In this document: piece by piece, positions 1 through 64,000 of the stretch
Position numbering within the stretch: the first letter of the stretch is position 1
Layout of the letters: the number at the start of each line of letters is the position of its first letter
From: Methylobacterium sp. PvR107
GTDB taxonomy: Bacteria > Pseudomonadota > Alphaproteobacteria > Rhizobiales > Beijerinckiaceae
Assembly (NCBI RefSeq): GCF_017833295.1
Contig: NZ_JAFIBW010000001.1
Span: 5,580,001 to 5,644,000 of the forward strand
DNA length: 64,000 bases
Direction: 5' to 3'
Made by a program: the position numbers and the translations under genes
The notes under the pieces: generated by a model
Seen by the model: the letters and a program-made list of their open reading frames with translations, nothing else
What the model was told of the DNA's origin: nothing
The model's database searches: none

Positions 1-10
1 AAGGACTCCG

Positions 11-559
11 ATGAATCGACGCCACGCCCTCCTCGCGCTCGCCCTCACGCTCGGCACGGCCCAATCGGCCCGGGCCGCCGATGCCAACACGGTCTATCTC
101 CAGACCAAGGACGGGCGGATCACCATCGAGCTGCGGCCGGACCTGGCGCCCAAGCACGTCAAGCAGATCAAGACGCTGGTCTCCCAGGGCTTCTACAACG
201 GCCTGAAGTTCCACCGCGTCATCGACGGCTTCATGGCACAGACCGGCGACCCGAAGGGCAACGGCACCGGCGGCTCCAGCCTGCCGAACATCCCGGCGGA
301 GTTCTCGCAGTCGGCGCAGTTCCGCCGCGGCACCTTGGGCATGGCCCGCTCGCAGGATCCGAACTCGGCGAATTCCCAGTTCTTCATCTGCCTGGGCGAT
401 GCGCCGTTCCTGAACGGCCAGTACACGATCGTCGGCAACGTCACCGACGGGCTCGACGTGCTCGACAAGATCAAGAAGGCCGCGCCCGGTGCGCCCGGCG
501 GCGCGGTTCAGGACCCCGACAAGATCGTCAGCATGACGCTTGCCGAGAAGGCCAAGTAG
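11..559 (+). CDS. Exported peptidyl-prolyl cis-trans isomerase (cyclophilin)
   Basis: Cyclophilin-type prolyl isomerase of 182 residues. A Sec signal peptide covers about residues 1-22 (RR, then an Ala/Leu core ending ARAAD), so the mature enzyme should fold proteins in the periplasm. The family core is intact: FHRVIDGFMAQTGDP (about residues 67-81), GTGG, and the NSQFFICLGDAPFLNGQYT stretch. AAGGA lies 5 bases before the ATG. A cytoplasmic paralogue lies about 600 bp downstream on the same strand, so this looks like a compartment-specific pair. The family assignment is secure; client proteins are unknown. Confidence 0.95.
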   Translation: MNRRHALLALALTLGTAQSARAADANTVYLQTKDGRITIELRPDLAPKHVKQIKTLVSQGFYNGLKFHRVIDGFMAQTGDPKGNGTGGSSLPNIPAEFSQSAQFRRGTLGMARSQDPNSANSQFFICLGDAPFLNGQYTIVGNVTDGLDVLDKIKKAAPGAPGGAVQDPDKIVSMTLAEKAK

Positions 560-566
560 CGGCCGC

Positions 567-1064
567 ATGCCGGGCCGGCGCGCCGCCTCGATCCTGCTGC
601 TGAGCCTGATCCCGGCGGCAGCGGCGGCCTATGACGGCAGCCCCTTCTACGGCTACGCTGTCGAGCCCGGGGGCGCTTATCCCTTGAGCCTGCCGCAGAC
701 GCTGCGGGCGACGATCGCTGTGCCGGTTCCCCGGATGGCGACCAGGCCCGCCGACACCCTGGCCGAACTCTATCCGGCGCTCGCCGCATGCTGGCAGGCG
801 CCGGCGGGTCTCGGGGCCCCGAGCGCGGGGTCGGACGATGTCGAGATCACCCTCAGGCTGTCGCTGCGCCGCGACGGCAGTCTGATCGGGCCGCCGCGCG
901 TCACCTACGCGGCCGGCGTCTCCGGGCCGCAGCGGACCACCCTGGTACGCGGGACCCTCGACGCCCTGGCACGCTGCACCCCGGCCCACATCACGCCGGG
1001 CCTGGGCCGGGCGATCGCGGGCCGGCCGGTCGCGCTCCGCTTCGTCTACCGCCCGCCGGCCTGA
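567..1064 (+). CDS. Exported TonB C-terminal-like protein
   Basis: Small exported protein of 165 residues from the ATG at 567; a TTG at 540 would add nine residues but overlaps the preceding cyclophilin. Signal peptide of about 25 residues (RRAASILLLSLIPAAAAA). The C-terminal half (ITLRLSLRRDGSLIGPPRVTY, then a long helix with a Cys, then VALRFVYRP) has the pattern of TonB C-terminal or TonB-like periplasmic domains, but there is no N-terminal membrane anchor or proline-rich spacer. It lies between the two cyclophilin genes. The role is unknown. A protein of the same kind lies at 62570-62986. Confidence 0.7.
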   Translation: MPGRRAASILLLSLIPAAAAAYDGSPFYGYAVEPGGAYPLSLPQTLRATIAVPVPRMATRPADTLAELYPALAACWQAPAGLGAPSAGSDDVEITLRLSLRRDGSLIGPPRVTYAAGVSGPQRTTLVRGTLDALARCTPAHITPGLGRAIAGRPVALRFVYRPPA

Positions 1065-1142
1065 ACGCCGGCGACCCCGTCACGGGCGCTGGCCGGATCC
1101 GGCGCGCGCCGATACAATTCCATCAACCGGAAGGACAGACCT

Positions 1143-1601
1143 ATGGCTGACAACGAAACCATCGTGCTGGAGACCACCAAGGGCCGCGTCGTGATCGCGC
1201 TGCGCGCCGACCTGGCGCCGGGCCATGTCGAGCGGATCAAGACGCTTGCCGCCCAGGGCTTCTATGACGGCGTGCCGTTCCACCGGGTGATCGACGGCTT
1301 CATGGCCCAGACCGGCGACCCGACCGGCACCGGCTCGGGCGGCTCGGACCTGCCGGATCTGAAGGCCGAGTTCAACGCCGAGCCGCACGTGCGCGGCACC
1401 TGCTCGATGGCGCGGACCAACTTCCCGCACTCGGCGAACTCGCAGTTCTTCATCTGCTTCGACGACGCCCGCTTCCTCGACAAGCAGTACACGGTGTGGG
1501 GCAAGGTCGTGGAAGGCATGGACGTGGTCGACACGATCAACAAGGGCGAGCCGCCGCGCTCGCCGGACAAGATCGTGAAGGCGACCGTCGCGGAAGCCTA
1601 A
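1143..1601 (+). CDS. ppiB: Cytoplasmic peptidyl-prolyl cis-trans isomerase (cyclophilin B type)
   Basis: Cyclophilin of 152 residues with no signal peptide, so cytoplasmic. FHRVIDGFMAQTGDP (about residues 47-61), GTGSGGSDLPDLKAEF and NSQFFICFDDARFLDKQYT carry the active-site and binding-groove residues. AAGGACAG precedes the ATG. It closely resembles the exported cyclophilin at 11-559, which suggests an old duplication. The gene ends just before a strong hairpin at 1619-1659. Confidence 0.95.
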   Translation: MADNETIVLETTKGRVVIALRADLAPGHVERIKTLAAQGFYDGVPFHRVIDGFMAQTGDPTGTGSGGSDLPDLKAEFNAEPHVRGTCSMARTNFPHSANSQFFICFDDARFLDKQYTVWGKVVEGMDVVDTINKGEPPRSPDKIVKATVAEA

Positions 1602-1618
1602 GACCGAAGCGATTGTTC

Positions 1619-1659
1619 GCAGGCCCGAGACCGTCTCCGCGAGACGGTCTCGGGCCTGC
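1619..1659 (+). terminator. Perfect 19-bp hairpin after ppiB
   Basis: Arms 1619-1637 and 1641-1659 are exact inverted complements around a 3-base CGC loop. It starts 17 bases after the ppiB stop and separates it from the convergent mobA. No clear T-tract follows, so it is terminator-like rather than a textbook intrinsic terminator. Confidence 0.65.
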
Positions 1660-1664
1660 GTCTG

Positions 1665-1732
1665 TGCGAGCAGAGCGAAGCGATCCAGGGGCGTCACGTC
1701 GTCAGGTGTGTCGCTGCCCCCGTGATGACGGC
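1665..1732. repeat. Dispersed intergenic repeat, family A (copy 1)
   Basis: It begins GCGAGCAGAGCGAAGCGATC and ends CGTGATGACGG. The same framework (GCGAGC-GAGCGAAGCGAYCCAG, then a variable centre, then an inverted GCTTCGC..GCTCGC or GTGATGACGG end) recurs at 26921-27013, 30959-31052 and 49439-49530. All copies lie between genes. Confidence 0.6.
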
Positions 1733-1741
1733 GGAACTGCA

Positions 1742-2356
1742 TCACCCACGGCATAGGGCTTCCGCCGCCGCCAGATCCTCCGGCGTGTTGACGTTCAGGA
1801 ATGGGTCCACCGGCTCGACCGGCCAGGACGCCACTGCGGCCCCGTGGCGCGTGACGAAGGCGCCGACGCGCCGCTCGCCCCGCTCCAGAGACGCGCGCAG
1901 GTCGTCGCGCAGGGCTGTCGGCCAAAGGGCGATCGTGTAGTGCTGCCGCGCGCCGGAGGCCGCAAGCGCGATGCCGGTCCGCGATCCGGCCGCGTCGAGG
2001 CGCGCCACCAGATCCTCGGGCAGGAACGGCGCGTCGCCCGACACGCTCACCACCCGGGTGACACCCTGCGCGGCGGCGTGCTCCAGCCCGGCGAGGATGC
2101 CGGCCAGAGGACCCGGCTGGTCCGGCAGCGGATCCGGCAGGACCGGTCCGGGGAACCCGGAAAACCGCGCCGGGTCGCCGTTGGCGCTGAGCGCCAGTCC
2201 CGCACCGCATTGCGGCCCCAGCCGCTCGACCACCCGCTCCAGAAGGGTCCGCCCCCCGAGGCGCAGCAGCGGTTTGTCGCCGCCGCCCATCCGCCGCGCC
2301 TGCCCGCCGGCCAGGATCAGGCCCAGGATCGGCTGAGGAACATCCGGCGGCGCCAC
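1742..2356 (-). CDS. mobA: Molybdenum cofactor guanylyltransferase
   Basis: Transfers GMP to molybdopterin to make the bis-MGD cofactor. The nucleotide-binding signature LILAGGQARRMGGGDKPLL is near the N-terminus. DAPFLP and the VNTPEDLAAAE end are also typical of MobA. I chose the GTG at 2356, which gives 204 residues: it lies five bases after the Mrp stop on the same strand and places the LAGG motif at the usual distance. A longer reading frame to 2497 only overlaps mrp. It appears translationally coupled to mrp. Confidence 0.9.
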   Translation of the reverse strand: MAPPDVPQPILGLILAGGQARRMGGGDKPLLRLGGRTLLERVVERLGPQCGAGLALSANGDPARFSGFPGPVLPDPLPDQPGPLAGILAGLEHAAAQGVTRVVSVSGDAPFLPEDLVARLDAAGSRTGIALAASGARQHYTIALWPTALRDDLRASLERGERRVGAFVTRHGAAVASWPVEPVDPFLNVNTPEDLAAAEALCRG

Positions 2357-2360
2357 GGCC

Positions 2361-3509
2361 TCACTCGAAGACGATCTTCGGCGCCGTCCGCCCGGCCGGC
2401 GCGCCGGACAGGTTCGCCCAGAGCTGGGCGGCGATGTCCCGGTACACCTTGGCGTGCGGACCCTCGGGATCGGTCGCCACCACCGGCCGGCCCGCATCCG
2501 AGGTCTCGCGGATCGTCATGTCGAGCGGCACCTCGCCGAGGAACGGCACGCCGAGGCGCTGCGCCTCGATCCGCGCACCGCCATGCCCGAAGATGTGCGA
2601 GGCGTGGCCGCAATTCGGGCAGACGAAGGTCGCCATGTTCTCGATCACGCCGAGGATCGGAACCGCGACCTTCTTGAACATGGTCACGCCGCGCCGCGCG
2701 TCGATCAGCGCGAGATCCTGGGGCGTCGAGACGATCACGGCACCTGAGAGCGGCGTCGCCTGCGCCATGGTGAGCTGCGCGTCGCCGGTGCCCGGCGGCA
2801 TGTCGACGAGCAGCAGGTCGAGCTCGCCCCAGAGCACGTCGCGCAGCATCTGGGTGATCGCCGACTGGACCATCGGGCCGCGCCAGATCATCGCCGTCTC
2901 GGGCTCGATCAGGAAGCCGATCGACATGACCTTGAGCCCGTAGCCGACCATCGGCTCCATGGCCTTGTTGTCGACGACATTCGGCTTACCCGAGAGGCCG
3001 AACAGCTTCGGCACGGACGGGCCGTAGATGTCGGCGTCGAGGAGGCCGACCTTCAGACCCTGCGCCTGGAGCGCCAAAGCGAGGTTGCAGGCGGTGGTCG
3101 ACTTGCCGACGCCGCCCTTGCCGGAGGCGACCGCCACGATGTGGCGCACGCCCGCGATCTGCGGGCCCTGGTTCGGCGGCGCGCCGGGCCGCGGCGGGGC
3201 CACCGGCGGCGGCGACACGGGACGCGGGGCGGCGCTGCTCTGGGCCGGGTGGCTCTGGCTGCGCTCGGAGGTGAGGCTCGCGAATACGCCGGAGACGCCC
3301 GGCATCTGCAGGACCCGGCCCTCGGCCTGCCGCCGCACCGGCTCGAACCGCTCGGCCTCGCTGGGATCGACCAGGATCGAGAACATCACCCGGTTGCTCG
3401 GATCGACCACGACCTGGGAAAGCCGGCCGGAGCCCGGCAGGGTGGTGCCGGCGGCATCGACGGTGACGTCGGCGAGCGCCTTCAGCACGTCGTCGCGGGT
3501 GATCGCCAA
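2361..3509 (-). CDS. mrp: Mrp/ApbC-type iron-sulfur cluster carrier ATPase
   Basis: P-loop ATPase that carries Fe-S clusters to apoproteins. An N-terminal DUF59/MIP18-like domain (about residues 1-95) is followed by a Pro/Ala-rich linker and the NTPase domain. The domain has deviant Walker A ASGKGGVGKSTT, LLDADIYGPS, LLVDMPPGTGDAQLT, and the cluster-binding CPNC near ENMATFVCPNCGH. The start is inferred as TTG at 3509 (382 residues), because GGAGG lies six bases upstream and the residues that follow match the family N-terminus. The frame stays open to 3725, but that extension lacks family-like sequence. Confidence 0.92.
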   Translation of the reverse strand: MAITRDDVLKALADVTVDAAGTTLPGSGRLSQVVVDPSNRVMFSILVDPSEAERFEPVRRQAEGRVLQMPGVSGVFASLTSERSQSHPAQSSAAPRPVSPPPVAPPRPGAPPNQGPQIAGVRHIVAVASGKGGVGKSTTACNLALALQAQGLKVGLLDADIYGPSVPKLFGLSGKPNVVDNKAMEPMVGYGLKVMSIGFLIEPETAMIWRGPMVQSAITQMLRDVLWGELDLLLVDMPPGTGDAQLTMAQATPLSGAVIVSTPQDLALIDARRGVTMFKKVAVPILGVIENMATFVCPNCGHASHIFGHGGARIEAQRLGVPFLGEVPLDMTIRETSDAGRPVVATDPEGPHAKVYRDIAAQLWANLSGAPAGRTAPKIVFE

Positions 3510-3645
3510 GATGTCCTCCAGCGGGGCAAGCAGGTATGCCAGTGCATGTAACCAAGCGGGCCCAGAACACCAGACCCCAGGTCCGCATTCGACAGCGGCG
3601 CCGATGGCCTGCGTCCCTGTGGACGACTCGGCCGAGCGGCTCGCG

Positions 3646-3927
3646 TCAGTGGGGGCGGGCGATGAGGTTGCATGCCTCCATGGGGCCGCGCACCACGGTC
3701 CCGTCGCCGCGCCGGTAGACCCCATGGCGCAGGCGGCGGCAGCCGAGCGGGCCGCGCAGGCGCTTCGCCCGCGCGATGTGGACGCTGCCGAAGCGCCGGT
3801 TCGAGAAGTCGTGGCCGCCGATGCGCACGCTTGGGCCGAACTGCACCTCGGCGGCCGCCGGCAGCAGGCCGACGCCGAACGCGACCAGCGCCGCCGCTGC
3901 GCGGCTCATCACCCGAGCACGATTCAT
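3646..3927 (-). CDS. Small exported protein, unknown function
   Basis: 93-residue protein with a clear signal peptide (RVMSRAAAALVAFGVGLLPAAAE). A GGAGG lies seven bases before the ATG at 3927, which fixes the start within a longer open frame. The mature part is short, basic and His/Arg-rich with two cysteines and ends NLIARPH. It lies upstream of mrp on the same strand and divergent from the gene at 4055. I do not recognise the family. Confidence 0.7.
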   Translation of the reverse strand: MNRARVMSRAAAALVAFGVGLLPAAAEVQFGPSVRIGGHDFSNRRFGSVHIARAKRLRGPLGCRRLRHGVYRRGDGTVVRGPMEACNLIARPH

Positions 3928-4054
3928 CCGAACCTCCGTCCTCGCGCGGGCAAGCTGAACCAACGGGAGATTGATCCGTTGTCGGGGCAGCCTTCGGCCG
4001 GGCCCTCTCCGGAGACCCCGCCGGGACCGAAACAACGCGTAGGAGACCATTTTC

Positions 4055-4558
4055 ATGCATCAGGGCAACCACCGCGACCACGAGGGCGCGAAGAAGCTGT
4101 TCGAGCTGATCAAGGACGTGAAGATCGCCATGATGACCACCGTCGATTCCGACGGTACGCTCAACAGCCGCCCGATGTGGAACAACGACGCCGACGAGAA
4201 CGGCGACCTGTGGTTCTTCACCAAGCTGCACTCGCCCAAGACCGCCGAGATCAGCAAGGACAATCAGATCAACCTCGCCTTTTCCGACCCGTCGAGCCAG
4301 AACTACGTTTCGGTGGCCGGCAAGGCCGAGATCGTCCGCGACCAGGCGATCATCGATGCGAAATGGAATGAGAGCCTGAAGACCTGGTTCCCCAACGGCA
4401 AGAATGACCCCGAGGTCGCGCTGATCCGGGTGCACCCGGAGAAGGGCGAATACTGGGACAGCCCCAACAGCACGATGCTGCACCTCTACGGCTACGTGAA
4501 GGCCTCGCTGACCGGCGAGAGCCCGAAGACCGAAACCAAGAAGGTCGATCTCGCCTGA
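4055..4558 (+). CDS. Pyridoxamine 5'-phosphate oxidase-like (general stress protein 26 type)
   Basis: 167-residue split-barrel flavin-binding-type protein. Features of the general-stress branch include the start [25 protein letters not shown], then [16 protein letters not shown], the [11 protein letters not shown] segment, and a KTETKKVDL tail. These proteins resemble PNPO but are not generally the vitamin B6 enzyme; some bind FMN or FAD. AGGAGA lies upstream of the ATG. The gene stands alone, with a repeat-containing gap downstream. Confidence 0.88.
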
Positions 4559-4661
4559 GCGTCCGAGGCTGACGCAAAGCGATCCCGGAAAAGGTTTTTC
4601 GGTCTCTCGGGGCGGGTCACTGAGCACAGGCTCGTGGCCCGATGCCCGTCCATGTCAGCCT

Positions 4662-4775
4662 CGTCATTCCGGGACTGCGGAGCCGGGCCCGGAATCCAGA
4701 ACCGCCGGCGGTGCCTGCCCTGACACATCTCAGCGGCTCTGGATTCCGGGCTCGCCTGCGGCGCCCCGGAATGAC
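4662..4775. repeat. Palindromic intergenic repeat
   Basis: Outer arms CGTCATTCCGGG and CCCCGGAATGACG, with inner arms CCGGAATCCAGA and TCTGGATTCCGG, form a large imperfect palindrome. Such CATTCCGGG/GGAATCCAGA elements are scattered between genes in many rhizobia and relatives. It occupies most of the 366-base gap between the genes at 4558 and 4926; nothing else was recognised there. Confidence 0.75.
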
Positions 4776-4925
4776 GGCCGGGAGGCGGCGCGGCCAGCCA
4801 GGGCGGGAAAAGCCGGGGCCCCGCGAAGCCGAGTTCCACGTTTCGGCAGGTCTGCCTTCTCCTTGACGGGGCCGCGCTCGGCATGCGCTCTGCGTGCGAG
4901 AATCGTGCGGTCGAGTCCCGAGAGC

Positions 4926-6218
4926 ATGCTGGATCTGGCGAAGCGCGTCTACGACCACAGCTTCCGCATCGACCCGATCGTGCGGTCGCTGCTCGATACC
5001 GATTTCTACAAGCTTCTGATGGCGCAGACGATCCTGCGCCGGCATCCCGACATCCAGACCACCTTCGGCATCACCAACCGCACGCGGCGCATCCGGATCG
5101 CCGACGAGGTCGAGGCCGGGCTGCTGCGGGAGCAGCTCGACCACGCCCGGGCTCTGCGCCTCAGCAAGGGCGAGGTCACGTGGCTGCGCGGCAACGTGTT
5201 CCGCGGCCAGGGGCGCATTCTCGGCCCCGAATTCGTCACGTGGTTCGAGAACTTCCGGCTGCCCGAATACGAACTTGCCGTCCATGACGGGCAGTACGAG
5301 CTGACCTTCCACGGACCGTGGATCGAGACCACCATGTGGGAGGTCCCGGCGCTCGCGATCCTCAATGAGTTGCGGGCGCGTGCCGTGCTGCGGGGTCTGG
5401 GCAAGCTCGACCTGCAGGTGCTCTACGCCCGCGCCATGACCCGGGTCTGGGAGAAGATCCAGCGACTGCAGAAGCTGCCGGACCTGTCGGTGGCCGATTT
5501 CGGCACGCGCCGGCGCCACGGTTTCCTGTGGCAGGATTGGTGCGTGCAGGCCATGGCGGAGGGCTTGGGCGGCGCATTCCTCGGCACCTCGAACTGCCTG
5601 ATCGCGGCCCGGCAGGAAGTCGAGCCGGTCGGCACCAACGCCCACGAGCTGCCGATGGTCTACGCGGCGCTCGCCGAGGACGACGCGGCGCTCGCCGCCG
5701 CCCCCTACGCGGTGCTGGCCGACTGGCAGGAGGATTACGGCGGCAACCTGCTGGTGATCCTGCCCGACACCTACGGCACCACCGGGTTCCTGGCGAACGC
5801 CCCCGACTGGGTGAGCGACTGGACCGGGATCCGCATCGACTCGAAGGACCCGATCGAGGGCGGCGAGGAGGTGATCCGCTTCTGGCAGGAACGCGGGCAC
5901 GACCCGCGGGACAAGCTCGCGATCTTCTCGGACGGACTCGACATCGACGAGATCGAGCGCATCCACGCCCGGTTTCACGGGCGCATGCGCATCGGCTACG
6001 GCTGGGGCACGCTGCTGACCAACGATTTCCGCGGCCTGCTGCCCGACGGCAAGCTCGATCCGGTCTCCATCGTCTGCAAGGTCACCGAGGCGGAGGGGCG
6101 GCCGACCGTGAAGCTCTCCGACAACCCTACAAAGGCGCAGGGACCGGCCGACGAGGTGATGCGCTACCGCCGGGTTTTCTCGGTGGGCGCGCAGGAGGCG
6201 CTGCCCGTGGTGGTGTGA
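4926..6218 (+). CDS. pncB: Nicotinate phosphoribosyltransferase
   Basis: Makes nicotinate mononucleotide from nicotinate and PRPP in NAD salvage. 430 residues from the ATG at 4926. Family landmarks are [16 protein letters not shown] near the N-terminus, [14 protein letters not shown] in the middle (the His-containing region), [15 protein letters not shown], the [10 protein letters not shown] phosphate-binding loop, [11 protein letters not shown], and [11 protein letters not shown]. Length fits the proteobacterial enzyme. The open frame reaches 4863, but the extra residues are not family-like. Confidence 0.95.
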
Positions 6219-6342
6219 CGCGCCGCACGAAGGCATCCGGCGCGACTGGCAGGGTATGGGTTTCAGTCATACGCGAGTGAAAGCGACCCGCTCACGGAGC
6301 GCGGCGTGAGGTGGTATGGCGTCGACCATCAGGGAGAACGCC

Positions 6343-7797
6343 ATGTCGATGAACCGCCGCTCGCTCATCGGGGCCGCCGGGCTTGCCCTCACAACGCCGG
6401 CTCTGCGCGGCGCCGAGGCTGCCGACACGCCGAAATCCACCGCCAAGGCCCCCGCACCGCCGGTCACGAAGATCCTCGCCCAGTGGATCCTCAGCTCGTC
6501 CTACGACACCCTGCCGGATCCCGTCCGCCGCGAGGGTGTGCGCAGCTTCCTCAACTGGGTGGGCGTGGCAATCGGCGGCTCGCACCACGAGACCGTCGAC
6601 GTCGCGGTCTCGGCGCTGCAGCCGTTCTCCGGGCCGCCCCAGGCCGGGCTGTTCGGCCGGACCGAGCGGTTCGACATCATGAACGCCGCCTTCCTCAACG
6701 GCGTGGCGAGCCACATCTTCGACTTCGACGACACCCATCTGAAGACGATCATCCACCCGGCCGGCCCGGTCGCCTCGGCGATCCTGGCCTATGCCGAGAT
6801 AAAGCCGGTTTCGGGCAAGGACTTCCTCGACGCGCTGGTGGTTGGGATCGAGACCGAGTGCCGGATCGGCAATGCGGTCTATCCGAACCATTACGACGCA
6901 GGCTGGCACATCACCGGCACCTGCGGGCCGTTCGGCGCCGCGGCGGCGGCCGGCAAGCTGATGGGGCTGACCGAGCAGCAGATGGTCTACGCGCTCGGGC
7001 TCGCCGCCTCGCAGCCGGTCGGCCTGCGCGAATCCTTCGGCTCGATGAACAAGAGCTTCAACCCGGGCCGAGCTGCGTCCAACGGGCTGTTCGCCGCGAT
7101 CCTGGCATCCAAGGGCTACACCTCGTCCGACGGGATGATCGAGGCCAAGCGCGGCTGGGCCAACACGATCTCCACCAAGCAGGACTGGTCCGAGATCACC
7201 GACGGCCTCGGCACCCGGTACGAATCCGCGCTCAACACCTACAAGCCGTTCGCCTGCGGCATCGTCATGCATCCGACGATCGACGCCGCGATCCAGATCC
7301 GCGACGCGGACCACGTCGCGCCGGAAGACATCAAGCGCGTCGACCTCAAGGTCCATCCGCTGGTGCTGGAGCTGACCGGCAAGACCGCGCCGAAGACCGG
7401 CCTTGAGGGCAAGTTCAGCATCTACCACGCCGCGGCGGTCGCGTTCGTCGAGGGCGCGGGCGGCGAGAAGCAGTTCAGCGACCGGGCGGTGAACGACCCG
7501 CGCGTGGTGGCGCTCCGCCAGAAGGTGGTGCCGGTGATCACCCCCGGCATCGACGCCGCGCAGGTCGACATGATGGTCACCCTGAACGACGGACGGACCG
7601 TCCATCGGCGGATCGAGCACGCCATCGGCAGCGTCGAGAAGCCGATGTCCGATCAACAGCTGGAGGCCAAGTTCGCCGACCTCGCGGCGGGCGTGCTGCC
7701 GGAGGCGCAGGCCAAGCGCGTGATGCAACTGTGCTGGTCGCTCCCTGAACTCAAGGATGCGGGTGACGTGACCCGGGCCGGGGTCCAGGGCGCCTAG
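6343..7797 (+). CDS. MmgE/PrpD family protein with Tat-like signal
   Basis: 484 residues. The MmgE/PrpD family includes 2-methylcitrate dehydratase and related dehydratase/isomerase enzymes. Family features are VRSFLNWVGVAIGGS, FLNGVASHIFDFDDTHLKTIIHP, HITGTCGPFGAAAAAGKLMGL and FACGIVMHPTIDA. The N-terminus MNRRSLIGAAGLALTTPALRGAEAA carries a twin-arginine-type signal, unusual for a family that is normally cytoplasmic. GGGAGAACGCC precedes the ATG at 6343. It is not next to prpB or prpC, so a role in propionate metabolism is not supported by context. Confidence 0.85.
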   Translation: MSMNRRSLIGAAGLALTTPALRGAEAADTPKSTAKAPAPPVTKILAQWILSSSYDTLPDPVRREGVRSFLNWVGVAIGGSHHETVDVAVSALQPFSGPPQAGLFGRTERFDIMNAAFLNGVASHIFDFDDTHLKTIIHPAGPVASAILAYAEIKPVSGKDFLDALVVGIETECRIGNAVYPNHYDAGWHITGTCGPFGAAAAAGKLMGLTEQQMVYALGLAASQPVGLRESFGSMNKSFNPGRAASNGLFAAILASKGYTSSDGMIEAKRGWANTISTKQDWSEITDGLGTRYESALNTYKPFACGIVMHPTIDAAIQIRDADHVAPEDIKRVDLKVHPLVLELTGKTAPKTGLEGKFSIYHAAAVAFVEGAGGEKQFSDRAVNDPRVVALRQKVVPVITPGIDAAQVDMMVTLNDGRTVHRRIEHAIGSVEKPMSDQQLEAKFADLAAGVLPEAQAKRVMQLCWSLPELKDAGDVTRAGVQGA

Positions 7798-7907
7798 CCG
7801 CCCGCGGCGGCGGGATCGTTTTCGGGCTCCGTGCCGTTCCCCGTCCGCAAGGCGCCCTGAGACCCCGGCGGGCGCCGGCGCGTGGCGTTCGGGGCGCGGA
7901 TCACGGT

Positions 7908-9959
7908 ATGGGCACGAGAACCCCGGTCGGGGTCGAGGTGGCGGCGCGACCCGGAACCCCGCCGCGACCGACCCGCGTCGCTGCGGCCGAGACGCCGCGG
8001 GCGGCGATGGCCTCGCCGGTCGTGGTCGGGGCCACCATCATCGCGGCCCTGTATTTCGGCCGCGAGATCTTCATCCCCATCGCGATCGCGCTGCTCCTGT
8101 CCTTCGTGCTGACGCCGCTGGTGAACCGCCTGCGGCGCCTGCGCCTGCCGCGGCTGGTGGCCGTGGGCCTGAGCGTGTTCCTGACCCTGGGCATCGTGGC
8201 GGCCCTGGCGACCCTGATCGGCATCCAGGCCGCCGACCTCGCCGGCGACGTCCCGCGCTATCGGTCCACCATCGAGCGCAAGGTCGAGGGGCTGCGCGAC
8301 TCACCCGTCGGCCATCTCACCGCCTATGTGGCCAATATCGGCCGGGCCCTGCATGTCGGCGGCAAGGAGGCGGGCCGCGAGCCGTCGCCGCCGACCACCG
8401 CGCCGCCCGCCGAGCCGGCACCCGCGGCTGGCCAGGGGCCGGCGGTCCCGAAGCCCGTCCTGGTCGAGATCGCCGCCTCGCAGCCGGGGTCGCTGGAGAT
8501 GCTCTCGACCGTGCTGTCGCCGGTCATGCATCCGCTCGCCACGGTGGGCATCATCTTCGTGGTGCTGCTCTTTGTGCTGATGCAGCGCGAGGACCTGCGC
8601 GACCGCATGATCCGGCTCGCGGGATCGAGCGACCTGCATCGCACCACCGTGGCGATCGACGATGCCGCGCGGCGGCTCAGCCGCTACTTCGTGGTGCAGC
8701 TCGCCTTCAACGCCGCCTTCGGCGTCGTGATCGGCATCGGGCTCTACGTCATCGGCGTGCCAAACCCGGTGCTCTGGGCGATCTTCTCGGCCCTGATGCG
8801 CTTCGTGCCCTATCTCGGGGCCGTCCTGTCGGCGCTCCTGCCGATGGCGCTCGCCGCCGCGGTCGATCCCGGCTGGAACATGATGATCGCGGTTGCGATC
8901 CTGTTCGTCGTCCTGGAACCGCTGACCGGCCAGGTGTTCGAGCCGATCGTCTACGGGCAATCCACCGGGCTCTCGCCCTTCGCCGTGCTGGTCTCGGCGC
9001 TGTTCTGGACCTGGCTGTGGGGGCCCGTCGGCCTGCTCCTGTCGACGCCGCTCACCGTCTGTCTCGTGGTGCTCGGACGCTACGTGGAGCACCTGGAATT
9101 CCTCGATGTGCTGTTCGGCGACCGGCCGGCCCTCACGCCCGTGCAGAATTTCTACCAGCGCATCCTGGCGGGCGACGCCGAGGAGGTGCTGGGCCATGCC
9201 GAGCTCATCCTGCAGCAATGCTCGCTGTCGTCCTACTACGACGAGGTGGTCCTGAAGGCCCTCGAACTCGCTGCCCGCGACGCGGCCCGGGGCGTTCTGA
9301 CGGCGCGCCAGAAGGCGGCGATGCGTACGGCCCTCGGCGAGTTGATCGCGGACCTGTCCGAACGCAGCGACGCGGTCGCCGATGCCGCCGGCGAGACCAC
9401 CGAGAGCGCCTGCAGCCCGATGCCGATGGGTCCGGCGCCCGACGCCCTGTCCCAGGCCTGGACGCGGCAGGGCGCGGTCCTGTGCGTCGCCGGGCGCGGC
9501 TTCCTGGACGAGGCCGCCGCCGCCATCCTCGCCCAGATCCTGGAAAAGCGCGGTCTCGGCGTCCGCACGGTCCCGTTCGCCGAGGCCGCCTCGGCGCGGA
9601 TCGCGCGCTTCGAACCGGGCCCGGCCCAGATGGCCTGCGTGGTCTCCCTGGCGCTGGACGGCGAGCCGACCCATCTGCGCCGCTTGATTCGCCGCCTGAA
9701 GGGCCGGATGCCGGGGGTGCCGATCCTGCTCGGCCTCTGGCTCACGCAGGACGAGGGGCCGGATCGGGTGACGGAGCAGACGACCGGTGCCGACGGCCGC
9801 GCGGTCTCGTTGCGCGAAGCCGTCGAGGCCGTGCTCGCTGCCGCAGAGCGGAAAGCCGAGCCGCAGGCGGACGATCACGCCGGGATGCCCCCGCCATCGG
9901 ATCGCGGCCCGGACGCCGGCGAGGGTACCGCCCGCGAGCCGGCGCGGGCGGACGCATGA
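7908..9959 (+). CDS. AI-2E family transporter with C-terminal soluble domain
   Basis: 683-residue membrane protein. Hydrophobic segments at about residues 35-110 and 200-395 include the family region ALMRFVPYLGAVLSALLP and the FEPIVYGQSTGLSPFAVL stretch. Between the first and second blocks is a Pro/Ala-rich loop. The C-terminal 270 residues are soluble and include an alpha/beta segment starting AVLCVAGRGFLDEAAAAIL that resembles a small Rossmann-like fold, then an acidic tail. The family includes TqsA/PerM exporters; the substrate cannot be read from sequence. Confidence 0.85.
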   Translation: MGTRTPVGVEVAARPGTPPRPTRVAAAETPRAAMASPVVVGATIIAALYFGREIFIPIAIALLLSFVLTPLVNRLRRLRLPRLVAVGLSVFLTLGIVAALATLIGIQAADLAGDVPRYRSTIERKVEGLRDSPVGHLTAYVANIGRALHVGGKEAGREPSPPTTAPPAEPAPAAGQGPAVPKPVLVEIAASQPGSLEMLSTVLSPVMHPLATVGIIFVVLLFVLMQREDLRDRMIRLAGSSDLHRTTVAIDDAARRLSRYFVVQLAFNAAFGVVIGIGLYVIGVPNPVLWAIFSALMRFVPYLGAVLSALLPMALAAAVDPGWNMMIAVAILFVVLEPLTGQVFEPIVYGQSTGLSPFAVLVSALFWTWLWGPVGLLLSTPLTVCLVVLGRYVEHLEFLDVLFGDRPALTPVQNFYQRILAGDAEEVLGHAELILQQCSLSSYYDEVVLKALELAARDAARGVLTARQKAAMRTALGELIADLSERSDAVADAAGETTESACSPMPMGPAPDALSQAWTRQGAVLCVAGRGFLDEAAAAILAQILEKRGLGVRTVPFAEAASARIARFEPGPAQMACVVSLALDGEPTHLRRLIRRLKGRMPGVPILLGLWLTQDEGPDRVTEQTTGADGRAVSLREAVEAVLAAAERKAEPQADDHAGMPPPSDRGPDAGEGTAREPARADA

Positions 9960-10056
9960 GCCCGGGGGGGGTTGACGGCCGGGGGTGCACCCCGGTTTCG
10001 TCACGCATCGGCCGGACGATCGATCCGACTGCGGACGCAATCAGGGACATGATCCG

Positions 10057-10845
10057 ATGAGCGTGGTCGAACTCGGACGGTTCATGGACGACCTCGCGGA
10101 CGCGTCCGGGAAGGCGATCCTGCCGTTCTTCCGCGCCCAGTTCGGCCTGGATGACAAGGCCCGGGGCGGCGCCCCCTTCGACCCCGTGACCGAGGCCGAC
10201 CGGGCCGCCGAGGTCGTGCTCCGGGCGATGATCGGCCAGACCTTTCCGGGCCACGGCATCCTCGGCGAGGAATTCGGCTCGGAACGCACCGATGCCGAGT
10301 GCGTCTGGGTTCTCGATCCGATCGACGGCACCCGGGCCTTCATCGCGGGTCTGCCCACCTGGGGCACGCTGATCGGGCTGACCCGCAACGGCGCGCCGGT
10401 GCGCGGGCTGATGCATCAGCCCTACCTGGCGGAGCGCTTCACCGGGGACGGGCGCAACGCCCGCCTGCGCGCGCCCTCGGGCGAGCGGACCCTGCGCACG
10501 CGCCGCTGCGGGGATCTCGCCCAGGCGATCCTGGCCACCACGGATCCGCGGCTGTTCGCGGCGGGCGAGGAGGCCGACCGCTTCCGGTCCCTCGAAGGCC
10601 GGGTGCGGATGTCCCGCTACGGTGCCGATTGCTACGCCTATTGCATGCTGGCGGCGGGACAGATCGACCTCGTCGTCGAGGCGGGCTTGAAGCCCTACGA
10701 CATCGTCGCGCTGATCCCGATCGTGGAAGGTGCCGGCGGCCGGGTCACGGCCTGGGACGGGGGCTCGGCAGCGGCCGGCGGCCGTGTCGTGGCGGCGGGC
10801 GACCCACGGCTGCACGAGGCGGCGCTCAAGGTGTTGAACCCGTGA
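10057..10845 (+). CDS. hisN: Inositol-monophosphatase-family phosphatase, probable histidinol phosphatase
   Basis: 262-residue Mg-dependent sugar-phosphatase-like enzyme. Metal-binding motifs are GEEFG, WVLDPIDGTRAFIAGLPTWG (about residues 83-102) and the YDIVALIPIVEGAGGRVTAWDG end. The GTRAFIAGLPTWGTLI form is typical of HisN-type histidinol-phosphatases, which supply the penultimate step of histidine synthesis in alphaproteobacteria. The ATG at 10057 was chosen over an upstream frame to 9985. It is not in a his operon, so the substrate is inferred from family resemblance. Confidence 0.85.
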   Translation: MSVVELGRFMDDLADASGKAILPFFRAQFGLDDKARGGAPFDPVTEADRAAEVVLRAMIGQTFPGHGILGEEFGSERTDAECVWVLDPIDGTRAFIAGLPTWGTLIGLTRNGAPVRGLMHQPYLAERFTGDGRNARLRAPSGERTLRTRRCGDLAQAILATTDPRLFAAGEEADRFRSLEGRVRMSRYGADCYAYCMLAAGQIDLVVEAGLKPYDIVALIPIVEGAGGRVTAWDGGSAAAGGRVVAAGDPRLHEAALKVLNP

Positions 10846-10904
10846 GGGTGGCACAGTCGAACGTCCCGGTGGGAGGCCCGCGCTCCGATCCGGAGGAGAC
10901 GCGC

Positions 10905-11083
10905 TCTCCGTCCACCCTCTGCGGGGGAGGGCGGCTCGGCCGTCAGGCCGGGTGGGGAGAGGGGAGCGCGGCTTGCGAAAGTCGGGCGGCCTCCACGCGG
11001 CACAGAGCGTTGTTCTGCACCGTCGCCCCCCTCTCCCGACCCGCTTCGCGGGCCACTCTCCCCCGCAGAGGGGGGTGGGAGAC
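10905..11083. repeat. Large inverted repeat of CTCTGCGGGGGAG type
   Basis: The left unit near 10905-10966 (CCACCCTCTGCGGGGGAGGG, later GGTGGGGAGAGGGG) is answered by an inverted unit near 11027-11083 (CCCTCTCCCGACCCGC, CTCCCCCGCAGAGGGGGGTG). The roughly 60-base centre is unrelated. It fills most of the gap between hisN and the next gene. Elements of this type are common dispersed repeats in GC-rich proteobacteria. Confidence 0.65.
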
Positions 11084-11119
11084 CTTTGTGGCTCCGATCC
11101 ATCACGGGAACGTTCTCGC

Positions 11120-12265
11120 GTGCTGCTGAATGCGCTGGCTCTGCTCGCAGGTCTGGTTCCTCAGGCAGAAGCAGGAGCGGAGGCCCTGTTGCACGCCAAG
11201 CTGCCCGTCGTGGCCGCCCCCGCAGAGTCGGCGCCGCCGCGCTTCGACCCTGCGACACGCTCCGTCTCCAACTGGCACGCGCAGACCGGCGCGCAGCTGC
11301 AGCCGCGGGCGCTCGCGGTCACCGCCTCTCTGGCGGAGGACCCGCCCTACGTCGCGCGCTGCGTGCGCCTCAACAACGGCTGGTGCATCAAGTCCGCCCG
11401 CTGGCCCGGCGAGATCGGCGCCGACGCCGAGGGCCACACCGCCTTCGCCACCCTCGATGACGGGGCCGACGCGGCGGCGAGCCTGCTGCGGCGCTACTAT
11501 CGCGACTACGGCCGGCACACGGCCCTGGCCATCGTGCGCCGCTGGGCGCCAGCCGAGTGCCGATCCATTGCCGCGCCCGCGCGCTCGGGACGTCCGGTGG
11601 CGGCCTCCGCGGTCTCGGCCACGCTCGCGCCCCGGGGGCTCGGGCGCACGCTGCGGGCACGCTTCCTCGCCACGCACCGGCCCGGCGGAGCCCCCCGCGG
11701 CCGGGCGGGCCTGCGGGTCCAGCCCTGGTCGCCGCTCGCCCGGATGGCCGGCCATGCGGGCCGGCGCCGGGCCCCCGTGCCGCACGTGGCCACGCTCCAG
11801 CCGATCCCCGACATCGCCACCGGCCTCACGGCGCCGGCCGACCCGTCAGGGCAGGCGACGCGCCGACCGGCCCGGGGCGTCGCCGACCCGGCCGCGCTCC
11901 TCGACCGGAGGACGGATCGCCGGGTGCCGAGCCCCGAGCGGATGGTGGCCGAGTCGGCGCTTCTCCCGGCGATCGCCACCGGGCTGCCGATCCTCGACCT
12001 GCGCCTGCCGGCCCCGCTCTGCACCGGCGACGAGGTGCGGATCCAGGCCTACGCCGCGCGGATCAGCGGCAGCGCCGGGCTGAAGCCCGGCGACGACCTC
12101 GATCTGTTCGGGCCAGACGGCGCGCCCCGCGCCAATCTCGCACCCGTGATGCTGGCGATGTCGGCGGTGGAACTCGGCACGCTCCGGGCCGGGCCTGATC
12201 TGGTCGCCGGGGCGATCGCCCGCCTGAGACCGCTCACGCCGGCCGCCAATAGCGCCGCTCCGTAG
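11120..12265 (+). CDS. Exported protein with phage P5-like N-terminal region
   Basis: 381 residues from a GTG at 11120, which gives a signal-like start (LLNALALLAGLVPQAEAG). The frame is open further upstream, but that part runs through the repeat. At about residues 74-140, CVRLNNGWCIKSARWPG then FATLDDGADAAASLLRRYY and TALAIVRRWAP resemble the muramidase-like phage structural protein P5 family. The middle is low-complexity and Arg/Pro/Ala-rich. Near the C-terminus, RIQAYAARISGSAGLKPGDDL resembles the end of the same domain, as if an insertion splits it. The function is inferred weakly. Confidence 0.6.
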   Translation: MLLNALALLAGLVPQAEAGAEALLHAKLPVVAAPAESAPPRFDPATRSVSNWHAQTGAQLQPRALAVTASLAEDPPYVARCVRLNNGWCIKSARWPGEIGADAEGHTAFATLDDGADAAASLLRRYYRDYGRHTALAIVRRWAPAECRSIAAPARSGRPVAASAVSATLAPRGLGRTLRARFLATHRPGGAPRGRAGLRVQPWSPLARMAGHAGRRRAPVPHVATLQPIPDIATGLTAPADPSGQATRRPARGVADPAALLDRRTDRRVPSPERMVAESALLPAIATGLPILDLRLPAPLCTGDEVRIQAYAARISGSAGLKPGDDLDLFGPDGAPRANLAPVMLAMSAVELGTLRAGPDLVAGAIARLRPLTPAANSAAP

Positions 12266-12337
12266 CGTCAAGCCTTGCGGTTCGGCCGCCGCCGCGCCAC
12301 CTCTGCCCGGCCTGTTCCCCTCACGACGAGCCTGCCC

Positions 12338-13783
12338 GTGCCCCTGACCGACCTTGCCGCGCGCGCCGGCTCGGCCGTCAAAGCCTTCGCCGAAGCCTCG
12401 CACGACCTGCTGGTCCAGCCGACCCTGCGGCTCGGCGTGACCGGGCTCGCGCGCTCGGGCAAGACCGTCTTCACCACGGCGCTGATCCACCACCTCGTGG
12501 AGACGCACGCGCTGCCGGCTTTCGCCCCGGCGCAGGAGGGCCGACTGCGCCGCGCCCGCCTGGTGCCGCAGCCCGACGACGACGTGCCGCGCTTCCCCTT
12601 CGAGGAGCATTTCAGCACGCTGACCGAGGCAAGGCGCTGGCCGCGCTCGACCGACCGGATCAGCCAGTTCCGCCTGGAACTCGCCTACGAGCGCGCCGCC
12701 GGCTGGCGCACCGGCCCCGCGACCCTGATGCTCGACGTGGTCGATTATCCCGGCGAGTGGCTGCTCGACCTCGCGCTGATCGAGACGAACTACACGGCCT
12801 GGTCGCGGGCCACGATCAACGGCACGCGCCGGCCGGGCCGCGCCGCCGTGGCGGCTCCCTGGCTCGCCGCGCTGAAGAGCTTCGACGCGAACGCGCCGCT
12901 CGACGAGGTCGCGGCCGAGCGGGCGAGCGACGCGTTCAAGGCCTACCTCGCGGGCCTGCGCGCCGGTCCGGAATCGGTCGCCACGACGCCACCGGGCCGG
13001 TTCCTGATGCCCGGCGACCTCGCGGGCTCGCCCGCGCTCACCTTCGCGCCGCTGGACGGGCTCACCGGAACCATCGCGCCCGACAGCCTCGCCGGCCTGA
13101 TGGAGCGGCGCTTCGAGGCCTACAAGGCCAAGGTCGTGACGCCGTTCTTCCGCGACCATTTCCAGCGGGTCGACCGGCAGATCGTGCTGGTCGACGTCCT
13201 CTCCGCGGTCGATGCCGGCCCGACCGCCCTGGCGGAGCTGGAGGAGGCGCTGGACGCGGTGCTGCTCAGCCTCAACATCGGCCGCAACACCGTCCTGTCC
13301 CGGCTGTTCGCCCCCCGGGCCGACCGGGTTCTGTTCGCCGCCACCAAGGCCGACCATCTCCACCAGACGAGCCACGACCGGCTCGACGCGCTGCTGCGCC
13401 TCCTCGTCTCCCGCGCCATGCGGCGGACCGAGGCCGCGGGCGCCCGGGTCGGCACCGTGGCCCTCGCCTCGGTGCGTGCCACGCGCGAGACCACGGTCCA
13501 TGACGGCGGCGAGACGCTGCGCGCCGTGGCCGGGACCCCGGAGGCCGGCGAAGTGGTCGGCGACGAGGTCTTCGACGGCAACGGCGAGGCCGCGATCTTC
13601 CCGGGCGAGCTGCCCGCGCGGGCGGAGGCGGTGCTGGAGGGGGCGGTCGAGCCGGGCTCGCTGCGCTTCCCGCGCTTCCGGCCGCCCCTGGTCCGGCCCG
13701 ACGGGCTCGGCCGGCCCGGCCACCTGCCGCAGATCAGGCTCGACCGTGCGATGCAGTTCCTGATCGGCGACAGGCTGGCGTGA
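12338..13783 (+). CDS. ycjX: YcjX-type P-loop protein (DUF463)
   Basis: 481 residues from the GTG at 12338; a TTG at 12275 is an alternative. Walker A GLARSGKTVF lies about 35 residues in, and later DVVDYPGEWLLDLAL, DVLSAVDAG and the NKxD-like ATKADHL complete a GTPase-like set. The DUF463/YcjX family is widespread in proteobacteria, where it sits beside YcjF-type proteins, as here. A stress-linked role is suggested for the family, but the activity is not established. Confidence 0.88.
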   Translation: MPLTDLAARAGSAVKAFAEASHDLLVQPTLRLGVTGLARSGKTVFTTALIHHLVETHALPAFAPAQEGRLRRARLVPQPDDDVPRFPFEEHFSTLTEARRWPRSTDRISQFRLELAYERAAGWRTGPATLMLDVVDYPGEWLLDLALIETNYTAWSRATINGTRRPGRAAVAAPWLAALKSFDANAPLDEVAAERASDAFKAYLAGLRAGPESVATTPPGRFLMPGDLAGSPALTFAPLDGLTGTIAPDSLAGLMERRFEAYKAKVVTPFFRDHFQRVDRQIVLVDVLSAVDAGPTALAELEEALDAVLLSLNIGRNTVLSRLFAPRADRVLFAATKADHLHQTSHDRLDALLRLLVSRAMRRTEAAGARVGTVALASVRATRETTVHDGGETLRAVAGTPEAGEVVGDEVFDGNGEAAIFPGELPARAEAVLEGAVEPGSLRFPRFRPPLVRPDGLGRPGHLPQIRLDRAMQFLIGDRLA

Positions 13784-13814
13784 CGATGTTGGTGAGCCTG
13801 CGGAGCATCCAGCC

Positions 13815-14843
13815 ATGACCTCCGGCCAGAAACCCCGCGCCTTCCGGATCACGCCCGAGCGGGACGTCGAGCCGGACGTCGCCACGACGCCGCTCGCCGC
13901 CCGGCCGCCGCAGGCCCGGATCGTCGAGGAGCCCTTCGAAATCGTCGACGCCGCCGACGGCGTCGCCGTGCCGGTCGCTCCGCGCCGGCGCTCGCCCTGG
14001 GGGGCGCTGTTCCTGTCGGCGGTCGGCGCTCTGGTCTCCCTGGGAATCGGCCTGTCGGTCGAGCGGATGATCGCCGACCTGTTCCAGGCGGCCCCCTGGC
14101 TCGGCTGGGTGGCGCTCGCCCTGCTCGGCCTCGCCGCCCTGGCGCTCCTGGCGATCGTGGTCCGGGAACTCGCCGGTCTGCGCCGCGAGCGCAAGATCGA
14201 GCGCCTCCGTCAGTCGGCCCTCGACGCCCTCGGCACCCGTGACCACACGGGCGCGCAGGCGGTGGTGCAGGCGCTCTCAGCCTTCTACGCCGACCGCGAA
14301 TCCCTGTCGGCGGGCCGCGCCCGGATCGACGCCGCCGCCGACGCGATCCTCGACGTGGACGACCGGATCGGCCTGGCCGAGCGCGAGCTGCTCGCGGGCC
14401 TGGACCGTCAGGCGCGCAACGCCATCGCGACGGCGGCCAAGCAGGTCTCGGCGGTGACGGCTTTGAGCCCGCGGGCGATCGTGGACGTCGCCTTCGTGGT
14501 CTTCGCCGCCGTCCGGCTGCTGCGCCGGATCGCGGCGATCTACGGCGGACGGCCGGGCTTCCTCGGCTTCCTGCGGCTCGCGCGCGCCGCGGTCGCGCAT
14601 CTCACCGTCACCGGCGGGATGGCGGTGGGCGAGAGCGTGATGCAGCAGGTGCTGGGGCTGGGGATCGCCGCCCGCGTTTCGGCCAAGCTGGGCGAGGGGG
14701 TACTCAATGGGCTGATGACCGCCCGGTTCGGGCTCGCGGCCCTCAATGTCTGCCGCCCGCTGCCCTTCGTGCGGGAGGCGCCGCCGCGGCTCGCCGACGT
14801 GGCCGGCGAGTTGCTGCGCTCGGCCGAGGCCGAGCCGAAATAG
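13815..14843 (+). CDS. YcjF-type membrane protein (DUF697)
   Basis: 342-residue TIGR01620/DUF697 protein. Two transmembrane segments lie around residues 58-75 and 88-115, followed by a charged helical stretch (RELAGLRRERKIERLRQSA). The C-terminal DUF697 region runs from about residue 215 (ALSPRAIVDVAFVVFAAVRLLRRIAAIYG in part). GCGGAGC lies upstream of the ATG. It starts 31 bases after ycjX on the same strand, the usual operon order. The function is unknown. Confidence 0.88.
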   Translation: MTSGQKPRAFRITPERDVEPDVATTPLAARPPQARIVEEPFEIVDAADGVAVPVAPRRRSPWGALFLSAVGALVSLGIGLSVERMIADLFQAAPWLGWVALALLGLAALALLAIVVRELAGLRRERKIERLRQSALDALGTRDHTGAQAVVQALSAFYADRESLSAGRARIDAAADAILDVDDRIGLAERELLAGLDRQARNAIATAAKQVSAVTALSPRAIVDVAFVVFAAVRLLRRIAAIYGGRPGFLGFLRLARAAVAHLTVTGGMAVGESVMQQVLGLGIAARVSAKLGEGVLNGLMTARFGLAALNVCRPLPFVREAPPRLADVAGELLRSAEAEPK

Positions 14844-14851
14844 GTGCGGCG

Positions 14852-15079
14852 CTACTTGCCGCCCGCGGCGGCGCGGCGGTTGGCGATGCGGGAGAACATG
14901 TTGCCGGTGTAATCGGCGCTCTTGGGCTTCTCGGGCTCGCCGAGCTTGGCCTCGAAGGCCTCGATCCGCTTCAAGAGCGTCACGTCGTTGAACAGCGAGC
15001 TGTTGAAGTTGGACTGGGCCCGCGGCCCGAGGGCAGCCTGCACCGTCTCGAGTCGTTCCAGAAGCTCTTTACGCGTCAC
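14852..15079 (-). CDS. Small cytoplasmic protein, unknown function
   Basis: 75 residues starting at a GTG with GGAG eight bases upstream. It is mostly helical and charged (KELLERLETVQAALG, LLKRIEAFEAKLGE) and ends in a basic tail RIANRRAAAGGK. It converges on the YcjF gene, with eight bases between the stops. No family recognised. Confidence 0.7.
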   Translation of the reverse strand: MTRKELLERLETVQAALGPRAQSNFNSSLFNDVTLLKRIEAFEAKLGEPEKPKSADYTGNMFSRIANRRAAAGGK

Positions 15080-15319
15080 GGTGATCTCCAGGGGCGCCTT
15101 CGGGGCGAAGGACCGCCCGTGCCACCACTGGACGGGGCGAGGGTAAACGGCGCGTTAACAGACCTGGCTGCCCGTCACGCGCGATGGCTGCCGCCGTCTT
15201 TGCAAACGCAGCCAAGCCATCCAGGCGAAGCCACGATCCTTCCGGCCGCGCTGCCGCGGGTCGATCCGCTGCGCGCGCGGTGATGTCAGGCGCGACAACG
15301 GCGTCCAGGGCGTGCAGGC

Positions 15320-15871
15320 TCACAGCCCCTTCAGAAAACCGGCCAGACGCATCAGCCCCTCGGGCCAGGGACCGTGCCCGCTCGCCACATTGATGTGGCC
15401 GGACTCGCCGGCATCGACCGTGAGCGCCCCCCAGGCATGGGCGAAATCGTCGGCGCGCGCGTAGCGGCAATGCGGGTCGGTGCGGCTGGCGACGAGGAGC
15501 GACGGGAAGGGCAGGGGGTCGCGCGGGATCGGCGCGAAGGCGCGCACCGAATCCGGCAGGCCCGGCGCCTCCTCGACGTCCGGGAGAGCCACGAACAGGG
15601 CGCCGCGCACGACGCCCGGGGTGAAGCGCGGCACCGCCTCGACGCTGGCGACCACGCCGAGGCTGTGGGCGATCAGGATCACCGGCCGGGTCGCGGCGGC
15701 GACCGCCGCGGCGATCGTTCCGCACCACGCCTCCGGCGTCGGCGCGTGCCATTCGTCCTGCTCGACCACGCGGGCCGTGGCGAGCCGGCCGGCCCAACGG
15801 GCCTGCCAGTGATCCTCCTCGGACCCTCCGAGCCCCGGAACGATGAGGATGTCGCAATCGGCGGTCTTCAT
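15320..15871 (-). CDS. Alpha/beta hydrolase, RBBP9/YdeN type
   Basis: 183-residue serine hydrolase. The start ILIVPGLGGSEEDHWQARW and nucleophile elbow LIAHSLGVVAS (Ser at about residue 74) match the RBBP9/YdeN family. SRTDPHC and SGHINVASGHGPWPEGL supply the Asp and His region. Start at the ATG at 15871. The family is small, and substrates are mostly unknown. The gene lies just downstream of uvsE on the same strand. Confidence 0.85.
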   Translation of the reverse strand: MKTADCDILIVPGLGGSEEDHWQARWAGRLATARVVEQDEWHAPTPEAWCGTIAAAVAAATRPVILIAHSLGVVASVEAVPRFTPGVVRGALFVALPDVEEAPGLPDSVRAFAPIPRDPLPFPSLLVASRTDPHCRYARADDFAHAWGALTVDAGESGHINVASGHGPWPEGLMRLAGFLKGL

Positions 15872-15917
15872 GCCCGGATGCCTAAAGCCGTCTCGCGGAC
15901 GCGTCGAGACCATCGCG

Positions 15918-16991
15918 TCATTCGGCGGCGATCGGCCCCGCGCGCTCCAACTCGGCGATGTCGCGGGCGATCTGCATCGACGCGCGGTTCTTCGCCTTGG
16001 CCTCGATCTCGAAATCCGCCCAGACGAGGTGGCGGGCGACGAGGCCGTTGATCGCCCGGTTCCACATCATGTCGGAATGCGCCGCGAGGTCCCGGACCGC
16101 GTGGCCGGCCTCGCGCAGGGCCGGGAAGTCGGGCAGGGCGTCCGGATCGCACGCGGCCGCGACCGCCTCGCGCGACACGCTGATATGGGCCACGGGCCGT
16201 ACGCCGCGCCAGGACGCCTGCACCTGCGCGATCCGGGGATCGTCCGGCTCGAGATATTCGCCGCCGCTCTGGACCCAATGGTGGTGCAGGTCGAGCACCA
16301 CCGGCACGAGGTCGGCGAGCCGCAGCACCGCGTCGAGGCCGAAGACGTTCTCGTCGTTCTCCACCGTGACGAGGTCGCGCGCCACCCGGCTCGCCCGCGG
16401 CAGGGTCGCGCGGAAACCATCGACCCCGGGGTCGCCGGCGCCGACATGGATGTTGATGTGAGCGCCGTGCGGATGCCAGCCGCCGCCATAGCCCATGCGC
16501 TCGAAGATCTCGGCGTGATAGTCGAGTTCCGACAGGCCGTTCTCGATCGCCGCCGGGTTGCGGCTCGCAAGGAGGCAGAACGGGCCCGGGTGGAAGCTCA
16601 GGCGGACCTCGAGGCGGCGCGCCAGCGCCCCCGCCTCGGCGAGGCCGCGCTCGACGAGCGCCGCCATCTCGGGCTCCGCGTAGATCGCCTGGGCGATCGG
16701 GTGGGTGTAGCCGGGCAGGACATTGCTCGCCATGCGCAGCAGGCGCTCCAGCGGCGGCCGGGCTCCGACCCAGGCGATCTGGCGCTTGAGGGCGTCGAGA
16801 TTGTGCGCCACCAGCCCGGAGAGCTTCGTCCGCCGCGCGGCGGGTTCCAGCTTGGCGAGATGGGCCATCGTGACGCTGGTGAGATTCATGTGAAGGGTCG
16901 CCTCCCGCTCCGCCTTGAGGGTGGCGTGGGTGCCGGGGGGCTCGTCGAGGACGAACTTGCAACAGAAGCCGAGACGGGGGTGATCGCGCAT
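15918..16991 (-). CDS. uvsE: UV damage endonuclease UvdE/UvsE
   Basis: Nicks DNA 5' of UV photoproducts as an alternative to nucleotide excision repair. 357 residues from the ATG at 16991, beginning MRDHPRLGFCCKF, as in the family. TIM-barrel metal ligands lie in RLSFHPGPF, HINIHVG, VTVENDENVF and PVVLDLHHHWV, and the domain ends with the SVSREAVAAA/HSDMMWN stretch. A longer upstream frame on this strand is not family-like. Divergent from the BrkB gene at 17109. Confidence 0.92.
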   Translation of the reverse strand: MRDHPRLGFCCKFVLDEPPGTHATLKAEREATLHMNLTSVTMAHLAKLEPAARRTKLSGLVAHNLDALKRQIAWVGARPPLERLLRMASNVLPGYTHPIAQAIYAEPEMAALVERGLAEAGALARRLEVRLSFHPGPFCLLASRNPAAIENGLSELDYHAEIFERMGYGGGWHPHGAHINIHVGAGDPGVDGFRATLPRASRVARDLVTVENDENVFGLDAVLRLADLVPVVLDLHHHWVQSGGEYLEPDDPRIAQVQASWRGVRPVAHISVSREAVAAACDPDALPDFPALREAGHAVRDLAAHSDMMWNRAINGLVARHLVWADFEIEAKAKNRASMQIARDIAELERAGPIAAE

Positions 16992-17019
16992 AAATGGCAC
17001 AACGCGCGGAAGCCCGACC

Positions 17020-17059
17020 CGTCCCCGCGCCGCTGCGGAACGGGCGCTTCGCGGGGACG
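17020..17059. repeat. 10-bp-stem hairpin in the divergent uvsE/brkB region
   Basis: CGTCCCCGCG (17020-17029) and CGCGGGGACG (17050-17059) are exact inverted complements with a 20-base spacer. It lies between two divergent start codons, so it is more likely a leader structure or protein site than a terminator. Confidence 0.45.
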
Positions 17060-17108
17060 TTTGGAGTCCCGAGCGCGGCAGTTCCGCGTGTACGGCACTT
17101 CCCAGCCC

Positions 17109-18299
17109 ATGCCCCCGTCGCCCTCGCGCCCGAGCGGACAGCCAGATACCGGCTCCATCCTGTGGATCCTGATGCTCGGTTCGGCGCTGGTCGCCCTCGC
17201 GGCGGCACCGGCGCGGCGCGGGGTACCGGCCCGCGATCGGGACGCCGAACCGCCGGTCGACCCCGAGCCGCCGCAGGAGACGGGCGCAGCGAACAAGGGC
17301 ATTGCCGCCGGGGCGCGCTCGATCTCGGGCCGCGCCGCGCAACTCACGGCGGCCACCCAGCCGGAGCGCGGCCGCGCCGCCAACAGCCCCGCCGAAATGA
17401 CGCGATCCGGCTGGAAGGACATCGCGGTCCGGGTCTACCTCGAGTTCAACAAGGACCGGGTGCTGGCGGTCGCCGCCGGCGTCACCTTCTACACGCTGCT
17501 GTCGCTGTTCCCGGCGATCGCCGCGCTCGTGACCTGCTACGGCCTGTTCGCCGACGTGACCGTGATCAACGACCACCTCGCGCAGCTGCACGCCGTGCTT
17601 CCGACCGGGGCCGTCGAGCTGATCGGCGATCAGGTCAAGCGCATCGCGTCCCGGGGCACCGGCTCGCTGAGCGTGACCTTCTTCACCAGCCTGGTGCTGT
17701 CGCTCTGGAGCGCGAACGCCGCCATGAAGGCGATGTTCGACGCGCTGAACGTGGTCTACGAGGAGGAGGAGAAGCGCAATTTCTTCTGGCTGAACCTCCG
17801 CTCCCTGACCTTCACGGTGGGTGCGCTCCTGTTCATCATCATCGCGCTCAACGCGATCGTGGTGGTGCCGGTGGTGCTGAACTATCTCGGCCTCGGCTCG
17901 ACCGCCTGGCTGCTGGCGGCCCTGCGCTGGCCGGCCATCCTGATCGTGCTGCTCGGCGCCCTCTCGGTGCTCTACCGGTTCGGCCCGAGCCGGGAGCACG
18001 CCCGGTGGCGCTGGGTCGGGGTCGGCAGCGTGATCGCGGGCCTGCTCTGGCTCATCGCCTCGCTGCTCTTCTCATGGTACGTGGCCAATTTCGGCACCTA
18101 CAACGAGACCTACGGCTCGCTCGGCGCCGTGATCGGCTTCATGACCTGGATCTGGATCTCGTCGACGATCGTCCTGCTCGGAGGCGAGATCAACGCGGAG
18201 CTGGAGCATCAGACCGCCCGCGACACGACCACGGGCGCCCCCCTGCCGATGGGGCACCGTCAGGCCCGGATGGCCGATACGGTCGGCGCGGCGGCCTGA
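17109..18299 (+). CDS. YihY/BrkB family inner-membrane protein
   Basis: 396 residues. After one N-terminal hydrophobic segment (WILMLGSALVALAAA) and a Pro/Ala-rich linker, the YihY/virulence factor BrkB domain starts near residue 115. Markers are VLAVAAGVTFYTLLSLFPAIAALV, SLWSANAAMKAMFDALNVVYEEEEKR, and the last helix pair FGTYNETYGSLGAVIGFMTWIW then LLGGEINAELE. Despite an old name, the family is not RNase BN; its function is unclear. Start ATG at 17109 is the first before the hydrophobic segment. Confidence 0.88.
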   Translation: MPPSPSRPSGQPDTGSILWILMLGSALVALAAAPARRGVPARDRDAEPPVDPEPPQETGAANKGIAAGARSISGRAAQLTAATQPERGRAANSPAEMTRSGWKDIAVRVYLEFNKDRVLAVAAGVTFYTLLSLFPAIAALVTCYGLFADVTVINDHLAQLHAVLPTGAVELIGDQVKRIASRGTGSLSVTFFTSLVLSLWSANAAMKAMFDALNVVYEEEEKRNFFWLNLRSLTFTVGALLFIIIALNAIVVVPVVLNYLGLGSTAWLLAALRWPAILIVLLGALSVLYRFGPSREHARWRWVGVGSVIAGLLWLIASLLFSWYVANFGTYNETYGSLGAVIGFMTWIWISSTIVLLGGEINAELEHQTARDTTTGAPLPMGHRQARMADTVGAAA

Positions 18300-18361
18300 G
18301 GGCGGGGCTGCCGAAGAGCGCCGACGCCGCGTCGTGTGCGGCTCCAGAACGGGAGCTCGTC

Positions 18362-18790
18362 TTGTCGGATACGCCGACCACCGCGCGAGCGACCCGCAGC
18401 GACGCCGCGTGGCGCGCGGCGCTCACGCCGGAGAAGTACCGGGTCCTGCGCGCGCACGGCACGGAGCGGGCCGGCACGAGCGGACTGCGCGCCGAGAAGC
18501 GTCCGGGCACCTTCACCTGCGCGGGCTGCGGGCAGCCGCTGTTCGAACAGGAGACCAAGTTCGAATCCGGGACGGGCTGGCCGAGCTTCTTCGCGCCGAT
18601 CGCGGGCGCCGTCGCGACGTCGGTCGATCACAGCTACTGGATGGTCCGCACCGAAGTGCACTGCGCCCGCTGCCGGGGCCATCTCTGCCACGTCTTCGAG
18701 GACGGCCACGCCCCCACGGGTCTGCGCTACTGCATGAACGGCATTGCGATGCCGTTCGAACCGGCAGGCATGACGCGATCTGGGATTTAA
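18362..18790 (+). CDS. msrB: Peptide-methionine (R)-S-oxide reductase
   Basis: Reduces methionine-R-sulfoxide in oxidised proteins. 142 residues from a TTG at 18362 with GGGAG eight bases upstream. Zinc ligands are in FTCAGCGQPLF and VHCARCRGHLCHVFEDG; the catalytic Cys is in LRYCMNGIAMPF. ESGTGWPSFFAPI is the substrate-binding stretch. No signal peptide, so cytoplasmic. Confidence 0.95.
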   Translation: MSDTPTTARATRSDAAWRAALTPEKYRVLRAHGTERAGTSGLRAEKRPGTFTCAGCGQPLFEQETKFESGTGWPSFFAPIAGAVATSVDHSYWMVRTEVHCARCRGHLCHVFEDGHAPTGLRYCMNGIAMPFEPAGMTRSGI

Positions 18791-19091
18791 CCTGGGTTCG
18801 GAAAATCGTGCCGCGAGCCGGGATATCGGGGACAGAAGGCGCCAAGGCCGTATCTTCACCCCGGTCCGGTCTTGATTTCGTCGCGTTTTTGCTTGCGCTC
18901 TATAGTCTCATGTTGTCGCTGTCCGGTGATTGGCGGTGGAAGCGGTCAGGTGCGGGTGAATACGGCGTTGCGATTCAGCTTTTACGCCGTCATCCCCGGT
19001 TCCACTTGATCCAGTCCGCCCGATCCGGCGGACTAAGAGGCTGTCCGCCGGATCGGCGCACCGCCGACCAACCGGGAGGGGTTTTGAGTTC
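18791..19091. other. 301-base gap upstream of the CYTH-like gene
   Basis: No gene was seen. The left part is less GC-rich and contains TTTTTGCTTGCGCTCTATAGT, which may hold promoter elements, but no convincing -35/-10 pair could be set. The right part contains the hairpin listed at 19020-19056. Confidence 0.4.
19020..19056 (+). promoter_or_regulatory. Perfect 14-bp hairpin in the leader of the CYTH-like gene
   Basis: CCGATCCGGCGGAC (19020-19033) and GTCCGCCGGATCGG (19043-19056) are exact inverted complements around a 9-base loop. The hairpin ends 35 bases before the ATG at 19092. No T-tract follows. It could be an operator or an mRNA leader structure. Confidence 0.5.
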
Positions 19092-20081
19092 ATGAGCACC
19101 GTTCGCCGATTCTTGGTCGCCCCATCCCTGGTCCGCCTGATCCGCAAGGAGCGGGGCGGCGCGCGCATCACCGAGGGGCATTTCCCGCCGCAGGGCGGTC
19201 GCGCCTCCTACGTGCGCGTCGACGGGCAGAACTGCCAGCTGGTGCTCGTGAACAAGGGCGCCGACGGCATCCCGGTCGAGGAGCGAACCGATGTGCCGCG
19301 TGCCCACGGCGACGCGCTGCTCGATGTCTGCCCCGGAAAGGCCGCCTATGACCGGACGACCCTGAGCGTCGGCGGGCGCGAGGTGGCGATCGACCGCTAC
19401 GTCACGCCGGGAAGCCTGGACCTGATCAGCGTCGTCTTCGAGCATGACGGCGATGCGGCCGGCTTCCAGGCGCCGAGCTGGTTCGGGCGCGAGGTCAGCG
19501 GCGAGCCGGCCTTCGAGCGGCAGGCTCTGGCCATCCAGGGCGTGCCGGCCGCCGAGGAGGTCTCCCTGAGCAACGCCGCGCTCGACGCCGTGCTCGACCT
19601 GATCGAGCCGCGGTTCGGGTTCGGCCGCTACGGCAGCAGCAGCGCCCGGCCATCCGAGTCCGAGGACGGCGCGCTCAACGCGATGCGCCGCATCGTGACG
19701 CCCCCGGCGCCTGCCGCACCGGTGACGCCGCCGCCCGCGCCGGAGCCGGTCCACCACGCGGAGCCTGCAACGCCCGCCGCGGCAGCCCACGCTGAGCCCG
19801 CACCCGAGCACCACGCCGAGCCGGAGCCGGCTCCGGAGCCCGTCCACCACGCCGAGGCTGCGGCGCCCGAGGCTCCTGCGGCTCAGGCCGGCTCGCCCGA
19901 GGCCCTTCACGGCGACGCCCGGATCGACGACGTGATCGAGAGCCTGTCCCAGGCGCTCGGCGCGGCCATCCACCAGCAGCCGGAATCGGCCTCCGAATCC
20001 AAGGATGGGAAGAGCGAGGATCCGGCGTCGATGTTCGAGCGCTGGACCGTGCGCCCCCGCCGGACGCAGCAGCAGAACTGA
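19092..20081 (+). CDS. Divergent CYTH-like protein with Ala/Pro/His/Glu-rich tail
   Basis: 329 residues. Residues 1-115 follow the CYTH (triphosphate tunnel) pattern: RRFLVAPSLVRLIRKERGG, ARITEGHFP, SYVRVDGQNCQLVLVNKG, VPVEER-type strand, LLDVCPGKAAYDRTTLSVGG, then DRYVTPGSLDLISVVFE. The usual N-terminal EIERKF motif is replaced by STVRRF, so the metal-binding set looks incomplete. From about residue 205 the sequence is low-complexity, with repeated HAEP/PVHHAE units, then an acidic region and a basic end (RPRRTQQQN). No signal peptide. GGAGG lies upstream of the ATG. The fold is inferred by eye. Confidence 0.6.
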   Translation: MSTVRRFLVAPSLVRLIRKERGGARITEGHFPPQGGRASYVRVDGQNCQLVLVNKGADGIPVEERTDVPRAHGDALLDVCPGKAAYDRTTLSVGGREVAIDRYVTPGSLDLISVVFEHDGDAAGFQAPSWFGREVSGEPAFERQALAIQGVPAAEEVSLSNAALDAVLDLIEPRFGFGRYGSSSARPSESEDGALNAMRRIVTPPAPAAPVTPPPAPEPVHHAEPATPAAAAHAEPAPEHHAEPEPAPEPVHHAEAAAPEAPAAQAGSPEALHGDARIDDVIESLSQALGAAIHQQPESASESKDGKSEDPASMFERWTVRPRRTQQQN

Positions 20082-20233
20082 ACCGGCAGCCGGCTCGCGC
20101 CGGCGCCGATCCACGACCACATCGGGCCGCCGCGCAGATCGCGATGCGGCCCGTTTGCCGATTGTACTGCACGTGCGGTCCCGGTACGGCGGCTCGCCCG
20201 GAGGAATACCGGGCTGCAGCGACCGGGGTGGGT

Positions 20234-20662
20234 TCAGTTGCGGATGACCACCGCCGCGCCGCCGCGGCGGCGGGCCAGGCTGAACAGGGCGGCCGCATGT
20301 CCCGGCGCCAGGCGGATGCAGCCATGGCTCGCCCGGCGCCCGAGAGACCCCGTCGCGTAGGTGCCGTGAATGGCGTAGCCGCCCCGGAAGAACATGGCGT
20401 GCGGCATCGGCGAACCGTAATACTTGTGCGAGCGCCACATCGGAGCCATCAGCCCGACCCGGAAACGGCCGTTCGGCGTGACATAGCCGCGTCGCGCGGT
20501 GGATACCGGCCAGTCATAGGCCGGAGAGCCGTCGACGAAGACGCGCATGCGCTGGCGCGACTGGTCGATCTGCGCGACGATTCCCGCGGTCGCCGGTGCG
20601 ACCAGCCCGCAAGCCAGGATCCCGCCGAGGACCGCAGCCCCGGCCCAATTGACTACAGCCAC
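20234..20662 (-). CDS. Exported L,D-transpeptidase (YkuD)
   Basis: Cross-links or modifies peptidoglycan. 142 residues with a signal peptide (ACGLVAPATAG) and a bare YkuD domain. The catalytic motif is HGTYATGSLGRRASHGCIRL, with the nucleophilic Cys in SHGC. Starts at a GTG with GGGGG about nine bases upstream. No peptidoglycan-binding domain. Confidence 0.93.
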   Translation of the reverse strand: MAVVNWAGAAVLGGILACGLVAPATAGIVAQIDQSRQRMRVFVDGSPAYDWPVSTARRGYVTPNGRFRVGLMAPMWRSHKYYGSPMPHAMFFRGGYAIHGTYATGSLGRRASHGCIRLAPGHAAALFSLARRRGGAAVVIRN

Positions 20663-20909
20663 GTGTCGATCCCCCGGAATAATTCTGAATGCCGTTGATC
20701 GGACGGCGAAATCCGGCGGCGGCTCAAAACAGCCGCGTTTATCGGGATGAGCCCAATTGTCAGACTAGAGAAGTCTTCCCGGCGGGAATCGACAGGTTTT
20801 TGTCACGTCTGGTTCCCCGCAGATTACCGAGCTGCCGTTGAGGCGCGGATCGATAATCGCTAGCGTGCCGGCACATCGGGAGGGTGCGCGGCAGTCGCAC
20901 GGGATCAAC

Positions 20910-22283
20910 ATGGTACAAGCAACCCACGCGACGAGTGCGGCCGCGGCGCCCCGGGAGCCCTGGTACAAGGTGCTCTACATCCAGGTCCTGATCGCCATCG
21001 CGCTCGGTGTCCTTCTCGGCTGGTACGACCCCGCCACCGGCAAGGCGATGAAGTGGCTCGGCGACGCCTTCATCGGCCTGATCAAGATGATGATCGCGCC
21101 GATCATCTTCTGCACCATCGTGCACGGCATCGCGTCGATCGGCGACCTGAAGAAGGTCGGCCGCGTCGGGTTGAAGGCCCTGATCTACTTCGAGGTGGTC
21201 TCCACCATCGCGCTGCTGATCGGCGTGCTGGTCGGCGAGGTGATCCGGCCGGGCGCCGGCTTCAACGCCGACCCGTCGAAGCTCGACGCCAGCAAGGTCG
21301 CGAGCTACGCCAGCAAGGCCGCGGCCGATTCAACCGTCGCCCACATCCTGGCGATCATCCCCAAGAGCTTCTTCGATCCCTTTGCCACCGGCGACCTGCT
21401 GCAGGTGCTGTTGATCTCGATCCTCACCGGCGTCGTGGTCACAAGCCTGGGCGAGCGCGCGGCTTCGGTGAACCATGCGATCGACACGGCCGGCCAGATC
21501 TTCTTCAAGATCATCGGCATCGTGGTGAAGCTCGCGCCGCTCGGCGCCTTCGGCGCCATGGCCTTCACGATCGGTGAGTACGGCATCCAGAAGGTCTACG
21601 ACCTCGCGTGGCTGGTCGGCACCTTCTACGTCACCGCGATCCTGTTCGTGCTTGTGGTGCTCGGCACGATCGCCCGGGTCGCCGGCTTCTCGATCCTGCG
21701 CTTCCTTGCCTACATCAAGGACGAGCTGCTGATCGTGGTCGGCACCTCGTCGTCCGAGACGGTGCTGCCGCAGCTGATGACCAAGATGCGCCGGCTCGGC
21801 GCCTCGGATTCCGTGGTCGGCCTCGTCGTGCCCACGGGCTACTCGTTCAACCTCGACGGCACCAACATCTACATGACGCTCGCGACCCTGTTCCTCGCTC
21901 AGGCGGTGGGCGTGGACCTGAGCTTCACGCAATACGCGACCATCATTCTGGTCGCGATGCTGACCTCCAAGGGCGCCTCGGGCGTCACCGGCGCGGGCTT
22001 CATCACCCTGGCGGCGACCCTCTCGGCGATCCCCAACAGCCCGGTCCCGGTTGCCGCCATGACCCTCGTTCTCGGCATCGACAAGTTCATGTCCGAGTGC
22101 CGCGCGCTGACCAACCTCGTCGGCAACGGCGTCGCCTGCGTGGTCGTCAGCCGCTGGGAGGGCGAGCTCGACATGGCCAAGCTCAACGAGGTGATGGCCC
22201 ACCCGGTCTCCATCGGCACTCAGATCTCCGACGAGTCGCCGCAGCCGATGTCGACCGACGGCAAGGTCGCCGCCGCGGAGTGA
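20910..22283 (+). CDS. dctA: C4-dicarboxylate/H+ (Na+) symporter
   Basis: Takes up succinate, malate and fumarate. 457 residues with about eight membrane helices and two re-entrant loops. Family motifs are [24 protein letters not shown] (serine-rich hairpin), [34 protein letters not shown], and [17 protein letters not shown]. Start at the ATG at 20910. No dctBD regulators are nearby. The ROK kinase gene overlaps its stop. Confidence 0.95.
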
Positions 22284-23206
22284 TGGGCCAGCCCGCAGGC
22301 GCGCGCCTCGGCATCGACCTCGGCGGCACCAAGATCGCCGGGATCGTGCTGGACCGGGACGGCAGCACCTTGGCCGAAGCGCGGGTCGCTGCCCCGCGCG
22401 GCGAGTATGGAGCCACCGTCGAGGCGGTGACGGCCCTCGTGCTGAAGCTCGAGGGGATGGCCGGGACGCCCTGCACGGTCGGCATCGGCATGCCGGGCAG
22501 CCTCTCGCCCGCGACCGGCCTCGTGCGCAACGCCAATTCCTACTGGCTCAATGGACAGCCCTTCGGCGACGACCTGACGCGGCGGCTGAATCGGCCGCTG
22601 CGGATCGAGAACGACGCCAATTGCCTGGCGGTTTCGGAGGCGATCGACGGCGCCGGTGCCGGCGCACGGGTCGTCTGGGCGGTGATCCTGGGCACCGGGG
22701 TCGGATCGGGCATCGCCATCGACGGCCGGGTGCTCACGGGCCGCAACGGCATCGCGGGCGAATGGGGCCACGGCCCGCTGCCCTATCCGCGCGACGACGA
22801 GCGCCCGGGCCCCGACTGCTATTGCGGCCGCCGGGGCTGCATCGAGACGTGGCTGGCCGGTCCCGGCCTCGCGGCCGATCACGGCCGGCGGCACGGCGCG
22901 ACCCAAACCGCTGAGGCGGTCGTCGCAGCGGCCCGGGCGGGCAGTCCGGAGGCGCGGGACACGCTCGCAATCCATCTCGACCGGCTCGGGCGCGCGGCCG
23001 CGCAGGTGATCAACCTCCTCGACCCGGATGTCGTCGTGATCGGCGGCGGCCTGTCCCGCATTCCCGAGCTGATTAACGGCCTGCCCGGCGCGATCGCCCC
23101 CCACGTCTTCTCCGACGCCTTCGACACGCCGGTGCGGGAGAGCCTCCACGGCGATGCCTCGGGCGTCCGCGGGGCAGCGTGGCTGTGGGAGGCGCCGCCC
23201 GGCTGA
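22283..23206 (+). CDS. ROK family sugar kinase
   Basis: 307-residue ATP-dependent hexose or N-acetylhexosamine kinase. Phosphate 1 motif LGIDLGGTKIAG, VGIGMPGSLSP, RIENDANCLAVSEA, GTGVGSGIAIDG, EWGHGPLPY, and the ROK zinc-binding cluster CYCGRRGCIETWLAGPGL are present. This suggests fructokinase or GlcNAc kinase; the substrate is unresolved. The ATG overlaps the dctA stop in TGATG, so translation is probably coupled, although the two functions are not obviously linked. Confidence 0.9.
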   Translation: MGQPAGARLGIDLGGTKIAGIVLDRDGSTLAEARVAAPRGEYGATVEAVTALVLKLEGMAGTPCTVGIGMPGSLSPATGLVRNANSYWLNGQPFGDDLTRRLNRPLRIENDANCLAVSEAIDGAGAGARVVWAVILGTGVGSGIAIDGRVLTGRNGIAGEWGHGPLPYPRDDERPGPDCYCGRRGCIETWLAGPGLAADHGRRHGATQTAEAVVAAARAGSPEARDTLAIHLDRLGRAAAQVINLLDPDVVVIGGGLSRIPELINGLPGAIAPHVFSDAFDTPVRESLHGDASGVRGAAWLWEAPPG

Positions 23207-23300
23207 GCGCGCGCCCGGCCGGCGGCCTGCTCACGGAGACGTCTCTTGCCGGCGTGCAGGGGGCAGGGCAGGACGGCGACGCTCCAGCCTCGATAGCCCG

Positions 23301-24197
23301 ATGATCGTCCGCACCCGGCCCAACCTGCTCACCCTGCTGTTCACCCTGCGCGGGTCGATCCTGCCGCGGGTGGCGCCGAAGCTCGCCGGGATCGTGGCGG
23401 TCTCCTGTGCGGTGGTCTGGGCCGAGGCGCGCTGGCCCGCGATCTTCCCGATGACGGCCGGAGTCACGCCCTTCACCCTGGTGGGCCTTGCGCTCTCGAT
23501 CTTCCTGAGCTTCCGCAACAACGCCTGCTACGAGCGCTGGTGGGAGGCCCGGAAGCTTTGGGGCAGCCTGATCGGCGAGGTGCGCAACCTCGCCCGCGCC
23601 CTGCCGGCGCTGCTGCCGGATGCGGACGCGGCCCCCCAGCTCCGGCGGCTCTCCGCCTTCGCGCACGGCTTGCGGGCGCGCCTGCGCGATCTCGATGAAG
23701 CCGCGGCCGTCGACGGGAAAATGCCGGGCTCGGACAGCACCGGCCCCAACCCCACGGACTCGGTCCTGGCCGCGATGACGCGCGACCTTGCGGCTGCGAT
23801 GCGGGCGGGTCGGCTCACCGACATCCAGTTCGGCATCCTGGAATCGCGGATCGAGGCGCTGTCGGCGGTGCACACCGCCTGCGAGCGCATCGCCAACACG
23901 CCGCTGCCCTTCGCCTACACGCTGCTGGTCTACCGCACCGCCTGGCTCTACTGCCTGCTCCTGCCGGTGGGGCTTACCGGCTCCATGGGCTGGGGGACAC
24001 CGGTCGTGGTCGCGCTGGTCGGCTACACCTTCTTCGGCCTCGACGCGCTCGGCGACGAGCTGGAGGAGCCGTTCGGAACCGAGCCGAACGACCTGCCTCT
24101 CGACGCGATGGTCCGCACCGTCGACCGCATCGTGCATCACGCGCTCGGCGAGCCGATGCCGGAGGCGCTGACCCCGGACGGGTACTGGCTGCGCTAG
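23301..24197 (+). CDS. Bestrophin family (UPF0187) membrane protein
   Basis: 298 residues. Family features are the N-terminal LLTLLFTLRGSILPRVAPKL, LALSIFLSFRNNACYERWWEARKLWG, ANTPLPFAYTLLVYRTAWLYCLLLP and the C-terminal FFGLDALGDELEEPFGTEPNDLPLD. Bacterial bestrophins form pentameric ion channels; some are cation-selective. Start at ATG 23301. The last four bases overlap the stop of the convergent phosphatase gene. Confidence 0.9.
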   Translation: MIVRTRPNLLTLLFTLRGSILPRVAPKLAGIVAVSCAVVWAEARWPAIFPMTAGVTPFTLVGLALSIFLSFRNNACYERWWEARKLWGSLIGEVRNLARALPALLPDADAAPQLRRLSAFAHGLRARLRDLDEAAAVDGKMPGSDSTGPNPTDSVLAAMTRDLAAAMRAGRLTDIQFGILESRIEALSAVHTACERIANTPLPFAYTLLVYRTAWLYCLLLPVGLTGSMGWGTPVVVALVGYTFFGLDALGDELEEPFGTEPNDLPLDAMVRTVDRIVHHALGEPMPEALTPDGYWLR

Positions 24198-24787
24198 GGC
24201 AGGGCCTCGCCGTTCCAGGCCCGCAGGACCGGCTCGGTACGGTCGTGCTCGTAGCCGAGCACGGAGATGCTGGCGGTGCCGAGAACGAGGAGCGCTCCGG
24301 CCTCCGGCGGCAGGCCGATCCAGCGCGCGGCGAGCACCCGCAGACAATGCGCGCTCGAGAACACGAGGAGCTCGGCATCGAGATCCCGGGCCCGCGCGAT
24401 GACCCGGTCCGCCCGGATCCCGACATCGGCGGCCGTCTCGCCGCCCGGGCAACCATCGCGGAACAGGCGCCAGCCCGGGCGCTCGGCCAGGATCGCCGTC
24501 GTCGTCCGTCCTTCGTAGATCCCGTAATCCCATTCGGCGAGATCCGGGTCGATCGCGCGGGGATCGCCGTAACCCGCGAGCGCGCAGGTGGCGGCCGCGC
24601 GACTCGACGGGCTCGACCAGACCGCCGCGTAGGATCGCGCCTCGAGGCGCGGGGCGAGGGCCCGCGCGGCGGCCTCGCCGGCGAGCGTGAGCGGGATGTC
24701 GCTGCGTCCTGTATGCCGGCCCAAGCGACTCCACGCGGTCTCGCCGTGACGAACCAACGTGATCTGCGGAAATGAGCGTCCGGACAT
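24194..24787 (-). CDS. Histidine phosphatase family protein
   Basis: 197 residues. The RHG motif ITLVRHGETAWSRLGRHTG holds the catalytic His; other family residues are in WSSPSSRAAATC, LAEWDYGIYEGRTTT and LVFSSAHCLRVLAARWIGLP. It may be a phosphoglycerate-mutase-like phosphatase acting on a small phosphoester. GGGAGGTG precedes the ATG at 24787. Divergent from the ArsR-methyltransferase gene. Confidence 0.92.
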   Translation of the reverse strand: MSGRSFPQITLVRHGETAWSRLGRHTGRSDIPLTLAGEAAARALAPRLEARSYAAVWSSPSSRAAATCALAGYGDPRAIDPDLAEWDYGIYEGRTTTAILAERPGWRLFRDGCPGGETAADVGIRADRVIARARDLDAELLVFSSAHCLRVLAARWIGLPPEAGALLVLGTASISVLGYEHDRTEPVLRAWNGEALP

Positions 24788-24874
24788 GCGCACCTCCCAG
24801 GACCTGCATTCAACGCGGCCACCGCGTTCCGGCCCCACGGATTCAGCAGAGGGGCTCAAGATCGCGCTTGCGCG

Positions 24875-24918
24875 GCGTTCGAAACGCACATAAACATATC
24901 TTTATGTCTTTCGAACGC
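24875..24918. promoter_or_regulatory. Nested inverted repeat over the ArsR-methyltransferase start
   Basis: Outer arms GCGTTCGAAA (24875-24884) and TTTCGAACGC (24909-24918) enclose inner arms ACATAAA (24888-24894) and TTTATGT (24901-24907) around CATATC. The ATG of the regulator (24904) lies inside the right inner arm. ArsR dimers bind such dyads, so this is a likely autoregulatory operator. Confidence 0.65.
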
Positions 24919-25914
24919 AGGCAAGAGGCGGGTTCGATCCCATTTCCGGAGGTGCTCGGCGTTCTCCGGGCGGCGGCCGAGGAGACGCGCCTGCGCATCC
25001 TGGCGCTGCTCGCCGAAGGGGAGCTTTCGGTCTCGGATCTCACCGACATCCTCGGCCAGTCGCAGCCGCGGATTTCGCGCCACCTCAAGCTTCTGGTGGA
25101 AGCCGGGCTCGTCGAGCGCCACCGTGAAGGCGCCTGGGCGTTCTTCCGGTTGTCCGGTGCCCGCGCCGGGCTGGCCGATCCGCTCCTGTCGGGACTCGAC
25201 CGCACGGCGCCGCCTCTGTCGGAGGATCACGCCCGGCTCGACGCCGTCCGGGCGCAGCGTGCCGAGACCGCGCAGACCTTCTTCGCGCGGCTGGCACCCA
25301 AATGGGACGAGTTGCGCTCCCTGCACGTGCCCGAGGCGACCGTCGAGGCGGCGGTCCTCGACGCGCTGGGCGACCGCCCGATCGGCAGCCTGATCGATCT
25401 GGGCACCGGCACCGGCCGGATGCTCGGCCTGCTCGCGCCGCTCGCAGGCCGCGCCACCGGGCTTGATTCGAGCCATGCGATGCTGTCGGTCGCCCGGGCC
25501 AATCTGGAACGACAGGGCCTGACGCGGGTCGACCTCCGACAGGGCGACATTCACGCGCCGCCCTTCGCCCGGGCGAGCTTCGACCTCGTGGTGGTGCATC
25601 AGGTGCTGCATTATTTGGATGACCCGGCCCGGGCGCTGCGCGGCGCCGCGCGGCTCGTGGCGCCGGGAGGCCGCCTCCTGGTGGTGGATTTTGCGCCGCA
25701 CGAGCTGGAGTTCCTGCGCACGACCCAGGCCCATCGCCGGCTCGGCTTCTCCGCCGATCAGGTTTCCGGCTGGCTCACGGAGACCGGCCTCGACACGGTC
25801 GCGACCCGCGATCTGGCACCGCGCGAAGCGGGCCAGCTCACCGTGACCCTCTGGCTGGCTCAGGACGGGCTGGCCGACATCGACACAGAACAGCCTCAGC
25901 GCGCCGTCGCCTGA
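24904..25914 (+). CDS. ArsR regulator fused to a SAM-dependent methyltransferase
   Basis: 336 residues. Residues 15-95 form a winged-helix ArsR domain (RLRILALLAEGELSVSDLTDILGQSQPRISRHLKLL). Residues about 125-300 form a class I methyltransferase, with motif I LIDLGTGTGRMLGLL, acidic LDSSHAML and VVHQVLHYL. There is no CxC arsenic-binding pair in the winged helix. It lies directly upstream of metF and metH, and ArsR-family regulators that sense S-adenosylhomocysteine or SAM control methionine genes in proteobacteria. I infer that the methyltransferase domain acts as a SAM/SAH sensor. Confidence 0.85.
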   Translation: MSFERRQEAGSIPFPEVLGVLRAAAEETRLRILALLAEGELSVSDLTDILGQSQPRISRHLKLLVEAGLVERHREGAWAFFRLSGARAGLADPLLSGLDRTAPPLSEDHARLDAVRAQRAETAQTFFARLAPKWDELRSLHVPEATVEAAVLDALGDRPIGSLIDLGTGTGRMLGLLAPLAGRATGLDSSHAMLSVARANLERQGLTRVDLRQGDIHAPPFARASFDLVVVHQVLHYLDDPARALRGAARLVAPGGRLLVVDFAPHELEFLRTTQAHRRLGFSADQVSGWLTETGLDTVATRDLAPREAGQLTVTLWLAQDGLADIDTEQPQRAVA

Positions 25915-25970
25915 GACACTGACTTCCGCAGACTTCGTCTGAACCGACCGACATAGAGGACGAGACTCCG

Positions 25971-26891
25971 ATGCGCCGCTCCACTCAACGCGCCAGCCGC
26001 GACGGCTACCACCCGATCCGCGTCTCGATCGAGTTCTTCCCGCCGAAGACCGACGAGATGGAGAAGATCCTGTGGGCCTCGATCGAGCGCCTCGCGCCGC
26101 TGCAGCCGAGCTTCGTCTCGGTGACCTACGGGGCCGGCGGCTCGACCCGCGAGCGCACCCACAACACGGTGGCCCGGATGGTCCGCGAGACCAGCCTCAA
26201 GCCGGCCGCCCACCTCACCTGCGTGGACGCGAGCCGCGAGGAGATCGACGCGGTGGTCCAATCCTACTGGGATGCGGGCGTGCGCCACATCGTGGCGCTG
26301 CGCGGCGACCCGGCCGAGGGCGTGGGCCACGCCTACCGGCCGCATCCCGAGGGCTACGCTTCGACCGCCGAGCTGGTCGAGGGGATCAAGCGGATCGGCG
26401 ACTTCAAGGTCTCGGTCTCAGCCTACCCGGAGAAGCACCCCGAGGCGGCCTCGCTCGACGCCGACATCGACGCCCTGAAGGCGAAGGTCGATGCCGGGGC
26501 CGACCAGGCGATCACCCAGTTCTTCTTCGAGAACGAGATCTACCTGCGCTACCTGGACAAGGTCCGGGCCGCCGGGATCACGATCCCGATCATCCCGGGC
26601 ATCCTGCCGGTGCAGAACTTCAAGCAGGCGGCGAACTTCGCCCGCCGCACCGGCGCCTCGGTGCCGTACTGGCTGGCCGCCCGGTTCGAGGGGCTGGAGA
26701 ACGACGTCGAGACCCGCCGGCTCGTGGCCGGCGCCGTGGCGGCCGAGCAGGTGCTCGACCTCGTGGACGAGGGCGTCAACGACTTCCACTTCTACTCGAT
26801 GAATCGCTCGGATCTGGTCTACGCGATCTGCCACCTGCTCGGCCTGCGCGCGCAGGCGCCGAAGCTGGCAGCCGCGAAGGCCGCGGCTTGA
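25971..26891 (+). CDS. metF: Methylenetetrahydrofolate reductase
   Basis: Reduces 5,10-methylene-THF to 5-methyl-THF, the methyl donor for MetH. 306 residues. SIEFFPPKTDEMEK is the family start, with SVTYGAGGSTRERTHNTV, HLTCVDASREEI, ALRGDPAEG, DQAITQFFFENE and the C-terminal DFHFYSMNRSDLVYAICHLLG. GAGGACGAG lies upstream of the ATG. It follows the ArsR-methyltransferase by 56 bases and metH comes next, so the three probably form one methionine unit. Confidence 0.96.
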   Translation: MRRSTQRASRDGYHPIRVSIEFFPPKTDEMEKILWASIERLAPLQPSFVSVTYGAGGSTRERTHNTVARMVRETSLKPAAHLTCVDASREEIDAVVQSYWDAGVRHIVALRGDPAEGVGHAYRPHPEGYASTAELVEGIKRIGDFKVSVSAYPEKHPEAASLDADIDALKAKVDAGADQAITQFFFENEIYLRYLDKVRAAGITIPIIPGILPVQNFKQAANFARRTGASVPYWLAARFEGLENDVETRRLVAGAVAAEQVLDLVDEGVNDFHFYSMNRSDLVYAICHLLGLRAQAPKLAAAKAAA

Positions 26892-26920
26892 TTCTCGAGA
26901 CCGCGCCAGAGGCCCCCGAT

Positions 26921-27013
26921 CCGTCCTCGCGAGCGCAGCGAAGCGACCCAGGGCAGCGCACATTCCGTGAGCGTGGCGCGGCTGGACTGCTTCGCTCCGC
27001 TCGCAGAGACGGG
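26921..27013. repeat. Dispersed intergenic repeat, family A (copy 2)
   Basis: GTCCTCGCGAGCGCAGCGAAGCGACCCAG at the left is answered by CTGCTTCGCTCCGCTCGCAGAGACGG at the right, making an imperfect palindrome. Same family as 1665-1732, 30959-31052 and 49439-49530. It lies between metF and metH. Confidence 0.7.
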
Positions 27014-27063
27014 GACGCTTCCGCGCCCACGGCACGGAAGCGTCTGGTAGTACGAAGGTTTTC

Positions 27064-27180
27064 ACCCTCCTGAGGTGCCGCGCGAGCGGCCTCGAAGGTG
27101 GGCTCCAGGGAAGACCGAGATATCTGGAGGCCTCCTGCGAGGCCTCCGCTTCGCTCCGGCACCTCAGGATGAGGTGATCT
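27064..27180. repeat. Dispersed intergenic repeat, family B (copy 1)
   Basis: It starts CCTCCTGAGGTGCCGCGCGA, contains GCCTCGAAGGTGGGCTCCAG, and ends CGGCACCTCAGGATGAGGTG, so the two ends are inverted (CTGAGGTGC against GGCACCTCAG). A partial copy lies at 59588-59634. It is the last element before metH. Confidence 0.65.
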
Positions 27181-27190
27181 GACAGGACGC

Positions 27191-30946
<3,756 letters not shown>

Positions 30947-30958
30947 GGGCGGGACACC

Positions 30959-31052
30959 GCCGTCATCGCGAGCACAGCGAAGCGAGCCAGGGCGGCGCGG
31001 CACCGGTCGGCGTGGCGCCCTCGGATCGCTTCGCCCCGCTCGCAAGGACGGC
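30959..31052. repeat. Dispersed intergenic repeat, family A (copy 3)
   Basis: CCGTCATCGCGAGCACAGCGAAGCGAGCCAG is answered by GATCGCTTCGCCCCGCTCGCAAGGACGG. It lies in the convergent gap between metH and the SMP-30 gene and may act as a terminator structure. Confidence 0.7.
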
Positions 31053-31079
31053 CGGGCGGCCCGAGCCGCCCGTCCGATC

Positions 31080-32084
31080 TCAGCAGGTCCCCGCACCCCG
31101 CGTGTTCACGTAGAGTGAATAGACCGCGTGCGAGGCGGTCATCAGCAGCAGGTTGCGGTTGATACCCCCGAAGCACAGGTTGGCGCAGCGCTCCGGCAGG
31201 CGGATCCGACCGATCAGCTTGGCCTGCGGCGAGAGCACGATGACCCCGTCCTCGGCCTCGCTCATCCCCCAGCCGCACCAGAGGTTGCCGTCGACATCGA
31301 CCCGGAACCCGTCCGGCGTGCCGGTGCCGGCATCGTAGAACACGCGGCCGTTCGCGGTCTTGGTGCCGTTCTCGACCACGTCGTAGACGCGGATCAGCCG
31401 GTTGGGCTTCGCCCGGGCCTCGATGACGTAGAGCTTGGACTCGTCCGGCGAGAAGCAGAGCCCGTTCGGACCCGCCACGCCTTCCACGGCAACGCTCGCC
31501 TGTCCCGTCTTCGGGTCGATCCGGTAGACGTTGCCGGGCAGCTCCGGCGCGGCCATCGACTCGTGCGGGTTCGGCCCGAAGGCCGGATCGGTGAACCAGA
31601 CCGCGCCGTCGGAATGGCAGACCACGTCGTTGGGCGAGTTCAGCGGCTTGCCGTCGAATCGGTCCATCAGCGTGGTGAGGCTGCCGTCGTACTCGGTCCG
31701 GGTCACGCTGCGGGTCCGGTGCTGGCAGGTGATCAGGCGGCCCTGTCGGTCGCGGGTGTTGCCGTTCGCGTAGTTCGACGGCTTGCGGAACACCGAGAGC
31801 CTGCCCGAAGCCTCTTCCCACTTCATGATCCGGTCGTTGACAACGTCGCTGAACAGCAGCGATCCCATGTCGCCGAACCAGACCGGCCCCTCCGCCCAGC
31901 GGAAGCCGGTGGCGACCCGCTCCACCGTCGCCGAGGCGAGCCGGTACTTTGCGAAGGCCGGATCGAGGATCTCGACGGACGGATCCGGCACCCGCGTAGA
32001 CGGCTCCCAGCCGGCTCCGGCCGCCCGCGCGGCGCCCACGAGGGCCGCCCCGGCGAGCAGCCCCCTGCGTGCGATCATGACCAT
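31080..32084 (-). CDS. Exported SMP-30/gluconolactonase-family lactonase
   Basis: 334 residues. A Tat-like signal (MIARRGLLAGAALVGAARAAGA) precedes a six-bladed SMP-30 propeller. Metal and substrate residues lie in FRWAEGPVWFG, SPNDVVCHSDGAVWFTDP, GPNGLCFSPDESKLYVIE and PDGFRVDVDGNLWCG. GGGAGGTACC precedes the ATG at 32084. It probably opens an aldonolactone in the periplasm to give the aldonate used by the next genes. It is the last gene of a minus-strand set of four. Confidence 0.88.
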   Translation of the reverse strand: MVMIARRGLLAGAALVGAARAAGAGWEPSTRVPDPSVEILDPAFAKYRLASATVERVATGFRWAEGPVWFGDMGSLLFSDVVNDRIMKWEEASGRLSVFRKPSNYANGNTRDRQGRLITCQHRTRSVTRTEYDGSLTTLMDRFDGKPLNSPNDVVCHSDGAVWFTDPAFGPNPHESMAAPELPGNVYRIDPKTGQASVAVEGVAGPNGLCFSPDESKLYVIEARAKPNRLIRVYDVVENGTKTANGRVFYDAGTGTPDGFRVDVDGNLWCGWGMSEAEDGVIVLSPQAKLIGRIRLPERCANLCFGGINRNLLLMTASHAVYSLYVNTRGAGTC

Positions 32085-32135
32085 GGTACCTCCCTGTGAT
32101 GTGGCCCGCCGCCTGTTGCCGACGGCTCGGGCCGG

Positions 32136-33866
<1,731 letters not shown>

Positions 33867-33882
33867 CGCTCTGTCTCCGGTC

Positions 33883-35241
33883 TCACAGATTCGGGCGGCC
33901 CGGCTGGACTGCGCCCTCCGCGTCGAACCGCCGATCCGCCGACATCCTGCCGGGCCGGACCGAGACCCATGTGATGGCTCCGGACGCGACGGCACAAGCC
34001 GCCAAAAAGTAAAGTCCGGCCTCGTAGGTGCCGGTGTAATCCTTCAGCCAGCCCAGGACGTAGGGACCGACGAAACCGCCGAGATTGCCGATCGCGTTGA
34101 TCAGGGCGATCCCGCCGGCCGCCGCCGGCCCCGAAAGGAATTCCCCCGGCATCGCCCAGAAGGCGGGCTTGCTCCCGTAGAGCCCGATCGTCGCCACCGA
34201 CATTGCGGTCAGCGCCCAGAGGCTGCCCAGCATCGGACCGGCGGCGATGAGGCCCAGGGCGGCGACCAGCGCGGCGATCACGAAGTGCCAGCGCCGCTCG
34301 TCGCGCCGGTCCGACGACCAGCTCCAGGCGATCATGCCGACGGTCCCGACGACGTAGGGCACCGCCGTGGCCACGCCGGTCTCCCAGTCGGTGAGATGCA
34401 GGCTCTTCAGGATCGGCGGCAGGAAGAAGGTGATGCCGTAGGTGGCGGTGCCGATGTTGAAGTAGATCGCCCCGAGAGCGAGCACCCGCCGGTCGGTGAG
34501 GACCTGCCGGAGCGTGAAAGACCCGTGGGTCCGGAGTGTCCACGTACGCTCCGCCGCCAGCGTCTCCGCCAGCCAGGCACGGTCCTCCGCATTCAGCCAG
34601 GTCGCCTGGGCCGGCCGGTCCGTCATCAGCGCCAGGACCGCAAAGGCCAGCAGGATCGAGGGCAGGGCCTCGAGGATGAACAGCCACTGCCAGCCGTGCA
34701 GCCCCCCTGTTCCGTCGAGCTGCAGGATCGCCCCCGAGATCACCGCGGTGAGGGCATTCGAGCCCGGCACGGCCAGGAACAGGGCGGCCACCACCCGGGC
34801 CCGGTACCGCTGCGGAAACCAGTAGGTGAAGTAGAGGATCATACCGGGGAAGAAGCCGGCTTCGGCGACGCCGAGCAGGAAGCGCAGTGCAAGGAAGCTC
34901 GCCGGGCCGGTGATGAAGGCCATGCTGCCCGCGACCAGACCCCAGGTGACCATGATCCGGGCGATCCAGAGCCGCGCCCCGGCCCGCTCCAGGAGGACGT
35001 TGCTCGGCACTTCGAAGATGACGTAGCCGAGGAAGAAGATGCCGGCCGCCCAGCCGTAGACCGTGGCGGAGAACCCGAAATCCCGGTTCAGGCCGAACGA
35101 GGCGAAGCCCACATTGGTCCGGTCCATGTAGGCGACGAAGTAGATCAGGACGATCAGCGGCAGGAGACGCCACGACACCTTGGCGATCGTGCGCCGCTCG
35201 ATCTCCGGCGCTGCCGTAACCGTGGGAATGCCCGCCGCCAT
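33883..35241 (-). CDS. MFS transporter, anion:cation symporter family
   Basis: 452 residues with 12 predicted membrane helices. ACS-family signatures are FVAYMDRTNVGFAS, GYVIFEVPSNVLLERAGAR, RFLLGVAEAGFFPGMILYF and GFVGPYVLGWLKDYTG. Related proteins import galactonate, tartrate, phthalate and other organic acids. The gene is 16 bases upstream of the dehydratase on the same strand, so a sugar-acid substrate is likely. Confidence 0.9.
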   Translation of the reverse strand: MAAGIPTVTAAPEIERRTIAKVSWRLLPLIVLIYFVAYMDRTNVGFASFGLNRDFGFSATVYGWAAGIFFLGYVIFEVPSNVLLERAGARLWIARIMVTWGLVAGSMAFITGPASFLALRFLLGVAEAGFFPGMILYFTYWFPQRYRARVVAALFLAVPGSNALTAVISGAILQLDGTGGLHGWQWLFILEALPSILLAFAVLALMTDRPAQATWLNAEDRAWLAETLAAERTWTLRTHGSFTLRQVLTDRRVLALGAIYFNIGTATYGITFFLPPILKSLHLTDWETGVATAVPYVVGTVGMIAWSWSSDRRDERRWHFVIAALVAALGLIAAGPMLGSLWALTAMSVATIGLYGSKPAFWAMPGEFLSGPAAAGGIALINAIGNLGGFVGPYVLGWLKDYTGTYEAGLYFLAACAVASGAITWVSVRPGRMSADRRFDAEGAVQPGRPNL

Positions 35242-35322
35242 GGCGCCCTCCGAGCCGAAACCGTGACGTCACGGCCCGGCACCGATCGGCGACCGCACCC
35301 GGAGCGGGCGGAAGCGGCCCGC

Positions 35323-36042
35323 TCAGCGTCCGGTCCGCTTCCGCCAGGCGGCGAAGTCGGTCAGGCTCTGTTCGTCGGTCGCAGGATAGAGGCCGAGGAT
35401 TGTGCGGCCCTTGCGTACCTCCTCGGTCACGAAATCCTCGTAGGCGGTCATCTCGACGGCCTCGTCGGCGATCGCGTCGGCGAGGTGGGCCGGGATCACC
35501 GCCACGCCGTCGCCGTCGCCCACGATCACGTCGCCGGGGAAGACGGGGGCATCGCCGCAGCCGATCGGCACGTTGATGTCGATGGCCTGATGGAGGGTGA
35601 GGTTTGTCGGCGCGGAAGGCCGCACGTGGTAGCTCGGCATCTCGAGCTGGGCGATCTCGTCGGCATCGCGGAAGCCGCCATCGGTGACGAGCCCCGCGCA
35701 ACCCCGCACCATCAGCCGCGTGGCCAGGATCGAGCCGGCGGAGGCCGCCCGCGCATCCTTCCGGCTGTCGATCACCATCACGGCGCCGGGCGGGCATTCC
35801 TCCACCGCCTTGCGCTGCGGGTGGGCGCGGTCCCGGAACACCGTGATCGGGTTCAGGTCCTCGCGGGCCGGGATGTAGCGCAGGGTGAAGGCCTCGCCGA
35901 CCATCGTGCCGCCGCCGGGCTTCAGCGGCTGCACGCCTTGGATCATCTGGTTCCGGAAGCCCCGCTTGAACAGGGCGGTCATCAGCGTCGCCGTGCCGAC
36001 GGTCTTCAGCTTGGCGCGCGTCTCAGGGGACAACCCGGCCAT
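35323..36042 (-). CDS. RraA-like / HMG-aldolase family protein
   Basis: 239 residues. The RraA-like family includes 4-hydroxy-4-methyl-2-oxoglutarate and 4-carboxy-4-hydroxy-2-oxoadipate aldolases, which also act as oxaloacetate decarboxylases. Key sequences are TATLMTALFKRG, GEAFTLRYIPA, VMVIDSRKDARAASAGSILATRL, GLVTDGGFRDADEI, and PGDVIVGDGDGVAVIPAHLA, which hold the usual catalytic Arg and metal-binding Asp. GGGAGGAGA precedes the ATG at 36042. It is the first gene of the minus-strand operon and may act on the keto-deoxy acid made by the dehydratase. Confidence 0.85.
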   Translation of the reverse strand: MAGLSPETRAKLKTVGTATLMTALFKRGFRNQMIQGVQPLKPGGGTMVGEAFTLRYIPAREDLNPITVFRDRAHPQRKAVEECPPGAVMVIDSRKDARAASAGSILATRLMVRGCAGLVTDGGFRDADEIAQLEMPSYHVRPSAPTNLTLHQAIDINVPIGCGDAPVFPGDVIVGDGDGVAVIPAHLADAIADEAVEMTAYEDFVTEEVRKGRTILGLYPATDEQSLTDFAAWRKRTGR

Positions 36043-36139
36043 CCGCTTCTCCTCCCGGGCCTCGGTCTCGACGCCGGCGAACGGTGCCAATCACGCGTCG
36101 CTTGCCCCGGCCTTGGCTCCCGTCCGCGCTGCGCACGGA

Positions 36140-36151
36140 CTGATATCCCAG
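36140..36151. promoter_or_regulatory. CTGATATCCCAG box, copy 1
   Basis: 12-base motif in the divergent region between the RraA-type gene and the GntR gene. Its exact inverted copy lies at 36971-36982 upstream of the TPP enzyme. The two flank the GntR gene and are candidate operators for it. Confidence 0.55.
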
Positions 36152-36269
36152 ACCTTGAGTAACATGGCGCGCCGCGTCATTGTCAATCGACGCAGATTGC
36201 GACAGGCACGGTCTGACATCGACGGGGAAGCCCTTGGCCGGATCGGGATTTGCGGGTGGTGCGAGCGCG

Positions 36270-36935
36270 ATGCCGGCGGAGGCGCAGAGGCCGCGCTCGC
36301 TGGCCGAGACCGCGTACGACGCCATCGAGCAGATGATCATCAGCCGCCGCCTGACCCCGGGCGCGATGGTCTCGGAGGGCGAACTCGGCGCGGAACTGGC
36401 GCTCGGGCGCACGCCGGTCCGCGAGGCGCTGGCGCGTCTGAAATCGATCGGCTTCGTCGAGGTTCACCCGCGGCGCGGCGTGCTCGTCACGCAGGTCGAC
36501 ATCATCAAGCATCTCGAGCTTCTCGAGGTCCGCCGCCCCCTGGACGAGACCGTGGCGCGCTGTGTGATCGCGCGCGGCTCGGACGACGACATGGCGCGGT
36601 TGCGGGCCTGCGTTGCCGACCTGCTGGTGGCTGCCGAAGCGCGGGACCGCGAGGTCTATTTCCGGACCAAGCGGTCTATGCACGAGACCTTGGTCGGGGC
36701 GGCCTACAACACCACCCTCGCCAGCACCATGACGGCTCTCCATGCCCAGTCCAGGCGGTTCTGGTACACGCACGAGCCGACCGCCAGCTTCCTCGATTGC
36801 GCCGGCCTGCACGTCGCCATCGCCGCGGGCGTGACGGCCCGCGATCGCGAGACGGCGCTTGCCGGGATCGGCCGGCTGTTCGACTTTCTCGAGCAAATGA
36901 CCCGCCGCGCCCTCGACCGCAGGCCGCTCGTCTGA
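36270..36935 (+). CDS. GntR-family regulator (FCD domain)
   Basis: 221 residues from the ATG at 36270; a TTG at 36180 is possible. The N-terminal winged helix (LAETAYDAIEQMIISRRLTPG, then LGRTPVREALARLKSIGFV) precedes an FCD ligand-binding domain of the FadR type, with the metal-binding Asp/His set in RRPLDETVARCV, RSMHETLVGAA and CAGLHVAIAAG. It lies between two divergent sets of sugar-acid genes and most likely represses both until an acid intermediate binds. Confidence 0.9.
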   Translation: MPAEAQRPRSLAETAYDAIEQMIISRRLTPGAMVSEGELGAELALGRTPVREALARLKSIGFVEVHPRRGVLVTQVDIIKHLELLEVRRPLDETVARCVIARGSDDDMARLRACVADLLVAAEARDREVYFRTKRSMHETLVGAAYNTTLASTMTALHAQSRRFWYTHEPTASFLDCAGLHVAIAAGVTARDRETALAGIGRLFDFLEQMTRRALDRRPLV

Positions 36936-36970
36936 CAGGCTCAAGTCCATCGGGATGCTCACAATCCGCA

Positions 36971-36982
36971 CTGGGATATCAG
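36971..36982. promoter_or_regulatory. CTGGGATATCAG box, copy 2
   Basis: Exact inverse complement of the box at 36140-36151, 90 bases before the start of the TPP enzyme gene. Here it continues into a longer dyad, CTGGGATA (36971-36978), seven bases, then TATCTCAG (36986-36993), with one mismatch in eight. Confidence 0.55.
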
Positions 36983-37060
36983 ATGTATCTCAGCGAAGCG
37001 GCGGGCGGCATGATCTCGCAAGAGGCTTCGGGCGCGGCCTGATTGCCAGGGAGGAACAGC

Positions 37061-38731
37061 TTGAGCGGATTGCCCTCACGCACCGGCGCGCAGGTGCTCG
37101 TCGACCAGCTTCTCGCGCAACGCGTCGAGCGCGTGACCTGCGTGCCCGGCGAGAGCTACCTGGCGGTTCTGGACGCCCTGCGGGACAGCGGCATCGACGT
37201 CCTGGTCTGCCGGCAGGAGGGCGGCGCGGCGATCATGGCGGAGGCTGCCGGCAAACTCACCGGCCGTCCCGGCATCTGCTTCGTCACGCGCGGGCCGGGC
37301 GCCACCAACGCTTCGGCGGGCGTCCATATCGCCCGCCAGGATTCGACGCCGATGATCCTGTTCGTCGGCCAGATCGCCCGGCGGATGCGGGACCGCGAGG
37401 CGTTCCAGGAGATCGACTACCGGCAGATGTACGGCGGCGTCGCCAAGTGGGCCGTGGAGATCGATGACGCGGCGCGCATCCCGGAGATCCTCGCCCGGGC
37501 GTTCCGGGTTGCCCTCCAGGGCCGCCCGGGGCCGGTGGTGATCGCCCTGCCGGAGGACATGCTCGACGATGTCGTGGCCGCGACCGACGCGCCGCGTGTC
37601 GTCCCGACCGAGCCCGCCCCGTCCCCGGGCGACGCCCAGCGCCTACGGACGATGCTGGCGGAAGCGCGGCGGCCGGTGGCGCTCCTCGGCGGCTCGCGCT
37701 GGACCGCGGGCGCCGTCACGGCGTTCGCGGCCTGGGCTGAGCGTCACGACATCCCGGTCGCGGTCTCATTCCGGCGGGCGCAGCTTTGTCCCGCCGATCA
37801 CCCGAATTTCGCGGGCGAGCTCGGCATCGGGCCGAACCCGGCCCTTCTGGCCCGGATCAAGGAGGCCGACCTGCTGCTGATGGTGGGCGGACGCCTCTCC
37901 GAGATGCCCGCGCAATCCTACGGCCTGCTCGGAATCCCCGATCCCGGCCTGCCGCTGGTCCATGTCTATCCCGACGCGGCGGAACTCGGCCGGGTCTACC
38001 AGCCCGCCCTGGCCATCGAGGCGACACCGGACACCTTCTGCGCGGCGCTGCCGGACTTCGCGGCGACCGGTCAGGGACGCGCCGCCGAGGCCCATGCTTC
38101 CTATCGCGCATGGTCGGAGACCCCGGAACCGAAGCCGGGCGCCTTCCAGTACGGGCAGGCGATCACGTGGCTGCGCGAACGGCTGCCGCCGGACGCGGTG
38201 ATCTGCAACGGCGCCGGCAACTTCGCGACCTGGGTCCACCGTTACTACCGGTTCCGCGCCTTCGGGACGCAGCTCGCGCCGACATCGGGCTCGATGGGCT
38301 ACGGGCTGCCGGCCGCCGTGATGGCCAAGCGCAGCGCGCCGGAGCGGATCGTCGTGGCGCTGGCGGGCGACGGCGACGTGATGATGACGGTGCAGGAATT
38401 CGCCACCGCCGTTCAGTACGGTATCGCCGTCGTGGTGGTCGTCCTCGACAACGGCATGTACGGCACGATCCGGATGCACCAGGAGCGCGAGTATCCGGGC
38501 CGGGTCTCGGCCACCGAGTTGCGCAATCCCGACTTCGCGGCACTCGCCCGCGCCTGCGGCGGCCACGGCGAGCGGGTCGAGCGGACCGAAGAGTTCGCCC
38601 CCGCTTTCGAGCGCAGCCTCGCTTCCGGCCTACCGGCGATGATCCACTGCCTCGTCGATCCCGAGGCGCTGACCCCGACCATGACCCTCGCGGCGATCCG
38701 CGAGAAGGCGTTCGCGGCGCAGCGGGGCTGA
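37061..38731 (+). CDS. Thiamine-diphosphate-dependent enzyme, acetolactate-synthase-like
   Basis: 556 residues from a TTG at 37061 with GGGAGG seven bases upstream. The three-domain TPP fold is intact. The catalytic Glu is in [13 protein letters not shown], the central domain follows about residue 190, and the TPP/Mg motif is [15 protein letters not shown] then [10 protein letters not shown]. It resembles the large family of acetolactate synthase, benzoylformate decarboxylase and sulfoacetaldehyde acetyltransferase, without a small subunit nearby. Its place between GntR and the aldehyde dehydrogenase suggests that it decarboxylates a 2-keto acid to an aldehyde. This is inference. Confidence 0.85.
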
Positions 38732-38792
38732 CGGGCTCCGCCATGGCCGTCCCGGTGCGGCGCGGTCGCACCCTTCTGAAGAGGAGCAGCTC

Positions 38793-40370
38793 ATGACCGT
38801 GCGCGGCGAGAACCTGATCGGGACCGAGGCCCGGCGCGGCCGCGAGGCGGCGTTCCGGGCGGTGGAGGCCGCCAGCGGCGAACCGATGGAGCCCGATTTC
38901 CCGGGCGCGAGCCTCGCCGACCTCGACCGGGCCTGCGCGCTGGCGGAGGCCGCCTTCGACGCCTATCGCGAGACCGATCCGGAAGTCCGGGCCGGCTTCC
39001 TTGAGGCGATCGCCGCGAACATCCTGGAGATCGGCGACGATCTCGTCACCCGCTGCATGGCCGAGACCGGGCTCCCCCGCCCGCGGATCGAGGGCGAGCG
39101 CGCCCGGACCGTCGGCCAGTTGCGCCTCTTCGCCAGCGTGGTGCGCGACGGCAGCTACGTCGCGGCGCGCATCGACCCGGCGCTGCCGGAGCGCAAGCCG
39201 CTGCCGCGGCCGGACCTGCGCCTGCGCCGCATCGCGGTGGGGCCTGTGGCGGTGTTCGGGGCGTCGAATTTTCCGCTCGCCTTCTCGGTGGCGGGCGGCG
39301 ACACCGCCTCGGCCCTGGCGGCCGGCTGCCCGGTCGTCGTCAAGGCCCATCCGGCCCATCCCGGTACCTCGGAACTCGTCGGCCGCGCCGTGCAGAAGGC
39401 GGTCGCATCCTGCGGCCTGCCCGAGGGGACCTTCTCGCTCCTGTTCGATGCCGGTCAGTCCATCGGCCAGGCGCTGGTCGCCGATCCCCGGATTGCGGCC
39501 GTGGGGTTCACCGGCTCGCGCCGCGGCGGCACGGCCCTGATGGCGATCGCGGCCGGGCGCCCGACACCGATCCCGGTCTACGCCGAGATGAGCAGCATCA
39601 ACCCGGTGCTGCTGTTCCCGGCCGCGCTGGACGAGCGCGGTGCGGCGATCGGCCAGGCCTTCGCGGCCTCGCTCACCCTGGGGGCCGGCCAGTTCTGCAC
39701 CAATCCCGGCCTGATCCTGGCGTTGCCCGGGCCGGGCCTGGACGCGTTCCTGGACGCGGCCGCGGCGGCACTTCGGGAGAGCCCGGCCGCGACCATGCTG
39801 ACGCCGGGTATCCAGCGCGCCTACCGCGAGGGCGTCGCCCGGGTCGCGGGCCACGGTGCCGTCACCCTCCTGGCCGAGGGGCCGGAGGGTGCGGCGACGC
39901 AGGGACGGGCGACCCTGTTCGCCACCGACTCGGATGCCTTCCTGGCGGATCCCGCGTTGCAGGAGGAGATGTTCGGGGCTTCCGCCCTGGTCGTTCGCTG
40001 TCCGGACTTCGCGGCGATGCGGGCGGTGCTGGAGCGTCTCGAAGGTCAGCTGACGGCCTCGCTGCACCTCGCCTCCGCGGACCACGCGGCGGCGCGCGAT
40101 CTGCTTCCGCTCCTGGAGCGGCGGGTCGGCCGCATCCTGGTCGATGGCTTCGGGACCGGCGTCGAGGTGGCGCATGCCATGGTGCATGGCGGACCGTACC
40201 CGGCGACCTCGGACGGGCGCACGACCTCCGTGGGCAGCCTCGCGATCGACCGGTTCCTGCGGCCGGTGAGCTATCAGGACGTTCCGGACGCCCTGCTGCC
40301 GGCCGCGCTCCAGGCCGCCAACCCCCTTGGCCTGCCGCGCCGCGTCGACGGCGCGCCCGAGCGCGCCTGA
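38793..40370 (+). CDS. Aldehyde dehydrogenase, alpha-ketoglutarate semialdehyde type
   Basis: 525 residues. It belongs to the group oxidising 2,5-dioxopentanoate to 2-oxoglutarate with NADP (KGSADH type III), shown by its long length and by [29 protein letters not shown], catalytic Glu265 in [10 protein letters not shown] and Cys302 in [11 protein letters not shown]. The C-terminal [24 protein letters not shown] is typical of this group. GAGGAG lies upstream of the ATG. It ends the plus-strand half of the sugar-acid cluster and would feed carbon into the TCA cycle. Confidence 0.9.
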
Positions 40371-40465
40371 GACGGTCTTCGGGCGCAGGGCTGGAACGGC
40401 TCCGCGCCCGCGATCTGAGCGCTTGCCACACGCGCCACCGGCGTCTAGACAGCGACCGCCCACCT

Positions 40466-40540
<75 letters not shown>

Positions 40541-40601
40541 AATTTCCCAAGGACGACCAAGCTCACAGCTTCCGGACATAACGGACGTACCGGACCGGAC
40601 G

Positions 40602-40784
40602 GTGTTCGCCCGGCGCACAGAAGTCGGCACAGTCCCGAACGGCCACCACCCCGGCCGCCCCGACCTCGTCAAGACGAAGGCGGTCACCGGTCAGGCGATC
40701 GACGCCGCGGCCGACGCAGCGCCGGCGGATCCGGCGACCAAAAAGTAGCCGCTCGCGAAGGGCTGAACGCTCGACCTGGTTGAT
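40602..40784 (+). CDS. Possible small protein or gene remnant
   Basis: A 60-codon frame from GTG with no good ribosome binding site. The translation (VFARRTEVGTVPNGHHPGRP then DLVKTKAVTGQAIDAAADAA) is protein-like and the frame is open for some 10 codons upstream without a start. A run of six A at 40740-40745 sits where a shift of one base would end the protein at a Lys-Lys terminus. It may be a decayed or frameshifted small gene. Confidence 0.3.
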
Positions 40785-41076
40785 CCGCGCTGCACCAACG
40801 AGCGGCCGGTCGAGGCGCAGAAGACCGACAAGCCAGCCTGGGAGCGAAGCAGGGTCCGGACCGCGATCCTGCGGGCGCAGCCGGTTAAGAGGTGAGGGCC
40901 GGGGGCGAAAATCCTAAAGCGGAAGGTCGGCATTCGGACAGCCATCCGATCACGGATCGCCCCAACGAGACGGGCTTTCGCGTCGCGCCGCGGCTGTCAG
41001 CACGAGAACCGCGTCGCGGCATCGGATCAGCAGCGCGTCGATCCGGTTGAGGTGCACCCTGCGCTCGGCCATGCTA

Positions 41077-41091
41077 GAACGGGCACAGAAC
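41077..41091. promoter_or_regulatory. Possible LexA (SOS) box
   Basis: GAAC-GGGCACA-GAAC matches the alphaproteobacterial LexA direct repeat GAACN7GAAC (GTTCN7GTTC on the other strand), within CTAGAAC...GAACAAAT, which is also typical. The nearest downstream gene begins at 41255. About two such spaced matches are expected by chance in 64 kb, so the context matters. Confidence 0.4.
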
Positions 41092-41254
41092 AAATCCGAT
41101 GTGCCGGTTCGGTTCACTCTGCAGGCGGGCGGTTTCTCCCGTGGCGCTGCATGGATGTGAACTCGGCTCGAACATGCCAGGCGTGGCCTGATCTTAGACG
41201 GTGCAGGCGGCTGGCGGCGAACCGAGGGCCGACCGGGGTGAGCGAGAGACGACG

Positions 41255-41509
41255 ATGGCGATGAAGACGGCGTTTGTGGTGCAGCCGTTCGAGATCTACC
41301 GGAAGCGGCTGCGGCCGGCCCGGCAGGAGCCGGCGCAGACCGAGAGCGGGGCCGTGAAGAAGGCCGAGAACCTGGCCAAGCGGATGCCCGGCGCGGCGGC
41401 GCTGAAGGTGGTGGCCGACGACGAGACGGGCGAGCTGGAAGGCGTCACGATCCTCGGCCAGTGGGGCGAGATCCCGGACGACTTCGCCGAGAGCCTCCAG
41501 GGCGCGTAG
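41255..41509 (+). CDS. Small protein, unknown function
   Basis: 84 residues (MAMKTAFVVQPFEIYRKRL...). It has no signal peptide. The N-terminal strand is followed by a basic helix, a Lys/Glu-rich stretch (AVKKAENLAKRMPGAAALKV) and an acidic end (ILGQWGEIPDDFAES). Codon use is like the surrounding genome. It may be transcribed from the promoter region holding the LexA-like box. No family recognised. Confidence 0.65.
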   Translation: MAMKTAFVVQPFEIYRKRLRPARQEPAQTESGAVKKAENLAKRMPGAAALKVVADDETGELEGVTILGQWGEIPDDFAESLQGA

Positions 41510-41649
41510 ACCAGCGTTTACCAGCGAGGCGGCGGAGGGCCACGGCGGCGGCTCAGCGGGTCGGGAATGTTTTCCCGGTGCAGGACGGTGACGGCTGCCG
41601 CCGCCGGACGGGCGTGACGAGCGTTCAGGCGCCCAGCGACACGGACCTG

Positions 41650-41802
41650 ATGCGCAACGCGACGTTCATTGCGGCCGCGGGTCGAACGATCCGCGTGACG
41701 CGGCCGCTCGACGAGATCGCGGCGTTGGTGGCGTGTGGCGAGCGCGCCGTGCCGGAGGCGAAGGAGCGGAGGCGTGTCCGTTCTCACGCCACGTCCTGCT
41801 GA
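41650..41802 (+). CDS. Possible 50-residue protein
   Basis: Short frame beginning MRNATFIAAAGRTIRVTRPL and ending in a basic tail. It has a weak Shine-Dalgarno. The translation is protein-like, while the overlapping minus-strand frame is Arg/Pro-rich and looks like a shadow. Function unknown. Confidence 0.35.
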   Translation: MRNATFIAAAGRTIRVTRPLDEIAALVACGERAVPEAKERRRVRSHATSC

Positions 41803-41854
41803 GCGCCACGGAGAGGCGGCGCGCGGCCGAGGAGCCGGCGCCTGCCGTTCCCGA

Positions 41855-42649
41855 TCAGCCGCTCATCTTGGCAACAACGTGCTTAACAAGATAAAGACCA
41901 ATCGATACCGACACCAGGGCAAACATGAGCACATAGAGATAGTCTATTTCAATCCTGGCGTAATGATAATATGCAGAGCGCATCCATTCTGCCAGCTGAA
42001 GCACCGGGTTATATTTCATCCAGCTGTATATTTTATCAGGCATATAGCTCGGAAGAAACATGACCCCGCTGGATATATACAGAATAATACTCAAGAGAGC
42101 ATATCCCAGCAACCAGCCTGGAAAAAAGCCGATGATGGCGACGTTGATGGTTCCGATGCCGATGCCGAGAAGGATTGCCGACAGATAGGCGCACATTGCC
42201 ACGAACGGATCGGCCGGCACTGGATTGGCACCAATGCTGACAAGAACGGCAATGATGACGATGAGAGCCAGAAAACCCGTCACGATCTCGACCAGAATTC
42301 GCGCAAAAATAACGTCGAACAGCTTAACTTGCGGATAATAGGTCAGCGGGCGGTTGGAGATGACCGCCTTCATGACTTCGCGTGAGATGTATTGGAAAAC
42401 CAACACCGGGACTGCGCCCGAGGCGAAGAACAGCGCGCGGTCGTCACCCAGAGGGGCGGGCAGCTTCTGGAACGTGTAGATCGCGATCAGCATGAACACG
42501 TGCACGCAGGGCCAGAGCACGACGACGCCATAGCCCCACAGTGAGGCTCCGAAGCGCGTGCGCATGTCGCGCAGCATCAGGGCGTGCAGCACATGCAGAT
42601 AGGATTCGCCCGGGCTTTTCACCGCTGCAGTGCTGGGTAATGTCGACAT
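41855..42649 (-). CDS. Orphan ABC-2 polysaccharide export permease
   Basis: 264 residues. A KpsM/CtrC/Wzm-type inner-membrane permease, with HALMLRDMRTRFGASLWGY near the N-terminus and six hydrophobic segments. The partner ATPase (KpsT type), export channel and glycosyltransferases are not in the window. Its DNA is clearly richer in A and T than its neighbours, and codons such as ATA and TTA are frequent, which suggests recent transfer. It lies 1.3 kb from the tRNA-Gln gene. Confidence 0.85.
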   Translation of the reverse strand: MSTLPSTAAVKSPGESYLHVLHALMLRDMRTRFGASLWGYGVVVLWPCVHVFMLIAIYTFQKLPAPLGDDRALFFASGAVPVLVFQYISREVMKAVISNRPLTYYPQVKLFDVIFARILVEIVTGFLALIVIIAVLVSIGANPVPADPFVAMCAYLSAILLGIGIGTINVAIIGFFPGWLLGYALLSIILYISSGVMFLPSYMPDKIYSWMKYNPVLQLAEWMRSAYYHYARIEIDYLYVLMFALVSVSIGLYLVKHVVAKMSG

Positions 42650-43006
42650 CGGGCACAGATCCCTGCTGGTCCCTGTGGCTGTTCCGCGAAAAATTCGGGC
42701 TAAAGTTGGTTAGACGCGTCGCCGCCCGGATCGGTATCCGGCTCCAGGAGACGAGCGCTCGTCGCAAATCGCGACGAACGCGTCACCAAGCCTGCCGGTG
42801 ACGTCATCTGCTCGGCTCCGCCCCGATCGGCTCACGCGACGGGGAAGCGTCCAATCCCACCGGCGTGGGCAAGCCCATACCCAACGCGACCCTGATGCGG
42901 GATCCCCGCTTCCAGAGCGCGCCGAACCAGGAATAAGCGCAACGCGCGGCCACCGATGGCTGGCTCGCGCGTTGGCTGCACAGTTCGATCTCGCTCGGAG
43001 CGCCCG
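42650..43006. other. 357-base gap without a recognisable gene
   Basis: It lies between two divergent genes. The part near 42680-42710 is A/T-rich and may hold the permease promoter. No gene or strong hairpin was recognised in the rest. Confidence 0.4.
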
Positions 43007-43318
43007 ATGCTCGCCCGATCCGCGTTGGTGTTCGTAATTCTCACGTCGAGCGCCCAAGCGGCCGCCTTCGACGACCTGAAAGGATACCTGGCTTCCTGTC
43101 TGCGGTTCGAGATGGGTGGCTCCGCCGCGCAACGAGGTACGCCCCTGTCATCCCGGGTCCACGACGCGCTGGATCGTTGCTCCGACGACGTCGCCCGGCT
43201 GGAACGAGCGGACGGGCGCCGTCTGCGCGGCGATGGTGGTATCAGTCCATCGACCAAGCAGGTGATCGAGACCGTTGTGGGTCGTGGCGTTAGCGGCATC
43301 CGCAACGTCGGGTACTGA
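43007..43318 (+). CDS. Small exported protein, unknown function
   Basis: 103 residues with a signal peptide (LARSALVFVILTSSAQAAAF). CGGAGCGC lies upstream of the ATG at 43007. The mature part has two Cys (ASCLRF and DRCSDD) that could form a disulfide. No family recognised. Confidence 0.65.
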   Translation: MLARSALVFVILTSSAQAAAFDDLKGYLASCLRFEMGGSAAQRGTPLSSRVHDALDRCSDDVARLERADGRRLRGDGGISPSTKQVIETVVGRGVSGIRNVGY

Positions 43319-43460
43319 ACGCCGCGATCAGAGATCTCCGCGCCCTCGTGAATGAAAAAGCCCGCACCGGGCGGACCGGGCGGGCCAAGGCTTTGCGTGG
43401 TCTCAGGAACGAACGAGAAGCCGCGCCGGCAAGGCACGTTCCAAAGCTGCGCCCTGCGGA

Positions 43461-43814
43461 TCACTTCGAGCCACCGCTGCCCGTCGAGCCGACGCGAGAG
43501 GGCTGCCCCTCGTTGCCGGCCGCCGCGCGGTCCGTTGCGATGCTGTCTGCGGCGCGACCCGTCGGCGAGGCGGTCGCCGCGGCCGCATCGCCGGTCGACC
43601 CGGGCTGGCGGGTCACGACGCCCGGGGCGCCGGGTGGCACGATGACGGTCGTGCTGGTTGGAGTTTCGATGACGACCTGAGCGAAGGCCGGGGTCGCCAG
43701 AGTTGTGGCAAAGGCAGCGGCGAGAGCGAGCTCGATCTCGTCGATCTCCTGTCGGGATGGATGGGGTCGGCGCGTACGCCCCCGCACCGGCGAACGGCGA
43801 AGGAACGGCGGCAT
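43461..43814 (-). CDS. Small exported Thr/Ala/Gly-rich protein
   Basis: 117 residues from the ATG at 43814, preceded by GGTGAGAG. A long basic n-region leads into a hydrophobic core LALAAAFATTLATPAFAQ with a good signal-peptidase site. The mature part is low-complexity (VIETPTSTTVIVPPGAPGVV, then Ser/Ala/Gly-rich). It follows the small membrane protein gene by nine bases, so the two are probably co-transcribed. An AGGAG inside the frame near 43745 hints at an alternative shorter start that lacks a standard codon. Confidence 0.5.
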   Translation of the reverse strand: MPPFLRRSPVRGRTRRPHPSRQEIDEIELALAAAFATTLATPAFAQVVIETPTSTTVIVPPGAPGVVTRQPGSTGDAAAATASPTGRAADSIATDRAAAGNEGQPSRVGSTGSGGSK

Positions 43815-43823
43815 CTGGCGCTC

Positions 43824-43994
43824 TCACCCCATGCTCAACGCGAGCACGAGCTTCTGGGCGGTGAAGGCCAGACCGGCCAGGAGCCCACCGACCACGAACA
43901 GGTCGGCGAGGCCGCGCTTCGGCTGGTTCCTGGCCACAGTCCGGATCGGCGCACGCAGCTCGTGAAGCCACACCACGTTGCCTGATCGTCTCAT
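43824..43994 (-). CDS. Small single-pass membrane protein
   Basis: 56 residues. GGAGG lies five bases before the ATG at 43994, giving RRSGNVVWLHELRAPIRTVA then one membrane segment (LFVVGGLLAGLAFTAQKLVLAL). It lies just upstream of the exported protein at 43461-43814 on the same strand. Function unknown. Confidence 0.55.
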   Translation of the reverse strand: MRRSGNVVWLHELRAPIRTVARNQPKRGLADLFVVGGLLAGLAFTAQKLVLALSMG

Positions 43995-44309
43995 GACCGC
44001 CTCCAGCATCATTGCTGGTTCGTATCTGGTTGTGGTGACGATCGCCCGGCATGCGCCAGCGCACATGCGAGACGCGCGGGAGCGGCATGATGAACGCGCC
44101 TCCCGACAAACGTCGCAGCCGGGTCAGGGCCTCGCCGCGTGGATAAAGGGCGACCCGCGATCAGTGCGCCATCACCATCCGAATGGCGCCTTCGCGCTGG
44201 TCCGCGACCGTAAAGCGCGCCTCGAGCGCCTCACCTCCGCTCTCGGACTCCCCGGAACGCGGAACTTTTCGGCGGGCTGCCGGAGGTGTGGAATGGGTGA
44301 GCGCGGCAC
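43995..44309. other. 315-base gap with a possible coding remnant
   Basis: No complete gene seen. On the minus strand, the end of a frame at 44161-44230 (LEARFTVADQREGAIRMVMA) is protein-like but has no credible start and overlaps the PilZ gene further up. It may be a remnant. Confidence 0.3.
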
Positions 44310-44561
44310 TCAACGCGCGTACACGAGACCAATCTTGCGGCCATCCTGCCAAGCGACCGTGCAGGGCTGGTCGACGCGCAGGGCTGCCGAGATCAGTCGC
44401 ACATCTCTTGGCAAGATCAGATCTGAAGCGACTTCGATCGTTGCACCGGATTTGTTGCGATCCCATACCAGGCAATCGCAACGTTCCAGGGTCTCGCCAA
44501 AATAGACCTGTCCGGTTTTGAGGGCGGCCCTGTGTAGCTGGTCTGTGCAATCCTCAGACAT
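44310..44561 (-). CDS. PilZ-domain protein, probable c-di-GMP binder
   Basis: 83 residues from the ATG at 44561 (or 88 from 44576). A short single PilZ-type domain, with strands CLVWDRNKSGATIEVASDLILP, then RVDQPCTVAWQDGRKIGLVYA. The DRNKSGA segment corresponds to the D/NxSxxG binding motif. The first arginine motif (RxxxR) is not obvious, so c-di-GMP binding is uncertain. Single-domain PilZ proteins of this size are numerous in Methylobacterium-like genomes. Confidence 0.65.
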   Translation of the reverse strand: MSEDCTDQLHRAALKTGQVYFGETLERCDCLVWDRNKSGATIEVASDLILPRDVRLISAALRVDQPCTVAWQDGRKIGLVYAR

Positions 44562-45004
44562 CGCCCGGCTCTGCATGCAAGATTCAGTCGGGGCTATAGA
44601 GTCCGCACGGGTCGATTCTGTTCCAAAATTTCCGCGGTCGGTCGACCCGCGCCACAGTGCCGGAGCGGCATAAGCGCGGTGGACATGGACGCTCTGTCGG
44701 GCGCATGGGCGGCCCAGACGGCCGGCCGCTTGGCCATCATCCTCGCCATCATGGATGGCTCGAGGCGAAGCCCTTGCCTGTTCCAACACGGCCTGGCGGC
44801 GAAGACCACCGGCGTTCAGTTGGTGCGCCTCGGCGGCCGCAAGCCGCGCTGTGTCCGACATCGAGAACGGATACGGCATTGATCGTCTAAAAATTGGACG
44901 AACAAGCTATCAAAGCAGCTGAAAATGTAAGCGATTTCCTCCTCAGCGAAATTGTATTTCGTATATACCGGCCGGACTCGACGGTCAGCCAGGTATATGG
45001 GATT
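44562..45004. other. 443-base gap upstream of the first ABC importer
   Basis: The left part holds only short, unconvincing frames on both strands. From 44880 the DNA turns A/T-rich (TAAAAATTGG, AAATTGTATTTCGTATATAC), as expected for a promoter of the importer genes. A TTG at 44894 opens the same frame as the binding protein but would place its signal peptide far from the N-terminus. Confidence 0.45.
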
Positions 45005-46111
45005 TTGACATCGCGATCTTGGACGCGCCTCGGTGCCCCGCCGCTGCTCCGAGCCGCTGTCGCGGCGGCCGCCCTGAATCTCTGCCTCGCGGCGCCGGCT
45101 CGTGCCCTCGACAGCGTCAAGGTCGGCCTTGCCATACCGCCGACGGTCACCGACGGCAGCGTTCAGGCGATCGCCGAGGAACTCGGATTCTTCAAGCAAG
45201 AAGACCTGGACGTCACGTATGTCGTTCTTCCCGGGGCCGGCGCGTTGCTGCCGCAGCTGCTGCAGAAGACCATCACGATCGCCCTGCCGCTGCCCGAGAC
45301 CCTGCTTGCCGCCCACAAGGCCGGCGAGCCGCCGCTGCCGGTTGCCTATTTCTACAATGCCGGCCCCCGCAACACGCTCGAACTCGCCGTCCGGGCCGAT
45401 TCCGACATCCGCAGCCTCGCCGACCTGAAGGGCAAGCGGATTGGCGTCGGGGCCCTGACCTGGGGCACGATTCCCCAGACGCGCGCCCTGATGCGCTCGG
45501 TCGGCCTGGAGCCCGGACGGGATGTCAGCATCGTGGCGGCCGGGGTGCTCGGGGCCGGCTTCCACGCGCTCCGTGAGGATCGGGTCCAGGCGCTCAACTT
45601 CAACAGCTCCTGGATCGACATCATGGAGGACCAGGGCATTCCGGCGCGCCGGCTGGACTATCCGCCCGTCTTCCGGCGCATGGTCGTCAACGGCTTCCTC
45701 GCGCACCGATCGACGCTGGAGCAGAACCCCGCGCTTCTCGAGCGCTTCGGACGGGCCTGGACCAAGGCGCTCGTCGTCTGCGACCTGAACCCGAAAGCCT
45801 GCATCGCGGCGTTCTGGCGCAAGAATCCGTCCGTGGCGCCGCAGGCGGAGCGCGACAAGGCCCTGGATTCGAGCGCCCGGCTGCTCAGGCGGTGGATCGA
45901 GCCGGTGATGCGGGACGAGGCAGGGGCCGCCCGCGTGCCGGGCGCCTTCGACCTCACGATCATCGCCGCCTATGTCCGCGAGATGCATCGCTACGGCGAG
46001 TTCGCGACGGCCGACCTGCCCCTGCACGCCTATTTCTCGAACGCCCTCGTGCCGGGCTTCGCACGGTTCGACCGCGCGGCCCTCGAGGCGCAGGCGCGCG
46101 CGCTGCAATGA
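45005..46111 (+). CDS. NitT/TauT-type ABC substrate-binding protein
   Basis: 368 residues from a TTG at 45005, which puts a signal peptide (RAAVAAAALNLCLAAPARA) at the N-terminus. The periplasmic binding fold of the NMT1/SsuA family starts with SVKVGLAIPPTVTDGSVQAIAEELGFFK. LADLKGKRIGVGALTWGT is the typical mid-domain stretch. Relatives bind sulfonates, thiamine precursors, nitrate or aromatic acids. It overlaps the ATPase gene in ATGA, so these genes form one operon. Confidence 0.85.
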   Translation: MTSRSWTRLGAPPLLRAAVAAAALNLCLAAPARALDSVKVGLAIPPTVTDGSVQAIAEELGFFKQEDLDVTYVVLPGAGALLPQLLQKTITIALPLPETLLAAHKAGEPPLPVAYFYNAGPRNTLELAVRADSDIRSLADLKGKRIGVGALTWGTIPQTRALMRSVGLEPGRDVSIVAAGVLGAGFHALREDRVQALNFNSSWIDIMEDQGIPARRLDYPPVFRRMVVNGFLAHRSTLEQNPALLERFGRAWTKALVVCDLNPKACIAAFWRKNPSVAPQAERDKALDSSARLLRRWIEPVMRDEAGAARVPGAFDLTIIAAYVREMHRYGEFATADLPLHAYFSNALVPGFARFDRAALEAQARALQ

Positions 46112-46902
46112 CGGCGGTGCCCAATTCCGACCATGTCCGCCTCGAGGCCGTTCGCTTCGCTTATGGCGGGTCGGTCGGCACCCCCGTCCTCGAGAACCTG
46201 TCGCTGTCGGTGGAGGAGGGGGCCTTCGTCGCGATCCTCGGGCCGTCGGGTGGCGGCAAGTCGACGGTGCTGAAGCTCCTGTCCGGCCTGATTGGGCCAC
46301 AGGGTGGGACCATCCGGATCGACGGCACGCCGGTGACCGGCCCGCGCCGCGATGTCGGCATGGTGTTCCAGAAGCCGATGCTCCTGCCGTGGCGGAATGT
46401 GCGCGACAACGTCCTGCTACCGGCCGGCTTCGCGCGCACCGCATCCAAGGGTGAGCGCGCGCGTGCCGACGCGTTGCTGGCGACCGTCGGCCTCTCCGAC
46501 AGCGTGACGCTCTATCCGGGCCAGCTCTCCGGCGGCATGGCGCAGCGGGTCGGGCTGGCGCGGATGCTGCTGCACGATCCGCGCCTCCTGCTGCTCGACG
46601 AACCCTTCTCGGCCCTCGATGCGATGACTCGGGAGCACCTGTCCCTGGAGCTGCAGCGCCTCTGGATGGAGGAGCGCCGCACGGCGTTGTTCGTCACCCA
46701 CTCGATTCCCGAGGCGCTGTTCCTGGCCGACCGGGTCGTCGTGCTCGCGGGGCGGCCGGGCCGCATCCTCGCCGACATGCCGGTGCTGCTGCCGCGACCG
46801 CGCACCCTCGAGACGCTGAGCGGCGCGCAGTTCGGGACCCTCGCGCTCGAACTGCGCCGGCTGTTCGACGAGGCCGCCCGGCCCGGAGCCCGCGCCGCAT
46901 GA
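46108..46902 (+). CDS. ABC importer ATPase, SsuB/TauB type
   Basis: 264 residues. Walker A GPSGGGKST (residues 45-53), Q-loop GMVFQKPMLLPWRNV, signature LSGGMAQRVGLAR, Walker B LLLLDEPFSALD and H-loop FVTHSIPEAL are all intact. The LLPWRNV form is typical of nitrate/sulfonate-type importers. Its ends overlap both neighbours by four bases. Confidence 0.94.
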   Translation: MTAVPNSDHVRLEAVRFAYGGSVGTPVLENLSLSVEEGAFVAILGPSGGGKSTVLKLLSGLIGPQGGTIRIDGTPVTGPRRDVGMVFQKPMLLPWRNVRDNVLLPAGFARTASKGERARADALLATVGLSDSVTLYPGQLSGGMAQRVGLARMLLHDPRLLLLDEPFSALDAMTREHLSLELQRLWMEERRTALFVTHSIPEALFLADRVVVLAGRPGRILADMPVLLPRPRTLETLSGAQFGTLALELRRLFDEAARPGARAA

Positions 46903-47684
46903 CGCTCCTGCGCAACGTCGTTCCGCCCCTGATCACGCTGGCCCTGGTGCTGGCCGCCTGGGCCTACGCCACCGGACCGGGCGGGCTGCCGAGCTACCTC
47001 CTGCCGGATCCGCTCTCGGTCGGCCGGGCCCTGTGGACCGGGCTCGTCAGCGGCGAGTACGGGCCGCACATCCAGTTCACCCTGACCTCGACGCTCCTGG
47101 GCTACGGCATCGGCTCGGTCGCGGCTGTCGCGATCGGCGTCCTGGTGGCCGAGAGCCGGACCTTCGAGCGCTTCGTCTTCCCCTACATCGTGGCGATCCA
47201 GGCGATGCCGAAGGTCGCGCTGGCGCCGCTGATCCTCGTCTGGTTCGGATTCGGGCTCGCCTCCAAGGTCGTGCTGGTCGCGCTGATCTGCTTCTTCCCG
47301 CTCCTCGTGAACACGATCGCGGGCATCCGCCGGACCGACCCCGAGCTCATCGACATGGCCCGGTCGTTCTCCCGGCCGGCTTGGTGGATCTTCCTGCACG
47401 TGAAGCTCCCGGCCGCCGCGGGGGCGATCTGCGCGGGCCTGGAGATCGGGATCGTGCTGGCGCTGATCGGCGCGATCGTCGGCGAGTTCGTCGCCGCCGA
47501 GAAGGGGGTCGGCTACCTGATCGGTTCCGCGACGGTGAACATGAACGTCGCCACCATGTTCGCGGGCGTCCTGCTGCTCGCCGGGTTCGGCATCGCGGGA
47601 AGCGCGCTCGTGCGCTTCGCCCAGAGGCGGATCGTGTTCTGGGAACGGGCGCCGGATCCATCGACGCGGGGAGAGCGCGCATGA
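46899..47684 (+). CDS. ABC importer permease, SsuC/TauC type
   Basis: 261 residues with about six membrane helices. The EAA-like coupling loop MARSFSRPAWWIFLHVKLPAAAGAICAGL lies near residue 150. Overlaps the ATPase before it and the amidase after it by four bases each, so uptake and hydrolysis are tightly co-translated. Confidence 0.92.
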   Translation: MTLLRNVVPPLITLALVLAAWAYATGPGGLPSYLLPDPLSVGRALWTGLVSGEYGPHIQFTLTSTLLGYGIGSVAAVAIGVLVAESRTFERFVFPYIVAIQAMPKVALAPLILVWFGFGLASKVVLVALICFFPLLVNTIAGIRRTDPELIDMARSFSRPAWWIFLHVKLPAAAGAICAGLEIGIVLALIGAIVGEFVAAEKGVGYLIGSATVNMNVATMFAGVLLLAGFGIAGSALVRFAQRRIVFWERAPDPSTRGERA

Positions 47685-49165
47685 GCCCGGATGCAAAGCT
47701 GCCGGAGGCGCTCGCCTTCGCGTCGGCCACCGAACTGGTGCGGCGCCTGAAGGCGCGGGAATTCACGGCGCGCGCGCTGCTCGAGTTCCAGCTCGAGCGC
47801 GTCGCGCGGCTCGATCCCGAGATCAACGCGATCGTCTACACCGACCTTCCGGCCGCGCGGGACCAAGCCGACCGAGCCGACGCGGCTTTGGCCCGCGGCG
47901 AGGATTGGGGGCCGCTGCACGGGCTGCCGATGACCGTGAAGGAGACCAACAACGTCGCCGGCTGGCCGACCACCTACGGCGATCCCGCCCTGGCGGAGGC
48001 GGTCCCGACGCACAGCGCCGTCATCGTCGAGCGGCTGCGTGCGGCCGGCGCGATCATCTTCGGCAAGACCAATGTGCCGATCAACGCCCTCGACTGGCAA
48101 AGCTACAACGCGATCTACGGCACGACGCGCAATCCCTGGGATCTCGACCGCACCCCGGGCGGCTCGTCCGGCGGCTCGAGCGCGGCTCTGGCCGCGGGGC
48201 TCGTGCCCCTCGAACTCGGGAGCGACGCCGGCGGCTCGATCCGCTTCCCAGCCCATTTCTGCGGGGTCTACGGCCACAAGCCGACCCCCGGCCTCGTACC
48301 CGTCTCCGGCAACGAGCGCGGGGCCAGCCTCCTCGACAACGATCTCGTGGTGAGCGGGCCGCTCGCCCGGACGGTGGCCGACCTCACCTGCGCGCTCGAT
48401 GTCCTCGCGGGACCGGCGGGGCCGGCCGCCAAGGCCTGGCGCCTGGACCTCCCGGCACCGCGGGCGACGCGCCTCGCCGCGTTCCGGGTGGCCTACGTGA
48501 CCGACTCGCCCGTCGCCGAGGTGGACGAGCCGGTCCGGGCCGCGATCCGGGCCCTGGCCGAGCGCCTCGCGGGCCTGGGCGCCCGGGTCACGGCCGACGC
48601 GCTCCCCTTCGACGATCACGCCGCGCATCATGCGACCTATCTCCAGCTGCTGCGCGGATCGGCGTCGGCCCGCCTCCCGCAGGCGGTGTTCGAGGAAGCC
48701 GTCCTGCGCCTCACGGAGCCGGGCACGAACGCGACGCCCTACGTGGCGCGGATGGCGCAGGCGCATGCGCAGCGCCACCGCGACTGGATCCTGGCCGAGG
48801 AGCGCCGGGCCGCGCTGAAGCGGGATTGGGCCACCTTCTTCGAGCGCTACGACGTGCTCCTCGCCCCCGTCACGGTCTGCGCCGCCTTCCCGATCGACGA
48901 GGCGCGGCCGCGGGAGGAGCGCGTCCTCCAGATCAACGGACACGCGGTCGACTACAACGACCAGCTGTTCTGGGCCGGGCTGGCGACGCTGCCGTCCCTG
49001 CCGGCGACGGCGGTCCCGATCGGCTATGACGGCCATCTGCCGATCGGCATCCAGGTGATCGGGCCGCATCTCGAAGACAGGACGACGCTCGCTTTCGCGG
49101 CCGAACTCGAACGTTTGCATCCGTTCGTGCCGCCCCCGCGCTACGCGCCGTCCGCTGGCCGGTGA
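47681..49165 (+). CDS. Amidase signature family hydrolase
   Basis: 494 residues. Hydrolyses a carboxamide to an acid and ammonia or amine. The catalytic triad is Lys87 (MTVKETNN), cis-Ser162 (GGSSGGSSAALAAG) and Ser186 (GSDAGGSIRFPAHFCGVYGHKPT in part). FAAEL near the C-terminus completes the fold. The ATG overlaps the permease stop. Because it is the fourth gene of an importer operon, its substrate is probably what the importer brings in. No signal peptide. Confidence 0.92.
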   Translation: MSPDAKLPEALAFASATELVRRLKAREFTARALLEFQLERVARLDPEINAIVYTDLPAARDQADRADAALARGEDWGPLHGLPMTVKETNNVAGWPTTYGDPALAEAVPTHSAVIVERLRAAGAIIFGKTNVPINALDWQSYNAIYGTTRNPWDLDRTPGGSSGGSSAALAAGLVPLELGSDAGGSIRFPAHFCGVYGHKPTPGLVPVSGNERGASLLDNDLVVSGPLARTVADLTCALDVLAGPAGPAAKAWRLDLPAPRATRLAAFRVAYVTDSPVAEVDEPVRAAIRALAERLAGLGARVTADALPFDDHAAHHATYLQLLRGSASARLPQAVFEEAVLRLTEPGTNATPYVARMAQAHAQRHRDWILAEERRAALKRDWATFFERYDVLLAPVTVCAAFPIDEARPREERVLQINGHAVDYNDQLFWAGLATLPSLPATAVPIGYDGHLPIGIQVIGPHLEDRTTLAFAAELERLHPFVPPPRYAPSAGR

Positions 49166-49580
49166 CAGGAAGATCGAGCCGCGGGGCCGGCTGCGTGAAC
49201 CCGTCCGCGTCGCGACGGGAGCCCGTTGCCGGTTTCGCGCGAGAATGATCTGCTTCCGGCCCGCTCGGCGCAGGCAGAAACTTCTGCCGACATCCGGCAG
49301 CAGAGAGTAAATCAATCAAACACGCGGCGCGCGCAGCGTCACGCCGGCAAAGGCCTGGCACGGTCCATGCCTCTGTGGGATGCTCACCAGGCACGGTAAG
49401 CGTCTCATCCGTTCCCGGTTGATGCGTTCACCGCTGCCATCCTTGCGAGCGGAGCGACGCAATCCAGTCAGCACGACGCCTCCCGACGTCGCGCTGTCCC
49501 GGGTCACGCCGCTGCGCTCGTGATGACGGAGGGGAACGCATCAACCGAAGCGTTCAGACGGTAGCCATCTCAGGGGAACC
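49166..49580. other. 415-base gap with one repeat
   Basis: No gene seen. It holds family A repeat copy 4 (49439-49530) and the promoter region of the second importer operon. AGGGGAACC at 49572-49580 is the ribosome binding site of the GntR gene. Confidence 0.5.
49439..49530. repeat. Dispersed intergenic repeat, family A (copy 4)
   Basis: ATCCTTGCGAGCGGAGCGACGCAATCCAG is answered by GTCACGCCGCTGCGCTCGTGATGACGG. Same family as 1665-1732, 26921-27013 and 30959-31052, with a more degenerate centre. Confidence 0.6.
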
Positions 49581-50342
49581 ATGCGGAAGCCGCACGGCGA
49601 TCTGGCATCCATTCAGCCGATGAGCGTGGTGGGCCTGCCATCAGCCACGCTGAAGGCGAACCAAGCCTACGACACCCTGCGGCGGGAGATCGTCTCCTGC
49701 CGCCTGCTGCCGGGCACGCGCTTCACCGAGACCGAGCTGATGGAGCGCTTCGCGCTGGGAAAGGCCAGCTGCCGGATCGCGCTCCAGCGCCTCACGCAGG
49801 ACGGCTTCGTCGCCTCCATGCCGCGGCACGGCTACCGGGTCGCGCCGGTCACCGTGAAGGACGTGGACGAGATCTTCGCCCTGCGCACCGAGCTGGAGCC
49901 GCTGGCGGCCCGCGGCGCGGCCGGGCGGGTCAACCGGGGCCAGCTGGAGCGGCTCGAACAGGCCTGCCGGCGGCGCATCGACGTCGATGTCGGCAACCAG
50001 ATCGACTTCTTCCTGGAGGCCAACCGCAGCTTCCACATGGCGATCGCCGTCGCGTCCGGGAACCAGCGCCTCTGCCGCGCCCTCTCGGGCCTCCTCGACG
50101 AGATGACCCGCCTCGTGGCGCTCGGCTTCGGCGTTCAGGGCGTGCGGCCCAACATCGAGAACGACCACACCGCCATGATCGAGCATCTCGTGGCGGGGGA
50201 TGCGGAGAGCGCCGCCCAGGTGGCGCGCCGCCACGTCGAGACCTTCCGGGCCATGACCCTGGAGAAGGTGGTGGCGAGCCTGCGCGACACCGCCGTGATC
50301 GGGCCGGCCGCGCCTGTCCGGGCGGATGGGAGCGGGTGGTGA
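49581..50342 (+). CDS. GntR-family regulator (FCD domain)
   Basis: 253 residues. Winged helix at about 25-90 (ANQAYDTLRREIVSCRLLPG, FALGKASCRIALQRLTQDGF), then an FCD domain with EIFALRTELEPLAARGAA and RSFHMAIAVASGN. The recognition helix (KASCRIALQRL) differs from the usual TPVREAL, so its operator may be unusual. It begins the second importer operon and overlaps the ATPase gene. Confidence 0.9.
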   Translation: MRKPHGDLASIQPMSVVGLPSATLKANQAYDTLRREIVSCRLLPGTRFTETELMERFALGKASCRIALQRLTQDGFVASMPRHGYRVAPVTVKDVDEIFALRTELEPLAARGAAGRVNRGQLERLEQACRRRIDVDVGNQIDFFLEANRSFHMAIAVASGNQRLCRALSGLLDEMTRLVALGFGVQGVRPNIENDHTAMIEHLVAGDAESAAQVARRHVETFRAMTLEKVVASLRDTAVIGPAAPVRADGSGW

Positions 50343-51106
50343 ACGCGGTCGAGATCGACCATGTCGGCAAGTGGTTCGGCCAGCGCGAGGGCGCGCCGCT
50401 CCACGTCCTCCAGGACATCGCCCTGACGGTGCCGGAGCGGGCGGTGGTGGCGATCGTCGGCGCGTCGGGCTGCGGGAAGAGCACGCTGCTCAACATCATC
50501 GCCGGGCTGATCGAGCCGGATGCCGGCGGCGTGCGCCTGTTCGGGACGGCGGCCCGGGAATTCCGCGACTGGCGCGCGATGACCTACATGTTCCAGGAGG
50601 ACCGTCTCCTGCCCTGGCGCACGGCGGCGCAGAATGTCGCCTTCGGGCTCGAGGCCGGCAGCATGCCGGCGGCCGAGCGACGCCGGCGGGTGGATAAAAC
50701 CCTCGAGCTCGTCGGCCTGTCGCGCTTCCGCGACGCCTACCCGCACGAGCTCTCCGGCGGGATGCGCAGCCGGGTCGCCCTGGCCCGCAGCCTCGTGACC
50801 GAGCCGACGCTCCTGCTCCTCGACGAGCCGTTCTCGAAGCTCGATCCGACGATCCGCGCCCAGATGCATTCCGAGCTGCTGCGCATCGCGGCCCTGCGGG
50901 CGATGACCCTGATCTTCGTCACCCACGACGTGGAGGAGGCGGTGGTTCTGGCCGACCGGATCGTCGTGCTGCAGCCCCATCCGGGCCGCGTGCGCCTCGT
51001 CCAGGAGGTCGCTCTCGACCGCCCGCGGGATCCGCTTTCGGAGGCGGTGACCGAACAGGTCCGCCGCCTGCGCCTCGCCCTCTCGGCGGAGCCGGTCCCA
51101 TGCTAG
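50339..51106 (+). CDS. ABC importer ATPase, SsuB/TauB type (second system)
   Basis: 255 residues. GTG at 50339 chosen because GGGAG lies six bases upstream; GTG at 50336 is too close. Walker A GASGCGKST (41-49), Q-loop YMFQEDRLLPWRTA, signature LSGGMRSRVALAR, Walker B LLLLDEPFSKLD, H-loop FVTHDVEEAV. Overlaps GntR before it and the permease after it. Confidence 0.94.
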   Translation: MNAVEIDHVGKWFGQREGAPLHVLQDIALTVPERAVVAIVGASGCGKSTLLNIIAGLIEPDAGGVRLFGTAAREFRDWRAMTYMFQEDRLLPWRTAAQNVAFGLEAGSMPAAERRRRVDKTLELVGLSRFRDAYPHELSGGMRSRVALARSLVTEPTLLLLDEPFSKLDPTIRAQMHSELLRIAALRAMTLIFVTHDVEEAVVLADRIVVLQPHPGRVRLVQEVALDRPRDPLSEAVTEQVRRLRLALSAEPVPC

Positions 51107-51915
51107 TCCGGACGCCCGAGGCCATGCTGCGCCGCCCGAAGCACGGCGTCGTCCGCACCCATGGCGGCACGCTCCTGCAGCGTCTGGCCCTGATCGGGCT
51201 GGCCCTGGCCGCCTGGCAGGTCGGCTCTCTCCACGCGCCGAGCTTCGTCCTGCCGAGCCCGGCCCGCGTCTGGACGGCCTGGACCGGCCTCGTCGCCACG
51301 CCGAGCTTCGCCGCCGATCTCGGCATCACCCTCGGCCGCGTCGCCGCGGGCTTCGCGCTCGCCGCCCTGGTCGGCCTGCCGCTGGGCCTCGCGCTGGGCG
51401 GAAGCCGGGCGCTCGGCGGGTTCTTCGAGCCGGTGCTCACGGTGATGAACACCGTCTCGTCGGCGATCTGGGCGATCTTCGCGCTGATCTGGTTCGGGCT
51501 GTCGAACTGGACCACGATCTTCGTGGTGTTCATGACCGCGATGCCGCTGATCCTGACGAATGTCTGGCAGGGCACGCGGACGGTCAGCGCCGAGCATCTC
51601 GAACTCGCCCGCACCTTCCGCATGCCCCGGCGGAAGGTGCTGACCAAGATCTACCTGCCGACCATCCTGCCGGCCTTCTTCTCGGGCGCCCGGCTCGCCA
51701 TCGGCTTCGGCGCCCGGGTGGTGCTGGTGGCCGAGAGCCTCGGGGCGAGCAGCGGCATCGGATACAGGCTGCGTCAGGCCGCCGACCTCGTCCAGACCGA
51801 TCAGGTCTTCGCCTGGACCCTCACCCTCGTCGCCCTGATGATCGGCCTGGAGACCCTGGTCCTCAAGCCGGCGGAGCGGCGCCTGTTCGCCTGGAAGAAG
51901 GCGAGCCCGGGATGA
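51100..51915 (+). CDS. ABC importer permease, SsuC/TauC type (second system)
   Basis: 271 residues with about six membrane helices and the coupling loop LARTFRMPRRKVLTKIYLPTILPAFFSGA (in part) near residue 170. GGAG lies upstream of the ATG. Overlaps the ATPase gene by seven bases. Confidence 0.92.
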   Translation: MLVRTPEAMLRRPKHGVVRTHGGTLLQRLALIGLALAAWQVGSLHAPSFVLPSPARVWTAWTGLVATPSFAADLGITLGRVAAGFALAALVGLPLGLALGGSRALGGFFEPVLTVMNTVSSAIWAIFALIWFGLSNWTTIFVVFMTAMPLILTNVWQGTRTVSAEHLELARTFRMPRRKVLTKIYLPTILPAFFSGARLAIGFGARVVLVAESLGASSGIGYRLRQAADLVQTDQVFAWTLTLVALMIGLETLVLKPAERRLFAWKKASPG

Positions 51916-51967
51916 GCGCGACCCCGATCACCCTCGTCGCCCCGCCACCCCAGTTCAGGAGTCCGCG

Positions 51968-52948
51968 TTGACACGGATCGGTGCCCTTCTCGCCTGCGCG
52001 CTGCTCGCGGCGGCGCTGCCCGCCCGCGCCCAGGCGCAGAGCGTCCGCATCGGATACTGGAGCTCGGGCATCAGCCTCGGCTTCGGCGCGGTGCTCGAAG
52101 CCGGCCAATTCATGGAGAAGCAGGGGCTGACGCCGGAATACGTCAAGTTCCCCGACGTCAACGCGCCCACCAAGGCGATGGCGGCCGGCGCCATCGATTT
52201 CGCCATCGCGGCGAGCGCCGGGACGTCCCTCAGTGTCACCGCCGACGGCCTGCCGCTCAGCATCGTGCTGGCGACGCAGGTGGCCGATCTCGACTTTGTC
52301 GTGCCGGCGGATTCGCCGATCCGCACGATGGCGGATCTCAAGGGCAAGAAGATCGGCACGTCGCCGGCGGGCAGCGGCACGGCCGCCATCGCGGCCGCGA
52401 TCCTCGAAGGCAATCACGGCCTCAAGCCCGCGGATTATCAAGCGGTGCCGGGCAACGACTCGCGGCTGGCGCAATTCCTCGTCCAGAAAGACATCGACGC
52501 GGCCGCCTTGCGGACCGTCACCCTGGCGCTTCTGCCGGACGTCAAGATGCGCCGGCTCGGGACGTTTCGCGAGGAATGGAAGCGCCTCACCCGGCAGGAC
52601 GCCCCGCCCGTGCTCGGCGTCGGCCTGATGCGCAAGGCCTGGATGGCGCAGAATCCGGACGGCGCCGCCAAGGTGGTTGCGGCGATGCGCAAGGCCTTCG
52701 AATACGGCAAGGCCGACAAGCCGGCGGTCGCCAAGATCCTGATGGCCTCCGCCAACCTGAGCGCCACCGACGCCGCGGCCTACGCGGCGCTCTGGGACGG
52801 CATCTACACCGTCAGCCTGGAACCCGCCGACATCGCGTCGCTCAAGCGGGAATTCGAGATCTTCAAGGCGGTCGGCGCCGTCCAGGGCAGCCTGCCCGAG
52901 GGGGCCCTCGTGCCGGGACCCTACGAGCAGTCGAAGGCCATCCCCTAA
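51968..52948 (+). CDS. NitT/TauT-type ABC substrate-binding protein (second system)
   Basis: 326 residues from a TTG with AGGAG seven bases upstream. Signal peptide RIGALLACALLAAALPARAQAQ. The fold starts VRIGYWSSGISLGFGAVLEAGQFMEKQGL and contains MADLKGKKIGTSPAGSGTAAI. Only distantly like the binding protein at 45005, so the ligands may differ. Confidence 0.88.
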   Translation: MTRIGALLACALLAAALPARAQAQSVRIGYWSSGISLGFGAVLEAGQFMEKQGLTPEYVKFPDVNAPTKAMAAGAIDFAIAASAGTSLSVTADGLPLSIVLATQVADLDFVVPADSPIRTMADLKGKKIGTSPAGSGTAAIAAAILEGNHGLKPADYQAVPGNDSRLAQFLVQKDIDAAALRTVTLALLPDVKMRRLGTFREEWKRLTRQDAPPVLGVGLMRKAWMAQNPDGAAKVVAAMRKAFEYGKADKPAVAKILMASANLSATDAAAYAALWDGIYTVSLEPADIASLKREFEIFKAVGAVQGSLPEGALVPGPYEQSKAIP

Positions 52949-52996
52949 CCGTCGGCAAGAAGACCCGACGCTTTACCGAGAGGAAACTGGACCCCC

Positions 52997-54013
52997 ATGG
53001 CAGAGACGATGCGAGCCCTCGTGCTGGAGGCGCACGGCGACATCGACACGCTGAAGGTCGTCGCCGACTACCCGAAGCCCGCTCCGGGCCCCGACGAGGT
53101 CCTCATCCGGGTGGGCGCCTCCTCGTTCAACTACCACGACGTGTTCACCGTGAAGGGCATGCCCGGCATCAAGGTGCCGATGCCGGTGGTGATCGGCCTC
53201 GACATGGCCGGCCAGATCGTCGAGCTCGGGGCCGGCGTCGCGGACTGGCGCGTCGGCGACCGGGTGCTGGTCAACCCGCTGAACAAGGCCAAGGGCCTGA
53301 TGGGCGAGATGCTCGACGGCGGCATGGCCGAGTATTGCCGGGTCTCGACGAGCCAGCTGATCGCGATGCCGCCCGACGTGAGCTACGCGGACGCCGCGTC
53401 GCTTCCCGTGGCCTACGGCACCGCCCACCGGATGCTGATCACCCACAACACCGTGAAGGCCGGCGACACGGTCCTGATCCTGGGCGCCAGCGGCGGCGTC
53501 GGCACCGGCTGCGTGATGCTGGCCAAGCAACTCGGCGCCGAGGTGATCGCCTGCGCGGGCAGCGCCGACAAGATGGCGGCGCTGACGGCGCTCGGGGCCG
53601 ATCACGTGGTCAATTACCGCGAGACCGACTTCTCGAAATGGGCGATCCAGACCTACGGCAAGCCGCAGCGCCGGACCTATGAGGGCGGCGTCGACGTGGT
53701 GATCAACTTCACCGGCGGCGACACCTGGGTGCCCTCGCTCAAATGCCTGAAGCGCGGCGGCACGCTCTTGGTCTGCGGCGCCACCGCGGGGCACGATCCG
53801 AAAGAGGATCTCCGCTACATCTGGAGCTTCGAGCTGAAGGTGATCGGCTCGAACAGCTTCTACGACGACAATCTCGCGGCCCTGATGGACATGATCCAGG
53901 CCGGCACCCTCAAGCCCACGATCGACAGGGTCCTGCCTCTGGAGGAGGCGGCCGAGGGCCTGCGGATGATCCGCGACCGCGAGGTCATGGGCAAGATCGT
54001 CGTCACGCCGTAG
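52997..54013 (+). CDS. Zinc-type/quinone-oxidoreductase-like medium-chain dehydrogenase
   Basis: 338 residues. NAD(P)-dependent MDR enzyme: GROES-like N-terminal domain (PGPDEVLIRVGASSFNYHDV), then Rossmann domain with VLILGASGGVGTGCVMLAKQLGAEVIA in part. Structural zinc Cys residues are absent and the catalytic Cys is not obvious, so it is closer to quinone or enoyl reductases than to alcohol dehydrogenases. AGAGGAAAC lies upstream. Substrate unknown; probably acts on the compound imported by the neighbouring ABC system. Confidence 0.88.
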   Translation: MAETMRALVLEAHGDIDTLKVVADYPKPAPGPDEVLIRVGASSFNYHDVFTVKGMPGIKVPMPVVIGLDMAGQIVELGAGVADWRVGDRVLVNPLNKAKGLMGEMLDGGMAEYCRVSTSQLIAMPPDVSYADAASLPVAYGTAHRMLITHNTVKAGDTVLILGASGGVGTGCVMLAKQLGAEVIACAGSADKMAALTALGADHVVNYRETDFSKWAIQTYGKPQRRTYEGGVDVVINFTGGDTWVPSLKCLKRGGTLLVCGATAGHDPKEDLRYIWSFELKVIGSNSFYDDNLAALMDMIQAGTLKPTIDRVLPLEEAAEGLRMIRDREVMGKIVVTP

Positions 54014-54024
54014 GAGCAACCGCC

Positions 54025-54456
54025 ATGTCGGAAACCCAGACCCCCGCGCCCCTGAGCCGGGAAGACGTGGAGGCGCTGCTCCTGCGCGGGCCGTTCCACC
54101 AGTGGCTCGGCCTGTCCGTCGTCTCGGTCGGCGCGGGCGAGATCACCTTGAAGGCGACGTGGCGTCCCGAATGGGTCGTCAACGCCGAGCGCGGCTACGT
54201 CCATGGCGGCATCCTGGCGACCCTGGTCGATCTGACCGCCGACTGGGCGCTGGTGTCCAAGACCGGCCGCGGCGTGCCGACCGTGGACCTCCGCGTCGAC
54301 TATCACCGCCCGGCGATGCAGGGCGACCTGACCTGCCGGGGCACGGTGGTGAAGTTCGGCGGCCAGCTCTCGGTGGCCGAGGCGCAGATCCTCGACTCCG
54401 AAGGCCGTCTGCTCGCCAGCGGCCGCGGCGTCTACATGACCGCGCCGCCGAAATGA
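54025..54456 (+). CDS. PaaI-type hotdog thioesterase
   Basis: 143 residues. The hotdog helix and active site are VNAERGYVHGGILATLVDLTADWAL, with HGG and a following Asp, as in PaaI phenylacetate-pathway thioesterases. Releases CoA from acyl- or aryl-CoA intermediates. It lies 11 bases after the dehydrogenase and overlaps the VOC gene, and an acyl-CoA ligase follows, which fits a CoA-linked pathway. Confidence 0.9.
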   Translation: MSETQTPAPLSREDVEALLLRGPFHQWLGLSVVSVGAGEITLKATWRPEWVVNAERGYVHGGILATLVDLTADWALVSKTGRGVPTVDLRVDYHRPAMQGDLTCRGTVVKFGGQLSVAEAQILDSEGRLLASGRGVYMTAPPK

Positions 54457-55277
54457 GCGACGCCGCGGGGAGGGCGGTCCTGCCGGGTCCCGCCCTCGAC
54501 CACGTGGTGATCAACGTCCTCCGCCGCATGGATGCGGCGGCGGCCCTGTTCACCGATCTCGGCTTCCAGCTGACGCCGCGCGGGCGCCATTCGCTCGGGT
54601 CCATCAACCACCTGATGATGACGCCCGGCGCCTATCTGGAGCTGGTCGGCGTGCCGGAGGACGGCGCGCAGCGCCAGGACGTCCTCGACAGCCCGTTCGG
54701 GCTGAACGGCCTCGTCGTGGCGAGCGCCGACGCGGACGAGACCTTCGCGCGGCTCTCGGCGGCCGGCCTGCCGGTCGGGCCGCCGGTGGCGTTCTCGCGG
54801 CCGGTCACCCTGGGGGACAGGACCGAGCAGGCCCGGTTCCGGACCGTACGCCTGCCGACGTCGCTGTTTCCGGCCGGCCGGATCTACCATTGCCAGCACC
54901 TGACCCCGGACCTGGTCTGGCGGGAGCCCTGGTTCGCGCACCCGAACGGGTTCTGCGGCATCGGCGGCTTCACGGTGGCCAGTCCGGAGCCCGAGACGGA
55001 GGCGCCGCGCTACGCCGCCGCCTGCGGCGCGGCGGCCGAGCGGGCCGGGGGGGCCTGGACCTTCCGCCTGGGCGAGACCCGCGTGACGATCGTGCCGGGC
55101 CCGGCGGCGCGCTTCGCCGGCCTCGTGCTGCACTTCACCGACCTGACCGCGCTCGAGGCCCGGGCCCGCGCCGTACCGGACGCGGACTGGACCCGGCTCG
55201 CCTCCGAGGAGGCGGAGCTGGCGCTGCCGGAATTCCAGCTCACGCTGCGCTGCAGGAGCGCCCGATGCGCCCCGTGA
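54453..55277 (+). CDS. VOC (glyoxalase-like) protein
   Basis: 274 residues. Two vicinal-oxygen-chelate-type halves: LDHVVINVLRRMDAAAALFTDLGFQLTPRG at the N-terminus with INHLMMTPGAYLELVG, and IYHCQHLTPDLVWREPWFAHPNG in the middle. Resembles the glyoxalase-like PF13468 family; the metal ligand set is not certain. Overlaps genes on both sides. Confidence 0.82.
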   Translation: MSDAAGRAVLPGPALDHVVINVLRRMDAAAALFTDLGFQLTPRGRHSLGSINHLMMTPGAYLELVGVPEDGAQRQDVLDSPFGLNGLVVASADADETFARLSAAGLPVGPPVAFSRPVTLGDRTEQARFRTVRLPTSLFPAGRIYHCQHLTPDLVWREPWFAHPNGFCGIGGFTVASPEPETEAPRYAAACGAAAERAGGAWTFRLGETRVTIVPGPAARFAGLVLHFTDLTALEARARAVPDADWTRLASEEAELALPEFQLTLRCRSARCAP

Positions 55278-56779
55278 CCAATCTCGGTGCCCTGGTCGAC
55301 CGCGCCGGCGATCCGGATGCCCCCATGATCATCGGACTGCGTCCGGGCGCCGAGCCGACGATCCTATCCCGCGAAAGCCTCGACGCGATGGCCGACGCCT
55401 TCGCCCGCGGGCTGCTCCGCGGCGGGCTGCGGCGGGGCGAGCGTATCGCGATCCTGTCGGCCAACCGGCCCGAGTTCATCGCGCTCCTGCTCGGGGCGAT
55501 GCGCGCCGGGATCGTCCCAACGCCGGTGAACCACAAATTCCCCGCCGCCACGATCCGGCACGTGCTGGTCGATTGCGGCGCGCGCCTCGTCGTCTGCGAT
55601 GCACCGCGACGCGTGCAGCTTCCCGCCGACTTGCCGCCGGATCTGCGCGTTGCCGACTTCGATGCCGCGGCTGAGGACGGGATCGGGCCCTGGCTCGATC
55701 CGGGACCATTCGACCCGATCGACCCTCGCCCGGACGAGGTGGGCCTGCTGCTGTACACGTCCGGCTCGACCGGCCGTCCGAAGGGCGTGATGCTGTCGCA
55801 CGCGAGCCACCTCTGGGTGGCGCGCACGCGCATGGCGGAGGACGACCTGCGGCAGGACCGCGTCCTGATCGCGGCACCGCTCTACCACATGAACGCGCTG
55901 GCCCTGGCGCTCCTGGTCTGCGCGTCCGGCGCCACCATGGTGCTGCTGCCGCAATTCGAGGCCCGCGCCTATATCGAGGCGATCAGCCGGCACCGGTGCA
56001 CATGGCTCACCGCCGTGCCGCCGATGATCGCCATGATGCTGCGGGAGGTCGAGACGCTCGCGCAGGCCGATCTGACGAGCGTGCGTGCGGTGCGGATGGG
56101 CTCAGCCCCGGTCAACGACACCCTGGCGCACCAGATCCGGGCCCTCCTGCCCAATGCCCGGATCATCAACGCCTACGGCACCACCGAGGGCGGTCCGATC
56201 GTGTTCACGCAGCACCCGGACGGGCTGCCGACTCCGGTCGCCTCCGTGGGCTATCCCCATCCGGACGTCTCGGTGCGCCTCGTCGGTCCGAACGCTCCGG
56301 CGACCGGGGTGCTGCAGATCCGCAGCCCCGCCCTCATGCTCGGCTACCACAACAGGCCGGATACGCCGTCGCCGATCACCGCGGACGGCTATTACGACAC
56401 CGGCGACATCTTCCGCCGGGATGAGGACGGGTTCCATACCGTTCTGGGCCGGACCGACGACATGTTCGTCTCCGGCGGCGAGAACATCTTCCCGGGCGAG
56501 GTCGAACTGGTCATCGAGGGCCACCCGGACGTGCTGCAGGCCTGCGTGGTTCCGGTCGAGGACGCGATCAAGGGCACCAAGCCGGTGGCCTTCGTCGTAC
56601 TCCGTCCGGGCGCAACAGCCGACGAGGCCGAGATCAAGCGGCACGTCCTCGCCAACGCCCCGGCCTATCAGCATCCGCGGCGGGTGTGGTTCCTCGATTC
56701 GATGCTGCTCGCCTCGACCAACAAGATCGACCGGACCGGATTGCGGCAGCGGGCGGCGGCAGCGGTTCGCGCCGTGTGA
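55265..56779 (+). CDS. Acyl/aryl-CoA ligase (AMP-binding)
   Basis: 504 residues. Class I adenylate-forming enzyme: P-loop LLYTSGSTGRPKGVMLSH, A5 INAYGTTEGGPIV, A7 YYDTGDIFRRDEDGF, A8 GRTDDMFVSGGENIFPGEVE and A10 STNKIDRTGLR with the catalytic Lys. Activates a carboxylic acid to its CoA thioester. It overlaps the VOC gene and is the last gene of the operon, so the unit probably handles a carboxylic acid, perhaps the product of the amidase at 47681. Confidence 0.93.
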   Translation: MRPVTNLGALVDRAGDPDAPMIIGLRPGAEPTILSRESLDAMADAFARGLLRGGLRRGERIAILSANRPEFIALLLGAMRAGIVPTPVNHKFPAATIRHVLVDCGARLVVCDAPRRVQLPADLPPDLRVADFDAAAEDGIGPWLDPGPFDPIDPRPDEVGLLLYTSGSTGRPKGVMLSHASHLWVARTRMAEDDLRQDRVLIAAPLYHMNALALALLVCASGATMVLLPQFEARAYIEAISRHRCTWLTAVPPMIAMMLREVETLAQADLTSVRAVRMGSAPVNDTLAHQIRALLPNARIINAYGTTEGGPIVFTQHPDGLPTPVASVGYPHPDVSVRLVGPNAPATGVLQIRSPALMLGYHNRPDTPSPITADGYYDTGDIFRRDEDGFHTVLGRTDDMFVSGGENIFPGEVELVIEGHPDVLQACVVPVEDAIKGTKPVAFVVLRPGATADEAEIKRHVLANAPAYQHPRRVWFLDSMLLASTNKIDRTGLRQRAAAAVRAV

Positions 56780-57017
56780 GCTAGGCCCCGTCAGCCGCCG
56801 CGCCGATCCCGTCGTTCGGAGGTGATGGATGGATCGGACGCTGCGGATCATCTGTTTGCAGGATTGAAAATCGGCTTGCTTCGTCCACTGACTGGAGCGC
56901 GGCCGAAGATTGCAATCAATGCACCATAATAGTACATTTTGGCGCATAAATAGAGTTTATCGAACCGGTTAGGATTCCGGTCCGCGTCCGTGCAGGCTGG
57001 TCCTGGAGGTTTCCCGC

Positions 57018-58616
57018 ATGGTCAGAGATGCGTCATCCCATTCGGCGGTAAGTCCACGCCGGCTTTGCGCGATCATGAGCGCCGACATAGCCGGATATAG
57101 CCGCATGATGGGGCATGACGAGGAAGGAACACATGCGCGGATGAGCCGCTATCGACGGGACATCGTCGAGCCAACCGTTGCGGAGCACAGCGGCACGATC
57201 ATCAAACACATGGGCGACGGTTTTCTGGCCGTCTTCGACAGCCCGCTCGAGGCGACGCGCTGCGCGATCGTCATCCAACAAACCATCGCCGCCCGCAATG
57301 CCGCAGTATCTGACAAATCCAGCTGGCTACAGTACCGTATCGGCATCAATCTTGGCGATATCATATTTGAAGAGCATGATGTTTTCGGGGACGGCGTGAA
57401 CGTAGCCGCACGCTTGCAGACCGCGGCAAGACCCGGCGACGTCAACATCTCGGGCGGCGTCTACGAGCAGATCAAGAACAAGCTGGTCTGCGGCTACCAA
57501 TCGCTCGGTGACGAACGCCTGAAGAACATCACCGATCCCGTTCGGATCTACCGCGTCCTGCCGGATCCGTCAGCGGTCGTCCGGGCCGAGCACGGGATCA
57601 AGCGCGCTGTTCGGACGCTCGTCCCGATCGTCGGTGCCTGCGCGGTGACCTTTGCCGTTGGCGTCTGGTTCGCCGCCCACAAGATGACGGACCGCCCTGA
57701 GCCGGTCGGCATCGTCATCGGCCCCGGCGAGGTACCCGCGCCTGAGGCGTCAACACGGCGTGGGACCAACACGGCCCAGGTCCCGATACCCGCTCCCGTG
57801 ATCGACACGGCGAGACCAGAGATAGCCGTCGCAGCTCCGCCCGCCCCGGCGCTCGAACCTGCGCCGGTCGCCTTCGCCATACCGCCGCCGCCGGCCCGGA
57901 AACCGGAGCCGCCCGCGCCGTCCAATGCCTTCAAGGACTGCGTCGATTGCCCCGAGATGCTCAAGCTGACCGGCGGGGCCTTCCGGATGGGCGGCTCGTC
58001 GGATCCGAGCGAGAAGCCGGTGCATCAGGTCGTTGTCGCCCCGTTCGCGCTCAGCCGCCTGCCCGTGACGAAGGCGCAGTGGCAGGCCTGTGTCCGAGCG
58101 GGCGCCTGTACCTACCGGCCGGACGGCCCCGACGACCTGCCGGCGCGCAATGTGAGTTGGAACGACGCGCAGCAATATACGGCGTGGCTGTCGAAGCTGA
58201 CATCCAAGCCGTATCGCCTGCCGAGCGAGGCCGAGTGGGAATACGCGGCGCGTGCCGGAGCCGCGACCGCCTATTGGTGGGGCGCACAAATGGTGCCTGG
58301 CTTCGCCAACTGTAAGGGCTGCGGGACGCCGCACGATCTGGAGAAGCCGATCCAGATCGGCTTGCTGCCGCCGAACGCCTTCGGGTTGCAGGGCATGGGC
58401 GGGGGCGTTGCGGAATGGGTCCAGGATTGCTGGCACAGCGATTATCACGGCGCCCCTCGCGCCGGGGCCTGGACCTCTCCGAAGTGCCGAGAGCACGTCC
58501 TGCGCGGCGGGTCCTGGTTGAGCGAGCCCGCGGATATTCAAGTCAGCAGTCGCGAACACTACGACACCAATGTCCGCTACCCGGCACACGGGTTCCGGGT
58601 CGCCCTGGGCGAGTGA
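57018..58616 (+). CDS. Adenylate cyclase - transmembrane - SUMF1 fusion
   Basis: 532 residues. Residues 14-180 form a class III cyclase domain (LCAIMSADIAGYSRMMGHDEEGT, then GINLGDIIFEEHDVFGDGVNVAARL), with both metal Asp residues present. One membrane helix follows at about 200-217, then a Pro/Ala-rich linker to about 300. Residues 310-532 form a formylglycine-generating-enzyme (SUMF1) domain: GGAFRMGGSSDPSEKP, YRLPSEAEWEYAARAG, HVLRGGSWLSEP, and GFRVAL. The SUMF1 part would be periplasmic if the topology is as predicted. CTGGAGG lies upstream of the ATG. Confidence 0.9.
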   Translation: MVRDASSHSAVSPRRLCAIMSADIAGYSRMMGHDEEGTHARMSRYRRDIVEPTVAEHSGTIIKHMGDGFLAVFDSPLEATRCAIVIQQTIAARNAAVSDKSSWLQYRIGINLGDIIFEEHDVFGDGVNVAARLQTAARPGDVNISGGVYEQIKNKLVCGYQSLGDERLKNITDPVRIYRVLPDPSAVVRAEHGIKRAVRTLVPIVGACAVTFAVGVWFAAHKMTDRPEPVGIVIGPGEVPAPEASTRRGTNTAQVPIPAPVIDTARPEIAVAAPPAPALEPAPVAFAIPPPPARKPEPPAPSNAFKDCVDCPEMLKLTGGAFRMGGSSDPSEKPVHQVVVAPFALSRLPVTKAQWQACVRAGACTYRPDGPDDLPARNVSWNDAQQYTAWLSKLTSKPYRLPSEAEWEYAARAGAATAYWWGAQMVPGFANCKGCGTPHDLEKPIQIGLLPPNAFGLQGMGGGVAEWVQDCWHSDYHGAPRAGAWTSPKCREHVLRGGSWLSEPADIQVSSREHYDTNVRYPAHGFRVALGE

Positions 58617-58627
58617 GGAGACGGTCA

Positions 58628-59080
58628 GTGAGGACGACACGCTACGGCTTATGGCTGATCGGCACGCTCCTGGCGTCTACGCCGTGCTCGGCTCAGACAT
58701 CCGCACCGGATGATGCCGAACTCTACTTCATCTCACCGCGCGACGGCGCGAGGCTCAGAGGTCCGATCACGGTCCGCTTCGGCCTGAAGCATATGGGCGT
58801 GACCCATGCGGGCGACACGACGCCCAATATGGGCCACCATCATCTTCTGGTCGATGTCACGGAGCCGATCAGTCCAACCGAACCGCTTCCGTCGAACAAG
58901 CGGTACCTCCATTTCGGATCCGGTCAGACGGAAACGCAGGTGGATCTGCCGCCGGGACCACACACACTGCAATTGGTCTTGGGAGACGCCAACCACAAAC
59001 CCTTCAAGCCGCTGGTCGCGTCGAAGACCATTCGCATCAGGGTTCTGCGGCCCAATATGAGCACCGCTACAAAGAATTAG
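58628..59080 (+). CDS. Exported DUF4399 protein
   Basis: 150 residues from a GTG with GAGGAGA about seven bases upstream. Signal peptide GLWLIGTLLASTPCSAQ. The mature part (YFISPRDGARLRGPITVRFG, NMGHHHLLVDV, LHFGSGQTETQVDLPPGPHT, LVLGDANHKPF) matches DUF4399. The His-rich segments could bind metal; the function is unknown. It lies 11 bases after the cyclase-SUMF1 gene, so the two are probably co-transcribed. Confidence 0.88.
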   Translation: MRTTRYGLWLIGTLLASTPCSAQTSAPDDAELYFISPRDGARLRGPITVRFGLKHMGVTHAGDTTPNMGHHHLLVDVTEPISPTEPLPSNKRYLHFGSGQTETQVDLPPGPHTLQLVLGDANHKPFKPLVASKTIRIRVLRPNMSTATKN

Positions 59081-59113
59081 ATCCCGATCCAGATTTCGCG
59101 ATCGCAGATCAGT

Positions 59114-59335
59114 CTATTCCAAGGGCGGTGCCGGGCCGTAGAGTGGGTTTCTGACTTCCCCATCCCAGGATGGATGGTGCTTCAATCCATGATGGAAGCG
59201 GTTCAAGGTGGAGACCACGTCTCCCGGATGCAGCCCTATGTCCTCAAGGCATCGACAATCGAGCCGACACAGATCGCGGCCGCAGGCTTTGGTGGCGAAT
59301 AGAGAACGGAGCGTAACGGCTATGTGACTCAGCAT
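59114..59335 (-). CDS. Small DUF1127-like protein
   Basis: 73 residues. LCRLDCRCLEDIGLHPGDV matches the DUF1127/YjiS pattern (LDDRLLRDIGLxRxDV). The Pro/Gly-rich C-terminus is extra. GGGGAGGCACC lies just before the ATG at 59335. Such small proteins are often linked to RNA turnover or phosphate and stress responses in alphaproteobacteria. Confidence 0.65.
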   Translation of the reverse strand: MLSHIAVTLRSLFATKACGRDLCRLDCRCLEDIGLHPGDVVSTLNRFHHGLKHHPSWDGEVRNPLYGPAPPLE

Positions 59336-60017
59336 CGGTGCCTCCCCATCTAGCCAGGAGAGAACGATGCCGCGTCACGGCCCCGCAAGTCGGTGCTGAT
59401 CCGCACGTCCTGCTGATCCGCGCGTCCGGCGCGGAGGTTTATGCGTCGGTGCTGTGAATGACCCGCGTTCAGACAATCGCAGGCGTCGATTTCCGGGAGG
59501 GGCTGGCATTCGGGCGTCCAATGCCGTGCTCGGCCGTGTTGCGTCCGGCGGCAGGCCCTCCCGAAACACGGCCGTCCGGCTCATCCCCTTATCCTGAGGT
59601 GCGGCGTGAGCCGCCTCGAAGGAGGGCTCCAGGCATCGCCGGGGTCCAGGGTACCGTCATGTCCGGTGCCGCAACGCGACCGGGCGCGGCTCGAGTGGCG
59701 TTCAACGCGCTTGCGACGGCCCGCGCCGGGCCGAGAGGCGCAGACGCCGGCTGACCGGCCCCGCCAGCACCGATGTCCGCCAGCGGCGGATCGCCGGCCG
59801 CTGGCCCGCGCCGCCCTGGGGCCGGGAACCGGGAGGCGGGTCAAGGCGCGTCGAACCAAGGAAATCGGGACCGAGTTCGTGCATGAAACAGGGTGGCGAG
59901 CTGTACGCGCCATACGCGCGAGCGTCCGGCTCGGGCGGTTCGGCCGCTTGGTCGTTCGGCCTCGTCGGAGGTGAAGCCATCGGGCGCTCCCGGCGCGGGG
60001 TCGAGGGACGCCCGGCG
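59336..60017. other. 682-base gap without a recognised gene
   Basis: Only Arg/Pro-rich shadow-like frames were seen on both strands. It contains a partial family B repeat (59588-59634). It may be decayed DNA. Confidence 0.5.
59588..59634. repeat. Dispersed intergenic repeat, family B (partial copy 2)
   Basis: ATCCTGAGGTGCGGCGTGAG then GCCTCGAAGGAGGGCTCCAG matches the left half of the element at 27064-27180; the right half is missing. Confidence 0.6.
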
Positions 60018-60227
60018 CTACACGCCGAGAGGTTCAGGCTGCTCCGTGCAGGTGAATACGACGTCCCCGGTCCGCTCGCAGGTCACGCTCACGGAGGTCG
60101 CGCCACCCTGGTCGCGCTGGAGCGGCAGTTGTGCCCTGGCATGGGCGATGGCGGCTTCGAGGTCGCAGGGCCAAAGCTTCGTGGCGCTGACCCGTTTCCC
60201 CTTTCGGAAGGTGATCTTGTAGGCCAT
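60018..60227 (-). CDS. Small protein, unknown function
   Basis: 69 residues. GGAGG lies just before the ATG at 60227. Starts MAYKITFRKGKRVSATKLW, then a helix (CDLEAAIAHARAQLPL) and a strand-rich C-terminus. Cytoplasmic. The look is of a small alpha/beta protein; no family recognised. Confidence 0.65.
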   Translation of the reverse strand: MAYKITFRKGKRVSATKLWPCDLEAAIAHARAQLPLQRDQGGATSVSVTCERTGDVVFTCTEQPEPLGV

Positions 60228-60386
60228 CGTTTCCTCCATTTTGGCGGAGGATACACCTTCCGTTCAGGAGGACACGCCCGCGCGGGACATGGCAACGATG
60301 CGCCGTCGGCGGGGCGTGCAGACCCGGCGGCATCGGCGTTGCGGGCTTTGAAATCGTGCCCGCAACGCGTTCGATCATGGCTTGGC

Positions 60387-60608
60387 CTACCGGGTCGGCA
60401 CCGCCGTGGCGACGACCCGCGGGGTGGCGGGGGCGGTCGGAACGAGACGCGGCGTCGTGGTCAGCTCGGAAGCCGGGCGCAGGGCGGCCGTCGACCGGGC
60501 CTGCGCCCGATAGAGCGGCGGCGTCAGGCTGATGGTCTCGTCAGCCTGCGCAGGGCCGACCAGCGAACCGGCAGCGAGGGCGGCAAGAACGAAGGAGCGA
60601 AGGGTCAT
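60387..60608 (-). CDS. Small exported Thr/Ala/Pro-rich protein
   Basis: 73 residues from the ATG at 60608, with AGAGGA upstream. Signal peptide LRSFVLAALAAGSLVGPAQA. The mature part is short and low-complexity (TTTPRLVPTAPATPRVVATA). Function unknown. Confidence 0.6.
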   Translation of the reverse strand: MTLRSFVLAALAAGSLVGPAQADETISLTPPLYRAQARSTAALRPASELTTTPRLVPTAPATPRVVATAVPTR

Positions 60609-61103
60609 GATGTGCAATCCTCTCGTTGGCCGGTCTCAACCCGGCGTCGAGGCGTTATTTACGTTGCACAGCAACATGATCCAAACAGATGCGATCGATA
60701 ACCCGTATCGATGTCGTCAATGATTGCGGGCGTCGGATGGCGCGCTGGGCCCAGTCCGCGCGGGACTGATTGCGCCGCTGCGGTGTTTGCACGCTCTGCG
60801 CACGGTTCTCGTCGGTCTCATCGTCCTGGTCCGGTTTGGTCCGGACATCGTCTACGCGGCAAGCCTGTCGACGACGTCGGCACCCGCGGTTGCCCGGGCC
60901 ACCGCTCCGGAACGGCTCATCAGCCCACCTGCGGCCGTTCTGGACTGGTTCGCCCCGCCCGTTGACGGCCATCGCCGCGGCTTGACCGGTTAATGCAAAA
61001 TTAATTTCCGACCCGGAGAGTCGGGCTCACAGGCGCCGGGCTTTACGCTCACGAAGATCGGATGCGTCGAATCTGATCTTCTTTCGCGAAAGGAGGCCGC
61101 CCA
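60609..61103. other. 495-base gap with one doubtful frame
   Basis: Possible small frame at 60724-60993 (listed). The end, 60990-61090, includes AATTAATTT and the AGGAGG of the next gene. No other feature recognised. Confidence 0.4.
60724..60993 (+). CDS. Possible small membrane or exported protein
   Basis: 89-codon frame from TTG with no ribosome binding site. A hydrophobic stretch (LRTVLVGLIVLVRFGPDIVYAA) and GC-rich third positions make it protein-like, but the start is uncertain. The overlapping minus-strand frame is Arg/Gln-rich and less likely. Confidence 0.3.
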   Translation: MRASDGALGPVRAGLIAPLRCLHALRTVLVGLIVLVRFGPDIVYAASLSTTSAPAVARATAPERLISPPAAVLDWFAPPVDGHRRGLTG

Positions 61104-61340
61104 TTGCTAGTTGCGGCCCTACTTTTCGCGTTGGGCATGGCCGAAGGCTGGAATTACCGGGCGACGGCGCTCATGGCGAGTTCGATGCTCGTCGGCCTGG
61201 GCTGGCTGGCCCTCTGGGCGCTTGTCTGGGTGGCGCTCGATCTCGAGAAGGTCCTGCTGCTGTTCGCCGACCTCGCCGCCCACCAGGCCGGCTACCTCGT
61301 CGGCGCCTATTGGCGCGGCGCGGCCAGCGAAGATCGCTAA
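61104..61340 (+). CDS. Small two-helix membrane protein
   Basis: 78 residues from a TTG with a perfect AGGAGG seven bases upstream. Two or three hydrophobic segments (LLVAALLFALGMAEG, MLVGLGWLALWALVWVALDL) and a short charged end. Function unknown. It converges on the cyoD remnant 37 bases away. Confidence 0.6.
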   Translation: MLVAALLFALGMAEGWNYRATALMASSMLVGLGWLALWALVWVALDLEKVLLLFADLAAHQAGYLVGAYWRGAASEDR

Positions 61341-61377
61341 ATGCGGGGCCCTCGGCGCCGGTCTGCCCGGCCGCGCA

Positions 61378-61719
61378 TCAGCGACGCATCGGCTGGGTCA
61401 TCGGCGGCTGCGGTGTCGCCGAGTGCGGCATGGCCGATGGGGGCATGGCCGGCTTCATGTTGTTCATGATCCAGACCGAGCCGCCGACCACGACCAGCAC
61501 GCCGAAGGCCAGCGCCGTGACGCTGCTGGTGTTGTCCGGCCCCGTGGTGATGTGGAGGAGGAACACGAGGTACACGCCCATCTGGGCGACGGCGCAGACC
61601 AGGACCGCCACCGGCACGGCCGGCGCCCAGGCGAATTTGGCATGCGCGATCGCGAAGGAGCAGATTGTCAGGAGCGTCGCCAGGGCGAGGCCGATGCGAT
61701 AGCCCCGGATCCCAGAACA
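61378..61719 (-). pseudogene. cyoD: Cytochrome bo oxidase subunit IV remnant (cyoD, 5' end missing)
   Basis: The frame GIRGYRIGLALATLLTICSF, then AWAPAVPVAVLVCAVAQMGV and YLVFLLHITTG matches CyoD, with its three membrane helices. The first residues and start codon are missing: upstream the sequence changes directly into cyoA. An internal GTG at 61617 could give a shortened protein, but it would lack the first helix. See cyoA remnant. Confidence 0.8.
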
Positions 61720-62132
61720 GCCACTTCCAATCGAGCGAGACGACCTGCACCTCCAGCGGCTTCTTGTCGGAGGCGAGCGGCGTGGCCGGGTCGAGCTGGT
61801 GCGTGCCGATTCAGGCGATGCCGCCCAGGAACGCGATGGTCAGGAACGGCACCGACCAGACGACGCGTTCGATCCGCCCCGAGAAGGCCCAGTCGGGCCG
61901 GCAGAGCGCCTTCGGGTCGGATTCCCGGTTCCAGAGCGCGAACACCACCGTGGCGATCATCGTCGGCAGGATGATCGCCAGCATGATGACCGTGGCGATG
62001 ATCAGGATGTTCGCCTCGGCCGACCCGACGGGGCCCTTCCCGTCGAGGACGTTGTGCTGCTGGCACCCGGAGAGGAGGGGCAAGGCTGCAGCGAGAAGCA
62101 GCGCGGGGCGGAAAGCTGGGACGACGGCGCAT
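61720..62132 (-). pseudogene. cyoA: Cytochrome bo oxidase subunit II remnant (cyoA, truncated and frameshifted)
   Basis: N-terminal third of CyoA. A lipoprotein signal (LLLAAALPLLSGCQQHN) is in a different frame from the ATG at 62132; a one-base change in the GGGG run at 62105-62108 would join them. Two membrane helices follow (ILIIATVIMLAIILPTMIAT and VVWSVPFLTIAFLGG). A TGA at 61811-61813 replaces the usual Trp after GGIA. The frame then resumes (HQLDPATPLASDKKPLEVQV, VSLDWKWLF) and breaks off into cyoD near 61720. The copper-site domain, cyoB and cyoC are absent. Confidence 0.8.
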
Positions 62133-62569
62133 CGTGCGGGTCAGGCCGCCGGCGGGCGGACGACGGCGGCGTGCGAACGCACGGGTCGAACAGTGCTCAT
62201 TCGAAGCCTCCGGCCAGTTTCTGCCTGGATCGACCAATCCCGAAGTGCATCAGCGTGTTTCGTCCTAAAATAACGTCATTTATCCTGCGGAGATATTTTT
62301 AATATCACACCCTATTCGGATCTATTCCTGATCTATTACCCAGAAAGGAACGATTTCATGCAGCAAATACTAACATAAGTGAAGGCTGGAGCGCCGGTAA
62401 CGCGCGAACGTCGCGTCCCGTCCAACATGGCCTTCCTGCCGCATGCAGCCGCCCCGCCGCCCGGCCGAGATCCGGGCTCGATCCGCGAACAGAGCCGCAG
62501 AAGGCAGTGTCCCGGGATGCCCCATGTGACCAGGCAGGTCAGCGCGCTGCTGCGGCGGCTGCCGGACGC
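62133..62569. other. 437-base gap upstream of the cyo remnant
   Basis: An A/T-rich stretch at 62260-62380 probably held a promoter. It contains GGATCTATTCCTGATCTATT (62318-62337), a near-direct repeat of GATCTATT. AAAGGAACGATTTC precedes a six-codon frame (62358-62378) that is probably accidental. No gene recognised. Confidence 0.45.
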
Positions 62570-62986
62570 TCAGCGGCCGAGATCGACCGGGATGCTGAGG
62601 TCGGCGACGCCCGCCTCGCCGAGCAGCCCGGCCGGCGGCGCGGCCAGCCGGCCGGTGCCCTGACCCGTGCCGGCGACCGTGCCCTGAACGGCCTGCTGGA
62701 CGGCGCGGAGCGCTCGCTGATCGAGGTCCGGCGAGCCGGAACTCCGCTCGATCTCCGCCCGCTGCAGTGACCCGTCCGCGGCGATCTCCACGTGAACCAG
62801 CACGGTCCCGGCCCGCCGGGCCGGCCGCGGTCGGCTGCCGGTGCGGTCCACGGCATCGATCCGGGTGACGAGGTCCGACAGCCAGGCGCGTACCGTCGCG
62901 CCATGGGCGCCTTGCGCCGACGCAGCCCAGGGGACCAGTAGCAGACCGACCGCGACGATCCCCGGGGCGAGCATTCGTAATGGCAT
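62570..62986 (-). CDS. Exported TonB C-terminal-like protein
   Basis: 138 residues with a signal peptide (MLAPGIVAVGLLLVPWAASAQ). AGTVLVHVEIAADGSLQRAEIERSSG then DQRALRAVQQA follows the TonB C-terminal consensus (V-x-V-x-I-x-x-DG-x-L-x-x-A-x-I-x-x-SSG-x-x-x-LD-x-A-A-L-x-A-V). No membrane anchor or proline spacer is present, and the C-terminus ends LSIPVDLGR. Start ATG at 62986; a second Met four codons on is possible. Confidence 0.8.
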   Translation of the reverse strand: MPLRMLAPGIVAVGLLLVPWAASAQGAHGATVRAWLSDLVTRIDAVDRTGSRPRPARRAGTVLVHVEIAADGSLQRAEIERSSGSPDLDQRALRAVQQAVQGTVAGTGQGTGRLAAPPAGLLGEAGVADLSIPVDLGR

Positions 62987-63066
62987 GCGGGACGGGCACT
63001 CCGGGCGCGTGGCGACCCGCCCGACACGCGGGCCGGCCTCTCGTGCTCCCGGATAACCGCGTGCGC

Positions 63067-63816
63067 TCAGGAAAGCGTTACCGATTTCCGGCCCTTCGGG
63101 CCGGCTGCGGCCAGCATGACGTCGTCGCTGCCGACCTCCAGGCCGGTGTAGCCCAGCATCTCGGCGAGTTGCGTCCGGGCGCGCCAGACGCGGCTCTTCA
63201 CCGTGCCGATCTGGCAGTTCATCACGGTGGCTGTCTGTTCATAGGTGAGGTTCTCGATCGCCACGAGAACCAGGGCCTGCCGCATCGAAGGCGCGAGGCG
63301 GTCGAGGGCGGTGCGCACGTCGCTCAGGTCCAGGTGGCCGCCCTGCTCGGGCAACGACACCATCCGCTCGGCCTGTGTGCCGTCCTCGTCCTGGACCTCG
63401 CGGCCGCGCTTACGGTGCTCGTTGTAGAACTGGTTGCGCATGATCGTGAACAGCCACGCCTCCAGGTTGGTGCCCGGAGCGAAGCTGGCGCGCGACCGCC
63501 ACGCCCGCAGAAGGGTGTTCTGCAGGAGGTCGTCGGCCCCGACAGGGTTGCGCAGCAGCGAGCGCGCGAAGCGCTGCAGGTTCGGCACCATGGCAAGCAG
63601 GGAGGTCTGGAACGTCTTCTCGCGGCCGTCCTGCGCCTTGCCGAACGCCGCATCGAGCAGCGTCAACAGTTCGGCGAAGCGGTCCGCGATGGGAGGCTGG
63701 ACTGAATCCTGTGCGTAGGTCGCCGCCAGAAGATGGCCGAGGTGATACTGCACGCTGTCCGGGAGCCGGGGCGCCTGCGCGGCGATTGTATCACCGTCGA
63801 GCGAGAATTCGAGCAT
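63067..63816 (-). CDS. EcfG-type sigma factor with NepR-like N-terminus
   Basis: 249 residues. Residues about 68-140 are sigma region 2 (LQRFARSLLRNPVGADDLLQ, TNLEAWLFTIMRNQFYNEHRK) and 162-222 region 4 (LAPSMRQALVLVAIENLTYEQ, then IGTVKSRVWRARTQLAEMLG), of the EcfG general-stress type. Residues 21-58 (LGHLLAATYAQDSVQPPIADRF then AELLTLLD) closely follow the core of the anti-sigma factor NepR (LGRQLRAxYDxxVxxPVPDRFLDLLxxLD). The start ATG at 63816 has AGGTGA nine bases upstream. No separate nepR or phyR gene is visible, although the window ends soon after. Confidence 0.85.
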   Translation of the reverse strand: MLEFSLDGDTIAAQAPRLPDSVQYHLGHLLAATYAQDSVQPPIADRFAELLTLLDAAFGKAQDGREKTFQTSLLAMVPNLQRFARSLLRNPVGADDLLQNTLLRAWRSRASFAPGTNLEAWLFTIMRNQFYNEHRKRGREVQDEDGTQAERMVSLPEQGGHLDLSDVRTALDRLAPSMRQALVLVAIENLTYEQTATVMNCQIGTVKSRVWRARTQLAEMLGYTGLEVGSDDVMLAAAGPKGRKSVTLS

Positions 63817-63891
63817 GACAGCCGATCACCTGAGCGGGATGAAAGAGCGGGTACGGTCATTAATCCCCAGGTACCAGCTTATTGCCGCAAC

Positions 63892-63929
63892 ATAGATCAG
63901 CGGTTAGCCAGATCCTAAGACTGATCTAT
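63892..63929. promoter_or_regulatory. Inverted CTGATCTAT pair upstream of the sigma factor
   Basis: ATAGATCAG (63892-63900) and CTGATCTAT (63921-63929) are exact inverse complements separated by 20 bases, 76 bases or more before the sigma factor start. A further CTGATCTAT is at 62328-62336. It may be an operator or part of a promoter. Confidence 0.4.
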
Positions 63930-64000
63930 GATAGATACCATGATCAACGCGACAGACATGCGGAGCGGGACAGCGTCTTCGATGAGAAAATTTCGAGCGC

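Follow-up and report, generated by a model that had tools for sequence, protein, structure and literature searches.

NepR is the protein that normally inhibits EcfG-type stress sigma factors, and a gene for EcfG is usually, if not universally, located beside nepR and phyR. A gene of Methylobacterium sp. PvR107 raises the question of what an EcfG-type sigma factor does with a NepR-like segment of its own. The gene lies in a stretch of 64,000 nucleotides (the window; contig NZ_JAFIBW010000001.1, positions 5,580,001 to 5,644,000), where an open reading frame with exact boundaries runs on the minus strand from ATG to stop (63067-63816) and encodes 249 amino acids. Sigma regions 2 and 4 of the EcfG/PhyR type were identified in the product with scores that are all above the Pfam cut-offs, namely 60.5 bits for Sigma70_r2 (PF04542), 44.5 for Sigma70_r4_2 (PF08281), 42.1 for PhyR_sigma2 (PF22029), and 31.0 for PhyR_sigma-like (PF22233), which identifies the protein as an EcfG/ECF15 sigma factor. 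By sequence, the solved protein nearest to it is the sigma factor of Bartonella quintana that was crystallized with NepR (5uxx, E 7e-43), and its sigma part is 46% identical to 5uxx_A. The gene (genome position 5643067) is located away from nepR and phyR; the strongest PhyR_sigma2 match of the genome is found at G000:C1:4160337, and nepR at 4159811. The features of the locus are collected in Table 1.

Table 1. Features of the extended sigma factor gene and its upstream region (positions in the window)
Feature	Position	Strand	Basis or remark
EcfG/ECF15-type sigma factor with NepR-like N-terminal extension	63067-63816	minus	249 aa, stop included in the positions; Pfam, orthologs
Residues 1-13, unconstrained N-terminal tail	63778-63816	minus	dN/dS 1.25 (7 orthologs); pLDDT <50
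Residues 18-58, NepR-like segment	63643-63765	minus	NepR HMM and shuffles, profile-profile match, dN/dS 0.18 (residues 14-58)
Residues 20-36, predicted helix resembling NepR helix 1 (L30, A31, Y34 at LRxxY)	63709-63759	minus	AlphaFold; L30/Y34 conservation
Residues 43-58, predicted helix resembling NepR helix 2	63643-63690	minus	AlphaFold; dN/dS 0.14
Residues 42-55, PIADRFAELLTLLD motif	63652-63693	minus	PxxDRFxxLLxxLD match
Residues 67-140, sigma region 2	63397-63618	minus	PF04542 at 78-139, PF22029; model fit to 5uxx_C
Residues 166-217, sigma region 4	63166-63321	minus	PF08281, PF22233
Conserved upstream block GCTGATCTATGTTGCGGC	63884-63901	minus	68-85 bases upstream of sigma start; 7/7 orthologs, one base changed in one

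The first-pass annotation had reported the pattern PxxDRFxxLLxxLD of NepR in this reading frame. The pattern is literally there as PIADRFAELLTLLD, and this is its single occurrence in the six frames of the window. Against the Pfam family of NepR (PF18557, cut-off 25.7 bits), the whole protein scored 11.7 bits (E 0.21) and residues 1-67 scored 14.4 bits (E 0.029), NepR being the sole Pfam family reported for those residues at E up to 10. Among ten relatives scanned in the same way, P0053 passed the cut-off (29.2 bits), P0112 and P0113 matched weakly (15.2 and 18.0 bits), and seven gave no match at E 1. Because the cut-off was missed, the segment is termed NepR-derived here and is not filed as NepR.

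A more sensitive NepR profile was built from 48 stand-alone NepRs (40 belonging to other genera, 2 to other Methylobacterium species, L079 and L083, and 6 to close Methylobacterium). With this profile, residues 14-66 scored 17.4 bits, a value reached by 0 of 20,000 shuffles of that stretch (maximum 14.4). The aligned N-termini of 84 proteins, the window's included, had a median of 15.8 bits and a maximum of 36.9; none of 4,200 shuffles across these N-termini came to 17.4 bits (maximum 8.6), and the sigma parts of the same 84 proteins, used as a negative control, reached at most 12.9 bits. The sigma factor ORF also ranked first (13.2 bits, E 0.0025; next 7.7) among the window's 940 six-frame stretches of at least 30 amino acids. 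Profile-profile comparison of the 84 N-termini (again including that of the window) with 42 NepR rows (the 40 NepRs of other genera together with L079 and L083) gave a probability of 97.7 and a score of 52.6, whereas 200 column-shuffled controls gave at most 75.9 and 24.2, respectively. At 10 named orthologs (L113-L122), the top match to the NepR profile within about 2 kb on either side was the sigma factor's own frame, with E values that ranged from 0.0003 to 0.21 and thus were not significant for every member by itself, and the profile detected no separate NepR-like gene beyond noise within about 2 kb at any of the ten.

Since the shuffles, the profile-profile controls, and the ortholog matches, taken together, argue for homology and not for chance, we conclude from these comparisons of sequence that residues 18-58 are homologous to the two-helix core of NepR, with which the predicted helices at 20-36 and 43-58 agree. 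The alternative, that an amphipathic helical leader came to resemble NepR by chance, is highly improbable: it would accord with the E values of 0.21 and 0.029 obtained with PF18557 and with the seven relatives that lack a match, but it is contradicted by the shuffles, by the profile-profile controls, and by the existence of relatives with PF18557 and sigma domains in one protein. Short of an error in the profiles, the shuffles and profile-profile controls rule it out. Thus, the comparison of residues 1-65 with PF18557 that the first-pass annotation had proposed formally failed with Pfam itself and was rescued by the NepR profile and by P0053, while the fusion that it described, of a NepR-like segment with complete sigma regions 2 and 4, is borne out by the Pfam sigma domains, both profile methods, and the selection data given below.

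Selection on the segment was measured by dN/dS among seven orthologs. The first helix (residues 20-36) gave 0.12, the second (43-58) 0.14, and the loop between them 0.36, with 0.18 for residues 14-58 as a whole, 1.25 for residues 1-13, and 0.30 for residues 59-66; in the rest of the protein, sigma2 gave 0.09, sigma4 0.12, the linker (141-165) 0.02, and the C-terminal tail 0.24. Constraint on the two helices is therefore similar to that on sigma4, whereas the tail that precedes them drifts. This measured constraint on the coding sequence says that the NepR-like segment does something in the subgroup to which the window protein belongs. In Sphingomonas melonis NepR, the substitutions L32A and Y36A reportedly reduce function in vivo, and R33A is tolerated under the conditions tested (PMC6599016). 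In our alignment, L32, R33, and Y36 correspond to L30, A31, and Y34 of the window protein, so that the leucine and the tyrosine are kept. L30 is Leu in 82 of the 84 aligned proteins and in 137 of a wider set of 140, and Y34 is Tyr in 83 of the 84 and in 129 of the 140. Position 31 varies among the 84 (Ala 56, Gly 18, Arg 7, Val 2, and Gln 1), and Arg occupies it in 82 of the wider 140. At seven positions, at least 85% of the 48 stand-alone NepRs have the same residue; five of these residues (L, Y, P, D, and L) recur in the window protein, which has lost the Arg of LR and, in PVPDRF, the second Pro. Between L54 and F69, on the way to sigma2, lie 14 residues in 74 of the 84 proteins and in 113 of the 140.

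The structure was predicted twice with AlphaFold, by using 84 sequences from 120 relatives listed (model 1) and 140 sequences chosen for diversity and length (model 2), which resulted in mean pLDDT values of 68.8 and 75.8 and pTM values of 0.39 and 0.42, respectively. Helices at 20-36/37 and 43-58 were predicted in both models, and the pLDDT means of the ten-residue blocks from 11 to 60 were 56-75 in model 1 and 59-84 in model 2. Sigma2 of the second model fits 5uxx_C to 1.4 A over 78 residues. When both sigma domains were superposed on 5uxx, the rmsd was 15-17 A for both models at these low pTM values, and neither model reproduced the closed, NepR-bound form of sigma seen in 5uxx. Structural matches of the models obtained with VIA-align fall essentially on the sigma part, and no NepR chain is among the matches listed, which is no evidence against a NepR match. 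The suggestion made earlier that the segment folds back on the sigma domains was thus answered in part, at low pTM: two helices are predicted at the places of those of NepR and the segment is not predicted to be disordered, but the arrangement of sigma2 and sigma4 is unlike that of the NepR-bound crystal.

Six EcfG paralogs are present in M. extorquens AM1, and an N-terminal extension of about 55 residues has been described on its EcfG proteins, which is reportedly missing from Alphaproteobacteria other than Methylobacteriaceae (PMC4814048, 2016). The likeness of this extension to NepR had been noted earlier (reference 4 of PMC4814048), and an ancient fusion was proposed as its possible origin (PMC4814048). 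The window protein has a NepR-like N-terminal extension of about 55 amino acids and is a further case of these published NepR-extended EcfG proteins of Methylobacteriaceae; a nepR-ecfG fusion is thus already in print for the genus. The likeness to the AM1 EcfGs extends to the ECF15 sigma, the multiple paralogs, a gene away from the phyR locus, and the lack of an upstream EcfG-type promoter (PMC4814048); unlike the AM1 family, the window paralog belongs to a subgroup with members in 7 of 41 genomes. M. extorquens paralogs other than EcfG1 are reportedly not common to distant species (PMC4814048). Regulatory parts in cis are also known from other ECF sigma factors, and fusion of an anti-sigma factor has been proposed for them; the extensions named in the accessible portion of that source are C-terminal, or N-terminal in Planctomycetes, and a NepR type is not mentioned there (PMC8103513). 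No later study of the EcfG extension was found among the hits listed from the open-licence literature. What is added here is a statistical case for a sub-threshold match, a measurement of selection, a mapping of residues, and a gene-overlap route to the fusion.

The first-pass annotation treated the NepR-sigma fusion as unusual, but it is common in Methylobacterium. That it is unique or new is ruled out by the published M. extorquens extension and by relatives such as P0053 with both domains. Six of the 40 further Methylobacterium genomes that were searched have a full-length version of the window protein with 85-91% identity (7/41 with the source genome), and 10 of 48 loci in a scan of GTDB contigs had it full-length or nearly so (81-89% identity), all in Methylobacterium; this distribution therefore marks it as a paralog of one Methylobacterium subgroup. 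Its closest named homologs are likewise from Methylobacterium. The source genome has seven EcfG-type genes that score above 140 bits in a search with the window protein. Five paralogs besides the window gene have an open-frame extension before sigma2 (L008, L009, L011, L012, and L013), that of L013 being undetected by the NepR profile, and one locus (L002/L010, G000:C1:2913438-2914141) keeps the two-gene form, with nepR (PF18557, 42.5 bits) upstream and its stop overlapping the ecfG start in ATGA. The window protein is 49% identical to the paralog of the genome that is labeled here as putatively EcfG1-like. Many EcfG1-like proteins among the best 120 of 7962 relatives carry precomputed PF18557 together with sigma domains, some of them labeled Microvirga (P0199, P0206, and P0216), and the NepR Arg that is absent from the window segment is kept by 18 of 18 aligned EcfG1-like proteins. 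At the loci examined, the EcfG proteins from other genera are without a NepR-like segment. Annotation of such proteins holds a trap, in that several of P0162, P0164, P0166, P0193, and P0199 are named "NepR family anti-sigma factor" by NCBI despite complete sigma domains in precomputed Pfam data.

How the two parts came together may be read from gene order. The canonical nepR-ecfG pair and the B. quintana complex (5uxx) have the two domains in the same order, NepR and then EcfG, but as two proteins from neighboring, mostly overlapping genes, where the window has one protein. Among 47 nepR-sigma combinations in the loci (at most 30 per search), 6 on opposite strands and 4 too distant were excluded; 28 of the remaining 37 same-strand neighbors, including the pair of the source genome, overlap by four bases (start ATG, GTG, or TTG). 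A slip of the frame within an overlap of this kind would give a fused protein, and the NepR core was probably acquired in this way, through loss of the frame boundary in an overlapping nepR-ecfG pair. A tree was made of 78 sigma cores after the 5 that were weakest among 83 had been dropped. The extended group needs two label changes on it, and one change is sufficient in 8% of bootstrap trees; of the extended paralogs in the source genome, L012 and L013 lie outside the main group and L011 pairs with two distant rows, and there are long branches that come together, so that the tree accommodates a single fusion as well as several.

Other NepR-like sequences were encountered in the course of these searches. 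The window protein's nearest paralog (62% identical) is adjoined by a convergent, stand-alone NepR-like gene (L006/L166, G000:C1:6116431-6116523, minus strand), which scores 23.9 bits in the source genome, below the Pfam cut-off. A convergent NepR-like gene is present at all four loci of the tree clade of this nearest paralog (loci including L090-L092) and at 11 of the 13 loci L123-L135, which hold relatives of 61-65% identity, being absent at L129 and L132. Three Methylobacterium species also have a protein in which a NepR-like segment is followed by a single receiver domain, i.e., L004 (G000:C1:2049350), L161 (G189), and L163 (G148). In L004, which is from the source genome, both PF00072 (45.6 bits) and PF18557 (25.9 bits) are above cut-off; in L161 and L163, PF00072 is above it (39.8 and 32.6 bits) and PF18557 below (22.9 and 19.7 bits). 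These NepR-receiver proteins, which were not found named in the literature searched, could be phosphorylation-gated NepRs. In addition, a hybrid histidine kinase with two receiver domains (L005/L165, G000:C1:5571872-5571973) ends in a NepR-like tail that scores 27.6 bits with PF18557 in six-frame translation and 23.2 bits, below the cut-off of 25.7, in a scan of the 536-aa ORF.

Upstream of the window gene, no EcfG-type promoter was found in the 184 bases present in the window. The conserved GCTGATCTATGTTGCGGC block, of which there is one exact copy in the genome, is overlapped in the window's own copy by an inverted repeat (63891-63900 and 63921-63930, with a 20-base spacer). One half, ACATAGATCAG, recurs ahead of an ORF outside the window that resembles a putative Crp/Fnr regulator.

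With regard to the role of the segment, we propose, with moderate confidence, that it serves this paralog mainly as a weak built-in cap against free NepR and acts only secondarily as an autoinhibitor. In M. extorquens, NepR bound in vitro only to truncated EcfG1 that was without the extension, and two-hybrid binding was seen only with truncated EcfG1 and, weakly, truncated EcfG5 (PMC4814048). Judging from these data, the extension may compete with free NepR for sigma, with the cis segment occupying the sigma2-sigma4 surface that free NepR would otherwise use; such competition would make a shielding cap the simplest role, and RNA polymerase would still be able to displace a cap that is weak. 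The cap would not be absolute, because both EcfG1 isoforms, full-length and minus 14 residues, were pulled down with NepR in vivo although they keep all or most of the extension (PMC4814048). The homology to NepR, the purifying selection on both helices, the kept contact residues, and the near-constant linker length are in favor of the cap, as are the apparently constitutive activity of the extended EcfG2 of M. extorquens (PMC4814048) and the lack of a separate NepR-like gene near the ten named orthologs; against it are the two models without a NepR-bound closed sigma, the origin of the binding data from M. extorquens paralogs outside the window subgroup, and the loss of the near-invariant Arg of NepR and of the second Pro in PVPDRF. 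This loss would also suit a structural relic, in which the helices only stabilize sigma2 without a regulatory partner, as would the sub-threshold Pfam score for NepR and the closeness with which sigma2 follows the second helix. We consider such a relic improbable, since positions that are known from mutants of NepR are among the best conserved and the segment is absent from the EcfGs of other genera in the loci examined.

The conserved contact residues bear on PhyR as well. A self-inhibited sigma factor may be imagined, in which the cis segment closes sigma2 and sigma4 until phosphorylated PhyR binds the segment and frees sigma without a separate NepR. The Leu and Tyr that contact PhyR are kept, two M. 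extorquens NepR homologues bind PhyR while binding to any EcfG was not detected, and the authors of that study expect PhyR to control the remaining EcfG proteins, in particular EcfG2, by a mechanism they had not identified (PMC4814048). Direct opening by PhyR nonetheless appears rather unlikely, because neither model predicts the closed conformation, EcfG2 of M. extorquens seems to be constitutively active despite its extension, and PhyR binding by an EcfG extension is not reported in the accessible portion of that source (PMC4814048). If the segment is instead exposed, it may bind phosphorylated PhyR as a sink in trans and thereby release NepR to silence other EcfGs, a negative feedback like that of META2p0735 or NepR2. 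A role as PhyR antagonist has been proposed for S. melonis NepR2 and for M. extorquens META2p0735 (PMC6599016, PMC4814048), and a sink would be consistent with the constraint on the contact residues and with the prediction of the helices but not of their docked form. META2p0735 has an EcfG-type promoter (PMC4814048), but none was found in the 500 bases upstream of any of the seven orthologs, and we regard the sink as quite unlikely.

The L30 and Y34 residues retained under constraint offer a two-residue handle on the role of the segment, and the overlap statistics suggest how a pair of genes could simply become a fused partner switch. Direct opening by PhyR, if true, would explain how those EcfG paralogs of Methylobacterium that are independent of NepR come under PhyR control, and if it is the cap that PhyR opens, one protein would replace two of the textbook partner switch. 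If the built-in cap only shields against NepR, it would show how duplicated sigma factors can escape a shared inhibitor.
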